Shown piece after piece: positions 1 to 64,000 of a DNA stretch of 64,000 nucleotides (positions are counted from its first letter, which is position 1; every line of letters begins with the position of its first letter). The stretch is from assembly GCF_003002815.1 (NCBI RefSeq), contig NZ_PVTF01000006.1:1-64000 (forward strand), read 5' to 3'. The DNA comes from Umezawaea tangerina (GTDB lineage Bacteria > Actinomycetota > Actinomycetes > Mycobacteriales > Pseudonocardiaceae). The translations under genes and the position numbers were made by a program. Below the pieces are notes generated by a model, which searched no databases, was not told where the DNA came from, and was given only the letters and a program-made list of their open reading frames with translations.

Positions 1-347
1 AGACTCCAGGTCGAGAACGGCAGGTCGTGTTCGACCGGCCTGGACTTGACGATCTTCTTGATCTCGCGGCGTTCGGGCAGCGTGAACGTCCTGGGTCGAC
101 CGCCGGAGTATTTCGGATACAGCGAGTCGAAGCCGTCGGCGTTGAAATTGTGGATCACGTCCCGGACCCGGTCAGCACTGGTGAACGTCACCTCGGCGAC
201 CCTGGCCACCGCCATGCCCTGGGCGGACAACAGCACCATCTGCGCCCGTCGCCATGTCACCACCGACCCGGTGCCCCGACGGACGATCCGCACCAGCCGC
301 CGACCCTCGTCCTGATCGATCTCCCGGATACGTACTCGCTCTGCCAC
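1..347 (-). CDS. IS630-family transposase, N-terminal part (runs off the window)
   Basis: About 115 residues are visible, starting at a GTG (345-347) as VAERVRIREIDQDEG. The arrangement is typical of the winged-helix N-terminus of IS630/Tc1-mariner transposases. It has an HTH (residues about 20-60, with WRRAQMVLLSAQGM and VAEVTFTSADRVRDVIHNFN), then GGRPRTFTLPERREI and a basic linker. The DDE catalytic domain would lie to the left of the window, so whether the element is intact cannot be judged. Other in-frame GTG codons lie just upstream, with a stop further back. No terminal inverted repeat was recognised next to the start. The family assignment rests on pattern recognition of the HTH/GGRP segment. 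Confidence 0.75.
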   Translation of the reverse strand, partial: MAERVRIREIDQDEGRRLVRIVRRGTGSVVTWRRAQMVLLSAQGMAVARVAEVTFTSADRVRDVIHNFNADGFDSLYPKYSGGRPRTFTLPERREIKKIVKSRPVEHDLPFSTWS

Positions 348-436
348 CGGGCCAGCCTGACGCACACCCACCGCCCGGACCGAGAACCCGAGCGGCGCGT
401 CATGTCATAGCAGGGCGAACCTTGTCTGATGCGGCA

Positions 437-1915
437 CTAGTCGACGCCTTGCATCAACGCCTTGATCCGGGGCGAGAGCACGAGCAGCAGCACGCCGAGC
501 CCGATGGCGATGGCGCCGAGCACCCCGAAGTACACGACGGACGAGTCGTCGCTGTAGAGCTTCACGACCTGCGCCCCGACGCCCTGACCAGCGGCGCTGG
601 ACAGGAAGAACAGCCCCATCGTCTGCGCCGCGAACGCGCGCGGCGCCAGTTTGGTGGTCACCGAAAGACCGACCGGGGAAAGCAGCAGCTCACCGCAGGT
701 CATCACGAAGAACACCAGCACCAGCCAGAGCGGGGACACCTTGTCGTCGGGTCCGCCGGACTGGCTCGCCGCCATCGCGACGAGGAACGAGAGCCCGATG
801 AACAGCAGACCGCCGCTGAACTTGCGCGGAGTGGCGGGCTGGCGGGTGCCGAGCTTCGTCCACAGGAATGCGAACACCGGCGCCAGGACGATGATCATCA
901 CCGGGTTGATGGACTGGAAGAACGACGGCGGGAACTCGATGCCGAAGATGCTGTTGCGCACGCTCGTGTCGGCGAAGGCCGCGATCACCGTGGAGGTCTG
1001 CTCGTAGAGCAGCCAGAAGATCACGGCGGCGACGAACAGCGGGATGTAGGCGACCAGCCGGGTGCGCTCGACCGGGGTGGTCTTGGCGCTGCGCATCATG
1101 ACGGTGAAGTAGACGACCGGCAGCACGACGGACAGCACGCTGAGCAGGTTGACCATGCCCTCACCGGACAGGACGCCGAGCACGATCAGCAGCACCAGGA
1201 CGACGACCACGGCCGCGGAGACGCCGGCGATGCGGCCGATGATCAGACCGCGGTGCTCGTCCGGCAGCGGGTTGGCGGGCCGGTCGCTGGCCTCGCCGAG
1301 GTTCTTGCGGCCGAGCTGGTACTGGACGAGGCCGAGCGCCATGCCGACCGCGGCGGCGCCGAAGCCCAGGTGCCAGTTGACCTCCTGGCCGAGGAAGCCG
1401 CAGACCAGCGGGGCGACGAACGCGCCGAGGTTCACGCCCATGTAGAAGATCGAGAAGCCGCCGTCGCGCCTCGGGTCGTGCTCGTCGTAGAGCCCGCCGA
1501 CGATGTTCGACACGTTCGGCTTGAGCAGCCCGGTGCCGAGCACGATGAGGATCAGACCCAGGTACACGCCCGCGAGCCCGATGGGCAGCGCCAGCGCGAT
1601 GTGCCCCAGCATGATCAGGGCACCGCCGTAGAGCACGGCGCGCTGGCTGCCGAACACGCGGTCGGCGAGCCAGCCGCCGCCCACGCCCGCCATGTAGACC
1701 GACGAGCCGTAGATCGCGACCAGCGAGAGCGCGGCGCTCTTGTCGACGCCCAGACCGCCCTCGGACACCGAGTAGTACAGGTAGTAGGCGAGGATCGCCT
1801 TCATCCCGTAGTAGGAGAACCGCTCCCACAGCTCGGTGAAGAACAACGTGCTCAGGCCCTTCGGGTGACCGAAGAACCCTTGCTGCGGTGCCTTGGCTGC
1901 GCTTGTGGCGCTCAA
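437..1915 (-). CDS. Proton-dependent oligopeptide transporter (POT/PTR2 family)
   Basis: This 492-residue polytopic membrane protein is predicted to import di- and tripeptides with protons. The N-terminus carries the POT signature: FFTELWERFSYYGMKAIL at residues about 26-43 contains the ExxERFxYYG motif that couples protons and peptide. The second family motif region (GLYDEHDPRRDGGFSIFYMG, about 140-160) is also recognisable. Length and roughly 14 hydrophobic segments fit bacterial DtpT-like members. The start is a TTG at 1913-1915, chosen because a GGGAG ribosome site lies 7 nt upstream and the residues after it match the usual short tail before the first helix. It is transcribed alone and diverges from the DinB-like gene. 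Substrate range is inferred from the family. Confidence 0.9.
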   Translation of the reverse strand: MSATSAAKAPQQGFFGHPKGLSTLFFTELWERFSYYGMKAILAYYLYYSVSEGGLGVDKSAALSLVAIYGSSVYMAGVGGGWLADRVFGSQRAVLYGGALIMLGHIALALPIGLAGVYLGLILIVLGTGLLKPNVSNIVGGLYDEHDPRRDGGFSIFYMGVNLGAFVAPLVCGFLGQEVNWHLGFGAAAVGMALGLVQYQLGRKNLGEASDRPANPLPDEHRGLIIGRIAGVSAAVVVVLVLLIVLGVLSGEGMVNLLSVLSVVLPVVYFTVMMRSAKTTPVERTRLVAYIPLFVAAVIFWLLYEQTSTVIAAFADTSVRNSIFGIEFPPSFFQSINPVMIIVLAPVFAFLWTKLGTRQPATPRKFSGGLLFIGLSFLVAMAASQSGGPDDKVSPLWLVLVFFVMTCGELLLSPVGLSVTTKLAPRAFAAQTMGLFFLSSAAGQGVGAQVVKLYSDDSSVVYFGVLGAIAIGLGVLLLVLSPRIKALMQGVD

Positions 1916-2069
1916 AGCTCAACTCCCTCACGTCGACGTCGGCACACCGGCGTGCCGACCACGCAGATTAGGCCGTACGGGTGTACCGGCCGAACCGGGG
2001 CGTCCACCATGTGGCCCAGGCCACTTCCTCGAGGTGCGTACCCCGAAATCCTTTGGTCCACTCGTGGGT

Positions 2070-2633
2070 GTGGAACTGATCGAGGCACACGGACTGGCCA
2101 TCAGGGAGTTCGACCGGCGGGTGCGGCGGGTGCGACCGGAGCAGTGGTCGCTCGACACGCCGTGCGAGAAGTGGTCGGTCCGGGATCTGGTGGGCCACAT
2201 CGTGCACGAGCAGCTGTGGGCGCCCGAACTGCTGGCGGGCTGCACGCCGGAGCAGGTGGGCGACCGCTTCGACGGCGACAACCTCGGCGCCGACCCGGTG
2301 CACTCGTGGGTGCTGGCCGCGGCCGCCGCGCGCGAGGCGTGGATCACGCCGAAGGCGCTGCTGCGGCCCGTGCACCTGAGCTTCGGCAAGAGCACCGCCG
2401 TGGAGTACGGGTGGCAGATGACGACCGACCTCGCCGTGCACTCGTGGGACCTGGCGCGGGCCATCGGCGCGGACGAGCGGATCGACCCGAACCTGGCGCT
2501 GGCCGTGCTGGAGTACCTGGAGCCGCAGGTCGACTCGTGGCGCTCGATGGGCGTGTTCGGGCCCGCGGTACCGGTTCCGGACGACACCGACGTGGAGACC
2601 CGGCTCCTCGCCGTCACCGGCAGAACGCCCTAA
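2070..2633 (+). CDS. TIGR03086 / maleylpyruvate-isomerase-N (DinB-fold) family protein
   Basis: The product has about 187 residues. The segment WSLDTPCEKWSVRDLVGHIV (residues about 25-44) is the hallmark of actinobacterial DinB-fold proteins of the TIGR03086 / mycothiol-dependent maleylpyruvate isomerase N group. The histidine in this motif and those in the later MTTDLAVHSWDLARA segment are the usual metal-site ligands. The family contains thiol-dependent transferases and isomerases, but most members have no known substrate. The GTG at 2070 was taken as start because homology-like sequence begins there. A GTG at 2064 is equally possible, and upstream extensions read as non-coding. No operon partner: it diverges from the peptide transporter and the chitosanase has its own promoter. 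Confidence 0.75.
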   Translation: MELIEAHGLAIREFDRRVRRVRPEQWSLDTPCEKWSVRDLVGHIVHEQLWAPELLAGCTPEQVGDRFDGDNLGADPVHSWVLAAAAAREAWITPKALLRPVHLSFGKSTAVEYGWQMTTDLAVHSWDLARAIGADERIDPNLALAVLEYLEPQVDSWRSMGVFGPAVPVPDDTDVETRLLAVTGRTP

Positions 2634-2665
2634 CCGGACATAGATCCAGGTTTCACCCACCGCCC

Positions 2666-2695
2666 TTGACCGCCGTCGGCCGCCGGGGCCATAGT
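2666..2695 (+). promoter_or_regulatory. Putative vegetative-type promoter of the chitosanase gene
   Basis: TTGACC (2666-2671) and CATAGT (2690-2695) are separated by 18 bases, a plausible -35/-10 pair for the main sigma factor. It would start transcription near 2702, just before the palindrome at 2714-2732. Prediction from consensus only. Confidence 0.45.
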
Positions 2696-2713
2696 CAGCA
2701 CGCCGCCGCATTA

Positions 2714-2732
2714 GAAAGGAAACTTTCCTATC
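2714..2732 (+). promoter_or_regulatory. Palindromic operator upstream of chitosanase (CsnR-box-like)
   Basis: The core AGGAAACTTTCCT (2717-2729) is a perfect 13-base palindrome around a central C. Pairing resumes outside one mismatch (GA at 2714-2715 with TC at 2731-2732). It lies between the predicted transcription start and the ribosome site at 2733-2740, where a bound repressor would block transcription. I recall that streptomycete chitosanase genes carry a very similar AGGAAAnTTTCCT palindrome bound by the ROK-family repressor CsnR. The match is from memory and no csnR gene is in this window. Confidence 0.65.
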
Positions 2733-2745
2733 GAAAGAGGTGGCT

Positions 2746-3462
2746 ATGCGTAGGCCCTCCCGCTTCGGCGCCGGTCTGCTCGTCCTCGGCGCGGTCGTCG
2801 CGTCGACCCTGACCTCCGCCGGCGCGCAAGCCGACGTCCGCGGCCCGGACACCGCCGCACGGGACGTGTCGGCGCAAGCAGGTCCGACCGCCGCCGCGCT
2901 GCTCGCCAAGCTCACGTCGTGCTCCCAGATCTCGTCGGGCAAGTACCGCTCCGACGAGGAGACGTCGGCGAACATCCCGGTCTGCGGCAAGAACGGAGCC
3001 GTCTGGTACAAGGCCGACCTCGACATCGACTGCGACGGCAAGGTCACGGCGAAGTGCAACGGCGACACCGACCCGTGGTTCCAGGACGACACCGCGTTCC
3101 ACGACTCCAAGGGCGCGCCGCTGCAGGCCGACAAGCTGCCCTACGTCGTCGTGCCCAGCCCGAGCGGCACGTGGGACTACCGGAACTCCGGCATCTCCGG
3201 CGGCGGCATCGTCGCGGTGATCTACAACAACAAGGTCGAGTACGCGGTGGTCGGCGACACCGGACCCACCGCGATCATCGGTGAGGCGTCCTACGCCACC
3301 GCCGTGGACCTGGGTATCAACCCGGACCCCGAGAACGGCGGCACCGACGGCCCGGTGCACTACCTCTACTTCAAGAACTCGAAGGTCTCCCCCATCGAGG
3401 ACCACGCGAAGGCCACCTCGCAGGGCGCCGCGCTGGCGCAGGCGTTCATCGACCAGAACTAG
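2746..3462 (+). CDS. Secreted chitosanase, glycoside hydrolase family 75
   Basis: This predicted 238-residue exported enzyme hydrolyses chitosan. A signal peptide covers residues 1-29 (basic MRRPSR, hydrophobic core, AQA cleavage site). The mature part shows the GH75 pattern: WYKADLDIDCDGK near 88-99, four cysteines within residues 59-104 that could form disulfides, and the catalytic pair in VVGDTGPTAIIGEAS. D171 and E180 correspond to the Asp/Glu dyad known for fungal and streptomycete GH75 enzymes. The ATG at 2746 is preferred over the GTG at 2740 because an AGAGG ribosome site ends 5-6 nt before it. No carbohydrate-binding module follows. It is monocistronic with its own promoter and palindromic operator, consistent with induction by chitosan oligomers. 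Confidence 0.9.
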   Translation: MRRPSRFGAGLLVLGAVVASTLTSAGAQADVRGPDTAARDVSAQAGPTAAALLAKLTSCSQISSGKYRSDEETSANIPVCGKNGAVWYKADLDIDCDGKVTAKCNGDTDPWFQDDTAFHDSKGAPLQADKLPYVVVPSPSGTWDYRNSGISGGGIVAVIYNNKVEYAVVGDTGPTAIIGEASYATAVDLGINPDPENGGTDGPVHYLYFKNSKVSPIEDHAKATSQGAALAQAFIDQN

Positions 3463-3468
3463 CGCCTT

Positions 3469-3522
3469 CCAGGTCGGGTCATGGGTTCGCCCATCGGGAG
3501 CTCACCCATGACCCCTACCTGG
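3469..3522 (+). terminator. Hairpin terminator after chitosanase
   Basis: GGTCATGGGT (3477-3486) pairs with ACCCATGACC (3504-3513), with an outer CCAGGT/ACCTGG pairing (3469-3474 / 3517-3522). There is no U-run, as is common in high-GC actinobacteria. It begins a few bases after the chitosanase stop codon. Confidence 0.75.
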
Positions 3523-3675
3523 AACGGGCGGGGCTCCCGAACCATGCCTCGGACCCGCGTTCCGCCCCCTCGGCCTCTCCCCCTGCGGTCGAGGGGAGCG
3601 GAACGCGTCGTGCGGCCGTCGCCATGCCCCTGGCGGCCCCCCGGTCCGCCGCACCACACCGTTCTAGCCGCTGGG

Positions 3676-3725
3676 CGTTGTCCGGTGTCGGCGAGGCGAA
3701 GCCTGACAACCAGGTCCGGACAACG
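3676..3725. repeat. Inverted repeat with 30-nt spacer, possible terminator of the DUF4262 gene
   Basis: CGTTGTCCGG (3676-3685) and CCGGACAACG (3716-3725) are perfect 10-base inverted repeats just downstream of the minus-strand DUF4262 gene. The long spacer makes it a weaker terminator candidate. No gene is visible in the rest of 3523-3746. Confidence 0.4.
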
Positions 3726-3746
3726 CGAGGGCCGCTCGTGATCGGT

Positions 3747-4259
3747 TCAGGGGCCGTTGACGCCCGGCTGCCAGCTCTCCGGGTGGCCGCTCTCGGTCAG
3801 CAGCAGCTGCCAGTCTCCGAACCCGGCCGGGGCAGTCGGCTGCCACGGCCAGTCGCCCTGCGGGGTCGGCACGACGAGCTGCACCGCCGGGAAATCGCCC
3901 TTGTAGTAGAGCAGGAACGCGCTGCCGAAGAACTCCGGGTAGAACCCCTTGAACACCCGCTCGAACGTGACCGGGACACCCTGGAAGAAGTCGTGGTAGA
4001 GCTGCCCCGGCACGAACCGCTCACCCTCGCGGGCGCGTTTCGCGTAGGCGTTGAGGAGCACGGTGGCGGCGTCACCGGGCAGTCCGACGACGACCGCCTC
4101 GGCCACCCCGAACCGCCGCCAGTTGCCGACCGTGAACGAGTACGGCGCGCCCTCGGAGTCCTCCGGCACGCACACGACGGCGTGGCCGTGCAGGTCGGCC
4201 TGCTGGAGCAGCCAGGCACGGAGGTCGATTTCCTCTTGGGGGTAGGGCGGGATCGTCAC
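3747..4259 (-). CDS. DUF4262 domain protein
   Basis: The protein has 170 residues. Its order of motifs matches DUF4262: an N-terminal EEIDLRAWLLQQADLHGHAVV helix, PYSFTVGNWRRFGVAEAVVVGL (residues about 38-60), then FVPGQLYHDFFQGVPVTFERV and a C-terminal PQGDWPW block. The family is widespread in actinobacteria, has no established biochemical role, and lacks signal or membrane segments here. The GTG at 4257-4259 is used as start, with a G-rich site 5 nt upstream. It sits downstream of yebC on the same strand but is separated by a strong hairpin, so it probably has its own transcript or depends on read-through. Function unknown. Confidence 0.8.
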   Translation of the reverse strand: MTIPPYPQEEIDLRAWLLQQADLHGHAVVCVPEDSEGAPYSFTVGNWRRFGVAEAVVVGLPGDAATVLLNAYAKRAREGERFVPGQLYHDFFQGVPVTFERVFKGFYPEFFGSAFLLYYKGDFPAVQLVVPTPQGDWPWQPTAPAGFGDWQLLLTESGHPESWQPGVNGP

Positions 4260-4292
4260 GCCCCCATTCTGCCTGCCCCGCACAACGGCGAA

Positions 4293-4319
4293 GGGACCCC
4301 CACCGACGGTGGGAGTCCC
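4293..4319 (-). terminator. Hairpin terminator after yebC
   Basis: GGGAC...CCACC pairs with GGTGG...GTCCC across a short GAC loop between the yebC stop and the DUF4262 start. It is a likely intrinsic terminator for the pdxT-yebC transcript. Confidence 0.7.
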
Positions 4320-4336
4320 CCCTGGCACGGCGAGCT

Positions 4337-5086
4337 CTAGTCGATCTCGGCCATGACCTCGTCGGAGACGTCGAAGTTCGCGAAGACGTTCTGCACGTCG
4401 TCGCAGTCCTCCAGGGCGTCGATCAGCTTGAAGATCTTGCGGGCGCCCTCGGCCTCCAGGGCCACGGTGACCGACGGCAGGAAGTTCGAGTCGGCCGAGT
4501 CGTAGTCGTACCCGGCGTCCTGCAGCGCCTTGCGCACGCCGACCAGGTCCGTCGCCTCGGACACGACCTCGAAGCTGTCGCCCAGGTCGTTGACCTCCTC
4601 CGCACCCGCGTCGAGCACGGCCATGAGCACGTCGTCCTCGGACAGCCCGGCCTTGGGCAGGATCACGACGCCCTTGCGGCTGAACATGTACGACACCGAG
4701 CCGGGGTCGGCCATCGAGCCGCCGTTGCGGGTCATCGCGGTGCGCACCTCGCCCGCCGCGCGGTTGCGGTTGTCGGTGAGGCACTCGATCAGCACGGCCA
4801 CGCCGTTCGGGCCGTAGCCCTCGTACATGATCGTCTGCCAGTCGGCGCCGCCCGCCTCCTCACCGCCGCCGCGCTTGCGGGCGCGCTCGATGTTGTCGAC
4901 CGGCACCGAGTTCTTGCGCGCCTTCTGGACCGCGTCGTACAGCGTGGGGTTGCCCTCGAGGTCACTACCACCGGTGCGAGCGGCCACCTCGATGTTCTTG
5001 ATCAGCTTCGCGAAGAGCTTGCCCCGCTTGGCGTCGATCGCGGCCTTCTTGTGCTTGGTGGTAGCCCACTTGGAGTGGCCGCTCAT
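4337..5086 (-). CDS. yebC: YebC/PmpR family regulator or translation factor (TACO1-like)
   Basis: This 249-residue protein matches the family throughout. [22 protein letters not shown] at the N-terminus and [23 protein letters not shown] around 90-110 are hallmark segments, followed by the acidic central domain and a C-terminal PSVTVALE-type domain. YebC-like proteins bind DNA as regulators in some bacteria, and members are now linked to relieving ribosome stalling on proline-rich sequences. A consensus GGAGGAAAG ribosome site directly precedes the ATG. It lies 30 bp downstream of pdxT, the order seen across actinobacteria (pdxS-pdxT-yebC-ruvC). Here pdxS is 8 kb away and no ruvCAB follows. 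Cytoplasmic. Confidence 0.97.
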
Positions 5087-5116
5087 CTTTCCTCCGTCAC
5101 ATGCGACACAACACGC

Positions 5117-5740
5117 TCAGCCCGCTGAGCGAACGATTTCCACGAAAAGGCGGTGCACTCGCCCGTCACCGGTCAGCTCCGGGTGGAACGCGGTGGCGAG
5201 GACGTGCCCCTGCCGGACCGCGACGATCCTACCGGCGGCCTCGCCCGCCGTCGGGGATTCCGGCACCCTGGCGAGCACGTCGACACCGCCGCCGGAGGAC
5301 TCGACCCACGGGGCGCGGATGAAGACGGCGTGCACCGGGCCGTCCTCGACACCCTGGAAGTCCAGGTCCTCCTCGAACGAGTCGACCTGCCGGCCGAACG
5401 CGTTGCGGCGCACCACGACGTCCAGCCCGCCGAGCTGGTGCTGGTCCGGCCGCCCGTCGATGACCTTGTCCGCGAGCAGGATCATCCCCGCGCACGACCC
5501 GTAGGCGGGTAGTCCGTCGGCCAGCCGGGCGCGCAGCGGTTCGAGCAGCTCGAACGTGTGCAGCAGCCTGCTGATGGTGGTCGACTCGCCACCGGGGAGC
5601 ACCAGGCCGTCGACCTCGGCCAGCTCCTCCGGGCGGCGCACCGGGCGGGCTACGACGTCGCACTCGGCGAGGGCGATGAGGTGCTCGCGCACATCGCCCT
5701 GGAGGGCGAGCACGCCGACGACGGGCTGGGCTGGCGACAC
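5117..5740 (-). CDS. pdxT: Pyridoxal 5'-phosphate synthase glutaminase subunit PdxT
   Basis: This 207-residue class-I glutamine amidotransferase releases ammonia from glutamine and passes it to PdxS for pyridoxal phosphate synthesis. Catalytic Cys83 lies in GSCAGM, and the His186/Glu188 pair in AFHPELTGD completes the triad. LPGGESTT (residues 48-55) is the oxyanion/glutamine loop typical of PdxT. The start is a GTG at 5738-5740, where the conserved [13 protein letters not shown] follows after a few residues. It is transcribed with yebC. Its partner pdxS is encoded at 14.06-14.97 kb on the same strand, so the normal pdxST operon is split by about 8 kb of unrelated genes. Confidence 0.97.
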
Positions 5741-5825
5741 GGCTGCGTTTTCCCCGGTCTGGTCGTGGGCTTCGGTCGCACCACCCTAGTACGACGCGTG
5801 ATCACGGCTGGTGAAGGGCCGTGGT

Positions 5826-5854
5826 ACCGGCGGACGGGCGGTCCGTCCGCCGGT
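5826..5854 (-). terminator. Hairpin terminator after the amino-acid permease
   Basis: A 12-base perfect stem, ACCGGCGGACGG (5826-5837) with CCGTCCGCCGGT (5843-5854), encloses a 5-nt loop immediately downstream of the permease stop codon. Confidence 0.8.
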
Positions 5855-5861
5855 GGCGGGC

Positions 5862-7295
5862 TCAGTTCTCCGGGAGGGCGACCCGCTCCTCGTCGGGCAC
5901 GACGGCGGGGCGGCGGGCCTGGACGGCCTTCCAGCCGACGGTCAGCACGACGACGAGGACGGGGATGGACCAGAACGCCACCCGTTCCGCCGTGCCCGCG
6001 AACGCCATCAGCACCAGCACCAGCGCGAGGAAGCCGAGGGTGGCCCAGTTCGTGTAGGGCGCGCCCGGCATCCGGTAGCCGGGCCGTTCGACCTCGCCGC
6101 GCAGGGCCGAGGCCCGCAGCCGGAGCTGGCAGACGATGATCGTGGCCCAGGTCGCGACCACGCCGAGCGAGGCGATGGCGATCGCGATGTCGAACGCCTC
6201 CTTCGGCACGACGTAGTTCAGGACCACACCCGCCAGGTAGACCACCGACGTGAACAGCACGCCGCCGTAGGGCACGTGGTTGCGGCTCATCCGGCCGGTG
6301 AAGACGGGCGCCTCGCCCTTCTGCGCCAACGACTTGAGCACCCGGCCGGTGGAGTAGAGGCCGGAGTTGCACGACGACAGCGCGGCGGTGAGCACGACGG
6401 CGTTCATCACGTCGCCCACCCACGCCAGGCCGAGCTGGGAGAAGACCGTGACGAACGGGCTCTCCAGGCCGCTGTAGGCGTGCCACGGGAGCAGCATCGT
6501 CAGCAGCAGCACGGAGCCGACGTAGAACACCGCGATCCGGTAGACCACGCCGTTGATGGCCCTCGGGAGGACCTTGCCGGGCTCCTTGGTCTCCCCCGCC
6601 GCGATTCCGACGAGCTCGATACCCGAATAGGCGAAAATCACCGCCTGGAGGGTCATCAGCGCGATTCCGACACCTGCCGGGAAGAATCCACCGGATCCGG
6701 TGACGTTGTGCAGCCCGGCCGTCGTGCCGCCGATCTCGGCACCGCCGACCACGAGTGCGACACCGGTGAACAGGAACACCACGATCGCGGTCACCTTGAC
6801 GACGGAGAACCAGAACTCCAGCTCGCCGAACAGCTTCACCGACAACAGGTTCACGACCACCAGGAACGCGAGCGCCACCAGTGCGGTGATCCACTGCGGC
6901 AGGTCCGGGAACCAGCGGTGCATGTAGATGGCGACCGCCGTGATCTCCGCGATCCCGGTCATCGCCCAGTTCACCCAGTACATCCAGCCGGACGCGAACC
7001 CGGCCCACGGGGCGATGAACTCGCGGGCGTACTCGACGAAGCTGCCGGTCGTCGCGCGGTGCAGGACGAGCTCCCCCAGGGCTCTCATCACGAAGAACGC
7101 CGCCGTGCCGCACAACGCGTAGGACAGGATGAGCGCCGGGCCCGCCGTGGCGAGCCTGCCGCCGGCACCCAGGAACAGCCCGACCCCGATGGCGCCGCCG
7201 ATCGCGATCATCTGCACCTGGCGCTTGCTCAGCGCCTTGCTGAACTCGTCGGCGTCGGGCACGTCGTCGCCCTCCGCGGGCGTCGTTGCCTGCAC
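5862..7295 (-). CDS. Amino acid permease, APC superfamily AAT type (AnsP/GabP-like)
   Basis: The product has about 477 residues with 12 hydrophobic segments. The first membrane block reads MIAIGGAIGVGLFLGAG (residues about 28-44), the helix-1 substrate motif of the AAT family. FAYSGIELVGIAAGE in helix 6 is the matching signature. The family carries amino acids such as asparagine, GABA or aromatic amino acids by proton symport. The C-terminal part, with a PGYRMPGAPYTNW loop, is standard. The GTG at 7293-7295 was chosen because an AAAGGAT site lies 5-8 nt upstream, and a longer N-terminus would be Arg-rich and unlike the family. It follows the Cys/Met lyase gene on the same strand but is separated by a hairpin. 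Substrate not determinable. Confidence 0.9.
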   Translation of the reverse strand: MQATTPAEGDDVPDADEFSKALSKRQVQMIAIGGAIGVGLFLGAGGRLATAGPALILSYALCGTAAFFVMRALGELVLHRATTGSFVEYAREFIAPWAGFASGWMYWVNWAMTGIAEITAVAIYMHRWFPDLPQWITALVALAFLVVVNLLSVKLFGELEFWFSVVKVTAIVVFLFTGVALVVGGAEIGGTTAGLHNVTGSGGFFPAGVGIALMTLQAVIFAYSGIELVGIAAGETKEPGKVLPRAINGVVYRIAVFYVGSVLLLTMLLPWHAYSGLESPFVTVFSQLGLAWVGDVMNAVVLTAALSSCNSGLYSTGRVLKSLAQKGEAPVFTGRMSRNHVPYGGVLFTSVVYLAGVVLNYVVPKEAFDIAIAIASLGVVATWATIIVCQLRLRASALRGEVERPGYRMPGAPYTNWATLGFLALVLVLMAFAGTAERVAFWSIPVLVVVLTVGWKAVQARRPAVVPDEERVALPEN

Positions 7296-7324
7296 GGTGA
7301 AATCCTTTCGCGAATTCGTTTCGC

Positions 7325-7347
7325 GTCGGAACCTCCCGCGTTCCGAC
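7325..7347 (-). terminator. Short hairpin between the PLP lyase and permease genes
   Basis: GTCGGAAC (7325-7332) pairs perfectly with GTTCCGAC (7340-7347) across a 7-nt loop. It is a likely terminator for the lyase gene or a 5' element of the permease transcript. Confidence 0.5.
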
Positions 7348-7390
7348 CCGGACCCGCGGGTGACGCGCGCCACCCGCAGGTCGCAGGACG

Positions 7391-8623
7391 TTAGAGGTTG
7401 TGCACGCTCAGTGGGAAATCGCTTGAGGAAGCCTTGACGTAATCGAGGTCACAGGAATTCCATTCACGCGAAAGGGCTTTGTCGAGATCTTCCCAAATGT
7501 CCTCGACGTCCTCCAGACCGACGCTGAGCCGCAGCAGGTTCTCCGGGACCCCGCACGCGTTCCGGTCCGCGCTGGGCACGAGCCGGTGGGTCAGCCCGGC
7601 GGGGTGCTCGATCAGCGTGTCGACCGATCCGAGGCTCACCGCGGGCGTGATCAGGCCCAGTCCGCGCACCACGTCCGTCGGGTTCTCGCGGGTGGTGAAC
7701 GCGAGCACCGCGCCGGGTCCGCGCAGCTGCCGCCCGAGCAGACCCGCCGGGTCGGCGCCCGGCAGGCTCGGGTGGCGGACCGCGCCGACGGCCGGGTGCT
7801 CGGCCAGCCTGCGGGCGATCTCGACCGCGCTGCGCTGCGCGGCCTCCACGCGCAGCGGCAGCGTGGCCAGACCGCGGTGCATCAGGTAACCGCCGAGCGG
7901 GTGCAGCACCGCGCCCGTGACGATCCGCACCTGGCGCAGGGCACCCGCCCGTTCGGCGTCGCAGGCCACCACGCCGCCCAGCACGTCGCCGTGGCCGCCG
8001 AGGTACTTGGTGCCGGAGTGCAGGACGTAGGCGGCGCCGTGGGCGGCCGGGTTCTGCAGGACGGGCGTGGCGAAGGTGTTGTCGACCATCACCGGGACGG
8101 TCCCGGCCCCCGCGACGACCGCGGCGATGTCGGCCAGGTCGAGGTTCGGGTTGGCGGGCGTCTCCAGCACGACCAGACCGGTGTCCGGAGTGATCGCGTC
8201 GGCCACCCGGTCCGCGGTGGCGTAGGTGGTGCGCACGCCGAGCAGGCCGGAGGACAGCAGGTGGTCCGTGCCGCCGTAGAGCGGGCGCACGGCCACCACG
8301 TGCGACTTGCCGCGCAGGACGGTCGCGGCCTGGACGACGGCGGTCACGGCGGCCATGCCGCTGCCGAACGCCACCGCCTGCTCCGTGCCCTCCAGCCGCG
8401 CGAGCGCGCGCTCGAACCGCGCCACGGTCGGGTTGTGCAGCCGGGCGTAGACCGGCGACGCGGCCTCCGCCGCCCCGTCCGCGAAGCTCTGCAACGCCTC
8501 GCCGCCCGCGGCCTGGTCCGGGATCGGGTAGGTCGTCGACAGGTCGATCGGCGCCGCGTGCACCCCCAGCGCTCCGAGGTCCTCGCGTCCGCCGTGCACG
8601 GCAGTCGTCCGCATACCCGCCAT
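7391..8623 (-). CDS. Cys/Met metabolism PLP-dependent lyase (methionine gamma-lyase/cystathionine lyase type)
   Basis: This 410-residue fold-type I PLP enzyme belongs to the trans-sulfuration group. YARLHNPTVARFERALARLEG (about 59-79) and the PLP lysine motif YVLHSGTKYLGGHGD (about 195-210) are diagnostic. SLGSVDTLIEHPAGLTH near the C-terminus is the typical active-site loop. Members cleave or exchange groups on cystathionine, homocysteine or methionine, and sequence alone does not separate these. The ATG at 8621-8623 has an AGGAGG ribosome site 5 nt upstream. An unusual tail of about 20 residues ends SSDFPLSVHNL. A Lrp/AsnC regulator gene is divergently placed, the common arrangement for methionine gamma-lyase-like genes, so amino-acid-responsive control is likely. 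Confidence 0.88.
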   Translation of the reverse strand: MAGMRTTAVHGGREDLGALGVHAAPIDLSTTYPIPDQAAGGEALQSFADGAAEAASPVYARLHNPTVARFERALARLEGTEQAVAFGSGMAAVTAVVQAATVLRGKSHVVAVRPLYGGTDHLLSSGLLGVRTTYATADRVADAITPDTGLVVLETPANPNLDLADIAAVVAGAGTVPVMVDNTFATPVLQNPAAHGAAYVLHSGTKYLGGHGDVLGGVVACDAERAGALRQVRIVTGAVLHPLGGYLMHRGLATLPLRVEAAQRSAVEIARRLAEHPAVGAVRHPSLPGADPAGLLGRQLRGPGAVLAFTTRENPTDVVRGLGLITPAVSLGSVDTLIEHPAGLTHRLVPSADRNACGVPENLLRLSVGLEDVEDIWEDLDKALSREWNSCDLDYVKASSSDFPLSVHNL

Positions 8624-8731
8624 CACTGACCTCCTGTGGATCGTTCGGCCGCTCAGGTGGATCGTGGCAAGAGTTGCGGACGGTCGGTGATACTTCCGCA
8701 GGACCTTCGGTGTGATGAGGAGATGACCGTG

Positions 8732-9184
8732 ATGGATTCGGTGGACGCCGCGATCGTGCACGAGTTGCAGAAGGACGCGCGGCTGGCGAACAAGGACCTG
8801 GCCGACCGCGTGAACGTCGCCGCCTCCACCTGCGTGGTCCGCCACCGCGCCCTGCGCGACCGCGGCGTGATCACCGGCTACCACGCGGAGATCGACCTCG
8901 CCGCCATCGGCAGGCCGGTGCAGGCGATCATCGCCGTCCGCATCCGCCCCCACACCCGTGCGATCGTCGGACCGTTCATGGAGTACGCGCTGTCGCTGTC
9001 CGAGACGCTCGCGGTGTCGCACGTGACGGGGCCGGACGACTTCCTGGTGCACGTGGCGGTGGCCGACACGGCGCACCTGCAGCGGTTGGTGCTGGACGGG
9101 TTCACCGCGCGGCGGGAGGTCGCCGAGGTGCACACCAACCTGCTGTTCGAGCACGTTCGCAAGCACACGGTGCCCGCGCGGTAA
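8732..9184 (+). CDS. Lrp/AsnC family transcriptional regulator
   Basis: The protein has about 150 residues. An AsnC-type winged HTH covers residues 1-60 (MDSVDAAIVHELQKDARLANKDLADRV, then ASTCVVRHRALRDRGVITGY). An alpha-beta RAM ligand-binding domain follows (residues about 65-140, with AIIAVRIRP and the EVAEVHTNLLFEH strand). The ATG at 8732 is preferred over that at 8723 because the AGGAG at 8718-8722 is then 9 nt away. The gene diverges from the Cys/Met lyase and presumably controls it and itself from the roughly 110-bp gap. Lrp-type proteins bind amino acids and wrap DNA as octamers. The effector is inferred to be a sulfur amino acid. Confidence 0.9.
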   Translation: MDSVDAAIVHELQKDARLANKDLADRVNVAASTCVVRHRALRDRGVITGYHAEIDLAAIGRPVQAIIAVRIRPHTRAIVGPFMEYALSLSETLAVSHVTGPDDFLVHVAVADTAHLQRLVLDGFTARREVAEVHTNLLFEHVRKHTVPAR

Positions 9185-9219
9185 GCGGCGGCGCCCCCGC
9201 GGCTGTGCTAGAGAAGTGC

Positions 9220-11070
9220 ATGCCGACCGATGTCCTGCGCGACCTCCTCGACGGCCGGTGGGCCGATCTCCGACGGACCTCCCGCGAGCTGCTGGCCACT
9301 GTGGAACCGGCACCGCCGGGGGACCTTGAGTCCCAGCGGGCCCGGACGTTCGAGCAGCTCCGGCTGCTCGCCGACGGCGGCCACGCGCTGACCGGGTTCC
9401 CCAAGGCCTACGGCGGGGCGGACGACGTGGGCGGGTCGGTGGTCGCGTTCGAGGTCCTGGGGTTCGGGGACCTGTCGTTGATGGTCAAGGCAGGCGTGCA
9501 GTGGGGGCTGTTCGGCGGGGCCGTCCAGGCGCTGGGCACGCAGGACCACCACGACCGGTACCTGCCGGGGATCATGAGCCTGGCGATCCCCGGCTGCTTC
9601 GCGATGACGGAGACCGGCCACGGGTCCGACGTGCAGCACCTGCGGACCACCGCGACCTACGACGCGGAGACACGGGAGTTCGTGGTCAACACACCGGACC
9701 GGGACGCCCGCAAGGACTACATCGGCAACGCGGCCCGCGACGGGCGGATGGCGGTGGTGTTCGCGCAGCTGGTCAGCGGAGGCGAGGAGCACGGCGTGCA
9801 CGCGCTGATGGTGCCCCTGCGCGACGAGCACGGGCAGGCGCTGCCGGGTGTGTCCATCGAGGACTGCGGCCCCAAGGCCGGGTTGAACGGGGTGGACAAC
9901 GGGCGGATCTCGTTCGACCACGTGCGGGTGCCGCGCACGGAGCTGCTCAACCGGTACGGGGACGTGGCCGAGGACGGGACGTACAGCAGCCCGATCGACG
10001 GCGCGGGGCGGCGGTTCTTCACGATGCTCGGCACGTTGGTGCGCGGGCGGATCAGCGTCGCGGGCGGCGCCGGGAGCGCGACGAAGAAAGCGCTCGCGCT
10101 GGCGGTCCGGTACGGGGAGGAGCGCAAGCAGTTCACCCGACCGGACGGCGAGGAGGTCGTGGTGCTGGACTACCTCGCGCACCAGCGGAAACTGCTGCCC
10201 GCGTTGGCGAAGACGTACGCGCTGCACTTCGCGCAGGAAGAGCTGGTGTCCGCGCTGCACGACGTGCAGGACGACCGGGGCAAGCGCGAGGTGGAGTCGC
10301 GGGCGGCCGGGATCAAGGCGGTCGCGACGTGGCACGCGACGGAGACGATCCAGGTGTGCCGGGAAGCCTGCGGCGGAGCCGGGTACCTGGCGGAGAACCT
10401 GCTGCCCCAGCTGAAAGCCGACACGGACGTGTTCACGACGTTCGAGGGCGACAACACGGTGCTGCTGCAACTGGTCGCGAAGGGGCTGCTGACGAGCTAC
10501 CGCGACCACGTCGGGGACCTGGACGCGTTGGGGATGGTGCGGTTCGTGGCCGACCAGTTCGTCGGGGTGGCCATCGAGAGGACGGCGGCGCGGGCGATCA
10601 TCGCGCGGCTGGTGAGCGGTGGGGACGACGGGCTGCTGGAGCGGGGGTGGCAGCTGCGGCAGCTGGAGTTCCGGGAGACGCACGTGCTGGAGGGGTTGGC
10701 CCGGAGGTTGAAGAGGGCTGGTGCTGGGGACGCGTTCGAGGTGTTCAACGCGGCGCAGGACCACGTGTTGCATGCGGCGCGGGCGCATGTGGACCGGGTG
10801 GTGATGGAGGCGTTCGTGGCGGGGGTGGATCGGTGTTCGGATCCTGGGGTCGCGGAGTTGTTGGGGAAGGTTTGTGACTTGTACGCGCTGTCGGTGATCG
10901 AGGGGGATCGGGGGTGGTTCTTGGAGCACGGGGGGTTGACGGCGGCGGGGTCGAAGGGGGTTACGCAGGCGGTTAACGGGTTGTGCGGGGAGTTGAGGGG
11001 GAGGGTTGGGGAGTTGGTGGAGGGGTTCGGGATTCCGGAGGTGTGGATGAGGGTGGGGATGGTGGGGTGA
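9220..11070 (+). CDS. Acyl-CoA oxidase/dehydrogenase family protein
   Basis: This 616-residue flavoprotein of beta-oxidation is longer than ordinary acyl-CoA dehydrogenases (about 380-400) and matches the acyl-CoA oxidase-like group. CFAMTETGHGSDVQHLRTTA (residues about 127-146) is the FAD/substrate loop. DKLN-type contacts are replaced by PKAGLNGVDNGRISFDHVRVPR. The C-terminal domain contains TTFEGDNTVLLQLVAKGLL, with the catalytic-base region FEGDN typical of ACOX. The ATG at 9220 was chosen because homology begins there. The last 150 bases become extremely G-rich (GGG, GTG, AGG codons) and run into the composite repeat. The substrate is probably medium or long acyl-CoA, by family only. Confidence 0.88.
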   Translation: MPTDVLRDLLDGRWADLRRTSRELLATVEPAPPGDLESQRARTFEQLRLLADGGHALTGFPKAYGGADDVGGSVVAFEVLGFGDLSLMVKAGVQWGLFGGAVQALGTQDHHDRYLPGIMSLAIPGCFAMTETGHGSDVQHLRTTATYDAETREFVVNTPDRDARKDYIGNAARDGRMAVVFAQLVSGGEEHGVHALMVPLRDEHGQALPGVSIEDCGPKAGLNGVDNGRISFDHVRVPRTELLNRYGDVAEDGTYSSPIDGAGRRFFTMLGTLVRGRISVAGGAGSATKKALALAVRYGEERKQFTRPDGEEVVVLDYLAHQRKLLPALAKTYALHFAQEELVSALHDVQDDRGKREVESRAAGIKAVATWHATETIQVCREACGGAGYLAENLLPQLKADTDVFTTFEGDNTVLLQLVAKGLLTSYRDHVGDLDALGMVRFVADQFVGVAIERTAARAIIARLVSGGDDGLLERGWQLRQLEFRETHVLEGLARRLKRAGAGDAFEVFNAAQDHVLHAARAHVDRVVMEAFVAGVDRCSDPGVAELLGKVCDLYALSVIEGDRGWFLEHGGLTAAGSKGVTQAVNGLCGELRGRVGELVEGFGIPEVWMRVGMVG

Positions 11071-11167
11071 GGGTTTGGTTGTGGTCGCTGGCGACTGGGG
11101 GGCCCGGCCCTCGGTTGCGTTGTGGCCACCCGTGGGAAGCCCGGCCCCCGGCGCGCGATTGTCTCAA

Positions 11168-11222
11168 TGCTCGATCTTGCTTGTCAAGACGATAGGGCTG
11201 TCTTGACAAGCAAGATCGAGCA
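11168..11222. repeat. Composite repeat copy A: 22-bp perfect hairpin with shared 11-nt loop
   Basis: The left arm 11168-11189 and right arm 11201-11222 are perfectly complementary, with an inner part TTGTCAAGA/TCTTGACAA. The loop is CGATAGGGCTG (11190-11200). It lies between convergent genes. Copy B (38555-38609) has the same loop and inner stem, and the outer stem differs at two positions compensated on the other arm. Could act as a bidirectional terminator or a processed RNA. Confidence 0.9.
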
Positions 11223-11254
11223 GGAGGGCGCTGTGGATCGGGGGCAGAGGGGAA

Positions 11255-11488
11255 GTCTGGCTTCGCCAGCATCGAGCTGCGCTCGACAGGGCATCCTCGC
11301 TCCGCGTCAGACGAGGCATCGGGCTCCGCCCGACAAGGCATCCTCGGCTGCGCCGTCGGACAAGGCATCCTTGGCTTCGCCGTTGGACGGGGCATCCGCG
11401 CTTCGCGGCGGACAGGGCATCCTTGCTGCGCGGCGGACAAGGCCCCAGGCGCTTCGCGCCGGATGCGCGCTGGCGGGCTGCGCCCAGC
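11255..11488. repeat. Array of about nine mini-palindromes (copy A)
   Basis: This is a tandem series of imperfect 22-27 bp units of the form GCATCC-(stem)-GCTNCGC-(stem)-GGACAAG. Examples are GGGCTCCGCCCG (palindrome around TCC), GGCTGCGCC and GGCTTCGCC. It ends in a distinctive block, CCCCAGGCGCTTCGCGCC then GGATGCGCGCTGGCGGGCTG, also found in copies B and C. Open frames through it are by-products of the repeat and have no recognisable protein features. The remaining non-genic sequence, 11489-11555, is G/T-rich without other structure. Confidence 0.85.
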
Positions 11489-11555
11489 GTGGAGGGGGTT
11501 GGTGGGTGCTTGTTTTGCGTTGGGCTGGGTGGGCGTTAGTAGGTGGTTGGTGGGG

Positions 11556-12299
11556 TTAGAGGCATTTTGCGTTTGTGTCGCGTAGTTGGACGAAGGTGAC
11601 TTCGTTGGTTGTGGGGTTGAAGTCGAAGTCGAGCATCCAGCCTGCTTGGCCGTGGGCGGGCATTTCGTAGCGGCCCGGGGAGGTCAGGCCGAGGCCGCGG
11701 CCTAGGTAGGTTTTGCGGAGGTCGGTCAGTGAGGAGCCTTGGCCGATTCCATCAGCTGTTCTGGCGGTTTTGGGGGCGCCGATGAGGCGGAGTTTGCCTT
11801 GGCCGAAGGAGACGACGCCGGTGGGGTTGGTGGGGCCGACCAACTGGGCGATGCGGTCGGTGGTGGAGGAGGCCATGACGGCCGCGGCGCTGACCGCCAG
11901 AGCGGCGTCGGCGCTGCGGGAGGCCCAGGAGAGCTGGTCTGCGGCGGGGGCGTCGGGGGCCGGGGAGGGGCCGATTCTGGTGGTGAGGTCTTCGACTCTG
12001 CGGACGGCGTCGCGGTAGGCGGTGTCGTTGGCCTGGTCGGCGGCCAGCGCGGCGGGGTCGGGGGTGGGGCCGTTGGTGAAGGAGTAGTAGTCGCAGCCTG
12101 CGATGACGGCCAGGGGCTCGGGTGAGAGCTCGCCGGTGGCGAGGGCCTCCTGTTTCGACATGCCGGGAGTGAGCGGGCCCCAGCCCTCCGCGCCGAAAAC
12201 CCGGGTCGCGGGCGGCCCACCGTCGGTCGCGGGCATGCACGCCGTGGTGGCGAGCACCGCGGCGACCGCGGTGAGCCCGGCTAATCGGCCAGTGTTCAC
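11556..12299 (-). CDS. Exported protein of unknown function, possible lipoprotein
   Basis: About 247 residues. The N-terminus VNTGRLAGLTAVAAVLATTAC is a short signal sequence. The cysteine follows TTA rather than a canonical LxG/A lipobox, so lipidation is uncertain. The mature protein contains GPLTPGMSKQEALATGEL and GCDYYSFT, then a helical Ala-rich middle. A C-terminal block (LTDLRKTYLGRGL ... VTFVQLRDTNAKCL) resembles repeated modules in actinobacterial cell-envelope proteins. No enzymatic motif is visible. The GTG at 12297-12299 fits the signal peptide best. An ATG at 12324-12326 is possible. The 3' half is C/A-rich in the coding strand, matching the plus-strand G/T bias around the adjacent repeat. 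Confidence 0.6.
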   Translation of the reverse strand: MNTGRLAGLTAVAAVLATTACMPATDGGPPATRVFGAEGWGPLTPGMSKQEALATGELSPEPLAVIAGCDYYSFTNGPTPDPAALAADQANDTAYRDAVRRVEDLTTRIGPSPAPDAPAADQLSWASRSADAALAVSAAAVMASSTTDRIAQLVGPTNPTGVVSFGQGKLRLIGAPKTARTADGIGQGSSLTDLRKTYLGRGLGLTSPGRYEMPAHGQAGWMLDFDFNPTTNEVTFVQLRDTNAKCL

Positions 12300-12366
12300 A
12301 AGATCGACGGTAGAGGAGAAAACCATTGCGGCGAAAAGGTTTCCACGCCAACGGGGAATAGTCGGG

Positions 12367-12675
12367 CTAGGCGACTCCGGCAAGCCGCAGTCCTGCGGTC
12401 GTGGCGGCGGCGAGCACGACGACGAGGACGAACGGGGCCTTGCGCCAAGCGGCCAGACCGCCGACGGCCACGCCGACGGGGAGCGCCCAGCCTGCGAAGT
12501 GGGCGCTCTTGGTGAGCGAGGCCGTGGCGACCAGGGCCACCAGGAGGACGGTGGCGGCGGTGGACATGAGCTCGCGGACGCGGTCGGACAGGGTGATCCG
12601 GTCGCGCAGGAACGGGCCCGCGACGCGGAACGCGTAGGTGCCGACGGCGAGCAGGAGGACGGCGAGGACGGTCAT
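12367..12675 (-). CDS. azlD: AzlD-type branched-chain amino acid export subunit
   Basis: This 102-residue protein has four hydrophobic segments, starting MTVLAVLLLAVGTYAFRVAGPFL, the characteristic AzlD opening. AzlD pairs with AzlC to export branched-chain amino acids or analogues such as 4-azaleucine. Its ATG overlaps the azlC stop by four bases (ATGA), so translation is coupled. It ends with LAAATTAGLRLAGVA without further domains. The small gap to the next minus-strand gene (12300-12366) holds no visible element. Confidence 0.9.
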   Translation of the reverse strand: MTVLAVLLLAVGTYAFRVAGPFLRDRITLSDRVRELMSTAATVLLVALVATASLTKSAHFAGWALPVGVAVGGLAAWRKAPFVLVVVLAAATTAGLRLAGVA

Positions 12676-13355
12676 CGGCGCACCGCCGGGACGGGCAGGC
12701 GGAGGGCCAGCAGGCCGACCAGGGCCAGCAGGACGGGCACGCCCGCGGGGACGAACGGGGTCGCGACGAGGGCGACGACCGCGCCGAGCACGGCGGCGCG
12801 CAAGGTGGCCGAGTCGCGCAGGGAGGGGAGCACGAGGGCCAGCAGGGCGGCCGGGAACGCGGCGTCCAGGCCGAACGCGCCGGGGTCGCCGATCGACTGG
12901 CCGACGAGCGCACCGGCGAGGTCGCCCGCGTTCCAGGCGACGAACAGGGTGGCGCCGCAGGCCCAGTAGGCGGTGCGGGCGCGCACGGGGTCGCGTTGGG
13001 CGAGGGCGAAGGCGACCGTCTCGTCGACCAGCAGGTGGCTGCCGACGAGCCTGCCGAACCAGCTGCGACCGAGCAGGTCGCCGAGGGCCAGGCCGAACGG
13101 GAGGTGCCGGACGTTGAGCACCAGACCAGCCAGCACGGCCGCGGCGGGCGAGCCGCCCGCGGCGACGATGCCGACCGCCATGAACTGGGCACCACCGGCG
13201 AAGATCACCACGGACATGAGCACCGGCATCCACCACGGGGAGCCGGAGGCCACCGTGATCGCGCCGAACGAGGCGCCGTTCACCGCCGCCCCGGCCGCTA
13301 TCGCGAGGACGTCGCGCAGCAGCGCCGCATCGAGTGTTCGCCAAATCGAACGCAT
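12672..13355 (-). CDS. azlC: AzlC-type branched-chain amino acid exporter
   Basis: This 227-residue membrane protein contains the AzlC motifs SFGAITVASGSPWWMPVLMS (about 29-48), FAGGAQFMAVGIVAAGGSPAA and NVRHLPFGLALG (about 80-91), and VDETVAFAL. With AzlD it forms an amino-acid efflux permease. The gene pair is divergently transcribed from an XRE-cupin regulator, which is a recurrent arrangement and suggests the regulator controls export in response to a small ligand. The 76-bp divergent gap carries an inverted repeat. The start ATG is internal to a rich coding context with no better upstream option. Confidence 0.92.
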   Translation of the reverse strand: MRSIWRTLDAALLRDVLAIAAGAAVNGASFGAITVASGSPWWMPVLMSVVIFAGGAQFMAVGIVAAGGSPAAAVLAGLVLNVRHLPFGLALGDLLGRSWFGRLVGSHLLVDETVAFALAQRDPVRARTAYWACGATLFVAWNAGDLAGALVGQSIGDPGAFGLDAAFPAALLALVLPSLRDSATLRAAVLGAVVALVATPFVPAGVPVLLALVGLLALRLPVPAVRR

Positions 13356-13382
13356 GGTCCTCTACGATGAACACCGGACCGC

Positions 13383-13400
13383 CGTTCGTCAAGGCGAACG
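13383..13400. promoter_or_regulatory. Inverted repeat in the azlC/XRE-cupin divergent gap
   Basis: CGTTCG (13383-13388) and CGAACG (13395-13400) form an inverted repeat with a 6-bp spacer. A further half-site, GCGAAC, lies near 13414-13419. It is a candidate operator for the XRE-cupin protein. Confidence 0.45.
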
Positions 13401-13431
13401 CCAAGACTGCTGTAGCGAACACAGGAGCACC

Positions 13432-13989
13432 ATGGAACGGACCACCGCGCCGCTGGAGGTCATCGCGGCGGCCCTGCGCCGGGAACGCGGCCGCGTCGGC
13501 CTGTCGCTCAGCGAGCTGGCGAAGCGGGCGGGCATCGCGAAGTCCACGCTGTCGCAGCTGGAGTCGGCGAGCGGCAACCCCAGCGTGGAGACGCTGTGGG
13601 CACTGGGCGTGGCGCTGAACGTGCCGCTCAGCAGGCTCGTCGACCCGCCGGTGGGCCGGGTCCAGGTCATCCGCGCGGGCGAGGGCCCCGCGATCTACTC
13701 GGAGCGCTCCCACTACACCGCGACGCTGCTGGCCTCCTGCCCGCCCGGCGCCCGCCGCGACGTCTACCACGTGGCCCTGGAACCGGGTCCGGCGCGCGAG
13801 TCCGAACCCCACATGGCGGGCACCGTCGAGCACATCGTCGTCAGCACCGGCAGCCTGGTCGCGGGTCCGCTCGACGCCCCGGTCGAGATCGGCGTCGGCG
13901 ACTACCTCGTCTACCCCGGCGACCTCGCCCACACCTGCCGCGCCCTGGAGCCCGGCACCACCGCGATCATGGTGATGGAGCACGTGTAG
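13432..13989 (+). CDS. XRE-family transcriptional regulator with C-terminal cupin domain
   Basis: 185 residues. The HTH_3 domain covers residues about 9-65 (LRRERGRVGLSLSELAKRAG, then SKSTLSQLE-like IAKSTLSQLESASGNPSVET). The C-terminal cupin barrel spans about 75-185 (HIVVSTGSLVAGPLDAPVEIG, GDYLVYPGDLAHTC). This architecture usually senses a small metabolite through the cupin and represses a neighbouring transporter or catabolic gene. An AGGAG site lies 4 nt before the ATG. It is divergent from azlCD, which is therefore its probable target. Confidence 0.92.
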   Translation: MERTTAPLEVIAAALRRERGRVGLSLSELAKRAGIAKSTLSQLESASGNPSVETLWALGVALNVPLSRLVDPPVGRVQVIRAGEGPAIYSERSHYTATLLASCPPGARRDVYHVALEPGPARESEPHMAGTVEHIVVSTGSLVAGPLDAPVEIGVGDYLVYPGDLAHTCRALEPGTTAIMVMEHV

Positions 13990-14004
13990 CGGGGCCCCGG
14001 AACG

Positions 14005-14044
14005 CCGGAAGGGCCCACACCCCTTCGGGTGCGGGCCCTTCCGG
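14005..14044. terminator. Bidirectional hairpin terminator
   Basis: CCGGAAGGGCCC (14005-14016) pairs with GGGCCCTTCCGG (14033-14044), with inner CACCC/GGGTG pairing and a CTTC loop. It lies between the convergent XRE-cupin gene and pdxS. Confidence 0.85.
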
Positions 14045-14056
14045 ACGGACGAGGGA

Positions 14057-14968
14057 CTACCAGCCGCGCTCGGCGAGGCGGTGCGGCTCCGGGATCTCCT
14101 CCACGTTGATCCCCACCATCGCCTCGCCCAGCCCGCGCGAGACCTTGGCGATCACGCTCGGGTCGTCGTAGAACGTCGTGGCCTTCACGATGGCCTCGGC
14201 GCGCTGCTCCGGGTTGCCGGACTTGAAGATGCCCGAACCGACGAACACGCCCTCGGCGCCCAGCTGCATCATCATCGCCGCGTCCGACGGGGTGGCGATG
14301 CCGCCCGCGGTGAACAGCACGACGGGCAGCTTGCCCGCCTCGGCGACCTCGCGGACGAGGTCGTACGGCGCCTGGAGCTCCTTGGCCGCCACGTACAGCT
14401 CGTCGGGGCTGAGGTTCTGCAGCCGGCGCAGCTCGCCGCCGATCTTGCGCATGTGGGTGGTGGCGTTGGAGACGTCACCGGTGCCCGCCTCGCCCTTGGA
14501 GCGGATCATGGCCGCGCCCTCGGTGATGCGGCGCAGCGCCTCGCCGAGGTTCGTCGCACCGCAGACGAAGGGCACGGTGAACTGCCACTTGTCGATGTGG
14601 TTGGTGTAGTCCGCCGGGGTGAGCACCTCGGACTCGTCGATGTAGTCGACGCCGAGGGACTGGAGGACCTGCGCCTCGACGAAGTGGCCGATGCGCGCCT
14701 TCGCCATCACCGGGATGGACACGGTGGCGATGATCTCGTCGATCATGTCGGGGTCGCTCATCCGCGACACGCCGCCCTGCGCGCGGATGTCGGCCGGGAC
14801 GCGCTCGAGTGCCATCACCGCGACGGCACCGGCGTTCTCCGCGATCTTCGCCTGCTCGGCGTTGACCACGTCCATGATCACGCCGCCCTTGAGCATCTCC
14901 GCCATGCCGCGCTTGACGCGCGAGGTCCCGGTCACCTGACCGGCGTCGGAGTCGGAAGAAGTGGTCAC
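14057..14968 (-). CDS. pdxS: Pyridoxal 5'-phosphate synthase lyase subunit PdxS
   Basis: This 303-residue TIM-barrel enzyme condenses ribose 5-phosphate, glyceraldehyde 3-phosphate and ammonia into pyridoxal phosphate. Asp33 (GGVIMDVVN), Lys90 ([10 protein letters not shown]) and Lys158 ([11 protein letters not shown]) correspond to the known active-site Asp and two Schiff-base lysines. [29 protein letters not shown] near the C-terminus is a family signature. The usual partner pdxT is not adjacent but 8.3 kb downstream on the same strand. Upstream in many actinobacteria lies the PIM operon, here 18 kb away. About 20 extra N-terminal residues rich in Ser, Asp and Thr precede the conserved RVKRGMAEM. 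Confidence 0.98.
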
Positions 14969-15089
14969 GGCCAGCCTTTCGAAAAGGGGTGTTCGGACCA
15001 GGCCATCCTACGACCGACGTGGACCGCCGGCGCGGGCCAATCCAGCCCGTTCCCGGCAGTCCACTTCACATCCCGCCGCAGGTGGTGGC

Positions 15090-15569
15090 CTACGCCACGT
15101 GGAAGGGCCACCTCGTCGGCGTGCGCAGGTCCGCCTCCCAGCCGAGGACCACCCTCGGCCGGACCAGGAACGCCGAGCCGACCGTCCCGTCACCGTCGCG
15201 CACGCCGTCGCCGTCCGGCTCGAACGTCCAGGAGTACTTGGCGTTGTAGGCCGCGAGCGCCTCCGGGGACACGTCGACCGAGGCGGCGCCCTCGACGACG
15301 ACCACCTCGTCGGCCGCGGCCGGGTGCACGGAGATCTCCGGGTTCTTGGCCAGGTTCCGCGCCGCGGACGACCCGGTGGAGAACCAGAACCCGCTGTCCA
15401 GCCACACGCCCCAGACCGGCCGGGTGTGCGGACTGCCGTCCGGCCTGGTGGTCGCGATCCAGAAGTCGCGAGCGCGGTCGAGCCGCTCGCGCGCCCACGA
15501 CCAGGGCAGCAGCTCGCCCTGCGCCACCGGCTGACCGAACAGCACCGGATGCTCCGGAATCGGCTCCAA
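15090..15569 (-). CDS. Pyridoxamine 5'-phosphate oxidase-like flavin/F420-binding protein
   Basis: 159 residues with the split-barrel pattern of the PNPOx-like superfamily. DFWIATTRPDGSPHTRPVWGVWLDSGFWFSTGSSAARNLAKNP (about 35-77) contains the strand that binds the phosphate of FMN or F420. Members include F420-dependent reductases and heme-degrading enzymes, and which one this is cannot be told. A TTG start (15567-15569) is inferred because GAGGGG lies 8 nt upstream and homology begins there. It is 121 bp upstream of pdxS on the same strand, but true PNPOx (PdxH) motifs are not obvious. A direct role in vitamin B6 is therefore only suggested by position. Confidence 0.75.
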   Translation of the reverse strand: MEPIPEHPVLFGQPVAQGELLPWSWARERLDRARDFWIATTRPDGSPHTRPVWGVWLDSGFWFSTGSSAARNLAKNPEISVHPAAADEVVVVEGAASVDVSPEALAAYNAKYSWTFEPDGDGVRDGDGTVGSAFLVRPRVVLGWEADLRTPTRWPFHVA

Positions 15570-15657
15570 CGTCTTGTCCCCTCAGCGGGTTCGGGTGTGA
15601 GATCGGACACTAAACACCGGCAACCGTTGACGTCCGCGGGTCATGGAGGGCAGATCC

Positions 15658-17703
15658 ATGGGAACCAAGAACAACGACAACGGCCACTCGGCAGGCCCGG
15701 TCGCTGTGGACGACCCGGCCAAGGTCCGCAACGTCGTGCTGGTCGGCCCCTCGGGGGCGGGCAAGACCACGCTGACGGAGGCGCTGCTCGCCGCGAGCGG
15801 CGTCGTCTCGCGGGCCGGGTCGGTCACCGAGGGCACGACCGTGTGCGACCACGACCCCGCCGCCGTGCGCCAGCAGCGCTCGGTCGGCCTCGCCGTCGCC
15901 CCGCTGCGGCACGGCGACTTCAAGATCAACCTCATCGACACCCCCGGTTACGCCGACTTCGTCGGGGAACTGCGCGCGGGTCTGCGGGCCGCCGACGCCG
16001 CCCTGTTCGTCGTCAACGCCTTCGAGGGCCTCGACGCCTCCACCACCGCGCTGTGGGCGGAGTGCGCCGCCGTCGGGATGCCGCGCGCGGTCGTGGTCAC
16101 CAGGACCGACCACCACCGCGCCGACGTCCGCGACGCGGTCATCGCCTGTCAGAACGCTTTCGGCGCCGGTGTGGTTCCCCTGTACGTGCCGCGCGGCGAC
16201 GGGCTGGTCGGGTTGATCACCGGCGACCCCGCCGTCCTGGAGGGCTACGCGGCCGAACGGGCCGAGCTGATCGAGGGGATCATCGCCGAGAGCGAGGACG
16301 AGACGCTCATGGAGCGCTACCTCGACGGCGAGGAGATCGACCAGTCGACGCTGATCGCGGACCTGGAGACGGCCGTGGCGCGCGGCTCGTTCCACCCGGT
16401 GCTGACGGTGTGCGCGGCGACCGGCATGGGCCTGACCGAGCTGCTGGACGGCATCGTCCGCGCGTTCCCGTCGCCGCTGGAGCACGCGCTGCCCGACGTG
16501 ATCGGCCTCTACGGCTTCCCCCGCCCCCGGCTGGCCGCCGACCCCGAGGGCCCGCTGGTCGCCGAGGTCGTGCGCACCGCCGTCGACTCCTACGTCGGCC
16601 GGGTGTCGGTCGTGCGGGTGTTCTCCGGGACGCTGCGGCCCGAGCGCCCCGTGCACGTGTCCGGGCACGGCATGGCCGACCGCGGCCACGAGGACCACGA
16701 CGCCGACGAGCGGGTCGCGCACATCTACTCGCCGCTGGGGTCCGCGCTGCGCGAGGTGCCCTACTGCGTGGCGGGCGACGTGTGCGCGTTGACGAAGCTC
16801 GGCTCGGCCGAGACCGGCGACACGGTGTCCGACCCCGACAAGCCGATGCTGATGGCGCCGTGGCCGATGCCCGAGCCGCTGCTGCCGGTCGCGGTCGTGC
16901 CGCGCAGCCGCAGCGACGAGGACAACCTGGCCCGCAACCTCAACCGGCTGGTCGCGGGCGACCCGACGCTGCGGCTGGAGCGCAACGCCGAGACCCACCA
17001 GATGGTGCTGTGGTGCATGGGTGAGGCGCACGCCGACGTCGTGCTGGCCAGGCTGCGCGCGGGCGGCGCGGAGGTCGACACCGAGCCGGTGCGGGTGTCG
17101 CTGCGCGAGACGTTCGCGGCGGCGGCGAAGGGCCACGGCAGGCACGTGAAGCAGTCCGGCGGGCACGGCCAGTACGCGGTGTGCGACATCGTCGTCGAAC
17201 CGCTCCCCCGCGGCGGCGGCTTCGAGTTCGTGGACCGGATCGTCGGCGGGGCCGTGCCGCACCAGTTCGTCCCCAGCATCGAGAAGGGCATCCGGGCGCA
17301 GCTGGACCGCGGTCTGCAGGACGGTCACCCGGTGGTCGACATCCGGGTCACCCTGGTCGACGGCAAGGCGCACTCGGTCGACTCCTCCGACGCCGCGTTC
17401 CAGACCGCGGGCTCGCTGGCGCTCAAGGACGCCGCCGCGAACTCCCGCCTGGCGCTGCTGGAGCCCACCGACGAGGTCTCCATCCGCCTGCCGGACGAGC
17501 ACCTCGGCACGGTGCTGGGCGACCTGTCCGGCAGGCGCGGACGGGTGCTCGGCACCGAGACCGACTCCACCGCGCACACCACGATCCGCGCCGAGGTGCC
17601 GAGCTCGGCGCTGCTCCGGTACGCCGTGGAGCTCCGCTCGCTCACCTCGGGCACGGCGTCGTTCAGCAGGCGCTTCGTCCGCTACGACCCGCTGCCCGGC
17701 TGA
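15658..17703 (+). CDS. Elongation factor G-like protein EF-G2
   Basis: 681 residues with the five-domain order of EF-G. A P-loop GPSGAGKTTLTEALL lies at about residues 26-40, the switch II motif DTPGYADFVGEL follows, and the C-terminal domain IV has GHGQYAVCDIVVEPLPRG. Departures from canonical EF-G are clear. The switch I RGITI motif reads RSVGLAVAPL, and the NKxD base-specificity motif reads TRTD. This matches the actinobacterial EF-G2 paralogues (mycobacterial EF-G2 has been reported to bind ribosomes with little or no GTPase activity). The ATG at 15658 is preferred over that at 15643 because GGAGGG lies 7 nt upstream. It is probably not the housekeeping fusA, which should be elsewhere with rpsL. 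Confidence 0.9.
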   Translation: MGTKNNDNGHSAGPVAVDDPAKVRNVVLVGPSGAGKTTLTEALLAASGVVSRAGSVTEGTTVCDHDPAAVRQQRSVGLAVAPLRHGDFKINLIDTPGYADFVGELRAGLRAADAALFVVNAFEGLDASTTALWAECAAVGMPRAVVVTRTDHHRADVRDAVIACQNAFGAGVVPLYVPRGDGLVGLITGDPAVLEGYAAERAELIEGIIAESEDETLMERYLDGEEIDQSTLIADLETAVARGSFHPVLTVCAATGMGLTELLDGIVRAFPSPLEHALPDVIGLYGFPRPRLAADPEGPLVAEVVRTAVDSYVGRVSVVRVFSGTLRPERPVHVSGHGMADRGHEDHDADERVAHIYSPLGSALREVPYCVAGDVCALTKLGSAETGDTVSDPDKPMLMAPWPMPEPLLPVAVVPRSRSDEDNLARNLNRLVAGDPTLRLERNAETHQMVLWCMGEAHADVVLARLRAGGAEVDTEPVRVSLRETFAAAAKGHGRHVKQSGGHGQYAVCDIVVEPLPRGGGFEFVDRIVGGAVPHQFVPSIEKGIRAQLDRGLQDGHPVVDIRVTLVDGKAHSVDSSDAAFQTAGSLALKDAAANSRLALLEPTDEVSIRLPDEHLGTVLGDLSGRRGRVLGTETDSTAHTTIRAEVPSSALLRYAVELRSLTSGTASFSRRFVRYDPLPG

Positions 17704-17709
17704 GCCCCG

Positions 17710-18663
17710 TCACCACTTGCCGAGCTCGGCGGTGCGCGGGCCGGACATGTGCAGGCGGAACACCGCGACGCCGTGGCTCGTCCTGATGTCCACGACCTCG
17801 CAGATCTGCCGGGTGATCCACAGCCCGTCGCCGGTCTCGCCCGAGGCGTGCATCTCCGGCGGGCGGAACCCGGCGAACGGGCCCAGGTCGCCGGACGCGG
17901 CACCGCTGAGCTCGCAGACCACGGCGCCGCCGTCGACCCACATCGCCACGTGGCCGTCGTCGCGCAGGAACGCCAGCGCCTCGCCGACCGCGACGGTCAG
18001 CATCGCCGCGCTGTCCTCGGACAGCCCGAGGTCGACCGCCGTGCCGACGATGAAGCGGCGCAACGCGTTCGGGTCGCCGCGCAGCGGCTGCACGGCGGCG
18101 TCGGCCGGGCGTTCGGGCAGCGGCACGGCGTCGCAGGCGTGGGCGTACTCGACCGGGTCGACGTACTCCGCCGACGGGACGTACTCGGTGCCGCGCACGT
18201 CGGCCGGGTGCGTCCTGAGGGCGTGCGACACGCCCTCCTCCGACACGACCCTCGTGTCGTACGGGCAGATCATCCACACGTTGGTGTCGGCGAGCACGAC
18301 GTTGAGGCCGGACTCCATCCGCCGCCACGCGCGCACGTCGCGCTCGGTGCGACCGGCCCACAACGGCTCCGCGAGCACGCGCACGTTGCGGCCGGAACCG
18401 GGCGACCTGCGCTGCCAGTAGCGGAAGAACTCGGTCGCGCGCTCCGGCGGTCTGCGGCCGAAGTACGCGGTCTCGGCGTGGTCGAAGTCGTCGGCCCGCC
18501 CGCCCAGCGCGCGGCGGAGCAGGTCGATGTTGGCGGGCGTCGTGGTGACCAGGACGGGCTCGCCGAGGTCGAGCCCGCCGACGACGAACGGCACGGCCAT
18601 CGCGAGGAACTCCTCGTCGCTGCCGTACACCGCCGCGTCGTGCCGGAAGTTCGCGTTGGTCAT
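17710..18663 (-). CDS. MEDS-domain sensor with anti-sigma-type HATPase domain
   Basis: 317 residues. The N-terminal half (residues about 5-190) matches the MEDS (DcmR-type sensory) domain: HDAAVYGSDEEFLAMAVPFV, EPVLVTTTPANIDLLRRALG, WMICPYDTR. The C-terminal half resembles an RsbW-type HATPase_c domain, with VGEALAFLRDDGH as a degenerate N-box and SGETGDGLWITRQICEVVDIR as the G-box region. Such proteins occur in actinomycetes beside STAS proteins and are thought to act in partner-switching control of sigma factors. The start ATG overlaps the stop of the upstream STAS gene by four bases. The ligand is unknown. The canonical N-box asparagine is not evident, so kinase activity is doubtful. Confidence 0.8.
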   Translation of the reverse strand: MTNANFRHDAAVYGSDEEFLAMAVPFVVGGLDLGEPVLVTTTPANIDLLRRALGGRADDFDHAETAYFGRRPPERATEFFRYWQRRSPGSGRNVRVLAEPLWAGRTERDVRAWRRMESGLNVVLADTNVWMICPYDTRVVSEEGVSHALRTHPADVRGTEYVPSAEYVDPVEYAHACDAVPLPERPADAAVQPLRGDPNALRRFIVGTAVDLGLSEDSAAMLTVAVGEALAFLRDDGHVAMWVDGGAVVCELSGAASGDLGPFAGFRPPEMHASGETGDGLWITRQICEVVDIRTSHGVAVFRLHMSGPRTAELGKW

Positions 18664-18977
18664 CGCCGCACTTCTCCGTTCACCATGACCAGGCCGGGGG
18701 CGTTGGCCCACCCGACAGCACCGATGGCCCATTCGTGGTGGGGCGCGAGGGCGAGGACGAGGCTGCGGCCGTCCTGCGCCAGCTCGCCCGCGGTCCTCAC
18801 CAACGTCCGCACGGTGCCGAGCAGCAGGAACGGAACCTGCCGCACGTCCACCCTTACCTCGCCGTGGGCGGAGGTGCTGCCGTCGAGGAGGGCGGATCGC
18901 AGGGTGTCGAGGTCCGCGACGCCTATCGTGCCGGTCAGGACCAGGCCCGGAGGGTCGCCGTGGGGCGTGATGACCAC
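18660..18977 (-). CDS. STAS-domain protein (anti-sigma factor antagonist type)
   Basis: About 105 residues. LVLTGTIGVADLDTLRSALLDG followed by GEVRVDVRQVPFLLLGTVRTLVRTA and LVLALAPHHEWAIGAVGW corresponds to the beta-alpha STAS fold. The usual phosphorylated Ser/Thr position, within a D-x-S/T segment, reads VPFLLLGT, so it is poorly conserved. A GTG at 18975-18977 is chosen because AAGGAG lies 10 nt upstream. A longer version from 19040 is possible. It is translationally coupled to the MEDS/HATPase gene by an ATGA overlap, which points to a two-protein partner-switch module. Confidence 0.72.
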   Translation of the reverse strand: MVITPHGDPPGLVLTGTIGVADLDTLRSALLDGSTSAHGEVRVDVRQVPFLLLGTVRTLVRTAGELAQDGRSLVLALAPHHEWAIGAVGWANAPGLVMVNGEVRR

Positions 18978-19120
18978 TTCTTCTGTGCTCCTTGCGCGAA
19001 ATTCCGCGGACACCACCCCGGCCCCGGACGGGATGCGCACGTTCCGGGAAACCGTACGTGATCGGATGTCGCGCGTTCAACTCACCCGATCAGGTAAACG
19101 TCATTCCACTCCGACGCGAA

Positions 19121-19151
19121 ACGGGGACCGCCCGAGAACTGCGGTCCCCGT
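19121..19151 (-). terminator. Hairpin terminator after the malectin-domain gene
   Basis: ACGGGGACCGC (19121-19131) pairs with GCGGTCCCCGT (19141-19151) across a 9-nt loop, 13 bp beyond the stop codon. The rest of the gap up to the STAS gene shows no gene. Confidence 0.8.
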
Positions 19152-19164
19152 CGGATTCCTCAGC

Positions 19165-19752
19165 TCACGGGGTGACCGGGACCAGCGCGATCGCGTTCAC
19201 CTGCGGCTGGTCCTCCTTGCCGCGGATGAAGTCGATGGTGACGGTCCCGGACTCACCGACCACCGCCGTGAAGTCGCGCTCCACGCCGAAGGAGTTCGTG
19301 CCGTCGGCGCCGCGGGCGATCGCGGTGGCGATGATGTCGAAGTCGGTCAGCACCTTGGTGCCGTCGACGGCGACGTCGAAGACCCGCTTGCCCGGCTTGC
19401 CCTTGAAGTACCAGTCCATGAAGTACAACCGCACCTCGTAGGTGGCGCCGGGCGTGAGACCGGTGACCGCGTAGGTGGACTCCAGGTAGCGGGACGTGTG
19501 CCAGATGTCGGCCGGGATCGGGTGCGCGGTCGTGGGCCCCCAGTTGGGCAGGCTCGGCGCGCTCGCGGGCTTGGTCTCGGTGAGCCCGCCGGTGCCGAAG
19601 GCGTCGGGGGCGAAGGTCGCGTCACCGGCACCTCCGACGTCGATCAGCACGGCCGTCGGGTCGGCCTGCGCCACGCCGGCACCGCCGAACGCCAGCGCCA
19701 GCGCGGTCACCACCGCCGCTGTCGTCCGAAATGGGGAGAAAGCAGTCTTCAC
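19165..19752 (-). CDS. Secreted malectin/CBM57-like domain protein
   Basis: 195 residues. A signal peptide occupies about residues 1-31 (VKTAFSPFRTTAAVVTALAL then AQA). The mature protein is essentially one malectin-type beta-sandwich: VLIDVGGAGDATFAPDAF, YLESTYAVTGLTPGATYEVRLYF, the MDWY-FKGKPGKRVFDVAVDG strand and VTIDFIRGKEDQPQVNAIAL. Malectin/CBM57 domains bind sugars and usually accompany glycoside hydrolases. Here the domain is alone, so a stand-alone carbohydrate-binding or envelope role is inferred. The GTG at 19750-19752 gives a sensible signal peptide. Single-gene transcript flanked by hairpins on both sides. Confidence 0.8.
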   Translation of the reverse strand: MKTAFSPFRTTAAVVTALALAFGGAGVAQADPTAVLIDVGGAGDATFAPDAFGTGGLTETKPASAPSLPNWGPTTAHPIPADIWHTSRYLESTYAVTGLTPGATYEVRLYFMDWYFKGKPGKRVFDVAVDGTKVLTDFDIIATAIARGADGTNSFGVERDFTAVVGESGTVTIDFIRGKEDQPQVNAIALVPVTP

Positions 19753-19870
19753 GAGCACTCCAGTCCTTGGAACGGGGACTTCCCTCGAACTCCAAGCTAG
19801 AGCGGAGGACTGGTGAAAAGAATGTACGCACGGGCACGAAGCCCATCCCGAAAACACCCGGAGAACAGGG

Positions 19871-19915
19871 GTCGGAAAATGGTTATGGGGCGTGCACCCC
19901 ATAACCACTCCCGAC
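19871..19915 (-). terminator. Strong intrinsic terminator after mmsA
   Basis: TGGTTATGGGG (19880-19890) pairs with CCCCATAACCA (19897-19907), flanked by an outer GTCGG/CCGAC pair. On the minus strand the stem is followed by TTTT, so it looks like a classical terminator for the aminotransferase-mmsA transcript. Confidence 0.85.
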
Positions 19916-19926
19916 TTTCCTCCCGA

Positions 19927-21417
19927 TCAGGTGTTGCGCGGGAACCCGAGGTTGACGCCGCCGTGCGACGGGTCGAGCCACCGGCTGGTGACGACCTTGG
20001 TGCGGGTGAAGAAGTGCACGCCCTCCGGGCCGTAGGCGTGCGAGTCGCCGAACAGCGAGTCCTTCCAGCCGCCGAACGAGTAGTAGGCGACCGGCACCGG
20101 GATCGGCACGTTCACGCCGACCATGCCGACCTCGACCTCGTTCTGGAACCGCCGGGCGGCACCGCCGTCGTTGGTGAAGATCGCCGTGCCGTTGCCGTAG
20201 GGGTTGTCGTTGACGACCTCCACGGCCTCGTCGTAGGCGGGCACCCGCAGCACGGACAGCACCGGACCGAAGATCTCGTCGGTGTAGACGCTCATGTCCG
20301 TGCCGACGTGGTCGAACAGCGTGGGCCCGAGCCAGAACCCGGCGTCGGCGCCGTCGATCGGGTGCCCGCGGCCGTCGACCACCAGCGACGCGCCCTCCGC
20401 GACGCCTGCCTCCACGTAGGACACGACCTTGTCGCGGTGCGCGCCGGTGACCAGCGGCCCCATCTCGCAGCCCGGCCGACGGCCGTCGCCCACGTGCAGG
20501 TCGGCGATCCGCTCGCGGATCTTGGCCACCAGCTCGTCGCCGACCGGGTCGACCGCGACCACCACGGAGATCGCCATGCAGCGCTCCCCCGCGGACCCGA
20601 ACCCGGCCGACACCGCCGCGTCCGCGGCCAGGTCGAGGTCGGCGTCGGGCAGCACGACCATGTGGTTCTTGGCCCCTCCCAACGCCTGCACGCGCTTGCC
20701 GTTGGCCGTCCCGGTCTCGTAGACGTACCGCGCGATGGGCGTGGACCCGACGAACGACACCGCCTTCACGTCGCGGTGCTCCAGGATCCGGTCCACGGCG
20801 ACCTTGTCGCCGTGCACGACGTTCAGCACCCCGTCGGGCAGCCCGGCCTCGGCGAAGAGGTCCGCGATGAAGTTCGCCGCGGACGGGTCCTTCTCGCTCG
20901 GCTTGAGCACCACGGTGTTGCCGCACGCGATCGCGTTCGGCACGAACCACAGCGGGACCATCGCCGGGAAGTTGAACGGCGAGATCACCCCGACCACGCC
21001 GAGCGGCTGCAGGATCGAGTACACGTCGACCTTCGTCGAGGCGTTCTCGCTGAAGCCGCCCTTGACCAGGTTGGGGATGCCGCAGGCGAACTCGACCGCC
21101 TCCAGCGCCCGCTGGATCTCCCCCGCCGCGTCGGGGAGGACCTTGCCGTGCTCGGCCGTGACGATCGCGGCCAGCTCGTCCTTGCGGGCGTTGAACAGCT
21201 CGCGGAACGCGAACATGACCGAGGCCCGCTGGGCGAGGGAGGCGCCGCGCCACTTGGCGAACGCGCCCTTGGCCGCGGCCACCGCCTCGTCCACGTCGGC
21301 CGTGCTCGCGAAGTCGACCGTGCTCGCCACCTCGCCGGTGGCCGGGTCGTAGACGTCGCCGGTCCGCTCGCCGACACCGGCCCACGTCTTGCCGCCGATC
21401 CGATGCGTGATCCTCAC
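19927..21417 (-). CDS. mmsA: CoA-acylating (methyl)malonate-semialdehyde dehydrogenase
   Basis: This 496-residue aldehyde dehydrogenase converts malonate or methylmalonate semialdehyde plus CoA and NAD to acetyl- or propionyl-CoA. ISPFNFPAMVPLWFVPNAIACGNTVVLKPSEKDPS (about 145-180) and FGSAGERCMAIS, with the catalytic cysteine, are specific to the MmsA/IolA group. The serine-containing ERCMAIS and NVPIPVPVAYYSFGG segments further support it. Its ATG overlaps the upstream aminotransferase stop by four bases. Together they would take beta-alanine or 3-aminoisobutyrate, the products of uracil/thymine breakdown encoded at 27.9-32.6 kb, to central metabolism. A role in valine or inositol degradation is also possible. 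Confidence 0.93.
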   Translation of the reverse strand: MRITHRIGGKTWAGVGERTGDVYDPATGEVASTVDFASTADVDEAVAAAKGAFAKWRGASLAQRASVMFAFRELFNARKDELAAIVTAEHGKVLPDAAGEIQRALEAVEFACGIPNLVKGGFSENASTKVDVYSILQPLGVVGVISPFNFPAMVPLWFVPNAIACGNTVVLKPSEKDPSAANFIADLFAEAGLPDGVLNVVHGDKVAVDRILEHRDVKAVSFVGSTPIARYVYETGTANGKRVQALGGAKNHMVVLPDADLDLAADAAVSAGFGSAGERCMAISVVVAVDPVGDELVAKIRERIADLHVGDGRRPGCEMGPLVTGAHRDKVVSYVEAGVAEGASLVVDGRGHPIDGADAGFWLGPTLFDHVGTDMSVYTDEIFGPVLSVLRVPAYDEAVEVVNDNPYGNGTAIFTNDGGAARRFQNEVEVGMVGVNVPIPVPVAYYSFGGWKDSLFGDSHAYGPEGVHFFTRTKVVTSRWLDPSHGGVNLGFPRNT

Positions 21418-22706
21418 GCGGACGCCTCCCCGATAGCTCCGCGCAGCGCCACGAGCGCCTCCTCGACCTCGTCGGCCGTCACCGTCATCGGCGGTGCGAG
21501 CCGGATCACGTTGCCGTACAAGCCGCCCTTGCCGATCAGCAGGCCGCGTTCGCGGGCGCCCTCGAGCACCGCGAGCGCCGCCTTCGGGGCGGGTTCGCCG
21601 TCCGGGCCGACCAGCTCGATGCCGACCATCAGGCCCTTGCCGCGGACGTCGCCGACGACCGGGTTGTCCTCGGCGATCGAGCGCAGCCCCTCGGTCAGCC
21701 GGGCGCCGAGCTTGAGCGCGTTGGCCTGGAGGTCGTGCTCCAGCACGTAGTCCAGCGTGGCCAGGGCTCCGGCCGTGGAGACCGGGTTGCCGCCGAACGT
21801 GGACAGCGAGTTCGCGCCGAGGCAGTCCATCAGGTCCGCGCGCGCCACGACGCCGCCGATCGCGAGCCCGTTGCCCAGGCCCTTCGCGAACGTCATCGCG
21901 TCCGGCACGACCCCGTGCGCCCCGATGCCCCAGAAGTGCTCGCCGGTGCGACCCCAGCCGGTCTGCACCTCGTCCGAGATGAAGAGGATCCCGTACTCGT
22001 CCAGGACCTCCTTGAACGCGCCGAACAGCCCGTCCGGCGGGGTGGTGAACCCGCCGACGCCCTGGATCGGCTCGGCGATCATGCAGGCGACGTCGCCCGC
22101 CGTGGTCACCTCGATGACCTCGCGCAGGTCGTCGACGCAGGCCTTGACGTAGTCGGCGTCGGACAGGTGGCGGAACGGGCTGCGGAAGCGGTAGCCGCCG
22201 TGCACCCAGCTGACCTTGACCGGGCTCAGCGAGCTGGCCGACCAGCCGCGGTTGCCGGTGATGGCGACGGTCGCGAACGCGCGGCCGTGGTAGGAGTTGC
22301 GCAGCGCCATGACCTGGTCGCTGCGGCGGTACTGGGTGGCGAGCATGAGCGCCGTCTCGTTGGCCTCGGTGCCCGAGTTCGTGAAGAACACCTTGGCGTC
22401 CGGGATGCCGGACAGCTCGGCGATCCGCTCGGCCAGCTCCACCTGCTTGTCGATCAGGTAGAGCGTCGAGGTGTGGAACACGCCGGTGTCGAGCTGGGCG
22501 CGGATCGCGTCGGAGATCTCGGGGACGTCGTAGCCGACCGCGTTGGTCAGGATCCCCGCGAAGAAGTCGAGGTAGGTGCGGCCTTCTCGGTCGGTCACGC
22601 GCCTGCCGCTCGCGCTCGCGATCTCGATCGGCTCGTCGTAGAACAGGGCCATCCAGTTGGGCATGACCGCTCGGTGCCGGGCGAGCAGTTCCCGGTGTGC
22701 CGCCAT
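21414..22706 (-). CDS. Class-III omega-aminotransferase (beta-alanine/aminoisobutyrate type)
   Basis: 430 residues, a PLP fold-type I enzyme. Motifs include FFTNSGTEANETALMLATQYR, RNSYHGRAFATVAITGN, LFISDEVQTGWGRTGEHFWG and the PLP lysine in MTFAKGLGNGLAIGG. The family moves the amino group of omega-amino acids to pyruvate or 2-oxoglutarate. Coupling to mmsA (ATGA overlap) and proximity to pyrimidine-degrading genes suggest beta-alanine and 3-aminoisobutyrate as substrates. The ATG at 22704-22706 has GGAGG 5 nt upstream. It diverges from a PucR-type regulator. An inverted repeat, CACAAC (22767-22772) with GTTGTG (22802-22807), lies in the shared gap. Confidence 0.88.
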   Translation of the reverse strand: MAAHRELLARHRAVMPNWMALFYDEPIEIASASGRRVTDREGRTYLDFFAGILTNAVGYDVPEISDAIRAQLDTGVFHTSTLYLIDKQVELAERIAELSGIPDAKVFFTNSGTEANETALMLATQYRRSDQVMALRNSYHGRAFATVAITGNRGWSASSLSPVKVSWVHGGYRFRSPFRHLSDADYVKACVDDLREVIEVTTAGDVACMIAEPIQGVGGFTTPPDGLFGAFKEVLDEYGILFISDEVQTGWGRTGEHFWGIGAHGVVPDAMTFAKGLGNGLAIGGVVARADLMDCLGANSLSTFGGNPVSTAGALATLDYVLEHDLQANALKLGARLTEGLRSIAEDNPVVGDVRGKGLMVGIELVGPDGEPAPKAALAVLEGARERGLLIGKGGLYGNVIRLAPPMTVTADEVEEALVALRGAIGEASA

Positions 22707-22810
22707 CGCGTCCTCCGTCTGTAGTCCTGTCCCCGAGTCTGGTGGGACCGGTGTCCGGCCACCATGCACAACCTGTACCCCTTTGCCGTTGATCGCATTA
22801 CGTTGTGTCC

Positions 22811-24427
22811 ATGTACCCCACGGTCGCCGAAGCGCTGGCCCTCCCGGTGGTCCGGCGCGGCAGGCCGCGGGTGATCGCCGGGGCCGCGGGGATGCAGGGG
22901 CGGGTGCGCTGGGCGCACGTGGCGGAGGTCGCCGACATCGCGCACCTGCTGCGCGGCGGCGAGCTCGTGCTGACGACGGGGCTGCTGCTGCCCGCGGACG
23001 ACGCGGGGCTCACCCGGTACGTCGACGACCTGGCCGCGGTCGGTGCCGCGGGACTGGTCGTGGAGCTGGTGCGGCGGTGGAGCGACGAGGTGCCGGGCGC
23101 GCTGGTGAGCGCCGCCGAGCGGCACGGGCTGCCGCTGGTCACGCTCGCCCAGGAGACCAGGTTCGTGACCGTGACCGAGGCGGTGGTGGCGCTGATCGTG
23201 GACGCGCAGCTGGCCGAGCTGCGGGCCGCCGAGCAGGTGCACGAGACGTTCACCGCGCTGACCGTCGCGGGCGCGGAACCGGCCGAGGTGCTGCGCGAGG
23301 TGGCCCGCACCGCCGGGCTGCCGGTCGTGCTGGAGACGCTGGGCCACGAGGTGCTCGCCTACGACGCGGCGGGCGAGGACCCGACGGCGCTGCTGGCCGA
23401 CTGGGGGCAGCGGTCGCGGGCGATCTCGGTGTCCGAGCGGACCGCCTACCACGAGGAGTCCGGCTGGCTGGTCACCGTCGTCGGCGCCCGCGGCGCGGAC
23501 TGGGGGCGGCTGGTGCTGGTGTCGCCGGAGGCCCCGCCGCACCGGCACGTGGTCGTCGCCGAACGCGCCGCGTCCGCGCTGGCCGTGCACCGGCTCGTGG
23601 CGCGCGACCGGGAGTCGTTGGAACGGCAGACCCACCGCACGCTGCTGGCCCAGCTGCTGGGCGAGGCGCAGCCGCCGACGGACCTGTCCGCGCGGGCGGC
23701 GGCGTTGGGCGTGCCGCTGGAACGCAGGCAGCTGGTCGGCATCGCGATCCGGCCGGGCACCTCGCCGTCACCCGCGCAGGCGTTGGCGACGCAGGAGGTG
23801 CTGCGGGACCTGGCGGAGGCGACCGCGTTGGCCGCGCGCCGGGTGACCGTGCCCGCGCTGGTCGGTGTCGTGGACGACACCAGTGTGCGGGCCCTGCTGT
23901 CGCTGCCGTCGACGGCCGGGCTGGACGGGGTGCTGCGCAGGCTGGCCAAGGAGGTGCACCGGATGGCCGCCACCACGCAGCACGGACTGCCCGTCGTCAT
24001 GGCCGCGGGCACCACCGTGACCGTCGTGGCCGACGTGCGCCGCAGTCTCGGCGAGGCCGCGCACATCGCGGGTGCGGCGCTGCGGTCGCCGGGCACCCGG
24101 CTGTACCACCGGCTCGACGACGTGCGGCTGCACGGGTTGCTGCACCTGCTGCGCGAGGACGAACGGCTGCGCGCCTTCGCCGACCGCGAGCTGGGGCCGT
24201 TGCTGGCCCGCGACACCGCGCAGGGCAGCAGGCTCGTCGAGCTGCTGCGGTGCCTGTGCGAGCACGGTGGCAACAAGTCCGCCGCCGCGGCCGCCGCGCA
24301 CCTGTCGCGAACGGCGTACTACCAACAACTCGCGAGGATCGAACAGGTGCTGGGGGTTTCGCTGGAGGACCCGGAGTCGATCCTGTCCTTGCACGTCGCA
24401 CTGCTGGTGCACGACCTCAAGGCGTGA
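22811..24427 (+). CDS. PucR-family transcriptional regulator
   Basis: 538 residues. An N-terminal PucR ligand-binding domain (residues about 1-125: YPTVAEALALPVVRRGRPRV, WAHVAEVADIAHLLRGGELVLTTG) is followed by a GAF-like middle. A GGDEF-like domain precedes a C-terminal CdaR/PucR_C30-type HTH (LLRCLCEHGGNKSAAAAAAHLSRTAYY, with YQQLARIEQVLGVSL). PucR-type proteins activate purine, pyrimidine or omega-amino-acid degradation genes. It is divergent from the aminotransferase-mmsA pair, so control of beta-alanine catabolism is the likely role. A GTG at 22805 or the ATG at 22811 may start translation, and neither has a strong ribosome site. Confidence 0.92.
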   Translation: MYPTVAEALALPVVRRGRPRVIAGAAGMQGRVRWAHVAEVADIAHLLRGGELVLTTGLLLPADDAGLTRYVDDLAAVGAAGLVVELVRRWSDEVPGALVSAAERHGLPLVTLAQETRFVTVTEAVVALIVDAQLAELRAAEQVHETFTALTVAGAEPAEVLREVARTAGLPVVLETLGHEVLAYDAAGEDPTALLADWGQRSRAISVSERTAYHEESGWLVTVVGARGADWGRLVLVSPEAPPHRHVVVAERAASALAVHRLVARDRESLERQTHRTLLAQLLGEAQPPTDLSARAAALGVPLERRQLVGIAIRPGTSPSPAQALATQEVLRDLAEATALAARRVTVPALVGVVDDTSVRALLSLPSTAGLDGVLRRLAKEVHRMAATTQHGLPVVMAAGTTVTVVADVRRSLGEAAHIAGAALRSPGTRLYHRLDDVRLHGLLHLLREDERLRAFADRELGPLLARDTAQGSRLVELLRCLCEHGGNKSAAAAAAHLSRTAYYQQLARIEQVLGVSLEDPESILSLHVALLVHDLKA

Positions 24428-24428
24428 A

Positions 24429-24486
24429 CGCACAACAAGCCCATGACGCAGGTGCCACTGCGTCATGGGCTCGTCGACGTTGTGCG
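24429..24486. terminator. Bidirectional hairpin terminator between convergent genes
   Basis: AGCCCATGACGCAG (24438-24451) pairs perfectly with CTGCGTCATGGGCT (24458-24471) across GTGCCA. An outer CGCACAAC/GTTGTGCG pairing extends the stem. It separates the PucR gene from the minus-strand Pro-rich gene. Confidence 0.9.
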
Positions 24487-24491
24487 GGGGC

Positions 24492-24968
24492 CTAGCCCAG
24501 TGCGGGCAGACCCGTCGACGGCAGCGGGCCGACGACCGGGAGCGACGGCAGCTCGTCGAGCTGGTTCACCGGCAGCTGGTTCACCGGGAGGTGGTCCGCG
24601 GACGGCACGGCGGGGGCGGCCGGGAGGGCGCGCTCCTCGGCGGCGGCGGGCAGCGCCGGGGCGGCGGGCTCGGACACGGGCAGCGCGTGCGAGGGGTCCG
24701 GGGCCTGCGGTACCTGCGGGGTGTTCGGGACCTGCGGGGCCTGCGGCAGCGCGGCGGGCGCGGGCAGCTTCACGGTCTTGCCGCTCGCGATCTTGCCGGT
24801 CTGGTCGGACACGGTGGACTTCAGCTCCGGCGCGTCGCCGACGTTGCCGTTGACGCCGTCCAGGGACGGGGCGGCGGCCGCGGAGGCGGCACCGGCGAGG
24901 AGCGGGGAGACACCGACGGCGAGCAGGGCGGCGGCGCGGAGGGAACCACGCGGGCGGGTGCGAAACAC
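24492..24968 (-). CDS. Secreted Pro/Ala-rich protein of unknown function
   Basis: 158 residues. The signal peptide (FRTRPRGSLRAAALLAVGVS ... ASAAAA) ends near residue 33. The rest is low-complexity, with PQAPQVPNTPQVPQAPDP and a short tandem repeat LPVNQLPVNQLDELPSLP. It ends in LPSTGLPALG without a sortase LPxTG-plus-anchor arrangement, since the hydrophobic segment and basic tail are missing. Similar small secreted Pro-rich proteins are common in this group and none has a known job. A GTG at 24966-24968 is taken as start with TTAGGA upstream. No homologous domain recognised. Confidence 0.65.
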   Translation of the reverse strand: MFRTRPRGSLRAAALLAVGVSPLLAGAASAAAAPSLDGVNGNVGDAPELKSTVSDQTGKIASGKTVKLPAPAALPQAPQVPNTPQVPQAPDPSHALPVSEPAAPALPAAAEERALPAAPAVPSADHLPVNQLPVNQLDELPSLPVVGPLPSTGLPALG

Positions 24969-24997
24969 AGTGTTCCTAACCTGAGGGGACCTGACGG

Positions 24998-25026
24998 GGG
25001 ACCCCTTTCACATCGGCAGGGGTCCC
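24998..25026. repeat. Hairpin upstream of the Pro-rich secreted gene
   Basis: GGGACCCCT (24998-25006) and AGGGGTCCC (25018-25026) form a 9-bp stem with an 11-nt loop, 30 bp upstream of the gene start. It could be a 5'-UTR structure or an operator. Confidence 0.4.
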
Positions 25027-25147
25027 GTGGACCTACACCCACCCGATGGGGTGACTGACTCTGCGTGCCCCCGTCACCCTGTCGTGGAAACCGCGAACCG
25101 GCGGTGATCCGGGGACGAACACCGACGCCGCACGCCAGACTGGGCGG

Positions 25148-25768
25148 ATGTCCACTGCAGACGACGCGCACACGAGGCACCTGGCCGCCGCGGACCCGAC
25201 GGGCTGGTTCGAGCACCTCTACGCGGAGGCGGAGAACGGCACGGCCAACGTCCCCTGGGACGTCGGCGACCCGCACGGCCTTCTCGTCGCGTGGGCGCGC
25301 GACCTCGACGGCACCGGCAGGCGGGCCCTCGTCGTCGGCTGCGGCCTCGGCCGCGACTCGGAGTTCGTCGCCGCCCGCGGCTTCGCCACGACCGCGTTCG
25401 ACATCGCCCCCACGGCCATCGCCACCACCCGCCGCCGCTTCCCCGACTCCCCCGTCGACTACCGCGTCGCCGACCTGTTCGCCCCTCCCGCCGACTGGCA
25501 CCGCTCGTTCGACCTGGTCGTGGAGAGCATCACCGTGCAGGCGCTCCCCGTCGCCCTGCACCAGCGGGCCATCGCCGCGATCGCCGACTTCGTCGCCCCC
25601 GGCGGCACCCTCCTCGCGATCGCCGTCGCCCGCGACGACGTGGTGCCGGAGGGCCCGCCGTGGCCGCTCACCGAGGCGGAGGTCCGCTCGTTCGCCACCG
25701 GCGGGCTGCGCGAGGTGTCCGTCGACCGCCCGGACGGGCGGTGGTGCGCGGAGTTCCGGCGCGGGTAG
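25148..25768 (+). CDS. Class I SAM-dependent methyltransferase (TPMT/UbiE-like)
   Basis: 206 residues. Motif I is ALVVGCGLGRDSEFVAARGF (residues about 58-77), followed by ATTAFDIAPTAIATTRRRFP with the acidic ribose-binding Asp, and FDLVVESITVQALP as motif IV. WFEHLYAEAENGTANVPWDVGDPH near the N-terminus resembles the thiopurine-methyltransferase-like group acting on small polar molecules. The substrate is unknown. It ends 9 bp before the NB-ARC gene on the same strand, so the two are probably co-transcribed. No strong ribosome site at the ATG. Confidence 0.85.
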   Translation: MSTADDAHTRHLAAADPTGWFEHLYAEAENGTANVPWDVGDPHGLLVAWARDLDGTGRRALVVGCGLGRDSEFVAARGFATTAFDIAPTAIATTRRRFPDSPVDYRVADLFAPPADWHRSFDLVVESITVQALPVALHQRAIAAIADFVAPGGTLLAIAVARDDVVPEGPPWPLTEAEVRSFATGGLREVSVDRPDGRWCAEFRRG

Positions 25769-25777
25769 AACTGTCCG

Positions 25778-27700
25778 ATGCGCAACGAGAACTCCGGCAC
25801 CGTGCACGGCTCGTTGGTGCAGGCCGAGTCGATCGGCACGGTGAACGTCACCACCGCCCCGTCGCTCCCGGCCGCGCTCGACGGCCTGCCACCGGTGTCG
25901 GGTGCGTTCGCGGGCCGATTACCCGAGCTGGAGCGGCTCAAGGCGGGCAGGGGACTCACCCTCGTCCACGGTCTCGGCGGCATCGGCAAGACCCAGCTGC
26001 TCCTGCACTACGGGCACGACTCCAAGGCCGACTTCCCCGGCGGGCGGCTGTACATCGACCTCCAGGGCTACAACCCGAACGGACGGGTGGAGCCGACCGA
26101 CGCGCTGGCCTCGCTGCTGTGGATGCTCGGCCGGGAGAGCCCTCCGGGCGAGGCGGAGCGCGCGGCCCTGTTCCGGACCGAGATGGCCGCCCGCGAGGGC
26201 GTGCTCCTGCTGCTGGACAACGCGTCGGCCACCGACCAGGTCGCACCGCTGCTGGTCGCGGGCCACCGGGTCGTGGTGTCCAGCCGCAACACCCTGGCCA
26301 GTCTCCAGGCGGAGTCGCTGGAGCTGGGCGTGCTCACCCCCGCCGAGGCCGTCGAGCTGGTCGGCGACGAGGAGATCGCCGAGCTGTGCGGGCGGCTGCC
26401 GCTCGCGCTGCGGATCATGGCCTCGCTGATCGAGTCCGAGCCGGACACCGACTGGGCGGCGGAGCTGCGCGACACCCGGCTCGACGTGCTCGACGACGGC
26501 GACGACAACGCCGTGCACAAGGCCTTCCGCTTGTCCTACAACGCACTCGAGCCAGACCGGCGGAGCCTGTTCCGCCTGCTGTCCCTGCATCCCGGCGACA
26601 TCGACCCGGAGAGCACGGCGGCACTGGCGGACCTGCCCATCCCGAAGGCCCGCAGGCTGCTGGCGGACCTCCGTGCGGCGCACCTGCTGGAACGGGGGAA
26701 CCGCTTCCACGACCTCGTGCGGCTCTACGCGGGCCAGTGCCTGGTCGAGGCGGGCGTGCCCGACCCCGACAGCGCGGCGGCCCTGCTGCGGCTGGTCGCG
26801 TACTACCCGCGGGCGGCCGCCGAGCGCGCCAAGTCGATCCAGAACCACCGCTGCGACCCGAAGGCGTTGGCCTGGATGGACCGGAACCACCCCGCGGTGC
26901 TGGTGATGGCGATCTTCGAACGCGACCGGGGCCGCAACGTGGTGCCCGTCGCCAACGCGATGTTCCGCTACTTCTCGCTGCGCAAGCACCTCGCGCCGTG
27001 GCTCCGGTTGCAGCGGATGGCCGTCGACTCCGCGCGCAAGGCGGGCGACCGCCGGTCGCTGGCCACGGAGCTGAACCGGCTGGGCACCGCCCACCGGCAG
27101 GCACGGCGGTTCGAGGAGGCGATCGCGCTCGGCGAGGAGGCGCTGCGGATCAACGAGGAGGTCGGCAACCGGATCGGCATCGGGTCCACGCTGATCACCC
27201 TGTCCGCGACCTACCGCAACATGGGCCGCCCCGACCTGGCGCTCCCCTGCTGCGAGCGGTCGCTGCGGATCAGGCGCGAGATCGACGACCGGTACGGGCT
27301 CGGCATCACCCTGACCAACCTCGGCGACACCCACCTGGCCCTCGGCGATCCCGACCTGGCGATCACCCACTACCTGGAGGCCCTGGAGCTGCAGGAACGC
27401 CTCGGCTACGAGGGCAGCGTGGCGATCACGCTGCACGACCTCGGCAAGGCGCACCAGGCCAAGGGCGAGCCGGACCTGGCCGTCGAGCACTTCCTGGCCG
27501 CGCTGGAGGTCCACCGGCGGCGCGACGACCGGTTCCTGGCGGGCGTGACGCTGCGGGACCTGGGCACCACCTACCGCGGGCTGGGCCGGGTGGCCGAGGC
27601 GCACGAGGCCTACCGGGACGCGCTGGCGGCGTTCGAGGAGGTCGACGCCAAGTACGACGCGCACACCGTGCGGGACCTGATCACCGCGCTCACCCCGTAG
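25778..27700 (+). CDS. STAND ATPase (NB-ARC) with TPR repeats
   Basis: 640 residues. A short N-terminal motif NSGTVHGSLVQAESIGTVNV (residues 5-24) precedes the NB-ARC: Walker A HGLGGIGKTQ (64-73), Walker B VLLLLDNAS (142-150), VVVSSRN and GRLPLALR (205-212). A winged-helix region follows, then at least five TPR units from about 430 (EAIALGEEALRI, DLALPCCERSLRI, DLAITHYLEALEL, DLAVEHFLAALEV, AEAHEAYRDALAAF) spaced by 40 residues. STAND proteins are ATP-dependent switches in regulation (AfsR type, but here without a SARP/DNA-binding head) or in immunity. The N-terminal motif resembles amyloid-like/RHIM-type signalling motifs in bacterial NLR-like proteins. That link is inference. Confidence 0.88.
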   Translation: MRNENSGTVHGSLVQAESIGTVNVTTAPSLPAALDGLPPVSGAFAGRLPELERLKAGRGLTLVHGLGGIGKTQLLLHYGHDSKADFPGGRLYIDLQGYNPNGRVEPTDALASLLWMLGRESPPGEAERAALFRTEMAAREGVLLLLDNASATDQVAPLLVAGHRVVVSSRNTLASLQAESLELGVLTPAEAVELVGDEEIAELCGRLPLALRIMASLIESEPDTDWAAELRDTRLDVLDDGDDNAVHKAFRLSYNALEPDRRSLFRLLSLHPGDIDPESTAALADLPIPKARRLLADLRAAHLLERGNRFHDLVRLYAGQCLVEAGVPDPDSAAALLRLVAYYPRAAAERAKSIQNHRCDPKALAWMDRNHPAVLVMAIFERDRGRNVVPVANAMFRYFSLRKHLAPWLRLQRMAVDSARKAGDRRSLATELNRLGTAHRQARRFEEAIALGEEALRINEEVGNRIGIGSTLITLSATYRNMGRPDLALPCCERSLRIRREIDDRYGLGITLTNLGDTHLALGDPDLAITHYLEALELQERLGYEGSVAITLHDLGKAHQAKGEPDLAVEHFLAALEVHRRRDDRFLAGVTLRDLGTTYRGLGRVAEAHEAYRDALAAFEEVDAKYDAHTVRDLITALTP

Positions 27701-27791
27701 GGGCGAGTGGCGCGGGATCGGCGTGCAACCTACAGAGTGTTCACTGATCATGGGAAGCGTGGACACTTCGACACTGCCCTCGGCGCACCCT

Positions 27792-27813
27792 CCATCCCAG
27801 GATTCCGGGATGG
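27792..27813. promoter_or_regulatory. Inverted repeat upstream of the pyrimidine operon
   Basis: CCATCCC (27792-27798) and GGGATGG (27807-27813) form a dyad 50 bp before the transporter start. It is a candidate operator for the pyrimidine-catabolism operon. Nothing else gene-like lies in 27701-27863. Confidence 0.4.
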
Positions 27814-27863
27814 AAAGCGCACACCGACCACGCTGTTTCGCCAGCGTAACAGGGATGTGACCG

Positions 27864-29417
27864 ATGGCCGTCGACCCGTCAGAGCCCACCTCAGCAAGCC
27901 AGGTCACAACGACCAAGCAGATCAGTCACCCGGATGGCCGAGTGGAGTTGCGCGACTTCTCCGGGATCTCGGAGAGCCGGTACTTCAACCCGGAACTGGC
28001 ACCGGTGCCGCTGGAGCAGCGGACCTGGACGACGTACAACTTCTTCGCGCTGTGGATGGGGATGGCGCACAACATCCCCAGCTACACGCTCGCGGCGTCG
28101 CTGATCGCGCTGGGCATGGACTGGGTCCAGGCCTTCATGACGATCACGCTCGGCAACCTGATCGTGCTGGTCCCGATGCTGCTGAACAGCCACGCGGGCA
28201 CGAAGTACGGGATCCCGTTCCCGGTGTTCGCCCGCGCGTTCTACGGCGTGCGCGGGGCGAACCTGGTGGCGCTGCTGCGGGCGTTCATCGCCTGCGCGTG
28301 GTTCGGCATCCAGACGTGGGTCGGCGGGCTGGCGCTGCACGTGATCGTCGGCAAGCTGGTCGGCGGCTGGTGGCTGACCGCGCCTGAGGTGCTCGGTCAG
28401 AAGTGGACGCTGTGGCTGTGCTTCCTGGGCTTCTGGGTGGTGCAGATGCTGATCATCTGGCGCGGCATGGACGCGATCCGCCGGTTCGAGAACTGGACCG
28501 CTCCGCTGGTGTCGGTCGGGTTCCTGATCCTGCTGGCCTACGTCGCGGTGAAGGCGGGCGGTTTCGGGCCGATCCTGTCCGAGCCGTCGAAGCTGGGCTG
28601 GGGCGCGGACTTCTGGAAGATCTTCTTCCCGTCGCTGATGGGCATGATCGCGTTCTGGTCGACGCTGTCGCTCAACATGCCGGACTTCACCCGGTTCGGC
28701 GGCAGCCAGAAGAAGCAGGCGCTCGGCCAGGTCCTGGGCCTGCCGACCACGATGTCGTTCATCGCGATCGTGGCGATCCTGACCACGTCGGGGTCGATCG
28801 CGCTCTACGGCGAGGCGATCTGGGACCCGGCGACCCTGGCGAGCCGGTTCGACAACCCGCTGGTCGTGGTGGTCGCGCTGGTGGCGCTGGTGCTCGCCAC
28901 GATCTCGGCGAACCTGGCGGCGAACGTGGTCAGCCCGTCCTACGACTTCTCCAACGCCTTCCCGCGCCGCATCACGTTCGCGGTCGGCGGGTTGATCACC
29001 GGGGTGCTCGGCGTGGTGATCCAGCCGTGGCGGCTGATCTCCGACCCGAGCATCTACATCTTCGCGTGGCTTGGCTTCTACGGCGGCCTGCTGGCGTCGG
29101 TGGCCGGTGTGTTCATCGCCGGGTACTGGCTGCTCGGCAGGACCAGGATCGAGCTCGACGCGCTGTACATGGACGGCAAGGGGGCCTACTGGTTCGCGGG
29201 CGGGTGGAACTGGCGCGCGGTCGTGGCGACCGTCGTCGGCGGTGTGCTCGCGGTCGGCGGCGCCTACGGCGGCCCGTTCCCGGCCGACGGGCTGGTCCCG
29301 TTCCTCAAGCCGCTCTACGACTACAACTGGGTGGTCGGCCTGGTGGGCGGGCTCGTCACCTACCTGGCACTGTCGCGGACAGCGACCGACCGCTCCAACG
29401 AGGGGATGATCAAGTGA
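27864..29417 (+). CDS. NCS1-family nucleobase/allantoin/hydantoin cation symporter
   Basis: 517 residues with 12 hydrophobic segments. YNFFALWMGMAHNIPSYTLAASLI (about 52-75) is the helix-1 NCS1 motif. FARAFYGVRGANL and STLSLNMPDFTRFGGSQKKQA (about 267-287) are the other family hallmarks. NCS1 proteins such as PucI, FurE and Mhp1 import uracil, allantoin or hydantoins with Na+ or H+. The 3' neighbours encode amidohydrolases for reduced pyrimidines, so uracil/thymine or dihydropyrimidines are the likely cargo. The stop codon overlaps the next gene by four bases. First gene of a four-gene operon. Confidence 0.92.
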   Translation: MAVDPSEPTSASQVTTTKQISHPDGRVELRDFSGISESRYFNPELAPVPLEQRTWTTYNFFALWMGMAHNIPSYTLAASLIALGMDWVQAFMTITLGNLIVLVPMLLNSHAGTKYGIPFPVFARAFYGVRGANLVALLRAFIACAWFGIQTWVGGLALHVIVGKLVGGWWLTAPEVLGQKWTLWLCFLGFWVVQMLIIWRGMDAIRRFENWTAPLVSVGFLILLAYVAVKAGGFGPILSEPSKLGWGADFWKIFFPSLMGMIAFWSTLSLNMPDFTRFGGSQKKQALGQVLGLPTTMSFIAIVAILTTSGSIALYGEAIWDPATLASRFDNPLVVVVALVALVLATISANLAANVVSPSYDFSNAFPRRITFAVGGLITGVLGVVIQPWRLISDPSIYIFAWLGFYGGLLASVAGVFIAGYWLLGRTRIELDALYMDGKGAYWFAGGWNWRAVVATVVGGVLAVGGAYGGPFPADGLVPFLKPLYDYNWVVGLVGGLVTYLALSRTATDRSNEGMIK

Positions 29418-30256
29418 CGAACATCGTCCGGGCAGGTCTGATCCAGGCCAAGTGGACCGGTGACAAGGAGTCGATGATCGCCAACGCGGTGTCGGCCATC
29501 GCCACCGCCGCCTCGCAGGGCGCGCAGGTGGTCTGCCTGCAGGAGCTGTTCTACGGCCCGTACTTCTGCCAGGTGCAGGACGCGGACTACTACTCCTACA
29601 CCGAGGGCATCCCCGACGGTCCGACGACCGAGCTGATGTGCCAGGTCGCCGAGCAGCACGGCGTCGTGCTCGTGGTGCCGTTGTACGAGCAGGAGCAGCC
29701 GGGCGTGTACTTCAACACCGCCGCGGTGATCGACGCGGACGGCACGTACCTCGGCAAGCACCGCAAGAACCACATCCCGCAGGTGAAGGGGTTCTGGGAG
29801 AAGTTCTACTTCAAGCCCGGCAACCTGGGCTACCCGGTGTTCGACACCGCGGTCGGCCGCATCGGCGTCTACATCTGCTACGAGCGCCACTTCCCGGAGG
29901 GCTGGCGGGCGCTGGGCCTGGCGGGCGCGAAGATCGTGTTCAACCCGTCGGCGACCAGCCGCGGCCTGTCGGAGTACCTGTGGCGGCTGGAGCAGCCCGC
30001 CGCGGCCGTGGCGAACGAGTACTTCGTCGGCACGATCAACCGGGTGGGCGTGGAGCCGTTGGGCGACAACGACTTCTACGGCCAGACGTACTTCGCGGAC
30101 CCACGCGGCCAGCTGGTCGGCGAGGCGGCGTCGGACACCGAGGAGGAGATCGTCGTCCGCGACCTGGACATGGACCTGCTCGCCGAGGTCCGCGACCTGT
30201 GGGCGTTCTACCGCGACCGCAGGCCCGACACCTACGACTCCCTGGTGCAGCCATGA
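29414..30256 (+). CDS. Beta-ureidopropionase, nitrilase superfamily
   Basis: 280 residues. It hydrolyses N-carbamoyl-beta-alanine or N-carbamoyl-3-aminoisobutyrate to the amino acid, CO2 and ammonia, the third step of reductive pyrimidine breakdown. The Glu-Lys-Cys catalytic triad is visible at E44 (CLQELFYGPYF), K118 (KHRKNHIP) and C155 (VYICYERHFPEG). FNPSATSRGLSEYLWRLEQP and NRVGVE are also typical of the bacterial nitrilase-type enzymes. The GTG start overlaps the transporter stop (GTGA), and the stop overlaps the dihydropyrimidinase ATG, so all three are translationally coupled. N-carbamoylputrescine amidase is the nearest alternative, disfavoured by context. Confidence 0.9.
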   Translation: MTNIVRAGLIQAKWTGDKESMIANAVSAIATAASQGAQVVCLQELFYGPYFCQVQDADYYSYTEGIPDGPTTELMCQVAEQHGVVLVVPLYEQEQPGVYFNTAAVIDADGTYLGKHRKNHIPQVKGFWEKFYFKPGNLGYPVFDTAVGRIGVYICYERHFPEGWRALGLAGAKIVFNPSATSRGLSEYLWRLEQPAAAVANEYFVGTINRVGVEPLGDNDFYGQTYFADPRGQLVGEAASDTEEEIVVRDLDMDLLAEVRDLWAFYRDRRPDTYDSLVQP

Positions 30257-31638
30257 GCACGCTGATCCGCGGCGGCACCGTCGTCAACGCGACGGGCGCG
30301 GTGGCCGCAGACGTGCTGGTGCAGGGCGAGAAGATCGCCGCCCTGGTCGCGCCCGGCTTCGAGGTGCAGGCCGACACGGTGATCGACGCGACCGGGAAGT
30401 ACGTGATCCCCGGCGGCATCGACGGCCACACCCACATGGAGATGCCGTTCGGCGGGACGTCGTCGGTGGACACGTTCGAGACCGGCACGATCGCGGCGGC
30501 GTGGGGCGGGACGACCACGATCGTCGACTTCGCCGTGCAGGCCAAGGGGACGTCGCTGCTGTCCACGTTGGACAAGTGGCACTCGAAGGCCGACGGGAAC
30601 TGCGCGATCGACTACGGGTTCCACATGATCGTCTCCGACGTCAACGACACGTCGTTGAAGGAGATGGAGTCCTGCATCGACGCGGGCGTGAACACCTTCA
30701 AGATGTTCATGGCCTACCCCGGCGTGTTCTACGCGACCGACGGCGAGATCCTGCGCGCCATGCAGAAGGCGCGCGAGACCGGCGCCACGATCATGATGCA
30801 CGCGGAGAACGGCATCGCGATCGACCAGCTCGTCGCGCAGGCCATCGCGAACGGCGACACCGACCCGGTGCAGCACGCGCTGACCAGGCCGCCGGAGCTG
30901 GAGGGCGAGGCCACGTCGCGGGCCATCGCGCTGGCGAAGGTGACCGGGGCGCCGCTCTACATCGTGCACCTGTCCGCCGCGCAAGCGCTGGACGCCGTGA
31001 CGAAGGCCCGCGACACCGGGCAGAACGTGTTCGCGGAGACGTGCCCGCAGTACCTGTACCTGTCGATCGAGGACCTGGCGAAGCCGGACTTCGAGGGCTC
31101 GAAGTACGTCGCCTCTCCCCCGCTGCGCCCCAAGGAGCACCAGGGCGAGCTGTGGCGCGGGCTGCGCACCAACGACTTGTCGCTGGTGTCGACCGACCAC
31201 TGCCCGTTCTGCTTCAAGGACCAGAAGGAGCTGGGGCGCGGGGACTTCTCGAAGATCCCCAACGGCATCCCCGGTGTCGAGCACCGGATCGACCTGCTGC
31301 ACCAGGGCGTCGTGCGCGGCGAGCTGACGGTGGAGCGGTGGGTCGAGATCAGCTCGACCACCCCCGCCCGGATGTTCGGCCTCTACCCGCGCAAGGGCGT
31401 CATCGCGCCGGGTGCTGACGCGGACGTGGTGGTGTACGACCCGATGGCCCGGCAGACGCTGTCGGTCGAGACGCACCACATGAACGTGGACTACTCGGCC
31501 TACGAGGGCATGGAGCTGACCGGGAAGGTGTCCACGGTGCTGTCGCGGGGCAAGGTCGTCGTCGACGACGACGGCTTCCACGGCGGCGCCGGGCACGGCA
31601 GGTTCCTCGGCCGCGACCTCAACCAGTACCTCGTCTAG
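30253..31638 (+). CDS. Dihydropyrimidinase (D-hydantoinase)
   Basis: 461 residues, a binuclear-metal amidohydrolase that opens dihydrouracil/dihydrothymine rings. Metal ligands fall exactly where expected: H59 and H61 (DGHTHMEMPFGG), carboxylated K150 (NTFKMFMAYPG), H183 (MMHAENG), H239 (IVHLSAAQ) and D315 (VSTDHCPF). The small C-terminal beta domain ends RDLNQYLV. Coupling to beta-ureidopropionase (ATGA overlap) supports the pyrimidine substrate over hydantoins. In related bacteria it is often annotated hydA. Cytoplasmic tetramer by family. Confidence 0.95.
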   Translation: MSTLIRGGTVVNATGAVAADVLVQGEKIAALVAPGFEVQADTVIDATGKYVIPGGIDGHTHMEMPFGGTSSVDTFETGTIAAAWGGTTTIVDFAVQAKGTSLLSTLDKWHSKADGNCAIDYGFHMIVSDVNDTSLKEMESCIDAGVNTFKMFMAYPGVFYATDGEILRAMQKARETGATIMMHAENGIAIDQLVAQAIANGDTDPVQHALTRPPELEGEATSRAIALAKVTGAPLYIVHLSAAQALDAVTKARDTGQNVFAETCPQYLYLSIEDLAKPDFEGSKYVASPPLRPKEHQGELWRGLRTNDLSLVSTDHCPFCFKDQKELGRGDFSKIPNGIPGVEHRIDLLHQGVVRGELTVERWVEISSTTPARMFGLYPRKGVIAPGADADVVVYDPMARQTLSVETHHMNVDYSAYEGMELTGKVSTVLSRGKVVVDDDGFHGGAGHGRFLGRDLNQYLV

Positions 31639-31651
31639 GAAGGGCGGCAAC

Positions 31652-32644
31652 GTGGACTTCGGTGTCGTACTGCAGACCGACCCGCCCGCCAGCGACGTGG
31701 TGGCGGGCATGAAGTCGGCCGAGGACAACGGGTTCCGCTACGGGTGGACCTTCGACTCGGCGGTGCTGTGGCAGGAGCCGTTCGTCATCTACTCGCAGGT
31801 GCTGGCGGCGACGTCGACCCTGGTGGTGGGGCCGATGGTGACCAACCCGAGCACGCGGGACTGGTCGGTGACGGCGTCGTTGTTCGCGACGTTGAACGAC
31901 ATGTTCGGGAACCGGACCGTGTGCGGGATCGGGCGCGGTGACTCGGCCCGACGGGTGATCGGGCAACCGCCCGCGTCGTTGGCCACCCTGAGCCGGGCCA
32001 TGACGGTGATCAAGGAACTGGCCGAGGGGCGCGAGGTCGAGCACCACGGGACACCCGTGCGGATCCCGTGGGTGCGGGACGGGAAGCTGGAGATCTGGAT
32101 GGCGGCCTACGGGCCGAAGGCGCTGAAGATGGTCGGGGAACAAGCCGACGGTTTCATCCTCCAGACCGCCGACCCGGACATCGCGCGGTGGACGATCGGG
32201 TCGGTGCGGGACGCGGCGGTGGCCGCCGGGCGCGACCCCGAGGCGATCACGATGTGCGTGGCCGCCCCGGCCTACGTGGGCACGGACCTCGGGCACCAGC
32301 GGGACCAGCTGCGGTGGTTCGGGGGGATGGTGGGCAACCACGTCGCCGACCTGGTGGCCCGCTACGGGGACTCGGGTGTGGTGCCGAAGGCGTTGACGGA
32401 CTACATCAAGGGGCGCGAGGGGTACGACTACTCGCACCACGGGAAAGCGGGGAACCGGTCGACGGACTTCGTACCGGACGAGATCGTGGACCGGTTCTGC
32501 CTGACCGGGACCGTGGAGTCGCATGTGGACCGGCTGGTGGAGCTGAAGGAGATCGGGGTGACGAACTTCGCCCTGTACCTGATGCACGACGAGAAGGAGA
32601 AAACCTTGGCTGCGTATGGGAATGAGGTTATTCCGCGCGTGTGA
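31652..32644 (+). CDS. LLM-class F420-dependent oxidoreductase (TIGR03842-like)
   Basis: 330-residue luciferase-like TIM barrel. The N-terminus DFGVVLQTDPPASDVVAGMKSAEDNGFRYGWTFDS and the central RTVCGIGRGDSARRVIG match the F420-associated group commonly annotated TIGR03842. LEIWMAAYGPKALKMVGEQADGFI is the flavin/F420-binding strand. It is the last gene of the pyrimidine operon, 13 bp after dihydropyrimidinase, and starts with GTG preceded by AAGGGCGG. No dihydropyrimidine dehydrogenase (PreTA/PydA) is visible nearby, so this enzyme could supply the missing pyrimidine-reducing step or act on a side product. That is an inference from context only. Confidence 0.85.
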   Translation: MDFGVVLQTDPPASDVVAGMKSAEDNGFRYGWTFDSAVLWQEPFVIYSQVLAATSTLVVGPMVTNPSTRDWSVTASLFATLNDMFGNRTVCGIGRGDSARRVIGQPPASLATLSRAMTVIKELAEGREVEHHGTPVRIPWVRDGKLEIWMAAYGPKALKMVGEQADGFILQTADPDIARWTIGSVRDAAVAAGRDPEAITMCVAAPAYVGTDLGHQRDQLRWFGGMVGNHVADLVARYGDSGVVPKALTDYIKGREGYDYSHHGKAGNRSTDFVPDEIVDRFCLTGTVESHVDRLVELKEIGVTNFALYLMHDEKEKTLAAYGNEVIPRV

Positions 32645-32657
32645 ACTCCCACTTAGG

Positions 32658-32690
32658 CTGCGGCGAACGGGTGTCACCCGTTCGCCGCAG
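32658..32690. terminator. Hairpin terminator of the pyrimidine operon
   Basis: CTGCGGCGAACGGG (32658-32671) pairs with CCCGTTCGCCGCAG (32677-32690) across TGTCA, 13 bp after the last gene. Confidence 0.9.
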
Positions 32691-32750
32691 GGGTGTCTCA
32701 GGTGGGTGGGAATTTTGTCCCGTGTTTTTCACCCCGAGTCGCCTAGTGTT

Positions 32751-32811
32751 CTACACCCGTCGAACCTTGTCAAGACGATAGGGCTATCTTGACAAGGTTC
32801 GACGGGTGTAG
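32751..32811. repeat. Composite repeat copy C: 25-bp perfect hairpin with shared loop
   Basis: The left arm 32751-32775 and right arm 32787-32811 are perfectly complementary. The inner part TTGTCAAGA/TCTTGACAA and the loop CGATAGGGCTA (32776-32786) match copies A and B. The outer stem, starting CTACACCCGTCGAACC, is unrelated in sequence yet fully paired. This argues for selection on structure or a target-derived outer stem. Confidence 0.9.
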
Positions 32812-32857
32812 AGGGGCTTTCTCGTCGGGGTGCGTGGGGGGAGTGTGGGTGGGAGGG

Positions 32858-33040
32858 CATCCGACGCTCCGCGACGGACAGGGCATCCTTGGCTTCGCCG
32901 TCGGACAGGGCATCCTTGCTGCGCTGCGGACAAGGCCCCAGGCGCTCCGCGCCGGATGCGCGCTGGCGGGCTGCGCCCAGTGGGGGATCCTCGGCTGCGC
33001 CGTCGGAAGGGAAGGCATCCTTGCTGCGCGTCGGACGAGG
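32858..33040. repeat. Array of mini-palindromes (copy C)
   Basis: About six units, for example GCATCCTTGGCTTCGCCG..., GACGCTCCGCGACGG and GGCGCTCCGCGCC. They include the shared terminal block GGATGCGCGCTGGCGGGCTG, then two further units. It is oriented as in copies A and B and lies between the pyrimidine operon and the convergent Nudix gene. No gene is present in 32645-33075. Confidence 0.85.
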
Positions 33041-33075
33041 CGTGGTGGGGGTTCTGTGTTGGGTGGGTTGCTTTG

Positions 33076-34071
33076 TTAGCGGACTGGGCGGAGGGAGCCG
33101 TCCCAGTCGGCGCGTAGTAGGTCTGGGAGGAGTTCGGCTAGTTGGGCGGGGTAGACGGCGTCCTCTGTGGTGCGCAGCTCTTCCGCGGACCACCAGCGGT
33201 GGCGGCGGATGGTGCGGGTTTCCACTTCGTTGAAGCCGGAGGTGTCGACGGTGAAGTGGGTGGGGAGGGTGGGGCGGGCGAGGAAGAACCATTCTTCCGC
33301 GGCGTAGCTGAGGCCGTCGAGGCTGAAGACGGTGTGGCGTTTCCAGATCGGGCCGACGAGGTCGTTCCGGGTGAGGGTGAGGCCGGTTTCCTCGGAGACC
33401 TCGCGGATGGCGGCCTCGTGCAGTTCCTCGCCGGGGTCGACGCCGCCGCCGACGGTGAACCAGAAGGACTCCTGGGGGCGGGCGGGGTCGTAGCCCTCGA
33501 AGAGCAGGACGCGGCCGGAGGCGTCGGTGACGAGGACGCGGGCGGCGGTGCGGGGGGTGAGGACGCTGGACTCGGCGGCCTCCATGGGTTCGGCGATCTC
33601 GAAGTACTCGGGCTGGGGGGCGGTGCCCGCGAGCTTGAGCCAGCGGATGAGGCGGCGGCGGCGCAAGGACAGGGTGTCGCGGACGGCGTCGTTGTGGACG
33701 CGTCTGGAGAGGACCACGCGCTGCTCGGCGTCGGCCAGCTCGGCGGCCAGCACAGGGGGCAGGGCGCTGCGGTCGAGGTCGGCGAGGAGGCCGCTGAGCT
33801 CGTTCTCGGCGGCCTCGCGTTCGGCGCGGGCCGCGCGTTCCGCGCGGTCGGCGACGTTGCGGAGCATGGTGGCCTGGTCGGGTTCCAGGCCGACGACGGT
33901 GCGGGCCACGACGGCGCGGCGGGCGAGGGAGGCGTCGAGGCCCGCCCAGGCGGCGTCGGTGCGGACGTGGAGGCGGTCGAGGCGGTTGGCCATGCCGAGG
34001 ACCCACGGGCCGACGAGCAGGAGCAGGGCGAGCACCACGAGGAGGGTGGTGGCGAACCAGGAGCTGCTCAC
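33076..34071 (-). CDS. Membrane-anchored Nudix hydrolase of the PIM locus
   Basis: 331 residues. One N-terminal transmembrane helix (FATTLLVVLALLLLVGPWVL, residues 6-25) is followed by a helical, Arg/Glu-rich region resembling LemA-type coiled coils (about 30-140). The Nudix domain carries GGGVDPGEELHEAAIREVSE then ETGL, a complete Nudix box. Last gene of the pgsA-patA-pimA string, it overlaps pimA by four bases. An equivalent MutT-like gene is found at the same place in mycobacteria (Rv2609c). The substrate is unknown; a nucleoside-diphosphate derivative at the membrane is plausible. The 3' end abuts composite repeat copy C. Confidence 0.88.
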   Translation of the reverse strand: MSSSWFATTLLVVLALLLLVGPWVLGMANRLDRLHVRTDAAWAGLDASLARRAVVARTVVGLEPDQATMLRNVADRAERAARAEREAAENELSGLLADLDRSALPPVLAAELADAEQRVVLSRRVHNDAVRDTLSLRRRRLIRWLKLAGTAPQPEYFEIAEPMEAAESSVLTPRTAARVLVTDASGRVLLFEGYDPARPQESFWFTVGGGVDPGEELHEAAIREVSEETGLTLTRNDLVGPIWKRHTVFSLDGLSYAAEEWFFLARPTLPTHFTVDTSGFNEVETRTIRRHRWWSAEELRTTEDAVYPAQLAELLPDLLRADWDGSLRPVR

Positions 34072-35201
34072 TCCGCGGCCTCCGCCACCCGGCGGGGGTC
34101 GGCGGCCATGGCGCTCTCGTACACGCGCAGCACCTGGTTGGCCACGACGGACCAGTCGAACGTCATGACGCGCTGCCGGGCGTTCTCGGCGTACTGGGCG
34201 CGCAGGCCGGCGTCGGCGAGCAGCCCGCGGAGAGCGGCCGCGAGCGCGGCCGAGTCCTCGACGGGGGTCAGGACGCCGGACTTGCCGTCCTCGAGGACGC
34301 GGCGGAAGGCGTCGAGGTCGCTGGCCGCCACGGCGGTGCCCGCGGACATGGCCTCGGTGAGGATGATGCCGAAGCTCTCGCCGCCGGTGTTGGGGGCGCA
34401 GTAGACGTCGACGCTGCGCAGGGCGCGCGCCTTGGTCTCGTCGTCGACCTGGCCCAGCAGCACGATCCGCTCGGCGAGCTCGGGACCGGCGGACTTGAGC
34501 AGCTCCTCGTCGTCGCCGCGGCCGACGACGAGCAGGCGGAGGTCGGGGAGCTCGGGTGCGAGCAGGCGGACGGCCTCCAGCAGCACGGGCATGCCCTTGC
34601 GGGGCTCGGTGTAGCGGCCGACGAACCCGATCGTGCCGCCCTCGCGCGGGTAGCCCTCCAGCGGCGCGGCGTCGGCGAAGAAGCCGACGTCGACCCCGTT
34701 CGGGATCTCCACGGCGTCACCGCCGAGGTGTTCGACCTGGACGCGCCTGGCCAGCGCGGACACCGCGATCCGGGCGGTGATCTTCTCCACGAACGGCTGG
34801 AGCACGACCTGGAACGCGGCGAGGATCTTCGACCTGGGCGTGGAGGTGTGGAACGTGGCGACGATGGGCCCGTCGGCCACCATCAGCGCGAGGAAGGACA
34901 GGCTGGGCGCGGTGGGCTCGTGCAGGTGCAGGACGTCGAAGTCGTTCTCCCTGATCCAGCGCCGCACCCTGGCGTAGGACACCGGCCCGAACGAGAGCCG
35001 AGCCACGGAGCCGTTGTACGGGATGCCGACCGCGCGGCCCGCGGAGGTGACGAAGTCCGGTAGCCCGCTGTCCTCGTCGGCGGGCGCGAGGACGTTCACC
35101 TCGTGCCCTAGCCTCTTCAGCGCGCGTGCCAGGTCGACAACGTGGGCCTGGACACCACCGGGGACGTCGAAGGAGTACGGGCAGACGATGCCGACCTTCA
35201 C
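34068..35201 (-). CDS. pimA: Phosphatidylinositol alpha-mannosyltransferase PimA (GT4)
   Basis: 377 residues. It transfers the first mannose from GDP-mannose to phosphatidyl-myo-inositol on the inner membrane face, starting PIM/lipoarabinomannan synthesis. KVGIVCPYSFDVPGGVQAHV (residues 2-21) is the acceptor-side Gly loop. FVGRYTEPRKGMPVLLEAV and GGESFGIILTEAMSAGTAV, with the E-x7-E GT4 signature, are donor-site motifs. The GTG at 35199-35201 overlaps the upstream acyltransferase stop (GTGA). Gene order pgsA-patA-pimA-Nudix is the standard actinobacterial cluster. Confidence 0.95.
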   Translation of the reverse strand: MKVGIVCPYSFDVPGGVQAHVVDLARALKRLGHEVNVLAPADEDSGLPDFVTSAGRAVGIPYNGSVARLSFGPVSYARVRRWIRENDFDVLHLHEPTAPSLSFLALMVADGPIVATFHTSTPRSKILAAFQVVLQPFVEKITARIAVSALARRVQVEHLGGDAVEIPNGVDVGFFADAAPLEGYPREGGTIGFVGRYTEPRKGMPVLLEAVRLLAPELPDLRLLVVGRGDDEELLKSAGPELAERIVLLGQVDDETKARALRSVDVYCAPNTGGESFGIILTEAMSAGTAVAASDLDAFRRVLEDGKSGVLTPVEDSAALAAALRGLLADAGLRAQYAENARQRVMTFDWSVVANQVLRVYESAMAADPRRVAEAAE

Positions 35202-36124
35202 ATCGACTCCCGCCTGCGGGACAGCGCGCGCTGCCTGCCCTCCGGCAGGTCGGCCAGCCAGAGCTTCTGGAGCATGTGCCAGTCCGCGGGGTGCGCGGCG
35301 ATGTCGGCGGCGAAGACGTCCGCGAGCGCTTGCGTCGCCACGCCGACCTGCGCGGTGCCGGAGACCCTGATCGGCGGGTGGATGCGGAACACCCAGCCGT
35401 CGTCGGTGAACCACAGGCCCACCGGCAGCAACGCGGCACCCGTGGTCGCGGCCAGGTGCGCCGGGCCGGCGGGCATCATCGTCTGCTCGCCGAAGAACGT
35501 GACCGGGACGCCGGTGGAGGTGAGGTCGCGGTCGGCCAGCAGGCAGACGACCTTGTTCTCGCGCAACCGCTCGGCCAGCACCTTCGCGGGCGCGCGGTCG
35601 CCGCCGGTCAGCGGCAGCACCTCGAACCCGAGCGTCTCGCGGAAGTCGATGAACCGCCGGTAGAGCGACTCGGGCTTGAGCCGCTCGGCGACGGTGGCGA
35701 ACGTGCCGGAGTGCCCGACCAGCCACACGCCCGCCATGTCCCAGTTGCCGCTGTGCGGCAGCGCGATGACCGCACCGGTGCCCTGGGCGAGGGCGGCGTC
35801 CAGGTTCTCCTGGCCGCTGACCAGGGAGTCGCAGGTGGCGTAGACGGCCTTGAGGTCCATCGAAGGCAACCGGAACGCCTCGCGCCAGTACCGCGCGTAG
35901 GAGCGCAGCGACCGGCGGACCAGCTCGTCCAGCTCCTGGGCGCCCGCCTGCGGGACGACGCGGGACAGGTTCGCCCGCAGCTGCCTCGTGCTCGGCCCAC
36001 CGCGCTTGGCGGCGCGGTCCGCGGCGAAGTCGAACACGGCCCGGACCCACCGCTCGGGCAGCACCCGGACGAGCTTCCACCCCGCCGAGTAGCCGAGGAC
36101 GGTCAGCTTCTCGCCGATGCTCAT
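35198..36124 (-). CDS. Phosphatidylinositol mannoside acyltransferase (PatA, LpxL/HtrB family)
   Basis: 308 residues. It acylates the mannose of PIM. The HTB/LPLAT-type catalytic motif HSGNWDMAG (about residues 122-130, H and following D/N) and LADRDLTSTGVPVTFFGEQTMMPAGPAHLA (about 195-225) are characteristic of lipid A/PIM acyltransferases. It lies between pgsA and pimA with four-base overlaps on both sides (ATGA and GTGA), so the three genes are tightly coupled. Peripheral membrane protein by family. The mycobacterial orthologue is Rv2611c. Confidence 0.93.
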   Translation of the reverse strand: MSIGEKLTVLGYSAGWKLVRVLPERWVRAVFDFAADRAAKRGGPSTRQLRANLSRVVPQAGAQELDELVRRSLRSYARYWREAFRLPSMDLKAVYATCDSLVSGQENLDAALAQGTGAVIALPHSGNWDMAGVWLVGHSGTFATVAERLKPESLYRRFIDFRETLGFEVLPLTGGDRAPAKVLAERLRENKVVCLLADRDLTSTGVPVTFFGEQTMMPAGPAHLAATTGAALLPVGLWFTDDGWVFRIHPPIRVSGTAQVGVATQALADVFAADIAAHPADWHMLQKLWLADLPEGRQRALSRRRESM

Positions 36125-36729
36125 CCGACGACCTCCGTCGCGGCGCGGTGCACCAGGACCAGGCGCTGCACGACCGTCGCGGCGGTGAGCACCGCGCACA
36201 GCCACAGGGCCACGTCCAGCACGTACGGCACGCCGAGCCCGGACAGGCCGGAGCCGACCAGCGTGATGATCAGCCGCTCGGCGCGTTCGGCGATGCCGCC
36301 GTCCGCGCTGAGCCCGGACGCCTCGGCGCGCGCCTTCACGTACGACACGACCTGGGCGCTGACCAGGCTGACCAGCGCGGCGACCGCGAGCCAGCGGTTG
36401 CCCGCGACGAAGGCGTACCAGGCGAGCGCGGCGAACAGGGCGCCGTCGGCGATGCGGTCGCAGCTCGCGTCCAGCACCGCCCCGAACGGCGTCCCGCTGC
36501 CCTGCGCGCGCGCCATGGCGCCGTCGAGCAGGTCGAACAGCACGAACGCGGTGACCGCGATCGTGCCTGCGAACAGTTGGCCCCTGGGGAAGAACCAGAG
36601 GGTGGCGGCGACCGAGCCGATGGTGCCCAGCACGGTGATGGAGTTCGGGGTGAGCCCGCGTCGGACCAGCCACGCCCCGATGGGATCGGTGACGCGCGAG
36701 ACCGAAGCGCGGGCGAAGATGTTCAGCAT
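36121..36729 (-). CDS. pgsA: Phosphatidylinositol phosphate synthase (CDP-alcohol phosphatidyltransferase)
   Basis: 202 residues with several membrane helices. The catalytic CDP-AP motif is complete: DLLDGAMARAQGSGTPFGAV then LDASCD (D-G-x2-A-R-x8-G-x3-D-x3-D, about residues 66-91). The enzyme joins CDP-diacylglycerol and inositol 1-phosphate to PI-phosphate in actinobacteria. First gene of the PIM string here. In most relatives thrS and the HIT gene directly precede it, but here five other genes intervene (36.8-41.4 kb). Confidence 0.93.
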   Translation of the reverse strand: MLNIFARASVSRVTDPIGAWLVRRGLTPNSITVLGTIGSVAATLWFFPRGQLFAGTIAVTAFVLFDLLDGAMARAQGSGTPFGAVLDASCDRIADGALFAALAWYAFVAGNRWLAVAALVSLVSAQVVSYVKARAEASGLSADGGIAERAERLIITLVGSGLSGLGVPYVLDVALWLCAVLTAATVVQRLVLVHRAATEVVG

Positions 36730-36789
36730 GGGGCTGCGGCTGCACCTACCGGCGGGGACGATGTGTCCACGGCAGCGTAACCGCCCAGC

Positions 36790-37629
36790 TCAGCCGAGCT
36801 GGCGGTGGTCCCTGGAGATCCTGGCCAGCAGTGCCTCCAGCTGGTCGCCGCGGGCCGCCAACCGCTCCAGCCTGGCGAACAGCGCGACGTACTCGCGGAC
36901 GTCGTGCGGGTCGGTGATGGTGGCGTTCCCGGTGAGCACGCTGACGGTCACGACGCGCTCGTCGTAGACCTGGAACCCGTGCAGCGCGACCATGTTCGCG
37001 TCCGCCGACCAGGGCACGACGCCCAGCTGCACGTTGGGTCTGCGCATGGTCAGGGCGAGGTGGTCGATCTGGTCGCACATGAGGTCCGCGCTGCCCATCC
37101 GCCACCGCAGGGCGCTCTCGCTGAGCAGGAAGACGAACTTCTTGTTCGGGTCGTCGAGCCGGGCGCGTCGGGTCCGCAGGGTGCTGATGGCGGTGTCCTG
37201 CTCGCGGCCGGGGGTCGCGGCCAGCACCACGCGGAGGTAGCTCTCGCTCTGCAGCAGCGACGGGACCCCGGCGAGCTGGAAGAAGCGGCTGGTCGTGGCG
37301 CGGGCCTCGATGCGGGCGACGGTCTGCTGGTGGCGGTGGGCGCCCCGGTGCAGCACAACACGGCGCGTTTCCGCCTCCGCGTGGAGTTGGCGGGCCAGTT
37401 CGACCAGCTCTAACCTGGTCTCCCTGGTTGCCGATAACTCCGCCACCAGACGTTCGACATCGATCACGGACGGCAGCAGCATGCCGTTCTCGATCTTGGA
37501 CAGTTTCGACTGGCTCATACCGGTCGCCTGCGCCGTGGCCGTACCGGTCATCCGGGCCTCGGTCCGCAGCCTGCGTAACTCGCGCGAGAGTCGATCTCGC
37601 GCGAGCCTTGAGCGCTCGGGTGCGGTCAT
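36790..37629 (-). CDS. XRE-family regulator with DUF5753 domain
   Basis: 279 residues. An N-terminal HTH (residues about 14-70: LSRELRRLRTEARMTGTATA, MSQSKLSKIENG) and a C-terminal DUF5753 domain (about 95-270, with IPSLLQ-like VPSLLQSESYLRVVL, RRARLDDPNKKFVFLLSESAL and DHLALTMRRPNVQLGVVPW). This architecture is abundant in streptomycetes and allies, often beside small DUF397 proteins; none is seen here. It diverges from yceI. The ATG at 37627-37629 fits the HTH start, but an upstream in-frame ATG near 37716 is possible. The AT-richer divergent gap contains a GCTTGA/TCAAGC dyad that may be its operator. Confidence 0.88.
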   Translation of the reverse strand: MTAPERSRLARDRLSRELRRLRTEARMTGTATAQATGMSQSKLSKIENGMLLPSVIDVERLVAELSATRETRLELVELARQLHAEAETRRVVLHRGAHRHQQTVARIEARATTSRFFQLAGVPSLLQSESYLRVVLAATPGREQDTAISTLRTRRARLDDPNKKFVFLLSESALRWRMGSADLMCDQIDHLALTMRRPNVQLGVVPWSADANMVALHGFQVYDERVVTVSVLTGNATITDPHDVREYVALFARLERLAARGDQLEALLARISRDHRQLG

Positions 37630-37732
37630 GGGTCGCACCGTATCGATCGGAGTCGCCTCTTGACGATCAGCCAAGTGGGTCTGCAAGCGATCAACCGGAT
37701 GCGGAGAGTGATCCATGACACAGGCCGGAATA

Positions 37733-37748
37733 GCTTGATACTTCAAGC
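37733..37748. promoter_or_regulatory. Dyad and repeated TTCAA half-sites in front of yceI
   Basis: GCTTGA (37733-37738) and TCAAGC (37743-37748) form a perfect 6-bp dyad with a 4-bp spacer. Further TTCAA copies lie at about 37756 and 37763. The segment is much more A/T-rich than its surroundings. Candidate operator/promoter for yceI. Confidence 0.5.
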
Positions 37749-37803
37749 GTTTTAGTTCAATATTCAACAGAACCGCAAGTCGTACCCAACGGAGGACAAC
37801 GCC

Positions 37804-38358
37804 ATGACCACTGCCATCCAGATCCCCGGCTACATCGCCGGCACCTGGGTCATCGACGCCGCGCACAGCGATGTGTCGTTCAGCGTTCGGCACCTGATGG
37901 TCAGCAAGGTGCGCGGCAGCTTCCGCACCTTCGAAGGCACCCTGGTTACCGCCGAGAACCCCCTGGAGTCCTCGGTCACGGCGACGATCGACCTCGCGTC
38001 GATCGACACCAACAACGCCGACCGCGACGGCCACATCCGCTCCGCGGACTTCTTCGAGGTCGAGAAGTACCCGACCATGAAGTACACCTCCACGGGCGTC
38101 CGCGTGGACGGCGACGACTTCATCGTCGACGGCGAGCTGGACCTGCACGGCGTCACCAAGAGCGTGCCGCTGAAGCTGGAGCTCAACGGCTTCGGCCCGG
38201 ACCCGTACGGCGGCAAGCGCGCCGGGTTCTCCGCGACCACGGAGATCTCCCGCAACGACTTCGGCATCGACATCCACATGCCGCTGGACGGCGGCGGCGT
38301 GGTGATCGGCGACAAGATCTCGATCACGCTGGAGATCGAGGCCGTGCTGCAGGGCTGA
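37804..38358 (+). CDS. YceI-like polyisoprenoid-binding protein
   Basis: 184 residues, no signal peptide. IPGYIAGTWVIDAAHSDVSFSVRHLMVSKVRG (about 6-37) and EVEKYPTMKYTSTGV, DGDDFIVDGELDLHGVTKSVPLKLE are the YceI lipocalin-like strands. The family binds polyisoprenoid chains such as quinone side chains or isoprenyl phosphates, and in bacteria is linked to stress or alkaline growth. A GGAGG site lies 8 nt before the ATG. It is divergent from the XRE-DUF5753 regulator and followed by a strong terminator. Confidence 0.94.
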   Translation: MTTAIQIPGYIAGTWVIDAAHSDVSFSVRHLMVSKVRGSFRTFEGTLVTAENPLESSVTATIDLASIDTNNADRDGHIRSADFFEVEKYPTMKYTSTGVRVDGDDFIVDGELDLHGVTKSVPLKLELNGFGPDPYGGKRAGFSATTEISRNDFGIDIHMPLDGGGVVIGDKISITLEIEAVLQG

Positions 38359-38371
38359 TGTGAGGTGTGCG

Positions 38372-38404
38372 AAGGGGCCCCGTCGTCGACGCGGGGCCCC
38401 TTTT
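38372..38404 (+). terminator. Intrinsic terminator after yceI
   Basis: AAGGGGCCCCG (38372-38382) pairs with CGGGGCCCCTT (38392-38402) followed by TTTT, a classical structure 14 bp after the stop. Confidence 0.92.
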
Positions 38405-38554
38405 GCGTGTTTGGGGGTGTCGCTCGGGTGGGTGGTTTTTGTCGCCCGTTGGGGTGGGCCGCTGTGCGGGTTTTGAGGTGCCCATCCCCGGCGAGTCCGG
38501 CTCCCGACCCTCCCACCCCCGGGAAGCCCGGCCCCCGGCGCGCGATTGTCTCAA

Positions 38555-38609
38555 TGTTTGATCTTGCTTGTCAAGACGATAGGGCTGTCTTGACAAGCAA
38601 GATCAAACA
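38555..38609. repeat. Composite repeat copy B: 22-bp perfect hairpin with shared loop
   Basis: The left arm 38555-38576 and right arm 38588-38609 are perfectly complementary. The loop is CGATAGGGCTG (38577-38587), identical to copy A. Two outer base pairs are C-G in copy A and T-A here, so changes on one arm are matched on the other. About 35 bp before and 50 bp after the hairpin are nearly identical to copy A. Confidence 0.9.
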
Positions 38610-38641
38610 GGAGGGCGCTGTGGATCGGGGGCAGAGGGGAA

Positions 38642-38807
38642 GTCTGGCTTCGCCAGCATCGGACTCCGTCCGACACCGCATCAGGCTTCGCCTGACTCAG
38701 GCATCCTCGCTGCGCGTCGGACAAGGCCCCAGGCGCTGCGCGCCGGATGCGCGCTGGCGGGCTGCACCCGACGTGGAGGGGGTTGCGCTCGGCTTTGCCG
38801 TCGGGTG
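38642..38807. repeat. Array of mini-palindromes (copy B)
   Basis: About six units: CTGGCTTCGCCAG, GGACTCCGTCC, AGGCTTCGCCT, CGCTGCGCG, and the shared end block GGCGCTGCGCGCCGGATG with GCGCGCTGGCGGGCTG, then CGGCTTTGCCG. It lies between yceI and the convergent TetR gene. Apart from the yceI terminator and this element, 38359-38812 shows no gene. Confidence 0.85.
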
Positions 38808-38812
38808 GCGGG

Positions 38813-39397
38813 CTAGGGCTTTGGTGGGTGGCGTAGGCCGGCGATCAGGGCGTCGATGAGTTTGGGGGCGTTGTAGGTGGGGTCTTCGTGGGCGCCGATG
38901 CAGAGGTTGCCGATGCCGCGCATGAGTTCCAGGGGGCGGATGTCGGAGCGGATTTCGCCGGCTGTTGCGGCGGCGTCGAGGAGTTGGGCGCAGACGGGGA
39001 CGAGGCGGTCCAAGAAATAGGCGTGGAGGGTGTCGAAGCCGGTGTTGTCGGAGCGCAGGACGGCGGCCAGGCCGTGTTTGGTGACGAGGAAGTCGACGAA
39101 GAGGTCGATCCAGTGGCCCAGGGCGGCGTGAGGGGTTGGACCTGCGGCCAGCAGGGCTGGGCCGGCCTCGGCGCAGGCCTCCACCTGGTGGCGGTAGACG
39201 GCGATGATGAGGTCGGCGCGGGTCGGGAAGTGGCGGTAGATGGTGCCGGTACCGACGCCCGCCCTCGTCGCGATGTCGCGGACCGGGGCCTCCACACCCG
39301 AGGCGACGAAGACCGCCGCGGCGGCTTCCAGCAGGGACTGCTCGTTGCGCTTGGCGTCCGAGCGCTTGGGTCGGGCGGTGCCGTCGTCGCTCACCAC
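38813..39397 (-). CDS. TetR-family transcriptional regulator
   Basis: About 194 residues. The TetR_N HTH (SLLEAAAAVFVASGVEAPVR, DIATRAGVGTGTIYRHFPTR, residues about 20-65) is clear, and a mainly helical ligand-binding domain follows. A GTG at 39395-39397, or the adjacent one at 39392-39394, is preceded by GAGAGGAG. It is divergent from the alpha/beta hydrolase-LLM pair, and the gap contains two identical palindromic sites of 18 bp, surely its operators. The 3' end is C/A-rich in the coding strand next to repeat copy B. Likely a ligand-responsive repressor of the divergent pair and itself. Confidence 0.9.
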   Translation of the reverse strand: MVSDDGTARPKRSDAKRNEQSLLEAAAAVFVASGVEAPVRDIATRAGVGTGTIYRHFPTRADLIIAVYRHQVEACAEAGPALLAAGPTPHAALGHWIDLFVDFLVTKHGLAAVLRSDNTGFDTLHAYFLDRLVPVCAQLLDAAATAGEIRSDIRPLELMRGIGNLCIGAHEDPTYNAPKLIDALIAGLRHPPKP

Positions 39398-39423
39398 GAC
39401 ACTCCTCTCCAGCCACCTTGCAA

Positions 39424-39441
39424 AGCGGAACAAGGTTCCGT
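39424..39441. promoter_or_regulatory. TetR operator copy 1
   Basis: AGCGGAACAAGGTTCCGT contains the dyad CGGAAC-AAG-GTTCCG. An identical copy lies 24 bp further right, giving two sites on nearly the same helix face. Confidence 0.8.
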
Positions 39442-39447
39442 ATCGTC

Positions 39448-39465
39448 AGCGGAACAAGGTTCCGT
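39448..39465. promoter_or_regulatory. TetR operator copy 2
   Basis: Exact second copy of the 18-bp site AGCGGAACAAGGTTCCGT, in the same orientation, with 6 bp between the copies. Probably bound cooperatively by the divergent TetR protein. Confidence 0.8.
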
Positions 39466-39580
39466 TTGCACATCGTGCCAGAGCACGGGCCTTGTGACCA
39501 AACCAGGTGTGCCGCGCGCGGAGGCGTCGCGGTCCTCGGCGTGCGCGTTTTCGCCGAGTGCGAGAGATGGAAGAACAGCC

Positions 39581-40504
39581 ATGAGCAAGTCGAACTTCGG
39601 CACGCCGACGCCGGTCATCTCGGTGACGCCGGTGGTGCTCGCCGCCCCCGGACGCGGTGAGGAGCTGCGGGTGCGGGTGTCCGCGCCGACCACGGGGGAA
39701 CAGCTGCCGGTGGTGGTGTTCTCGCACGGGTTCGGGCAGTCGTCGGACAGCTACGACCCGCTGGTCGACTTCTGGGCCTCCCACGGGTTCGTGGTGGTGC
39801 AGCCGACCCACCTCGACTCGCGGACGCTGGGCCTGCCGCCGGAGGACCCGCGCACGCCGCTGATCTGGCGGATCCGGGTCGAGGACCTGAGGAGCACCGT
39901 CGACCAGCTCGACGTGGTGGAGGCCGCCGTGCCCGGACTGGCGGGTCGCGTGGACCGGGACCGGGTCGCGGTGGCCGGGCACTCGTGGGGTGGGCAGACG
40001 GCGAGCATGCTGCTGGGGGCGCGGGTGGTCGACCCGGCCGGTGGGCCGGGTGAGGACCTGTCGGACGCGCGGGTCAAGGCCGGGGTGCTGCTGGCGACGC
40101 CGGGGGCCGGTGGCGCGGACCTGTCGCCGTTCGCGGCGGAGAACTTCGCGTTCATGAACCCGGACTTCGAGAACATGACCACGCCGGCGCTGGTGGTCGC
40201 GGGTGACCACGACGAGTCGGCGCTGACGGTGCGCGGACCGGACTGGTTCACCGACCCCTTCACGCTGAGCCCCGGCGACAAGAGCCTGGTGACGTTGTTC
40301 GGGGGCGAGCACTCGCTCGGCGGGCTCTCCGGCTACACCGTGACGGAGACGACGGACGAGAATCCGGAACGGGTCGCGGCCGTGCAGCGGCTGACGTGGG
40401 CCTACCTGCGCAGCGCGCTGGACCCGACCGACCCCGCCTGGACGCTGGCGCGCGACGAGTTCGCGGGGGCGGCCGAGCCGCTGGGGCGGATCGAGGGCAA
40501 GTGA
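39581..40504 (+). CDS. Alpha/beta hydrolase (chlorophyllase/dienelactone-hydrolase-like)
   Basis: 307 residues, cytoplasmic. VVVFSHGFGQSSDSYDPLVDFWASHGFVV (about 45-73) gives the oxyanion region, VAVAGHSWGGQTASMLLG the nucleophile serine elbow, VVAGDHDES the acid and FGGEHSLGG the histidine, so the triad is complete. The substrate is unknown. It is likely co-transcribed with the LLM oxidoreductase (GTGA overlap) and repressed by the divergent TetR through the twin operators, which suggests a detoxification or xenobiotic-response role. Start ATG at 39581. Confidence 0.85.
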   Translation: MSKSNFGTPTPVISVTPVVLAAPGRGEELRVRVSAPTTGEQLPVVVFSHGFGQSSDSYDPLVDFWASHGFVVVQPTHLDSRTLGLPPEDPRTPLIWRIRVEDLRSTVDQLDVVEAAVPGLAGRVDRDRVAVAGHSWGGQTASMLLGARVVDPAGGPGEDLSDARVKAGVLLATPGAGGADLSPFAAENFAFMNPDFENMTTPALVVAGDHDESALTVRGPDWFTDPFTLSPGDKSLVTLFGGEHSLGGLSGYTVTETTDENPERVAAVQRLTWAYLRSALDPTDPAWTLARDEFAGAAEPLGRIEGK

Positions 40505-41376
40505 GCACCGCGGGAGCCCCCAGCTTCGGGATCATGACCGCCCCCATGCAGGTCGGGTACGACGACCTGCTGCGGGTGTGGCGGGAGGCGGACGGGATCC
40601 CCGAGATCGAGCACGCGTGGCTGTTCGACCACCTGATGCCGATCGGCGGCGACCCCGGCGGACCGGCGTTCGAGGGCTGGACGCTGCTCGCGGCGCTGGC
40701 CGCGCTCACGGACCGGGTGCGGCTCGGGGTCATGGTGACCAGCAACCGGTTCCGGCCGCCCGCGGTGCTGGCCAAGATCGCCACGACGGTGGACGTCGTG
40801 TCCGGCGGGCGGCTCGACTTCGGCATCGGCGTGGGCTCGCGGCCGGACCACCCGCTGGCGCGGCGCGAGTACGCGGCGCACGGGCTGCCGTTCCACGACA
40901 CCGCGCACGCCGTGGCGAGCCTCGCGGAGGCGTGCACGGTGATCCGGCGGCTGTGGACGGAGGAGGAGCCGTTCGACTTCCACGGCGAGCACGTCGACCT
41001 GGTCGGGGCGTTCGGCAGCCCCAAGCCCGTCCAGCGCCCGCACCCGCCGATCCTGATCGGCGGGCGGTCGGTCGCGACGCTGCGCGTGGTGGCCCGGCAC
41101 GCCGACCTGTGGAACATCCCCGGCGGCGACCTCCAGGACGTCGTGCAGCGCAGCGCGATGCTCGACCGGTACTGCCGGGAGATCGGCCGCGACCCGGCGT
41201 CGATCACCCGCTCGATCCACCTGCCCGTGTCCTACGACCAGCCGGGGCCCACGGTGGAGGCGATCCGGGAGGCGGTCGACGCCGGTTTCGGGCACGTCGT
41301 GCTCGGGCTGCCCGCGCCGTACCCGGTGGGGGTCGCGCGGTGGGTGGCCGACGAGCTGATCGGCCCGTCGACCTGA
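40501..41376 (+). CDS. LLM-class F420/flavin-dependent oxidoreductase
   Basis: 291-residue luciferase-like barrel. PSFGIMTAPMQVGYDDLLRV, EIEHAWLFDHLMPIGGD, LAALTDRVRLGVMVTSNRFRPPAVLAKIATTVDVVSGGRLDFGIGV and HPPILIGGRSVATLRVVARHAD are the standard motifs of F420-dependent members (TIGR03560-like). It is translationally coupled to the hydrolase by a GTGA overlap. The function is unknown. A pairing of hydrolase and LLM enzyme under TetR control is consistent with reductive or oxidative processing of an ester or lactone compound. Confidence 0.87.
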   Translation: MSTAGAPSFGIMTAPMQVGYDDLLRVWREADGIPEIEHAWLFDHLMPIGGDPGGPAFEGWTLLAALAALTDRVRLGVMVTSNRFRPPAVLAKIATTVDVVSGGRLDFGIGVGSRPDHPLARREYAAHGLPFHDTAHAVASLAEACTVIRRLWTEEEPFDFHGEHVDLVGAFGSPKPVQRPHPPILIGGRSVATLRVVARHADLWNIPGGDLQDVVQRSAMLDRYCREIGRDPASITRSIHLPVSYDQPGPTVEAIREAVDAGFGHVVLGLPAPYPVGVARWVADELIGPST

Positions 41377-41381
41377 GCCGC

Positions 41382-41423
41382 GCCGAGCGGTGGGCACCGA
41401 CCGCGGCCGGTGCCCACCTCGGC
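41382..41423. terminator. Bidirectional hairpin terminator
   Basis: GGTGGGCACCG (41389-41399) pairs with CGGTGCCCACC (41408-41418), with an outer GCCGA/TCGGC. It lies between the LLM gene and the convergent HIT gene. Confidence 0.85.
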
Positions 41424-41425
41424 GA

Positions 41426-41974
41426 CTAGTCGACCTCGCCCCAGGAGTCCGCGAGCAGCTGGCGGGTCTCCCCCAGCAGCTGCGGCAGCACCTTGGTCTG
41501 GCCGATGACGGGCATGAAGTTGGCGTCGCCGCCCCACCGGGGCACCACGTGCTGATGCAGGTGGGCGGCGATGCCCGCGCCCGCGACGACACCCTGGTTC
41601 ATCCCGATGTTGAACCCGTGCGGGGCCGCCGCGTGCCGGATGACGCGCATGGCCTTCTGGGTGAACTCGGCGAACTCGACCGTCTCGGCCGGGGTGAGGT
41701 CGGTGTAGTCGGGCAGGTGCCGGTACGGCAGGACCATCAGGTGGCCGGGGTTGTACGGGTACAGGTTGAGCACCGCGAACACCGCCTCGCCACGGGCGAC
41801 GATCAGGCCGTCGGCGTCGTCCATCCCCGGCACCAGGCAGAACGGGCAGCCGTCCGGCTCGCTGCCGACCGGCTTGCCCTCGCCCTTGATGTAGGACATG
41901 CGGTGCGGGGTCCACAGGCGCTGCAACGCGTCGTGGACCCCCACACCACCCTGCTCCTCCAGTTCGGGGGTCAC
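41426..41974 (-). CDS. HIT-family hydrolase (AP4A phosphorylase/hydrolase type)
   Basis: 182 residues. The histidine triad is [16 protein letters not shown] (about 138-153). [11 protein letters not shown] provides a zinc-site CxxC, and [20 protein letters not shown] is typical of the actinobacterial Ap4A-type HIT proteins next to thrS. The GTG at 41972-41974 overlaps the thrS stop by four bases (GTGA). In mycobacteria the order is thrS-HIT-pgsA. Here the TetR, YceI and DUF5753 genes are inserted before pgsA. The role is presumed removal of dinucleoside polyphosphates formed by the synthetase. Confidence 0.93.
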
Positions 41975-44028
41975 TGGACCGCCGTGACGGACTCCGCGGT
42001 CGGCGAGGAGTTCTCCCGCCGCGCGACCCAGTCCACGATGGTGTCGACCGCCTTCTCCACCGGCACGCCGTTGACCTGCGTGCCGTCGCGGAACCGGAAC
42101 GACACTGCGCCGGACTCGACGTCGTTGCCGCCCGCGACGAGCATGAACGGCACCTTCTGCATGGTGTGCGTGCGGATCTTCTTCTGCATGCGGTCGTCCG
42201 AGGCGTCCACGTCGACGCGGATCCCCTTGGCGCGCAACGCCTTCTGCACACCCAGCAGGTGGTCGACGTGCTCGTCGGCGATCGGGATGCCGACGACCTG
42301 CACGGGCGCCAGCCACGCCGGGAACGCGCCCGCGTAGTGCTCGGTGAGGACGCCGAAGAAGCGCTCGACCGAACCGAACAGCGCGCGGTGGATCATGACC
42401 GGGCGCTGGCGGGTGCCATCGCTGGCCGAGTACTCCAGCTCGAACCGCTCGGGCAGGTTGAAGTCCAGCTGGATCGTGGACATCTGCCACGTGCGGCCCA
42501 GCGCGTCCTTGGCCTGCACGGAGATCTTCGGGCCGTAGAACGCGGCGCCACCGGGGTCGGGCACGAGCTCGAGACCCGAGTCCTCGGCCGCGACGCGCAG
42601 CGCCTCGGTCGCCGTCTCCCACACCTCGTCGGAGCCCACGGACTTCTCCGGGTTGCGGGTCGACAGCTCCAGGTAGAAGTCGTCGAGGCCGTAGTCCTTG
42701 AGCAGCCCCAGCACGAAGCCGAGCAGCGACTTCAGCTCGTCCTGGATCTGGTCGGGCGTGCAGAAGATGTGCGCGTCGTCCTGCGTCATGCCGCGCACGC
42801 GGGTCAGGCCGTGGATCACGCCGGACTTCTCGTAGCGGTACACGGAGCCGAACTCGAACATCCGCAGCGGCAGCTCGCGGTAGGACCGCCCGCGCGACCG
42901 GAAGATCAGGTCGTGGAACGGGCAGTTCATCGGCTTGAGGTAGTAGTCCTGGCCGGGCTTGCGGACCGTGCCGTCCTCGTTGTGCTCGGCGTCCAGCTGC
43001 ATCGCCGGGTACATGCCGTCCTTGTACCAGTCGAGGTGACCGGAGGTCTCGAACAGCGAGCTCTTGGTGATGTGCGGCGAGTAGACGAACTCGTAGCCCG
43101 CCTCGGTGTGCCGCTGCCGGGAGTAGTTCTCCATCTCCTGCCGGATGATGCCGCCCTTGGGGTGGAACACCGCCAGGCCGGAGCCGATCTCGTCCGGGAA
43201 GCTGAACAGGTCCAGCTCGACGCCGAGCTTGCGGTGGTCGCGGCGCTCGGCCTCGGCCAGCAGCTCCAGGTGCGCGTCCAGCGCCTCCTGCGACTCCCAC
43301 GCCGTGCCGTAGATGCGCTGCAGCTGCGGGTTCTTCTCGTTGCCGCGCCAGTAGGCCGCGGCCACGCGGCTGAGCTTGAACGCCGGGATGTGCTTGGTCG
43401 TGGGCACGTGCGGACCGCGGCACAGGTCACCCCACAGCCGGTCGCCCGACCGCGGGTCGAGGTTGTCGTAGATCGTCAGCTCGCCGCCGCCGACCTCCAT
43501 GACCTCGGCCGTGTCGACATCGGACTTGATGTCGACCAGCTCCAGCTTGAACGGCTCGGCGGCCAGCTCCCGCTTGGCGGCCTCGACCGACTCGACCACG
43601 CGGCGGGAGAACCGCTGCGAGCCCTTCACGATCTGCTTCATGCGCTTCTCCAGCGCGGCCAGGTCCTCCGGCGTGAACGGCCGTTCGACCTGGAAGTCGT
43701 AGTAGAAGCCGTCCTTGACCGGCGGGCCGATGCCGAGCTTGGCCTCCGGGAACTGCTGCTGCACGGCCTGCGCGAGCACGTGCGCCGCGGAGTGCCGGAT
43801 GACGCTGCGGCCGTCGGGCGTGTTGGCCGCGACGGCCTCCACCTCGACGTCCACCTGCGGCACCCAGGACAGGTCGCGGAGGTGGCCTTCGGGATCGCGG
43901 ACGACCACGATCGCGTCGGGGCCCTTGCCGGGCAGATCGGCTTCGCGCACCGCCGCCCCCGCGGTAGTCCCCGACGGCACCACCACGCGCGGTGGGGTGA
44001 CGACGGCTGCGGGACGCGACTCGGACAC
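41971..44028 (-). CDS. thrS: Threonyl-tRNA synthetase
   Basis: 685 residues, full length. TGS domain at the N-terminus, then editing domain with the HxxxH zinc motif ([15 protein letters not shown], about 77-91). The class II core has motif 2 ([32 protein letters not shown] region), motif 3 ([16 protein letters not shown]) and a C-terminal anticodon-binding domain. It charges tRNA-Thr. A GTG start at 44026-44028 is preceded by GAGGAG. No T-box leader is apparent upstream. Cytoplasmic housekeeping gene that marks the start of the conserved thrS-HIT-PIM string. Confidence 0.98.
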
Positions 44029-44065
44029 GGTGACTCCTCGTTGGGTGAACTGCGGTGCGAACCAG

Positions 44066-44614
44066 TCAGATGTTATCGGTGCTCACCACCGCCATGAGCA
44101 GAGCGTCGTGCCACTCCCCCTCCCAGAGCAGCGCGTCGCGCGCCCTGCCCTCCTCCACGAACCCGCACTTGCGGTAGGACGCGATGGCGCGCGGGTTGAA
44201 GTCGAAGACCTCCAGCTCGACCCGGTGCAGGCCGACGACGTCGAACGCGTAGCGCAGCAGCAGCCGGATCGCCTCCGTCCCGTAGCCCCTGCCCTGCTCC
44301 GCGACCAGGGCGATGCGGAACCCCATGCTCAGGTTGTCGGCGTCGAGGTCGTTGAGCACGATGTCGCCGAGCACCTTCCCGTCCACGGCCCGCAGGACGG
44401 TCAGGTCCACCCGGTCGGTCTGCTCGGCACGGGTGGCCGCGTGCCGCTCGACCTCCTCGAACGTGAACACCCGGTGCGTACCGGTGAGCCTGCGGACCTC
44501 GGGGTCGTTGACCCCCTTGAACAGGTCGGGGGCGTGCTCGGCGACGAGCGGGACCAACCGGACGAGATCACCCGACAGGGTGGGCTTGTCGACCAGGGCC
44601 TTGAGGTTCAGCAT
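44066..44614 (-). CDS. GNAT acetyltransferase (RimJ/RimL-like)
   Basis: 182 residues. [40 protein letters not shown], the acetyl-CoA loop [32 protein letters not shown] and [23 protein letters not shown] are typical of Acetyltransf_3. These enzymes acetylate protein N-termini, amines or antibiotics, and the substrate here is unknown. It is upstream of thrS on the same strand with a 37-bp gap, so the two may be co-transcribed. ATG at 44612-44614. Confidence 0.88.
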
Positions 44615-44767
44615 GACCTGATCGAACCCCTTCCGGGGACGGTTGTCGCGCCGATTTCCGCCGCTCAGGCGACCGACAGGTCGTGATAAGGGTCTTCACA
44701 GGTCCGAGGCGCATCCTGGAGGCCGGGGCGGTGACGGACCGACCCCGCCGAAGACCAGGAGCACGCC

Positions 44768-45193
44768 ATGTCCGACCCGAAGGTTCCCGAGGGCAGTAGG
44801 CCTGAGCCGGTGTCGCAGCCGGGGCAGTCTGTGGAGCAGGGGGCGACACAGCCGATTGAGCAGCCGGGGCAGCCTCAGGGTGGGCAGTCGGGGCAGCCGG
44901 TGGTGGAGGAGCCGGCGGTGGCGCCTGTTGGGCAGGGGGTGCCGGTGGGGGCTGCGGCTGGTGGGGCGCGGGGGCGGTTTCGGAGGGTGGCGGCGCATCG
45001 GGGGGCGCAGTTGGTGGCTGTGGGGGTGCTGGGGTTGATCATCGGGGGTGGGGTGGTGGCTTTGCTGGACCACGACGGGTACGGGCGGGGTCCTGGGAGG
45101 GTGGGGATCTCGCGGATGGATGAGCGGGGGCCTGGGCCTCGGGTGGGGCATGGGCCGCGGGGGTGGGAGAACCACGGGCGGTTCGAGAGGTGA
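44768..45193 (+). CDS. Small Pro/Gln-rich single-pass membrane protein
   Basis: 141 residues. The N-terminal 60 residues are low-complexity (QPGQSVEQGATQPIEQPGQP, QGGQSGQPVVEEPAVAPVG). A basic stretch RGRFRRVAAHRG is followed by one helix, AQLVAVGVLGLIIGGGVVALL (about 80-100). A short Gly/Arg tail with GPGRVG-type repeats follows. No family recognised. A GGAG site precedes the ATG. The coding sequence is unusually G-rich in the plus strand and grades into an intergenic element, so part of the composition may reflect local mutational bias rather than protein function. Confidence 0.65.
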   Translation: MSDPKVPEGSRPEPVSQPGQSVEQGATQPIEQPGQPQGGQSGQPVVEEPAVAPVGQGVPVGAAAGGARGRFRRVAAHRGAQLVAVGVLGLIIGGGVVALLDHDGYGRGPGRVGISRMDERGPGPRVGHGPRGWENHGRFER

Positions 45194-45331
45194 TCTTGCT
45201 GTTGGTGTTGTGCTGGGGCGGCGCGTGTAGCTGAGAGTGGTCAATCGGCGGGGGTCGCATCCGCCGTGCGTTGATGCCGGGTATGGGAGGCGCCGTGTTG
45301 TCTCGCCCGGTGTCGCTACCACGGTCTCCGG

Positions 45332-45452
45332 GTGCGGTCGGCTTGACTTGGGGCCCCTTTTTTGGGCTTCGTCGGGCGAAAAAGGGCAGGTGGTAGAGCC
45401 TGCCCGCCGCCGCAAGTCTAAGCCCAAAAACCCCAAGTCAAGCCGACCGCAC
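45332..45452. repeat. 121-bp element with perfect 22-bp terminal inverted repeats
   Basis: 45332-45353 (begins GTGCGGTCGGCTTGAC) and 45431-45452 are perfect inverted repeats. Inside, TTTTTGGGCTT (45359-45369) pairs with AAGCCCAAAAA (45420-45430), and GGGCAGG (45384-45390) pairs with CCTGCCC (45399-45405). The whole element can therefore fold into one long cruciform or RNA stem. No coding capacity. No clear target-site duplication. It could be a MITE-like element or a structured bidirectional terminator between convergent genes. Confidence 0.8.
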
Positions 45453-45469
45453 TAGCGGACGAGCACTGC

Positions 45470-45548
45470 TCGCTTCCAGCTTCGTTGGGCGGCTTGTGTT
45501 CGCTTCCAGCGTCGTTGGGCAGGTTGCTCGCTTTCAGCATCGTTGGGC
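45470..45548. repeat. Three-copy direct repeat, 21-bp core
   Basis: TCGCTTCCAGCNTCGTTGGGC occurs at 45470-45490, 45500-45520 and 45528-45548 (the last with one C-to-T change), separated by 9 and 7 bp. It directly follows the 22-bp TIR element and precedes the FadR-type gene's end. The remaining sequence of 45194-45331 and 45549-45572 shows nothing recognisable. Confidence 0.75.
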
Positions 45549-45572
45549 TGTTACCGCTGTTGCCTGGCTGGG

Positions 45573-46298
45573 TTAGGCCAAGAAGCCGCGTAGTAGGGAT
45601 GCGGTGCCGTCGAGGTGTTCGGCCATGGCTTTTCTTGCCGCGTCCGGGTTGCCGTTGAGGATGGCGGTGATGATGCGTTCGTGCTGTTCGTTCGAGTGGG
45701 CGAGGTTGGGTTCGAGCAGGGGGATGGTGTCGAGGAGTTCGGTGACGCGCATGCGGACGTCGGCGACGGCGGCGGTGAGGGAGGCGGAGCCGGTTGCTTC
45801 GGCGATGGCCAGGTGGAGGCGGGAGTCGCGGCGGCGGTATTCGGTGATGTCGGAGGTGAGGCAGTCCTGGAGGCGGGCGCGGAGGTTGTGGTGGTCGGAC
45901 TGGTCCAGGGGGCGGGAGGCGGCGGATTCGGCGGCGCCGGATTCGAGGACGTGGCGGAGGGTGAGGGTGTCGGGGAGGTCGACGGGGCCGCGGTCGGAGA
46001 GGGGGTGGGGGGTGGGGAGGACGTCGTTGACGAAGGTGCCGCCGTAGCGGCCGCGGCGGGACTCGACGTAGCCGGCCTCGTGCAGGGAGCGGATGGCCTC
46101 GCGGAGGGTGACGCGGCTGACGCCGAGGCGGGTGGCGAGCTCGCGTTCGGCGGGCAGGCGGTCGCCGGGGACCGCGACGCCCAGCCGGATCGCTTGGAGC
46201 AGGCGTTCGACGGTCTCCTCGAACGCGTTGCCCGCGCGAACCGGCCGGAACACCGCGGCGTCCGCTGTGGACGGTGCCTCCCGCCGGGAACCGGTCAC
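45573..46298 (-). CDS. GntR-family regulator, FadR subfamily (FCD domain)
   Basis: 241 residues. Winged HTH at about 25-90 (LLQAIRLGVAVPGDRLPAER, ELATRLGVSRVTLREAIRSL, GYVESRRGRYGGTFV). An all-helical FCD ligand domain follows with the metal-binding pattern (SRLHLAIAEATGS, NEQHERIITAILNGN). It is the last gene of the amine-catabolism operon, starting one base into the SDR stop (GTG at 46296-46298), and probably autoregulates it. The 3' half is strongly C/A-rich in the coding strand. The effector is unknown but likely a gamma-glutamyl intermediate or amine. Confidence 0.9.
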   Translation of the reverse strand: MTGSRREAPSTADAAVFRPVRAGNAFEETVERLLQAIRLGVAVPGDRLPAERELATRLGVSRVTLREAIRSLHEAGYVESRRGRYGGTFVNDVLPTPHPLSDRGPVDLPDTLTLRHVLESGAAESAASRPLDQSDHHNLRARLQDCLTSDITEYRRRDSRLHLAIAEATGSASLTAAVADVRMRVTELLDTIPLLEPNLAHSNEQHERIITAILNGNPDAARKAMAEHLDGTASLLRGFLA

Positions 46299-47065
46299 TA
46301 CAACGGGGTCACGTAGGCGCCGGAGATGCCGCCGTCGACCAGGAAGTTCGACGCGGTCATGAACGACGAGTCGTCGCTGGCCAGGAACGCGACCGCGGCG
46401 GCGATCTCCTCGGGCTCGGCGAACCGGCCGAGCGGCACGTGCACGAGGCGGCGGGCGGCGCGTTCGGCGTCCTTGGCGAACAGCTCCTTGAGCAGCGGGG
46501 TGTTCACCGGGCCGGGGCTCAGCGCGTTGACGCGCACGCCGTCGCGGGCGAACTGGACGCCGAGCTCGCGGCTCATCGCCAGCACACCGCCCTTCGACGC
46601 GGTGTAGGCGATCTGCGAGGTGGCGGCGCCCATGGTGGCGACGAAGGACGCGGTGTTGATCACCGAGCCCTTGCCCGCGTCGAGCATGTACGGGATGACG
46701 TACTTGCAGCACAGGTACACCGAGGTCAGGTTGACCCTGTTCACCCGCTCCCACGCCTCGATGCCGGTGGTCAGGATCGAGTCGTCCTCGGGCGGCGAGA
46801 TGCCCGCGTTGTTGAACGCGATGTCGATCCGCCCGTGCATGCCGTGCACGGCGGCGTAGAGGGCGCGGACCTCCTCCTCGCTGGTCACGTCGACCGGGTA
46901 GAAGTCGCCGCCCAGCTCCTCCGCGGCGGCCTTGCCCGCGGTCTCGTCGATGTCGACGACCACGACCCTCGCGCCCTCCGAGGCGAGCCTGCGCGCGGAC
47001 GCGAGCCCGATGCCGCTGCCGCCACCGGTGATGACCGCGACGCGGTCCTCCAGCCGTCGTACCAT
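46298..47065 (-). CDS. Short-chain dehydrogenase/reductase
   Basis: 255 residues. Rossmann motif VITGGGSGIGLASARRLASEG (about 11-31), NNAG at about 89-92, and catalytic Ser/Tyr/Lys in NTASFVATMGAATSQIAYTASKGG. DIDETAG after strand 2 suggests NAD rather than NADP. It sits between aldehyde dehydrogenase and the FadR-type regulator with one-base overlaps. In a gamma-glutamyl-amine pathway it could oxidise a hydroxylated (amino-alcohol) intermediate before the aldehyde step. That role is inferred, since SDR sequence does not reveal substrate. Confidence 0.88.
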   Translation of the reverse strand: MVRRLEDRVAVITGGGSGIGLASARRLASEGARVVVVDIDETAGKAAAEELGGDFYPVDVTSEEEVRALYAAVHGMHGRIDIAFNNAGISPPEDDSILTTGIEAWERVNRVNLTSVYLCCKYVIPYMLDAGKGSVINTASFVATMGAATSQIAYTASKGGVLAMSRELGVQFARDGVRVNALSPGPVNTPLLKELFAKDAERAARRLVHVPLGRFAEPEEIAAAVAFLASDDSSFMTASNFLVDGGISGAYVTPL

Positions 47066-48438
47066 CAGATCCGCTCCTCAGACGAGATGAACACGTTCTT
47101 GGTCTCGGTGAACGACGCGAGCGCGTCGGGACCGAGCTCCCGGCCGAGACCGGACTGCTTGAAACCGCCGAACGGCGTGGAGTACCGCACGGACGAGTGG
47201 GAGTTGACCGACAGGTTGCCCGCCTCGACACCGCGGGAGACGCGCAGCGCGCGGCCGACGTCGCGGGTCCAGATCGAGCCGGACAGGCCGAACTCGCTGT
47301 CGTTGGCCAACCTGACCGCGTCGGCCTCGTCGGTGAACCGGAGCACCGACACGACGGGGCCGAAGATCTCCTCGACCGCCGCCGGGTCGCTCGGCGACAC
47401 GGGCGCGAGAACCGTTGGGGGGAACCAGTAACCGGGTCCGTCGGGGGCGCTGCCGCGGAACGCGACGGGCGCGTCGGACGGCACGTAGGACGAGACCTTG
47501 GCGTGGTGGGCCGCGGAGATCAGCGGGCCCATCTCGGTCTTGTCGTCACCGGGCGCGCCGACGACGACGCCCTTGACGGCCGGTTCGAGCAGTTCCATGA
47601 AGCGGTCGTAGGCGCTGTCCTGCACCAGGATCCGCGACCGGGCGCAGCAGTCCTGGCCCGCGTTGTCGAACACGCCGTACGGCGCGGTGGCGGCGGCCCG
47701 CTCCAGGTCGGAGTCGGCGAACACAATGTTCGCGCTCTTGCCGCCCAGCTCCAGGGTCACCCGCTTCACCTGGTCCGCGCAGCCCGCCATGATCTGCTTG
47801 CCCACGGCGGTGGAGCCGGTGAACACGACCTTGCGCACGTCCGGGTGCGTGACGAACCTGTTGCCCACCACCGAACCCTTGCCGGGCAGGACCTGGAACA
47901 CGTCCTCCGGGATGCCCGCCTCGCGGGCCAGCTCGCCGATCCTGATGGCCGTCAACGGGGTCAGCTCGGCGGGCTTGAGCACCACGGTGTTGCCCGCCGC
48001 GAGCGCGGGCGCGAAGCCCCAGCCCGCGATCGGCATCGGGAAGTTCCACGGCACGATCACGCCGACGACGCCGAGCGGCTCGTGGAACGTGACGTCGACC
48101 CCGCCCGCGACCGGGATCTGCCTGCCGAACAGGCGTTCCGGGGCGGCGGAGTAGTAGTGCAGCACGTCGCGGACGTTGCCCGCCTCCCAGCGCGCGTTGC
48201 CGATGGTGTGCCCGGAGTTGAGCACCTCCAGGGCCGCCAGCTCCTCGACCGCCGCGTCCACGGCGTCGGCGAACCGGCGCAGCAGCCTGCCGCGGTCGGC
48301 GGGCGTGACGTCGCGCCAGGCCGGGAAGGCCTTCCGGGCACGGGCGATCGCCGCGTCGGTCTCCTCGAGCGGGACGAGGTCGACGGTGCGCACGACCTCC
48401 TCGGTCGCCGGGTTGATCACGTCGAACGTGCTGGTCAC
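47065..48438 (-). CDS. NAD(P)-dependent aldehyde dehydrogenase
   Basis: 457 residues. VPWNFPMPIAGWGFAPALAAGNTVVLKPAE (about 141-170), FTGSTAVGKQIM, catalytic Glu in VTLELGGKSANIV, and the nucleophile Cys in NAGQDCCARSRI. Operon context (GlnA-like ligase, PuuD-like hydrolase) points to gamma-glutamyl-aminoaldehyde or a related semialdehyde as substrate, as for PuuC in putrescine use. The GTG at 48436-48438 overlaps the upstream hydrolase stop (GTGA). The length is slightly short compared with typical 480-500 residues but all motifs are present. Confidence 0.9.
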   Translation of the reverse strand: MTSTFDVINPATEEVVRTVDLVPLEETDAAIARARKAFPAWRDVTPADRGRLLRRFADAVDAAVEELAALEVLNSGHTIGNARWEAGNVRDVLHYYSAAPERLFGRQIPVAGGVDVTFHEPLGVVGVIVPWNFPMPIAGWGFAPALAAGNTVVLKPAELTPLTAIRIGELAREAGIPEDVFQVLPGKGSVVGNRFVTHPDVRKVVFTGSTAVGKQIMAGCADQVKRVTLELGGKSANIVFADSDLERAAATAPYGVFDNAGQDCCARSRILVQDSAYDRFMELLEPAVKGVVVGAPGDDKTEMGPLISAAHHAKVSSYVPSDAPVAFRGSAPDGPGYWFPPTVLAPVSPSDPAAVEEIFGPVVSVLRFTDEADAVRLANDSEFGLSGSIWTRDVGRALRVSRGVEAGNLSVNSHSSVRYSTPFGGFKQSGLGRELGPDALASFTETKNVFISSEERI

Positions 48439-49145
48439 CTGCTGGTCCTCTCCTTCGCGGTGCGGACCAGTGCGGCGAACAGCCGCACGTCCTCGATGTC
48501 CTGCTCCGGGTGCGACTGCACGCCGAGCACGAAGCGGGCGCCCGCCAGCTCGACCGCCTCGACCAGTCCGTCCGGCGCGGTCGCGACCACGCGCAGACCG
48601 GTACCGAGCACGTCCAGGGCCTGGTGGTGGTGGCAGTGCACGGTCGTGCGCGCGCCGACGATCCCGGCCAGCGCGCTGTCCGGCACGACCTCGACCTCGG
48701 TGCGCTCGAACACGCCGGGGCTCGGGTTGTGGCCGGGGACGTGCTGGTGCAGCGTCCCGCCGAGGGCGGTGTTGAGCACCTGCATGCCCCGGCACACGCC
48801 GAGCACCGGCAGGTCGAGCTTGAGAGCGGCGTCCAGCAGCGCGAACTCGGTGTCGTCGCGGCTCTGCCGCGACGGACCGGTCAACGGGTGCGGCTCCTGG
48901 CCGTAGCTCGCCGGGTTGAGGTCGGCGCCGCCGGTGAGGACGAGGCCGTCGAGCCAGCCGAGGGTCTCGGCCCGCCAGTCGCCACCGGGCGGCAGCAGCA
49001 CGGGGTTGCCGCCCGCCAGCCGCACCGAGTCGAGGTAGGCCTTGTGCAGCACGGCGGCCTCGGTGTCCCAGACGCCGAACCTGGTCGGCTCCAGGTACGT
49101 GGACAGGCCGATCAGCGGCCTGGTCTCAGAGCCGTTCGAAGCCAC
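48435..49145 (-). CDS. Gamma-glutamyl-gamma-aminobutyrate hydrolase-like (PuuD, class I GATase)
   Basis: 236 residues. Nucleophile Cys in LPVLGVCRGMQVLN (about 110-123), His and Glu in FVLGVQSHPEQD. RPLIGLSTYLEPTRFGVWD at the N-terminus and GGADLNPASYGQEP are typical of the peptidase C26/PuuD group. It would remove the gamma-glutamyl group from the oxidised product, regenerating glutamate. A GTG start (49143-49145) lies inside the 3' end of the upstream ligase gene, with 20 bp of overlap. Second gene in the operon. Confidence 0.92.
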   Translation of the reverse strand: MASNGSETRPLIGLSTYLEPTRFGVWDTEAAVLHKAYLDSVRLAGGNPVLLPPGGDWRAETLGWLDGLVLTGGADLNPASYGQEPHPLTGPSRQSRDDTEFALLDAALKLDLPVLGVCRGMQVLNTALGGTLHQHVPGHNPSPGVFERTEVEVVPDSALAGIVGARTTVHCHHHQALDVLGTGLRVVATAPDGLVEAVELAGARFVLGVQSHPEQDIEDVRLFAALVRTAKERTSR

Positions 49146-50487
49146 GGATCCGCTCCCAGTCGGTGATCGCGGCGTCGAACGCCGTCAGCTCGACCTTGGC
49201 CGCGTTGAGGTAGTGGTCGACCACGTCGTCGCCGAACGCCTCGCGGGCCAGCGCGCTGCCGGCGAGCGCGGCGGCGGAGTCGCGCAGCGTCGTGGGCACG
49301 GTGTCGCGGTCGGAGCTGTAGGCGTTGCCGGTGAACGGGTCCTCCAGCGCCAGCCCGTCGTCCACGCCCTTGAGCCCGGCCGCGATCAGCGCGGCCACGG
49401 CGAGGTAGGGGTTCACGTCGCCGCCGGGCACCCGGTTCTCGAACCGCAGCGACTGGCCGTGGCCGACGACCCGCAGCGCGCACGTCCGGTTGTCGTGGCC
49501 CCAGGCGATGGCCGTCGGCGCGAAGCTGCCGGGCACGAAACGCTTGTAGGAGTTGATGTTCGGGGCCAGGAAGTAGGTCAGCTCGTGCAGGTGGGCCAGC
49601 TGGCCCGCGAGGAAGTGCTCCATCAGCTCGGTGAACCCGTGCTCGCGGTCACCGGCGAACGCCGGCTGGTCGTCGTCGGTGCGCAGGCTCAGGTGGATGT
49701 GGCAGGAGTTGCCCTCGCGCTCGTTGTACTTCGCCATGAACGTCAGGCTCTTGCCGTGGTTCGCGGCGATCTCCTTGGCACCGGTCTTGTAGATGCTGTG
49801 GTTGTCGCAGGTGGCCAGCGCCTCGGTGTAGCGGAACGCGATCTCGTGCTGGCCGGGGTTGCACTCGCCCTTCGCCGACTCCACCTGCATCCCCGCGCCC
49901 TCCATGCTGTTGCGGATGTCGCGCAGCAGGGGCTCGATCCGGCCGGTGCCCAGCATCGAGTAGTCGACGTTGTACTGGTTCGCGGGCTTGAGCCCGTGGT
50001 AGGCCTTGTCCCAGGCCTGCTCGTAGGTGTCGTTGAAGACGATGAACTCCAGCTCGGTGCCCACGAACGCCCGCAGCCCGCGCGCGGCGAGCCGGTCGAG
50101 CTGGCGCTTGAGGATCTGCCGGGGCGAGGCGGTGACCAGGTCGCCGTTCTCCCACTGCAGGTCGCACACGACCAGCGCGGTGCCCTCCTGCCACGGGATC
50201 CGGCGCAGCGTGGTCAGGTCCGGGAGCATCACGAAGTCGCCGTAGCCGGTGTCCCACGACGACATCGCGTACCCGCCGACGGTGTTCATGTCGACGTCCA
50301 CGGCCAGCAGGTAGTTGCAGCCCTCGGTGGCGTGCGACAGCACCTCGTCGACGAAGTACCGCGCGGCGCACCGCTTGCCCTGCAACCGGCCCTGCATGTC
50401 GACGACGGCGACCAGCACGGTGTCGATGTCACCCGCGTCGACGGCCACGCGGAGCTCCTCGACCGTGAGCAAACCCTCGCTGCGCAT
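49126..50487 (-). CDS. Glutamine synthetase-like gamma-glutamyl-amine ligase (GlnA3/GlnA4/PuuA type)
   Basis: 453 residues. VAVVDMQGRLQGKRCAARYF near the N-terminus, the GS beta-grasp, catalytic FVGTELEFIVFND, GECNPGQHEIAF and HGKSLTFMAKYNE, NSCHIHLSL, and GHDNRTCALRVVGHG. Compared with true glutamine synthetases, the ammonium-site region is altered and the C-terminal adenylylation loop is absent. This fits enzymes that glutamylate polyamines (GlnA3) or ethanolamine (GlnA4) in Streptomyces. The operon with hydrolase, aldehyde dehydrogenase and SDR supports amine catabolism. Which amine cannot be told. AAGGGA precedes the ATG. First gene of the operon. Confidence 0.92.
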   Translation of the reverse strand: MRSEGLLTVEELRVAVDAGDIDTVLVAVVDMQGRLQGKRCAARYFVDEVLSHATEGCNYLLAVDVDMNTVGGYAMSSWDTGYGDFVMLPDLTTLRRIPWQEGTALVVCDLQWENGDLVTASPRQILKRQLDRLAARGLRAFVGTELEFIVFNDTYEQAWDKAYHGLKPANQYNVDYSMLGTGRIEPLLRDIRNSMEGAGMQVESAKGECNPGQHEIAFRYTEALATCDNHSIYKTGAKEIAANHGKSLTFMAKYNEREGNSCHIHLSLRTDDDQPAFAGDREHGFTELMEHFLAGQLAHLHELTYFLAPNINSYKRFVPGSFAPTAIAWGHDNRTCALRVVGHGQSLRFENRVPGGDVNPYLAVAALIAAGLKGVDDGLALEDPFTGNAYSSDRDTVPTTLRDSAAALAGSALAREAFGDDVVDHYLNAAKVELTAFDAAITDWERIRGFERL

Positions 50488-50653
50488 CGCGGTCCCTTCC
50501 CTAAAGGTCTACTGCGGAACCATTGCAGCTATTGCTACACGGGCTCACCAGCGCTGTCAACGGATGCCTTGCGCAGGCGGACGCGCGTCATCACCTGGCA
50601 CTCCCGCGCGGTCCGCCACCGTCAAAAGGCCTGTCGGGCACGCGGTGGACCGC

Positions 50654-52090
50654 TCAGCGAACTCGTTCCCGGAGCCACTTCACCAACTGCTCAGCCTGAT
50701 CCCGAACCGAAGGATCGCGCAGGCACAACTGGGCCATCTCGTCGACGAACTTGCGCCTGCCACCCAAGACCCGCGACAGTTCGATCACCCAATCGTGGTG
50801 GTCCAGCCCGTCGTACCGTTCCAACGCCAACTGCAGCGCGTGCCGACCTCCGGGGAACGACGGCGTCCACTCCGGGTCGGCGTCCGCGCGCCAAGCGGCA
50901 GCGAGGTCCCGCATCACCTCTTCAGGAGCGACATCCCCCATCAGGTAACCGAACTCCGCGCCTTCCGCACGCTGATCGCCGTCCAGGACTCCCAGGACGG
51001 CGAACGCCGTCGAGGACTCGGAAGCCTTCAGTTCGGCAACGGTTCGCCTCACGCCTGACTCACCCGACTCCGCGAACTTGATGCTCACCTTGGAAGCCAG
51101 GTCAGGAGCGGTGTGGTCCAACACCGACGCGAGGAACTCCGCAGCGACCACGTCCTCCACGACAAGAATGGCGTCACGCGCGGGCTGGAGCCCCAGGTGC
51201 TGCGCGACCTCGGAGGTCGTCAGTCCGGAACGGATCAGCGGGACAGGTGACGCGCTGAGCATGATCGCGTGATCCAGAGGCAGTCGATGGATGAACCCCG
51301 GCGAGTGGCTCGACACCACCACCGTCAGATCCCTCTCCACGACGATTCCCACCACGACTTCCGCCAGAGCCTGCTGGGAGAACACGGCCAGATGACTTTC
51401 CGGCTCCTCGAGAAGAACCACCGACCCTTTCTCGACAGCACCAAGCCTCCAGATCAGGTATGCGGCGGCCAGCTCGCCGCGACCCATCTGAGTGAGGTCG
51501 TACTTCTGTCCCATAGATTCGAGCGTGAAGAAGGGCGTCGGCGTGTCGTCTTCACTGAAGGCCGTGATCTCGAAAACGTTCACTTCGGTGTAACTGCGCC
51601 GCAGCACGTATGACAGCAGATCGACCTGCTCCGCAAAGAAGGGCGCCGAGTCGATCCCTTCGACGAGGTCACCAGGGTTGTCGTCCTGTCGGATCAACGT
51701 GAGGATCCGCTCTGTTTCTGCGGATGCGTCGATGTAGACGACGGGGATCGGGCAGGTCCCACTCCGCGTCGCGCTTGCGCAGTCGTAGTGCGCTTCCCAA
51801 ATCTCACCGTGGTAAGAACCTTTCACGGTGATACCGGCGAGCCAGTACGGCACACGTGCGAAGGTGGATGACTCCGCTTGATCATCACCCAGACAACGCA
51901 GGATCGCGCCTAGCATCGACGACTTGCCCGCACCGTTGCCACCGCAGACAACGGTTACCCCAGGAGCGAAAACCATTTCATGACTACCCGCCTCGGAGCC
52001 GTTCAGCAACGCCGAGGTCAGCGACGTCGTGTATTTTCGCCGCGCCAAGCTCGTAAACGTTTTTTCACGTTCCGCAAACCTCACAACCAT
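50654..52090 (-). CDS. ABC-type AAA ATPase with C-terminal Toprim-like domain (OLD-family-like)
   Basis: 478 residues. Walker A VVCGGNGAGKSS (47-58), ABC signature-like QMGRGELAAAYLIWRL (201-216), Walker B VVLLEEPESHL (224-234) and H-loop VVVSSHSPG (257-265). The C-terminal third has Toprim-like acidic positions: E312 in ILVVEDVVAAEF and D370/D372 in VLGVLDGDQR. This ATPase-plus-Toprim plan is that of OLD nucleases (GajA) and of PARIS-type AriA/AriB proteins. The start overlaps the upstream DUF262 gene by 10 bp (or a GTGA overlap at 52084), so the two proteins are coupled. The region is visibly less GC-rich, which suggests acquisition. Probably nucleic-acid-directed defence, by inference. Confidence 0.82.
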   Translation of the reverse strand: MVVRFAEREKTFTSLARRKYTTSLTSALLNGSEAGSHEMVFAPGVTVVCGGNGAGKSSMLGAILRCLGDDQAESSTFARVPYWLAGITVKGSYHGEIWEAHYDCASATRSGTCPIPVVYIDASAETERILTLIRQDDNPGDLVEGIDSAPFFAEQVDLLSYVLRRSYTEVNVFEITAFSEDDTPTPFFTLESMGQKYDLTQMGRGELAAAYLIWRLGAVEKGSVVLLEEPESHLAVFSQQALAEVVVGIVVERDLTVVVSSHSPGFIHRLPLDHAIMLSASPVPLIRSGLTTSEVAQHLGLQPARDAILVVEDVVAAEFLASVLDHTAPDLASKVSIKFAESGESGVRRTVAELKASESSTAFAVLGVLDGDQRAEGAEFGYLMGDVAPEEVMRDLAAAWRADADPEWTPSFPGGRHALQLALERYDGLDHHDWVIELSRVLGGRRKFVDEMAQLCLRDPSVRDQAEQLVKWLRERVR

Positions 52091-53244
52091 TCTTTGCCGC
52101 CCCACCTGTTGGCGGCCGCCCAGTCACTCAGCCGCTTCTCCGGACTGGGCCCGGTACCCGTCACCTTCCAAGCCTCGACAGCTTGCTGCAGGAATACCGC
52201 GTCGCGCACGCCCACCCGGCTGTCACGCACGAAGATCATCCACCCCGTGAGGTCGCGCAGCATCACCGAGGACGTGTCCGCGACCCTCGATGTGGACCTG
52301 TCGTGGAACACCCCCAACGCCTTGGACCTCGGATCCTCGTCCGCGGCACTGCGATTCAACCGCGCCCGCTCCACGTACTCCACCGTGGCCGCCAACTCCG
52401 ATCGCATACCCTGGAGGATGCCGTGCCTGTGGAGCTTGGCCGCCATGCAGAGCCACGAGTGGATGGTCGCCTTGTTGGGCTTCAACCCGCCCACCCTGTT
52501 GTCGAGGAGGTCAAGCCCCAGGAAGAAGTTCAGGGACGCCTTGGCCGCGACCACGACGTCCTCGGAGAACGAAAGAGCGTCCCGGTACCTGTTGGTTATC
52601 CGCGCCGCGGTGACCTTCTCCAGCAAAGTCCGCTGCTCCAACGTGATGAGGAACCTTGCAAGAAGGTCGTCATAACTCATCCGGGCATTCGAGAAACCGA
52701 TTCTACTCGCTTCCATGCCGATAGCCTCGGACCACTTGACGAGATCCTTGACCTGGTTCCTCGGCCCGCCGATGAACGCGTTCCTCTTCTCGGCTTCGGT
52801 CAGGGCCGTGGGCTGATTCAAGCGAAAAAAGAGCTCGTGCGGTTCCTGCGGTGTGTAGTCATGGAGTTCGAATACTCGGATCGGGAAGCTCTCGAACTGA
52901 TTTCTGACGCCTTCAGGAAGTTGGTTGAACCGCAGCCCGTCCAGTGTCTGCAATTTCTCCTCGTGCGGCTCGATGCTGGCATCGACACCGAACAGTCCGT
53001 CGACAAAATCCCGGATGGCGGTCAAGCGCTGCTGACCGTCCAGGACGTCGAAAAGTCCCTCGTCCTTAGCTACGAGGTGAATGGGAGGCACGTGCCACCG
53101 TCGCAGGATGGTGTCGATCAGACGTTGCTTCTTGTTCGTGGACCAAACCTCACCTCGTTGGAACTCAGGTTGGAGGTCGATCACTTTGCGCTCGATCCTG
53201 CGCACGATCGTCGCGATATCCGGATCACTGGTATTGAACTGCAC
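52081..53244 (-). CDS. DUF262 domain protein (GmrSD/ParB-like N-terminus)
   Basis: 387 residues. The N-terminal DUF262 signature is clear: DLQPEFQRGEVWSTNKKQRL (23-42), IDTILRRWHVPPIHL and DVLDGQQRLTAIRDF (66-80) with the DGQQR nucleotide-binding motif, then FFRLN-type QEPHELFFRLNQPTALTEAE. DUF262 acts as an NTP-dependent component of modified-DNA restriction enzymes and other anti-phage systems. The usual C-terminal DUF1524/HNH nuclease block (H-x-x-P) is not evident. The rest is helical and Ala/Leu-rich. A GTG at 53242-53244 follows GGGAGG by 4-5 nt. It forms a two-gene operon with the ATPase/Toprim gene, which may supply the nuclease function. Confidence 0.85.
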   Translation of the reverse strand: MQFNTSDPDIATIVRRIERKVIDLQPEFQRGEVWSTNKKQRLIDTILRRWHVPPIHLVAKDEGLFDVLDGQQRLTAIRDFVDGLFGVDASIEPHEEKLQTLDGLRFNQLPEGVRNQFESFPIRVFELHDYTPQEPHELFFRLNQPTALTEAEKRNAFIGGPRNQVKDLVKWSEAIGMEASRIGFSNARMSYDDLLARFLITLEQRTLLEKVTAARITNRYRDALSFSEDVVVAAKASLNFFLGLDLLDNRVGGLKPNKATIHSWLCMAAKLHRHGILQGMRSELAATVEYVERARLNRSAADEDPRSKALGVFHDRSTSRVADTSSVMLRDLTGWMIFVRDSRVGVRDAVFLQQAVEAWKVTGTGPSPEKRLSDWAAANRWGGKEWL

Positions 53245-53655
53245 TACACCTCCCGACGGGTAACCCGGATCACAGTACACCGGAAGAATAGACCGAGATC
53301 CCGCGAGGCCGTTTACCCACAGCGGAGACCGAGCCGTCCCGCAGCCGTCCGATTGGCTCGATCACATCGACGCACCCGACAAGTCGGTGACACTCGAACC
53401 GCCGCTCTCGGCATCCCCGCCCCGAGTGCGGAGGGAATCTTCACCCTGCACCTGTCACTGAATCCACCATTTGGCGGATCAAGGGGGAGGTCGTGGGGTA
53501 ACCCAGTGGATGTTTCCTGGGCTTTCCCTCCGCGTCACCAAGATGGAAAACACGAACGGTTACCGGGATCACTCGAACGAGTTAGGGTGTTGGCCGCCAG
53601 GTCTGGGGGCCTCTGCTGGTAGCTCACGACGTCCCCTTCCGACGAGGGGTCACAC
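53245..53655. other. Divergent intergenic region with GGTAACC-type palindromes
   Basis: No gene recognised. CGGGTAACCCG (53257-53267), GGGTAACCC (53496-53504) and CGGTTACCGGG (from 53557) are related palindromes. The first and third are both followed by GATCAC. They may be operators for the DUF262 operon and/or the secreted lectin-like gene. A GAGGGG ribosome site precedes the GTG at 53656. Confidence 0.45.
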
Positions 53656-55548
53656 GTGAGAGCCAGACAGCTCGCCCTGTTCGCCACCGCAGGCCTGGTC
53701 GCGACGACGCTCGCCGCGATCTCGGCGCCCGCCGCGCACGCCGTCGGCGCCACCTGCGCGCCCGCGGCCCGCATCATGGTGGTGAAGGCCGACGGGACGC
53801 TGTGGAAGTACGACCACACCGGTGTCGCCGAGGGCGTGAACTCGTGGGGAGCGGCCGCGCAGATCGGCTCCGCGTGGGGAGGCCGCACGCTGGCGGGCCC
53901 CGACGGCGTGGTCTACAACATCACCGACACCGGTGAGCTGCGCCGCTTCCGCTACACCGACACCGGCGGCTGGGCGACGTTCCCGAACGGCCTGGGCTAC
54001 GAGGTGCTCGGCACCGACTGGGAGGCCTACGTCGACGAGGCGTGGCGCGACCGGATCGCCGTCGACTCGCTCGGCCACCTCTACGCCGTCGACGTCGACA
54101 ACCACCTGCGCGTGTGGGTGGACCAGCCCGGCCCGTGGCTGCCCAACTCCACCGGGCGGCTCGTGGACGCGCGCAAGACCGGTCCCCTGGTGTTCGGCGA
54201 GATCACCGCGGCGGGCCCCGGCGTGATCCTGGAGCGCGACTTCTTCACCGGCGAGCTGCGCCGCTACCGCTACGAGTACGCCTCGCAGCGCATGGTCGTC
54301 GAGCCCGTCGTCTCGGGCTCCGGCTGGGGCGCGTTCAGCACGGCCTTCTCCCCCGGCGGCGACGTGATCTACGGGATCCGCGCCGACAACGGCGAGCTGG
54401 ACTGGTTCCGCTACGACCAGGACACCAACACCACCCCCAGCCCGACCGCGCGGATCGTCGGTACCGGGTGGAACGGCAACAAGGACGTCATGGCCGTCCC
54501 CAACTCGTGCGACCGCACCGATCACGTGGTCACCCCGCGCCCCGCCGTCGTCCAGGCGCAGAACACCCCGAGCTCGGTGGCGGAGACCGCGAACGGCCTG
54601 CTCGTGCAGTACCGGGTCAACAACTCCGGCCAGCTCGTGAAGCTCACCGAGAAGGCCAACGGCACCGGCTTCAGCCAGAAGGTCGTCGCGAACACCGCCG
54701 TGAACGGCGTGCCGCAGGGTGTGCTGAACCCAGACCTGCCCGAGGAGGTCTTCGCGGGCGCCCAGAACAGCGAGGTGCTGCGCGGCGACAGCACGGCGCT
54801 GGCCGTGTCGCTCGGCGGCTTCTTCCCCACCGAACCGGCCGCGGTCAAGCGGTCCGGCGGCCGCACCGCGCTGTACGCGGTCGGCGAGGACGGCGCGCTG
54901 TGGGCGACCAAGCGGGTCGAGGACGAGGGCGACTTCGGCGCCTGGCGCAAGGTCGGCGGCACGAACCTGGTCGGCCCGGCGGCCGCAGTGGTCGGCGACA
55001 ACGACGGCGAGTGGGTCGTCGCGCGCACTTCCACCGGCTCGGTCGTGCGCTACCGGCAGGACGAGGACGGCGTGCCCGGCGAGCTCGTAGACCTCGGCGC
55101 GGTCGGGGCCGCGGGCACCCCCGCACTGGCGATCTCCAACGGCAAGCTGTGGACCGCGACCCGCGACACCTCCGGCGGCGTCCAGGTGCAGCTCGGCACC
55201 GGGGGCTGGGTGGGCGTGCCCGGTGTCGCGGCGGCGGGCTCGCCCACGATCACCCGCTACGGCGACCGGGTCGAGCTGGCCGTGCGCGACGCCGCCGGCC
55301 GGGTCTACACGACCGGCACCGTCGGCGTGGACACCCCGGTGTTCCGGCCGTGGACCGAGGTGCTGGAGGACTCCGACGACGCGGGCTCGCACGTGAAGGC
55401 CGTGCTGGACCCGACCCTGTTCACCAGGGCCGACGGCGCGGTGGCGCTGGTGTTCCGCAACGTGCACCCCGGCGTGACCGTCGAGGAGCTCTACGACGCG
55501 GCGCCCGACCAGCTGACCCCGGACTACGTGCGGGCCTTCGGGGCCTGA
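53656..55548 (+). CDS. Secreted tachylectin/PLL-like beta-propeller protein
   Basis: 630 residues. The signal peptide MRARQLALFATAGLVATTLA...AHA ends at about residue 29. Residues about 40-290 contain repeating units like GTLWKYDHTG, GELRRFRYTD, GELRRYRYEY and GELDWFRYDQ, a tachylectin-like propeller. Residues about 400-620 have GALWATKRVEDEGDFGAWRKVGG and GRVYTTGTVG repeats of the PLL lectin type. Such proteins bind sugars on surfaces. No catalytic domain visible. It starts with GTG after GAGGGG and ends in a hairpin terminator. The target glycan is unknown. Monocistronic. Confidence 0.82.
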   Translation: MRARQLALFATAGLVATTLAAISAPAAHAVGATCAPAARIMVVKADGTLWKYDHTGVAEGVNSWGAAAQIGSAWGGRTLAGPDGVVYNITDTGELRRFRYTDTGGWATFPNGLGYEVLGTDWEAYVDEAWRDRIAVDSLGHLYAVDVDNHLRVWVDQPGPWLPNSTGRLVDARKTGPLVFGEITAAGPGVILERDFFTGELRRYRYEYASQRMVVEPVVSGSGWGAFSTAFSPGGDVIYGIRADNGELDWFRYDQDTNTTPSPTARIVGTGWNGNKDVMAVPNSCDRTDHVVTPRPAVVQAQNTPSSVAETANGLLVQYRVNNSGQLVKLTEKANGTGFSQKVVANTAVNGVPQGVLNPDLPEEVFAGAQNSEVLRGDSTALAVSLGGFFPTEPAAVKRSGGRTALYAVGEDGALWATKRVEDEGDFGAWRKVGGTNLVGPAAAVVGDNDGEWVVARTSTGSVVRYRQDEDGVPGELVDLGAVGAAGTPALAISNGKLWTATRDTSGGVQVQLGTGGWVGVPGVAAAGSPTITRYGDRVELAVRDAAGRVYTTGTVGVDTPVFRPWTEVLEDSDDAGSHVKAVLDPTLFTRADGAVALVFRNVHPGVTVEELYDAAPDQLTPDYVRAFGA

Positions 55549-55554
55549 GCCGCT

Positions 55555-55596
55555 GGTCGTGGAACAGGGCTGGCGCGCACGTCCTGTTCCACGACC
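55555..55596 (+). terminator. Hairpin terminator after the lectin-like gene
   Basis: GGTCGTGGAACAGG (55555-55568) pairs with CCTGTTCCACGACC (55583-55596). It begins 6 bp after the stop and ends 15 bp before the next gene. Confidence 0.9.
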
Positions 55597-55611
55597 TGGC
55601 ACCATCGCGGT

Positions 55612-56475
55612 GTGAGCGACATTCAACGTGTGGGCGTGGTCGGGTCCGGGCTGATGGGTTCGGGGATCGCCGAGGTGTGCGCGCGGGCGGGCCTCGACGT
55701 GCTGATCGCCGAGGTCGACCTGGGCGCCACCGAGGCGGCGAAGGCGCGGATCGCGACCTCGCTGGGCCGGGGCGTGCGCAGCGGCAAGCTGTCCGAGTCC
55801 GACCGCGACGCGGCGCTGGACCGGATGCGGTTCACGACCGACGTGGCCGACTTCGCCGACCGCAACCTGGTCGTCGAGGCGGTCGCGGAGAACGAGCAGG
55901 TCAAGACCGACGTGTTCACCGCGCTGGACAAGGTCGTCGAGGACCCGGACGCGATCTTCGCGTCGAACACCTCGTCGATCCCGATCATGAAGCTGGGCAT
56001 GGCCACCAGCCGTCCCGAGCAGGTCATCGGGGTGCACTTCTTCAACCCGGTGCCGGTGCTGAAGCTGGTCGAGCTCGTGCCGTCGCTGCTGACCGGCCAG
56101 CAGACCCAGGACCGGGCGCGCGACTTCGTGACGACCGTGCTGGGCAAGGAGGTCATCCGGTCGCAGGACCGCGCGGGCTTCGTGGTCAACGCCCTGCTGA
56201 TCCCCTACCTGCTGTCGTCCATCCGGATGCTGGAGTCCGGGTTCGCGTCGGCGGAGGACATCGACAGCGGCATGGTGCTGGGCTGCGCCCACCCGATGGG
56301 CCCGCTGCGGCTGACCGACCTGATCGGCCTGGACACCACGAAGGCCATCGCCGAGTCGATGTACGACGAGTTCAAGGAGCCGCTGTACTCCCCGCCGCCG
56401 CTGCTGCTGCGGATGGTGGACGCCGGCCTGCTCGGCAAGAAGAGCGGCCGCGGCTTCCACAACTACGCCGGGTGA
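55612..56475 (+). CDS. 3-hydroxybutyryl-CoA dehydrogenase
   Basis: 287 residues. N-terminal Rossmann domain GVVGSGLMGSGIAEVCARAG (about 8-27) and the 3HCDH signature with catalytic His in VIGVHFFNPVPVLKLVELV (about 138-156). A C-terminal dimerisation domain follows with GFVVNALLIPYL and GCAHPMGPLRLTDLIGLD. It interconverts acetoacetyl- and 3-hydroxybutyryl-CoA (beta-oxidation, butyrate or PHB-type metabolism). It matches the stand-alone FadB2/Hbd group. Flanked by hairpins on both sides, so it is transcribed alone. Confidence 0.93.
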   Translation: MSDIQRVGVVGSGLMGSGIAEVCARAGLDVLIAEVDLGATEAAKARIATSLGRGVRSGKLSESDRDAALDRMRFTTDVADFADRNLVVEAVAENEQVKTDVFTALDKVVEDPDAIFASNTSSIPIMKLGMATSRPEQVIGVHFFNPVPVLKLVELVPSLLTGQQTQDRARDFVTTVLGKEVIRSQDRAGFVVNALLIPYLLSSIRMLESGFASAEDIDSGMVLGCAHPMGPLRLTDLIGLDTTKAIAESMYDEFKEPLYSPPPLLLRMVDAGLLGKKSGRGFHNYAG

Positions 56476-56481
56476 GCGCTC

Positions 56482-56527
56482 CGTGAACGGAGGCCGTACC
56501 GCCGACGCGGTGCGGCCTCCGTTCACG
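56482..56527 (+). terminator. Hairpin terminator after the hydroxyacyl-CoA dehydrogenase gene
   Basis: CGTGAACGGAGGCCG (56482-56496) pairs with CGGCCTCCGTTCACG (56513-56527), a 15-bp perfect stem. Confidence 0.9.
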
Positions 56528-56714
56528 AGCACGTCCGATCGGATCCGCACCTTCGACCTGCCGCGCGGTCGCCCGCACACCCCTGTTGAGCAGACCGCTG
56601 TCGGCGGTGGTTGCGAAACATCTCGGCCGAGATCGATACTGCGAATGCACGTGCGGACGACTGCGCGTTCCGCGGACGGGACCGCGCCAGGTCGAGGTGG
56701 AGGTGCCGGGGTTG

Positions 56715-57131
56715 GTGGACGAGGACCCTCGTGAAGCCCTTGGTTCGTTACCCACCTTCGCCGAACGACTCGACCACCTCATGTCCCACATCCCCCGGTC
56801 ACGTCCCGACGAGAACCGCCGTCGCCGGTCGCCGTACTACTCGAACGCCGAGATAGGCCGCTTGATCGGCAAGAGCGAGCCGTACATCTCCAACTTGCGC
56901 AACAACAAGAGCGACAACCCGACCATGAACGTCATCATGGCGATAGCGGAGGTGTTCGCCGTGCACCCGGGAGACCTCATCCCGGTGGCCACGTCGACCC
57001 GCCGCACCCACTCCGGCCGGGCGATGCGCATCGCCGCCCGTGCCCAGAACCTGAGCCCCAGGTCGCTGGAGGCGCTGGAGGCCATGATCGAGCACTTCAC
57101 CGCGACCGACGCGGTGCACGACGGCGTGTGA
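56715..57131 (+). CDS. XRE-family DNA-binding protein (EspR-like)
   Basis: About 138 residues. TFAERLDHLMSHIPRSRPDE (about 14-33) followed by YYSNAEIGRLIGKSEPYISNLRNNKSDNPTMNVIMAIAEVFAVHPG (about 42-88) matches the extended-HTH layout of mycobacterial EspR, with an inserted loop before the HTH and a C-terminal helical dimerisation segment. The GTG at 56715 has GGAGGT 8 nt upstream. Longer versions are possible but read as poor coding sequence. It lies 360 bp upstream of the prenyltransferase leader on the same strand and might regulate it. Confidence 0.78.
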   Translation: MDEDPREALGSLPTFAERLDHLMSHIPRSRPDENRRRRSPYYSNAEIGRLIGKSEPYISNLRNNKSDNPTMNVIMAIAEVFAVHPGDLIPVATSTRRTHSGRAMRIAARAQNLSPRSLEALEAMIEHFTATDAVHDGV

Positions 57132-57451
57132 CCGGCGCTGTTCGTCCACCTGCGGACTACCGCACACGAGCGCTGTTTGCCGGCCCGCGAAAGACCGACA
57201 TGTGATAGCGCGTGCCGTGCCGGGATCCCAGCCGGTGAGCAGGACATCCGACCCTTTCACCAGAATCGCCGCGCAATACCGGTCTCGATTTCCGCAACTT
57301 CAGTTAAGTTCACAACCCCGGTGAATGCGCGGAAATCACCATCGGTAACGATCGGGACGGCCAGGCTACTGCAATCGAATGAACTTCCCTGAGACGGCCA
57401 AGCCGATCAGACCAGCCACCCCTGGGTCGTCGATCCACAAGTGGCCCTTAA
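57132..57451. other. AT-richer intergenic region before the prenyltransferase operon
   Basis: No gene or RNA family recognised. The segment 57290-57480 is much more A/T-rich than the surrounding genome and ends in the predicted promoter. Confidence 0.4.
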
Positions 57452-57479
57452 TTGACGCTTGACGACAAGTCAATAGTGT
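57452..57479 (+). promoter_or_regulatory. Predicted promoter with overlapping dyad for the prenyltransferase operon
   Basis: TTGACG (57452-57457) and TAGTGT (57474-57479) with a 16-bp spacer resemble a main-sigma promoter. The sequence TTGACGCTTG ACGA CAAGTCAA (57452-57473) is an imperfect dyad covering the -35 and spacer, a natural place for a repressor. Confidence 0.45.
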
Positions 57480-57493
57480 GAAGGTTCACTCAT

Positions 57494-57541
57494 ATGCGAG
57501 TCAACCGTTCCTGCATTCGGGTGGACAAGTACGTCTACTAA
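57494..57541 (+). CDS. Putative 15-residue leader peptide or RiPP precursor
   Basis: ATG CGA ... TAC GTC TAC TAA encodes MRVNRSCIRVDKYVY. A GAAGG sequence lies 9 nt upstream. The stop codon sits in a small hairpin, CTACT-AAAG-AGTAG (57535-57548), and the prenyltransferase starts 41 bp later. The C-terminal Y-V-Y resembles aromatic-x-aromatic cores of P450-crosslinked peptides such as cittilins. Alternatively it is a translational leader. If the promoter at 57452 is right, the ribosome site would be nearly leaderless. Only protein or ribosome data can decide. Confidence 0.45.
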   Translation: MRVNRSCIRVDKYVY

Positions 57542-57582
57542 AGAGTAGCTTTCCCTGCGCCACGGACAAGGAGTGTCGCACC

Positions 57583-58680
57583 GTGAACAGCACAGACGTC
57601 TCGATTCGAGATTTCGGCAGCCGACAGTTGCACGCACTGCTACATTCCGTCCACCTGGGCGATCTCGCGAATAATTCAATCGAACTCTTGTGCGAATCAC
57701 TCGGGCCAGGTGGGTTTCGACCATTGTCCACAGTGCCTGCTTGGACTTCCGGGGTGGCCGACGACGGCACGCCGTTCGAGTTCTCCACGGCTTTCGCCGA
57801 GGGCCAGCCGACCACGGTCCGCGTCCTGCTGGAGCCGACCGCCGCGGACCCCAGCCCGATGGGCAACATGGACGCCGCGGTCGACGTGCTGGAGGCGCTG
57901 AGCCGTCGCCACCACCTGCCGCTGGACCGCTTCGAGGCCGTGCGCGACCTCTTCCTCCCCTCCGACCCCCAGGGCCACTTCTCGCTGTGGCTCTCCCTGG
58001 TGTTCCGCAAGGACGCCCCACCGGCCGTCAAGGTGTACCTGAACCCCGAGGTGCGCGGTGAGGCCGAGGCTCCGCTCCTGGTCAGCGAGGGCCTGGCGCG
58101 ACTGGGCTACGGCGCGGGGCACGCCACGATCGTCGAGCACGCCCGTCGGCGCGGCGACGGGCTGGACCACTACTCGTTCTTCGCGCTCGACCTCAACGAC
58201 TCCCCCAGCGCGCGGGTCAAGGTGTACCTGTCGCACCGGGACGCCACCGCCGACGACGCCGCCCGCGCGGCGGTCGGGGCGCGCGGCGTGTCCGGCGACA
58301 GCGTGCGCGACTTCTGCGTGATGAGCAGCGGCGGCGCGGGGCCGTACACGGAACGGCCGCTCGTCTCCAGCTACACGTTCCTGCCGGGCGACGTCGACCG
58401 GCCACGGGGCTACTCGCTGTACATGCCGGTCAGGACCTATGTCAACGATGACGTGGAGGCCCGCGAACGGGTCCTCGCGGTGCTGGACCACCACCGCATG
58501 GACCCGGCGCCGTTCGAGAACGCGCTCGCCGCCGTCTCCCGTCGTCCGCTCGCCGACGGTGTCGGACTCATCGCCCACGTGTCCCTGCGCGCGGGCGTGC
58601 CCCGACCGGGGGTCACCGTCTACCTGTCGTCCGAGGCCTACGCCAAGGCGTCACCGCGAGTAGCAACACTGGTCAGCTAG
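57583..58680 (+). CDS. DMATS-type aromatic (tryptophan/indole) prenyltransferase
   Basis: 365 residues. ABBA-fold pattern: WTSGVADDGTPFEFSTAF (54-71) with E66 at the position that orients the indole NH. The diphosphate-binding strands are PAVKVYLNPEVRGE (K150, Y152), SARVKVYLSHRD (K213, Y215) and PGVTVYLSSEA. Bacterial members move dimethylallyl to C5, C6 or C7 of tryptophan. An AAGGAG site precedes the GTG at 57583 by 9 nt. It is followed 16 bp later by tryptophanase, as in streptomycetes that make dimethylallyl-indoles, where prenyl-Trp is cleaved to prenyl-indole. Regiochemistry cannot be read from the sequence. Confidence 0.9.
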   Translation: MNSTDVSIRDFGSRQLHALLHSVHLGDLANNSIELLCESLGPGGFRPLSTVPAWTSGVADDGTPFEFSTAFAEGQPTTVRVLLEPTAADPSPMGNMDAAVDVLEALSRRHHLPLDRFEAVRDLFLPSDPQGHFSLWLSLVFRKDAPPAVKVYLNPEVRGEAEAPLLVSEGLARLGYGAGHATIVEHARRRGDGLDHYSFFALDLNDSPSARVKVYLSHRDATADDAARAAVGARGVSGDSVRDFCVMSSGGAGPYTERPLVSSYTFLPGDVDRPRGYSLYMPVRTYVNDDVEARERVLAVLDHHRMDPAPFENALAAVSRRPLADGVGLIAHVSLRAGVPRPGVTVYLSSEAYAKASPRVATLVS

Positions 58681-58696
58681 GGGAGAAACCGCCGCA

Positions 58697-60067
58697 ATGC
58701 CCATCATGGAGCCGTACCGGATCAAGGTCGTCGAGCCGATCCCGATCACCACCCGCCCGTACCGCGAGAAGGCCATGGCCCGCGCCGGGTACAACCCGTT
58801 CAACCTGACGGCCGAGGACGTCACGATCGACTTCCTGAGCGACTCGGGCACCAACGCGCTGTCGGCCGAGCAGCAGGCCGCGGGGATGCGCGCCGACGAG
58901 ACCTACGCGGGCGCGCGGTCGTTCTTCCGGTTCAAGGACGTCGTCTCCGAGCTGACCGGGTACGAGCACATGTTCCCCGTGCACCAGGGCCGGGCGGCCG
59001 AGCGGATCCTGTTCACCACGCTGCTCAAGCCGGGCCAGGTGTCGGTCAGCAACACGCACTTCGACACCACGCGGGCGAACGTGGAGATGGCGGGCTGCGT
59101 GGCGCGGGACCTGCCGTGCCAGGAGGCGGCGGACCTCGACAGCGACGCGCCGTTCAAGGGCGACATCGACCTGGAGGCGCTGCGCGGGGCGCTGGCCGGG
59201 CCGGACGACGTCGGCGTGGTGCTCATGACGATCACCAACAACGGCGGCGGGGGCCAGCCGGTGTCGATGGCCAACCTGGAGGCCGTCGCGAAGCTGGCCG
59301 CGGAGTTCGGCGTGCCGTTCTTCCTGGACGCCGCCCGCTTCGCCGAGAACGCGTGGCTGGTGAACCAACGCGAGCCCGGCTACCGGGACGTGTCGCCGCG
59401 CGAGATCGCCCGCAAGGCGTTCGCGCTGGCCGACGGGTGCGTGGCGAGCCTGAAGAAGGACGGCATCGTCCACATCGGCGGGATGCTCGCGATGCGCGAC
59501 CCGGAGCTGGCCAAGCGGTGCGAGCTCGTGCTCATCGCCACGGAGGGCTTCCGGACCTACGGCGGGCTGTCGGGCCGGGACCTGGACATGCTCGCGCAGG
59601 GCCTGCTGGAGGTCACCGAGCCGACCTACCTGCGCGCCCGCGCCGAGGCCACCGCCTACCTCGCCGACCAGGCCCGGCTGGGCGGGGTCGACAGCGTGCG
59701 CCCGGCGGGCGTGCACGCCCTCTACCTCAACGCCGGACGCCTGCTGCCGCACATCCCGCCGGAGCGGTTCCCCGGCCACGCGCTGGCGTGCGAGCTGTAC
59801 CTGGCGGGCGGCATCCGCTGCGCGGAGCTGGGGTCGCTGTACCTCGGCGAGCTGGACGACGACGGCAACCTGCTCAAGCCCGCGCCGTACGAGCTGGTGC
59901 GGATGGCGATCCCGCGGCGGGTCTACACGCAGAGCCACCTCGAGTACGTGGCCGAGGTCCTGACCGGGATCGCGAAGGCACCGGAGAAGGTGCCCGGCTA
60001 CCGGCTGACCGAGGTGCCCAAGCTGTTGCGGCACTTCAACTGCCGGTTGGAGCAGGCCTCGGACTGA
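58697..60067 (+). CDS. tnaA: Tryptophanase (L-tryptophan indole-lyase)
   Basis: 456 residues, a beta-eliminating PLP lyase. PYREKAMARAGYNPFNLTAEDVTIDFLSDSGTNALS, FMFPVHQGRAAE (as HMFPVHQGRAAE) and the PLP lysine in SLKKDGIVHIGG (K254) identify the tryptophanase/tyrosine phenol-lyase family. NNGGGGQPVS and IATEGFRTYGGLSGRD are also diagnostic. Its co-transcription with the DMATS enzyme suggests prenylated tryptophan as the substrate, giving prenyl-indole, pyruvate and ammonia. Tyrosine phenol-lyase is a less likely alternative. The ATG at 58697 follows GGGAGAAA. Confidence 0.93.
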   Translation: MPIMEPYRIKVVEPIPITTRPYREKAMARAGYNPFNLTAEDVTIDFLSDSGTNALSAEQQAAGMRADETYAGARSFFRFKDVVSELTGYEHMFPVHQGRAAERILFTTLLKPGQVSVSNTHFDTTRANVEMAGCVARDLPCQEAADLDSDAPFKGDIDLEALRGALAGPDDVGVVLMTITNNGGGGQPVSMANLEAVAKLAAEFGVPFFLDAARFAENAWLVNQREPGYRDVSPREIARKAFALADGCVASLKKDGIVHIGGMLAMRDPELAKRCELVLIATEGFRTYGGLSGRDLDMLAQGLLEVTEPTYLRARAEATAYLADQARLGGVDSVRPAGVHALYLNAGRLLPHIPPERFPGHALACELYLAGGIRCAELGSLYLGELDDDGNLLKPAPYELVRMAIPRRVYTQSHLEYVAEVLTGIAKAPEKVPGYRLTEVPKLLRHFNCRLEQASD

Positions 60068-60085
60068 GGACCGGGGCCCCGGTCC
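60068..60085. terminator. Perfect 18-bp palindrome between convergent genes
   Basis: GGACCGGGGCCCCGGTCC sits directly after the tryptophanase stop and before the P450 stop. It probably serves both transcripts. Confidence 0.65.
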
Positions 60086-60103
60086 GCCGGGGCCCACCGG
60101 GTC

Positions 60104-61321
60104 TCACGCCTCGACCGGCCACCGCACGGGCAGCGCGCGCACACCGCGCAGCACCCCGAAGGTGCGCTCCGGCTCGAAGCCCGGCTCCAGCTCGAACGAC
60201 GGGATCGCGGCCAGCAGCTCCTCGAACACCACCCGCAGCTCGACCCGCGCCAAGTGCTGGCCGAGGCAGCGGTGCACGCCCGCCCCCCAGCCCAGCTGGC
60301 GGCCGCGTCCCCGGCCGAGCCGGAACACGTCGCCGTCGTCCACGACGTCCTCGTCGCGGTTGCCCGAACCCCAGAGCAGCAGCAACCGCTCCCCCGGCTT
60401 CAGGTCCACCTCGCCGATGCGGGTGTCGACCAGGACGCGACGACCGGTGGCGGCGACCGCGGACTCGTGCCGGACGGACTCCTCGATCAGCTCCGGAATC
60501 AGAGCGGGGTCGGCGACGACCCGGCCGCGCAGCTCGGGGTCGAGCGCGAGCACCAGCGCGGTGTTCGCGATGGTGTCGGTGGTCGTCAGGTGGCCCGCGG
60601 CGACCATCAGGAACGCGAACTTCAGCAGCTCGCCGTCGGAGGCCGGGCCGCGCCCGAAGTCGGCGTTGACCACGGCGGTCAGCACGTCGGAGCCGGGACG
60701 GCCGCGGCGGTCCCGGATCTGCGCGGACAGGAAATCCGCGAACGCCTCCCCGGCGGCGGCCGCCTCCGCCGCCGACGTCGCGGAGGTCATCGAGCGGGCG
60801 TGGCGGGCGAGGTCGTCGTGCTGCTCCGGCGGGACGCCCAGCAGCACCGCCACGAGCACCGGCGGGATCCTGGCGGCGAGGTCCGCGACGAGGTCTGAGC
60901 GGCCCTGTGGGCGCAGCTCCCGCACTACCCGGCGGGTGAGCACCCGGACGCGCTCCTCGTGCTCCGCGGCGGCCGTGGGGGTGAAGAACGGCGACATCAG
61001 CTTGCGCCAGTCGTTGTGCTCGGGCGGGTCGCTCTCGAACAGCGGCGCGTTCACCCCGCCGGTGCCCGGCAGGAGCATCGTGGCGCCGATGCCGTCGACC
61101 GCCGAGCTGAACTCGTCGTGCCGCATCGCGGCGGTGATGATGTCGGCCTGCTTGGTGAGGGCGACGAACCCGCCGTGCGCCCCGCTGCGCGCGACGGGGC
61201 ACCCGCGCCGGAGCTCGGCGGTCGTCTCGTGGATCACCCGCGCGACGGCGGGGTCGAGGTGGTCGAAGTCCTTGGCGAGGTCGTGCGCCGAGGCGCCCCC
61301 CGGTTCACCGTTCGACCGCAA
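60104..61321 (-). CDS. Cytochrome P450 of the conservon (CvnE-type)
   Basis: 405 residues. I-helix AAGHLTTTDT (241-250), ExxR as E281-S-V-R284, and the heme loop LGWGAGVHRCLGQHLAR with C352. A complete, soluble bacterial P450. It follows cvnD on the same strand, the usual place of cvnE genes in Streptomyces conservons, so its biological partner is the G-protein-like complex rather than the convergent prenyltransferase operon. A 114-bp gap with a hairpin separates it from cvnD, so part of its expression may be independent. A TTG start at 61319-61321 is inferred from an upstream G-rich site. Substrate unknown. Confidence 0.88.
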   Translation of the reverse strand: MRSNGEPGGASAHDLAKDFDHLDPAVARVIHETTAELRRGCPVARSGAHGGFVALTKQADIITAAMRHDEFSSAVDGIGATMLLPGTGGVNAPLFESDPPEHNDWRKLMSPFFTPTAAAEHEERVRVLTRRVVRELRPQGRSDLVADLAARIPPVLVAVLLGVPPEQHDDLARHARSMTSATSAAEAAAAGEAFADFLSAQIRDRRGRPGSDVLTAVVNADFGRGPASDGELLKFAFLMVAAGHLTTTDTIANTALVLALDPELRGRVVADPALIPELIEESVRHESAVAATGRRVLVDTRIGEVDLKPGERLLLLWGSGNRDEDVVDDGDVFRLGRGRGRQLGWGAGVHRCLGQHLARVELRVVFEELLAAIPSFELEPGFEPERTFGVLRGVRALPVRWPVEA

Positions 61322-61400
61322 CGAGCCCCCCGACTTCCCGAACCAGTAGGCACATCACGCTAGTCATGCGCCCGGCACGTGTCGACACCGCCGTGCCGAT

Positions 61401-61428
61401 GGCCTTCCCCCGCTCGCGGCGGAAGGCC
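61401..61428 (-). terminator. Hairpin between cvnD and the P450 gene
   Basis: GGCCTTCC (61401-61408) pairs with GGAAGGCC (61421-61428), just downstream of the cvnD stop. It may attenuate read-through into the P450. Confidence 0.6.
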
Positions 61429-61435
61429 CGCGTCC

Positions 61436-62029
61436 TCAGGCCATCGCGTCGAGCCGCGACAGCGCGTGCTCGATGATGCCCACCAGCACGGCCTTGCTCG
61501 ACTCGCGGTTGCGCACGTCGCACAGCACGACCGGGATCGACTTGTCCAGGTCCAGCGCGCCGCGCACCTCGTCCGCCGTGTACTTGTGGGCGTCGTCGAA
61601 GCAGTTGACGGCCACGATGAACGGGATGTCCCGGCGCTCGAAGAAGTCGATCGACGGGAAGCTGCTGTCCAGCCTGCGGGTGTCGACCAGGACGACGGCG
61701 CCGATCGCGCCCTGCGCCAGCTCGTCCCACATGAACCAGAAGCGGCCCTGTCCGGGTGTCCCGAACAGGTACAGCACGATCTCGGGGCTGATCGTGATGC
61801 GGCCGAAGTCCAGCGCGACCGTGGTCGTCGTCTTGCCCTCGACGCCCGCGAGGTCGTCGACGCCGACGCTCGCCTCGGTCAGCAGCTCCTCGGTGTGCAG
61901 CGGGGCGATCTCGCTGACCGACTTGACCATCGTCGTCTTGCCGGTGCCGAAGCCACCGGCGATGACGATCTTGACCGGGGTGGGAACGAGCAGCTCTCCG
62001 CCCGGCCGCTCAGATTCCACGGACGCCAT
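61436..62029 (-). CDS. cvnD: Conservon GTPase-like protein CvnD
   Basis: 197 residues. P-loop IAGGFGTGKTTMVKSVSEI (about 24-42) and the MglA-like YLFGTPGQGRFWFMW motif (switch II, with G-Q-G-R). NKxD is degenerate (AVNCFDD). Small Ras-like GTPase of the MglA/CvnD group, thought to act with CvnA-C in a membrane-proximal complex resembling eukaryotic G-protein signalling. It overlaps cvnC by 20 bp. Confidence 0.93.
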   Translation of the reverse strand: MASVESERPGGELLVPTPVKIVIAGGFGTGKTTMVKSVSEIAPLHTEELLTEASVGVDDLAGVEGKTTTTVALDFGRITISPEIVLYLFGTPGQGRFWFMWDELAQGAIGAVVLVDTRRLDSSFPSIDFFERRDIPFIVAVNCFDDAHKYTADEVRGALDLDKSIPVVLCDVRNRESSKAVLVGIIEHALSRLDAMA

Positions 62030-62381
62030 TCAGCACCGCCTGCAGTAGGTTCCTGTCTGGAATTTCCGCGACCCGCGCGGGGTCCCGGATGACGACGTCA
62101 CCGCGCTGGATGAGATCGCTCAACAACACCTTCACCACGACGAGCGGAACATCGAGGTAGGCCGCGACCTCGGCGACCGACAGCGGCCGCCTGCACAGCT
62201 CCATGATCTCCAGGTGCTCGACCGTCAGCGACTCCGGGTCGGAGGCCGACGGCATCGCCCGCACCTGCGTCACCAGGTGCAGCTCGGCGGTCACCGGACG
62301 GGTGCGGCCGCGCACCATCGCGTACGGGCGCACCACCGGACCCGCGGCCTCGTCGTACCACCAGTCGTCGCGGCCGTTCAT
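62010..62381 (-). CDS. cvnC: Conservon DUF742 protein CvnC
   Basis: 123 residues. VRPYAMVRGRTRPV (18-31) followed by LEIMELCRRPLSVAEVAAYLDVPLVVVKVLLSDLIQRGDV is the DUF742 winged-helix-like domain. The C-terminal LLQAVLNGVRGI is typical. Its role within the conservon is unknown. It overlaps cvnB by one base and cvnD by 20. Confidence 0.93.
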   Translation of the reverse strand: MNGRDDWWYDEAAGPVVRPYAMVRGRTRPVTAELHLVTQVRAMPSASDPESLTVEHLEIMELCRRPLSVAEVAAYLDVPLVVVKVLLSDLIQRGDVVIRDPARVAEIPDRNLLQAVLNGVRGI

Positions 62382-62818
62382 CAGGACGACCTACGAGCCG
62401 AGGGCAGAGGCGGGACTACTTCGGCCCGCGGCGCCGAGGAGAGGTAAGTTCCGACTCTTTTCACGAGCATGTTCATCTCGTAGGCGATCATGCCCATGTC
62501 GGCGTCCTCCTCCCCGAGCACAGCGAGGCACGCCCCGTGGCCCGCCGCTGTGACGAAGAGGTAGGCGTGCTCCATCTCGACGATGGTCTGCCGCACCGCG
62601 CCGCCGCCGAACTGGCGGCCGGTCCCCCTGGCGAGGCTCTGGAACGCCGACGCCATCGCGGACAGGTGGTCCGAGTCGTCCTTCGACAGTCCGGGCGAAC
62701 GGCCCAGGAGCAGGCCGTCGGCGGAGAGGACCACGGCGTGCCGCGCCCCCACCACTCGACTGACCAGGTCTTCCAACAACCAGTTCAGCTCGTTGTGCTG
62801 GCTGTTCATGTCGTTCAT
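62381..62818 (-). CDS. cvnB: Conservon roadblock/LC7-domain protein CvnB
   Basis: About 145 residues. LNWLLEDLVSRVVGARHAVVLSADGLLLGRSPGLSKDDSDHLSAMASAFQSLARG is the roadblock/LC7 fold that acts as a GTPase-activating or scaffold partner of MglA-type proteins. The ATG at 62816-62818 is chosen to begin MNDMNSQHNELNW, with AAGGGG upstream. A longer start at 62854 is possible. Confidence 0.92.
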   Translation of the reverse strand: MNDMNSQHNELNWLLEDLVSRVVGARHAVVLSADGLLLGRSPGLSKDDSDHLSAMASAFQSLARGTGRQFGGGAVRQTIVEMEHAYLFVTAAGHGACLAVLGEEDADMGMIAYEMNMLVKRVGTYLSSAPRAEVVPPLPSARRSS

Positions 62819-62860
62819 GTGGAGATTGCCCCTTCCCAGGCTCACGTCATCCACGACGAA

Positions 62861-64000
62861 TCACGGTTCGAGGTCGTTGTCGCCGCGACGGGCCTCGCGC
62901 GCGCCCTTCTGGAATGCGGCCAGACCCTGCCGAGTGCGTTCGGCGGACCTCTCGATCTCGGCCTCCGCGATGGGCTCGGGGGCGATGAGGTGGTCGTCGG
63001 TCGCCAGCTGTGGTGCCAGGTTCTGCTGGCGACGTCTACGGGGGAGCTCAGGCCTGCTCCGCGGCAAGTCCATCTTCATCTGCACGGTCTCCGGCGCCTC
63101 CGGGTCGTCCACCGGCCACTGCGCCTCCCTCGACCTCCGGGGCAGCTCCACCTGCGCGATCACGGGGGACCGCTGCGCTGCGTGGGAATCTCCGGCGATC
63201 TCCGTCTCGGCCTTGGCCCAGAAGTCTTCCACTCCACTGGAGGACTCGCCCGGTGCTCCGGGAAACCGGGCCTCCCCGCTGAGGTCGCCCTGGCGGGCCG
63301 CCTCCGAGTGGACCAGGTCGTGCTCCGGCGCACCACGCCGCGCGGTGATCTCGTTGGCGTTGGCGGGCTCGACGTTGGACGAGGGGCCCGCGACGATCTC
63401 CGAGGGGATCAGCACGAGCGCGAGGGTTCCGCCGTAGAGCGACTCGCGCAGCTCCACGCGGATCTTGCGGCGGTCGGCGAGCCGGGCGACCACGAACAGG
63501 CCGAGCCGGGACTCACCGCGCAGCGACATGGCGTCGAACTCGGGTGGGTTGGCTAGCATCTCGTTGGCTCGGGCCCGGTCCTCCGGGCTCATGCCGAGGC
63601 CGTGGTCCTCGATCTCGACCACGATGCCCTGGGGCACCTGACTGCTGTGCACCTGGACCTGGGAGCGGGGCGACGAGAACGCCGTGGCGTTGTCGACCAG
63701 CTCGGCGATGAGGTGGATCGTGTCGGCGACCGCGCCGCCCACCAGGGCGGTGTCGGGCACCGGGTTCATCTTCACGCGCACGTACTGCTCGGTCTCGGCG
63801 ACACCGGCGCGCAGGATGTCGATCATGCGCACGGGCTTGCGCCACTGACGTCCCGGCTGCTCGCCCGCGAGGATGATCAGGTTCTCGGCGTTGCGGCGGG
63901 CGCGGGTGGCGAGGTGGTCGAGCTGGAACAGCGCGTCCAGCTGCTCCGGGCTCTCCTCCTCGCGCTCCAGCTTGTCGAGGATCTTGAGCTGGCGGTGCAC
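62861..64000 (-). CDS. cvnA: Conservon sensor-kinase-like protein CvnA, C-terminal part
   Basis: 380 codons are visible, and the reading frame continues beyond the right edge, where the membrane and sensor domains would be. HATPase_c motifs: N-box ELVDNATAFSSP, G1 EIEDHGLGMS, G2 RLGLFVVARLADR. A His-box-like FQLDHLATRARRNAENLIIL precedes it, characteristic of the nitrate/CvnA sensor group. The last 150 residues are a low-complexity Pro/Glu/Arg tail. It heads the cvnABCD operon. Confidence 0.9.
   Translation of the reverse strand: MHRQLKILDKLEREEESPEQLDALFQLDHLATRARRNAENLIILAGEQPGRQWRKPVRMIDILRAGVAETEQYVRVKMNPVPDTALVGGAVADTIHLIAELVDNATAFSSPRSQVQVHSSQVPQGIVVEIEDHGLGMSPEDRARANEMLANPPEFDAMSLRGESRLGLFVVARLADRRKIRVELRESLYGGTLALVLIPSEIVAGPSSNVEPANANEITARRGAPEHDLVHSEAARQGDLSGEARFPGAPGESSSGVEDFWAKAETEIAGDSHAAQRSPVIAQVELPRRSREAQWPVDDPEAPETVQMKMDLPRSRPELPRRRRQQNLAPQLATDDHLIAPEPIAEAEIERSAERTRQGLAAFQKGAREARRGDNDLEP

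Follow-up and report, generated by a model that had tools for sequence, protein, structure and literature searches.

Menshen is the nearest named system to the gene pair described here. It comprises three genes, and its DUF262 protein, NsnA, adjoins an AAA_21-type ATPase, NsnB; according to the part of a review that deals with it, Menshen lacks DUF1524, and one of its components carries a Toprim domain (PMC10952713). GmrSD, BrxU and SspE combine DUF262 with a DUF1524-HNH domain. The OLD classes 1 to 4 (P2 Old, GajA of Gabija, retron OLD and PARIS) have in common an ABC ATPase and a C-terminal Toprim-like domain and, as laid out in the relevant part of PMC10568477, are accompanied by a helicase, by a reverse transcriptase or by no partner. 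PARIS works through the ATPase AriA, which recognises anti-restriction proteins and releases a Toprim tRNase, as described in excerpts of two studies (PMC12409363, PMC12839542). Two further systems are known from V. cholerae: WonAB consists of the OLD-ABC ATPase WonA and the PD-(D/E)xK protein WonB, and in GrwAB both GrwA and GrwB carry DUF262, with GrwA ending in DUF1524; in the sections of PMC12137116 that cover them, neither combines DUF262 with an ATPase-Toprim protein.

The window analysed here is a stretch of 64,000 nucleotides from Umezawaea tangerina. Between positions 50654 and 53244, its minus strand encodes a DUF262 protein and, in an overlapping second gene, an ABC-type ATPase with a Toprim-like C-terminus (Table 1). 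The preliminary description of this DNA had placed two overlapping minus-strand reading frames at this position, and both were found to be intact. The right end of the cassette, 53244, is a GTG and the most plausible start codon for the DUF262 gene: it is closely preceded by GGGAGG, and a methionine occupies this column in 44 of 50 aligned family members. The ATPase gene could start at GTG 52105 (483 amino acids) or at ATG 52090 (478 amino acids), which gives an overlap with the DUF262 gene of 25 or 10 nt, respectively. The residues previously listed as E312, D370 and D372 follow the 478-residue numbering and are E317, D375 and D377 in the 483-residue numbering used below. Downstream of the pair lies a gene that reads as glutamine-synthetase-like.

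Table 1. Features of the DUF262/ATPase-Toprim locus; conservation is given as counts among 50 aligned pairs.
Feature	Position	Strand	Evidence
Segment missing from same-genus genome G250	50563..53580	.	two genes and short flanks only; blastn, G+C
OLD-like ATPase-Toprim protein (Toprim part putative), 483 aa, second gene	50654..52105	-	AAA_21 9.2e-14
Family-specific H437-D438, C-terminal helical part	50792..50797	-	each 50/50
Toprim-like DxD, D375-G-D377	50975..50983	-	both Asp 50/50; G376 47/50
Toprim-like first acidic motif E317-D318	51152..51157	-	each 50/50
H-loop H267-S268	51302..51307	-	50/50 and 49/50
Walker B LLEEPE, residues 231-236	51398..51415	-	E234, P235 50/50; E236 43/50
ABC signature-like G210-E211	51473..51478	-	each 50/50
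Walker A GGNGAGK, residues 55-61	51923..51943	-	G55, G60, K61 49/50; N57, G58 48/50
DUF262 (GmrSD_N / ParB-fold NTPase) protein, 387 aa, first gene	52081..53244	-	PF03235 1.4e-19
DGQQR nucleotide-pocket motif, residues 81-85 of 399-aa ORF	53026..53040	-	alignment of 50
GGGAGG, likely ribosome-binding site for GTG 53244	53249..53254	-	sequence

In the DUF262 protein, PF03235 (GmrSD_N) spans residues 24-170. Among 50 pairs, the D, G and R of the DGQQR motif are invariant (D81 and R85 each 50/50) and the two glutamines are kept in 47 and 48; in the FxxxN motif, F151 is found in 48 and N155 in all 50. Outside PF03235, Pfam searches up to an E-value of 1 returned no nuclease family for this protein, and neither DUF1524 nor HNH was among the matches of either protein at that threshold, in agreement with the earlier identification of a DUF262 protein with DGQQR and no visible HNH or DUF1524 end. 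The C-terminal half is helical. Foldseek comparison of the AF2 model (mean pLDDT 86.8) with the PDB listed BrxU first and then Noc/ParB; these matches are weak (best E-value 3e-3), with none at 0.001 or better.

The second protein possesses an OLD-type N-terminal ABC ATPase with Walker A, Walker B and H-loop. Its AF2 model (mean pLDDT 91.6) retrieved T. scotoductus OLD (TsOLD; 6p74) as the first PDB match (4.2e-13) and GajA as the second, and the ATPase head also resembles SMC and Rad50. The Toprim-like C-terminus postulated in the preliminary description stands as far as its residues are concerned, E317, D375 and D377 each being present in all 50 pairs, and the strand-helix order of the model fits Toprim; the match to known domains, however, is remote. 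The Pfam family OLD-like_TOPRIM matches one of 30 family members (1.4e-4). A profile of the C-terminal part, aligned by hhalign with OLD proteins (six of ten loci kept by a motif filter), reached 52% probability and an E-value of 1.4e-4 over 99 columns in register, and five of the six single-sequence comparisons were without support, the remaining one (L175) giving 68.7%. A search of the PDB with the C-terminal profile returned no Toprim chain. The C-terminus is best regarded as a putative and remote Toprim domain.

The pair and its short flanks are missing from another genome of the same genus, G250, in which 141 bp stand in place of the window's 3,018 bp; the sequences on either side of the segment are 92.5% and 92.9% identical between the two genomes (blastn). 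The A/T richness pointed out previously was confirmed, with 61.8% G+C in the segment vs 70.6% in the remaining window. Only two of 610 windows of the same size (step 100) have a G+C content as low as the segment, and the lowest begins at 50501, over the segment itself. The proposal of an acquired island fits the empty site in the related genome. At the ends of the segment, neither inspection by eye nor the listed repeats revealed evident terminal repeats or target-site duplications. The distribution of the pair is rare and patchy: it occurs in one of three same-genus genomes, with three further matches at an E-value of 1e-30 among 396 genomes of the same phylum. Such a distribution, the occupation of a 141-bp intergenic gap of a same-genus genome and the retention of nuclease-like residues speak against a pair of a ParB-like protein and an SMC/OLD-like ATPase that maintains chromosomes or plasmids and has no role in defence; we regard this explanation as highly improbable, even though the ParB fold of the DUF262 protein (weak matches) and the similarity of the ATPase head to SMC and Rad50 would fit it.

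A pattern-based scan covering 84,980 species, each represented by a single genome, yielded 87 relatives, of which the best 80 were kept. Among these, the ATPase-Toprim gene lies directly downstream of the DUF262 gene, on the same strand, in 54 of 57 loci of the window's clade, counted from the DUF262 side only; this exceeds what chance would give. Of the three remaining loci, one is at a contig end and two have fragmentary DUF262 genes. Separation of the two genes in other genomes had been named beforehand as the finding that would speak against the proposed defence cassette, and adjacency is what was observed. No ATPase-Toprim gene was found downstream in another DUF262 clade (0/21), for which 0/19 is the fair count as L135 and L156 have less than 350 nt downstream. 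Length and score served to separate the clades; L147, L150 and L156 were assigned manually to the other clade, and all remaining loci, also those with fragments, were counted to that of the window. Within the best 80 relatives, the hosts of the pair belong to five phyla. The genes overlap in 49 of 56 listed pairs, with overlaps drawn to the farthest possible start. Furthermore, the distances of the two proteins correlate across 50 pairs (r = 0.81; at most 0.15 in 2,000 permutations), and pN/pS values among five members range from 0.23 to 0.58. Counted from the ATPase side, a more distant ATPase homologue (E-value 1e-3) was present in 11 of 20 chosen loci; phmmer detected an adjacent DUF262 gene in three of these, L061, L062 and L063, the last being the Menshen locus. 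This count is, if anything, unfavourable to the pairing.

In 15 of 53 relatives, genes of type I, II, IIG or Dnd systems are located within 6 kb of the pair; for the window copy and the other 38, the searches made here revealed no adjacent restriction-modification gene. For each of 53 pairs, the neighbourhood was defined as at most two genes on the upstream side and one on the downstream side, restricted to reading frames of 110-1,500 amino acids; 143 of the resulting 147 proteins, with four of the largest left out, were scanned with PADLOC, and nine larger or chosen neighbours separately. Methyltransferases and further matches to defence models (29 families) also occur among the 57 neighbours in the other DUF262 clade, so that the link to restriction-modification may be a trait shared by DUF262 proteins as a whole, and no enrichment over DUF262 proteins in general is claimed. 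Among 513 neighbouring reading frames of 54 loci, window included, no cluster of a third gene extends over more than seven loci; the larger clusters read as restriction-modification genes, ABC transporters and ordinary genes, and the only recurring helicase beside the pair, as judged by reading, is of the HsdR type. The gene picker behind these maps was crude (G+C at third positions, or the longest ORF), and the maps may include false reading frames. As for mobile carriage, the 23 pattern matches in viral contigs did not include a relative; at 1e-5, the window DUF262 protein had matches in 122 records from plasmids and 32 from phages, and in no case did the match extend over 80% of the protein. 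A Pseudomonas relative had no match in plasmids at 1e-20 or in phages at 1e-15, and a Lachnospiraceae relative none in phages at 1e-15.

The restriction and Dnd neighbours raise the question of whether the pair acts as a guard as in PARIS, with the ATPase-Toprim protein as a tRNase or nuclease that serves as suicide effector once an anti-restriction protein of a phage targets the host's restriction or Dnd system, and with the DUF262 protein as its holder or sensor. The sensing of anti-restriction proteins by AriA, the OLD-type ATPase with a Toprim-like part and the presence of AriA among the PADLOC profile matches, limited to the ATPase regions, would be in line with this. Against it, the Toprim-like part is here fused to the ATPase, the partner is a DUF262 NTPase, and no such system was found next door in the window or in the 38 relatives mentioned above. 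We consider a guard of this type rather unlikely.

Among PADLOC profiles, the DUF262 protein matches NsnA of Menshen best (7.1e-36; residues 13-212 vs profile positions 44-241 of 385). A true Menshen locus, L063, matches NsnA nearly over its full length (1.9e-130), NsnB (1.3e-114) and NsnC (2.4e-91). Compared with L063, the DUF262 protein aligns with the N-terminal half of NsnA only (99% probability, 198 columns) and the ATPase protein with 75 columns of NsnB around Walker B and H-loop (hhalign); a meaningful alignment with NsnC was not obtained (1.6% probability). The NsnC model PDLC03879, which does detect NsnC in L063, had no match in the window's own genome (0/1), with the reservation that it had none in 14 control genomes either. 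Canonical Menshen was rejected on this comparison. The two-gene locus could instead be a Menshen form in which NsnA corresponds to the DUF262 protein and NsnB and NsnC are fused in, or replaced by, the ATPase-Toprim protein. The strong NsnA match and the Toprim domain in one Menshen component speak for such a form, which is nevertheless improbable given the half-length alignment with NsnA, the short stretch of NsnB and the lack of a match to NsnC with the model used. Moreover, NsnB has about 345-380 amino acids and lacks the extra C-terminal part of the ATPase described here, and no alignment with NsnA was obtained for the second half of the DUF262 protein. The earlier statement that the pair matches no named system holds for Menshen as PADLOC models it; the well-aligned N-terminal half of NsnA qualifies it.

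Taken together, conserved co-occurrence, signs of acquisition and the lack of a visible HNH or helicase partner uphold the view of an uncharacterised candidate two-gene defence cassette. On balance, the pair is probably a mobile defence module, in which a DUF262 NTP switch detects foreign or modification-disturbed DNA and releases an OLD-like nuclease. Points that weigh against this reading are the count from the ATPase side, the relatives in which no restriction-modification gene was seen nearby, the lack of relatives in viral contigs, the remote Toprim match and the weak DUF262 fold match. Both proteins would be produced together from a single operon and may form a complex. The DUF262 protein would, like GmrSD, BrxU and SspE, act as an NTP switch with a ParB fold, though without its own nuclease; it is the presumed sensor, with DNA or its modification as the likely trigger, and upon detection of foreign DNA or a disturbed modification state it would release its partner. 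The ATPase-Toprim protein would be an OLD-like nuclease, with the ABC ATPase head as ATP-gated platform and the Toprim-like domain cutting nucleic acid, presumably DNA rather than tRNA, via the E...DxD metal site, and the expected outcome would be protection from phage. It is tempting to speculate further, although this is doubtful, that a DUF262 NTPase which reads DNA modification and licenses an OLD-like Toprim nuclease represents a portable, nuclease-swapped type IV enzyme, repeatedly docked onto type I, II, IIG and phosphorothioate systems in several phyla. With its small size, its intact genes and its occasional linkage to a methyltransferase or Dnd locus, the pair makes modification sensing by DUF262 and control of an unfused nuclease directly testable.

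With regard to the other known systems, the pair shares with GmrSD, BrxU and SspE the DUF262 NTPase domain including its DGQQR and FxxxN motifs, and BrxU is the best, if weak, fold match; however, the nuclease-like part resides in a separate OLD-like protein. Residues that would correspond to the first-metal triad E, D, D of the OLD family are conserved in the ATPase protein, and TsOLD is its best fold match, but the partner is DUF262 and the protein, with about 480 amino acids, has an extra invariant H-D. TsOLD carries an acidic metal-B ligand at E+4, as stated in an excerpt of PMC7049728, whereas this position is A321 here and alanine in 45 of 50 pairs. PARIS pairs the AriA ATPase with the Toprim nuclease AriB and has no DUF262, in contrast to the DUF262 neighbour in 54 of 57 loci, as counted from the DUF262 side. 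Among PADLOC profiles, HEC-04 is the best match of the ATPase protein (2.8e-16) and ATPase-Toprim_I-B the fifth (2.3e-10); only these two match its C-terminal part (1.7e-4 and 4.1e-3), and both matches are partial and weak. We read the pair as a candidate new two-gene variant of DUF262-plus-OLD defence. It unites two recurring parts of bacterial immunity, a putative DUF262 sensor and a putative OLD nuclease, in a minimal form found across phyla and would help to clarify how Menshen, GmrSD and OLD systems relate.

Both genes of the cassette are intact and lie on the minus strand, where they overlap as first described. The DUF262 protein matches Pfam GmrSD_N at residues 24-170 (1.4e-19), and its likely start is GTG 53244, with GGGAGG immediately upstream and a Met at this column in 44 of 50 aligned members. 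The second protein is an ABC-type ATPase by its match to AAA_21 (9.2e-14); for its C-terminal part, Pfam searches with E up to 1 returned a flavodoxin match alone, at chance level. The overlap measures 25 nt, or 10 nt with ATG 52090 as start of the second gene.

Coordinates of the paired genes in the window and of a protein of about 358 aa encoded beside the pair at loci from other genomes (L-numbers)
Feature	Location	Strand	State
DUF262 ORF	52081-53280	minus	intact
ATPase ORF	50654-52105	minus	intact
~358-aa protein	L130:5935-7011		
~358-aa protein	L111:5847-7013		
~358-aa protein	L117:5915-6934		
~358-aa protein	L120:9534-10565		
~358-aa protein	L121:100-645		cut by contig edge

A pattern-based scan of one genome per species (84,980 species), with an alignment of three DUF262 sequences as query, yielded 87 DUF262 relatives, of which the best 80 loci were kept and split by DUF262 length and score into 57 of the window clade and 21 of another clade; two lacked an ORF. 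Among these best 80 of 87 relatives, the ATPase-Toprim gene lies directly downstream on the same strand in 54 of the 57 window-clade loci, which answers the question raised in the preliminary description of whether the two genes are neighbours elsewhere. In the three unpaired loci, the contig ends 320 nt further on (L086) or the DUF262 gene is in pieces or a fragment (L124, L140). No ATPase-Toprim gene was found downstream of DUF262 in any of the 21 other-clade loci, 19 of which have enough downstream sequence to judge; the DUF262 proteins of that clade are mostly about 495 aa long. The genes overlap in 49 of 56 listed pairs (two records entered twice), and the distances of the two proteins correlate (r = 0.81 for 50 pairs, against no more than 0.15 in any of 2,000 permutations), a value partly fed by the hosts' common ancestry. 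Judged from the DUF262 side, the pair is a unit. From the ATPase side, more distant homologues were found at 11 loci, 3 of which have a DUF262 neighbour, one being a Menshen locus.

The tree includes members from Actinomycetota, Bacillota, Pseudomonadota, Bacteroidota (one) and Hydrogenedentota (one). Window-clade DUF262 is rare: among 396 genomes of the phylum, the window's own and three others reach an E-value of 1e-30, counted by DUF262 alone. The other-clade loci (L135, L137-L139, L141-L157) belong to Nitrospirota, Chloroflexota, Acidobacteria and other hosts. More distant ATPase-Toprim homologues of about 490-510 aa are encoded at L064, L065, L067, L068 and L071 from the same order, where phmmer found no DUF262 neighbour. 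Decay or assembly error has left at least one of the two genes truncated or fragmented at L113, L114, L118, L124, L131 and L140.

Across 50 full pairs, G55, G60 and K61 of Walker A are kept in 49, and G210-E211, E234-P235 of Walker B, H267, the Toprim-like E317, D318, D375 and D377, and H437-D438 in all (numbering of the 483-aa form). In DUF262 (numbering of the 399-aa ORF), D81, G82, R85, R153 and N155 occur in all 50, Q83 in 47 and Q84 in 48. Furthermore, pN/pS among five actinobacterial members ranges from 0.23 to 0.58, with synonymous sites near saturation. This pattern fits purifying selection that keeps catalytic residues.

AlphaFold2 models were obtained with mean pLDDT of 91.6 for the ATPase-Toprim protein (44 sequences) and 86.8 for the DUF262 protein (40 sequences). 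In Foldseek, the former is nearest to Thermus scotoductus OLD (TsOLD, 4.2e-13), then GajA of Gabija, closely followed by retron ATPases and SMC heads; since whole-length TM-scores of the best matches are low (0.3-0.4), these similarities are better evidence for the domain families than for how exactly the domains are arranged. A PDB sequence profile search likewise ranked OLD at the top (2.9e-20), ahead of a retron ATPase and PARIS AriA, and each of these matches covers ATPase regions. For the DUF262 model, BrxU ranks first (3e-3), followed by Noc and ParB, with weak scores. The Toprim-like acidic residues proposed for the ATPase C-terminus stand as an invariant E...DxD pattern, set in a fitting strand-helix order in the model (strand 312-316, helix 319-332, strand 340-344, helix 348-361, strand 369-374). 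Pfam OLD-like_TOPRIM matches 1 of 30 members (1.4e-4), the PADLOC candidate profiles HEC-04 and ATPase-Toprim_I-B match the C-terminal part, and a profile alignment of 99 columns pairs it in register with Toprim domains (52% probability). Against the domain assignment, which is a remote one, no Toprim chain turned up when the PDB was searched with the C-terminal profile. In TsOLD, E377, D431 and D433 hold the first metal and D381, S478 and E480 the second (PMC7049728). E317, D375 and D377 correspond to the first set; in contrast, 45 of 50 proteins have alanine at the position of D381 (E+4), so a second metal, to judge from the alignment, must have other ligands or be missing.

The cassette had been described as A/T-rich and island-like; the first impression holds, and the second fits an empty site in a near relative. 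The same-genus genome G250 aligns with window positions 45652-50562 and 53581-56469 (92.5% and 92.9% identity), and between these blocks it has 141 bp, compared with 3,018 bp in the window. The segment has a G+C content of 61.8%, against 70.6% across the remaining window, and the DUF262 gene is present in one of three genomes of the genus, the window's own. Neither terminal repeats nor a target duplication could be made out at its ends, by eye or among the repeats listed. Gain in the window and loss in G250 look alike in a single comparison, and it is the odd composition of the segment that favours gain. By eye, the 141-bp empty site (L167:8269-8409) contains several GACACCCCG-like repeats in both orientations. 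A second G+C dip (54%) lies at 57250-57750, at the start of ORF 57478-58680, whose product presumably resembles an aromatic prenyltransferase.

To characterize the neighbourhood, 513 ORFs within about 6 kb of 53 relatives and the window were clustered. Type I, II, IIG or Dnd genes occur in 15 of the 53 relatives, representing about eight tree lineages (L106 resembles L112, L132 resembles L133, and the five type II loci make up a single clade); non-exhaustive searches found no such restriction-modification or Dnd genes in the other 38, and none were seen beside the window copy. HsdR, HsdM or HsdS genes are found at L088, L103 (from clustering alone), L106, L112, L116, L132 and L133. In L062 (= L133; 4461-17232, Actinokineospora fastidiosa), the pair lies within a type I operon of unusual layout, where HsdM (as paralogues) and HsdR each occur twice (HsdR, DUF262, ATPase-Toprim, HsdM, HsdM, HsdS, second HsdR), and L132 (Amycolatopsis taiwanensis) has the HsdR, pair, HsdM, HsdM, HsdS part of it. 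In L092 the pair is preceded by a type IIG enzyme, and in L111, L117, L120 and L130 it is accompanied by a type II methyltransferase together with an uncharacterised protein some 358 aa long. The latter protein also occurs with it in L121, at a contig edge; the L130 copy has no PADLOC match at 1e-40, and the protein is a candidate restriction enzyme. DndH adjoins the pair in L119, which by clustering shares two genes with L123 that we take to be DndC and DndB. The other DUF262 clade likewise has such neighbours, some matching methyltransferase models. Large proteins upstream of the pair in L098 (1836-6785, 1649 aa) and L094 (777-4511, 1244 aa) have no PADLOC match at 1e-40.

In GmrSD-type enzymes DUF262, a presumed sensor of modified DNA, exerts NTP-driven control over a fused HNH nuclease, and SspE is a phosphorothioate sensor (PMC10952713, PMC12137116); in OLD proteins an ATPase is coupled to a Toprim nuclease (PMC10568477). 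Given these known parts, and an OLD-like gene adjoining a nuclease-less DUF262, the DUF262 protein would serve as sensor or licence, with cutting left to the ATPase-Toprim protein. The missing HNH end, noted at the outset, would then mean that DUF262 lost its own nuclease or never had one, an OLD-like nuclease being encoded alongside. Neighbouring modification systems of several chemistries fit a DUF262 that senses modification state. They also fit a PARIS-like guard of those systems; these two readings are the main contenders, both compatible with the sequence.

The absence of an exact match to a named system, as claimed initially, holds for GmrSD and PARIS, of each of which the pair misses a defining feature, and for Menshen as modelled; by a less full comparison, it probably holds for Gabija too. 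The best PADLOC match of the DUF262 protein is NsnA of Menshen (7.1e-36), in the N-terminal half only. A complete canonical Menshen from the same order (L063:6648-9898, genome G214; NsnA, NsnB and NsnC) served as yardstick: its NsnB aligns with the ATPase-Toprim protein in an ATPase stretch only, and its NsnC has no meaningful alignment. The pair is thus not Menshen as modelled, and may work similarly. No description of it was found in the open-access literature as far as its available text goes, a scope outside which a 2025 study of Menshen variants and an ABC ATPase classification fall. Taken together, the two-gene module is real and conserved, apparently mobile and a good candidate for a defence system; it is best regarded as a further form of the DUF262-plus-OLD theme rather than a wholly new kind.
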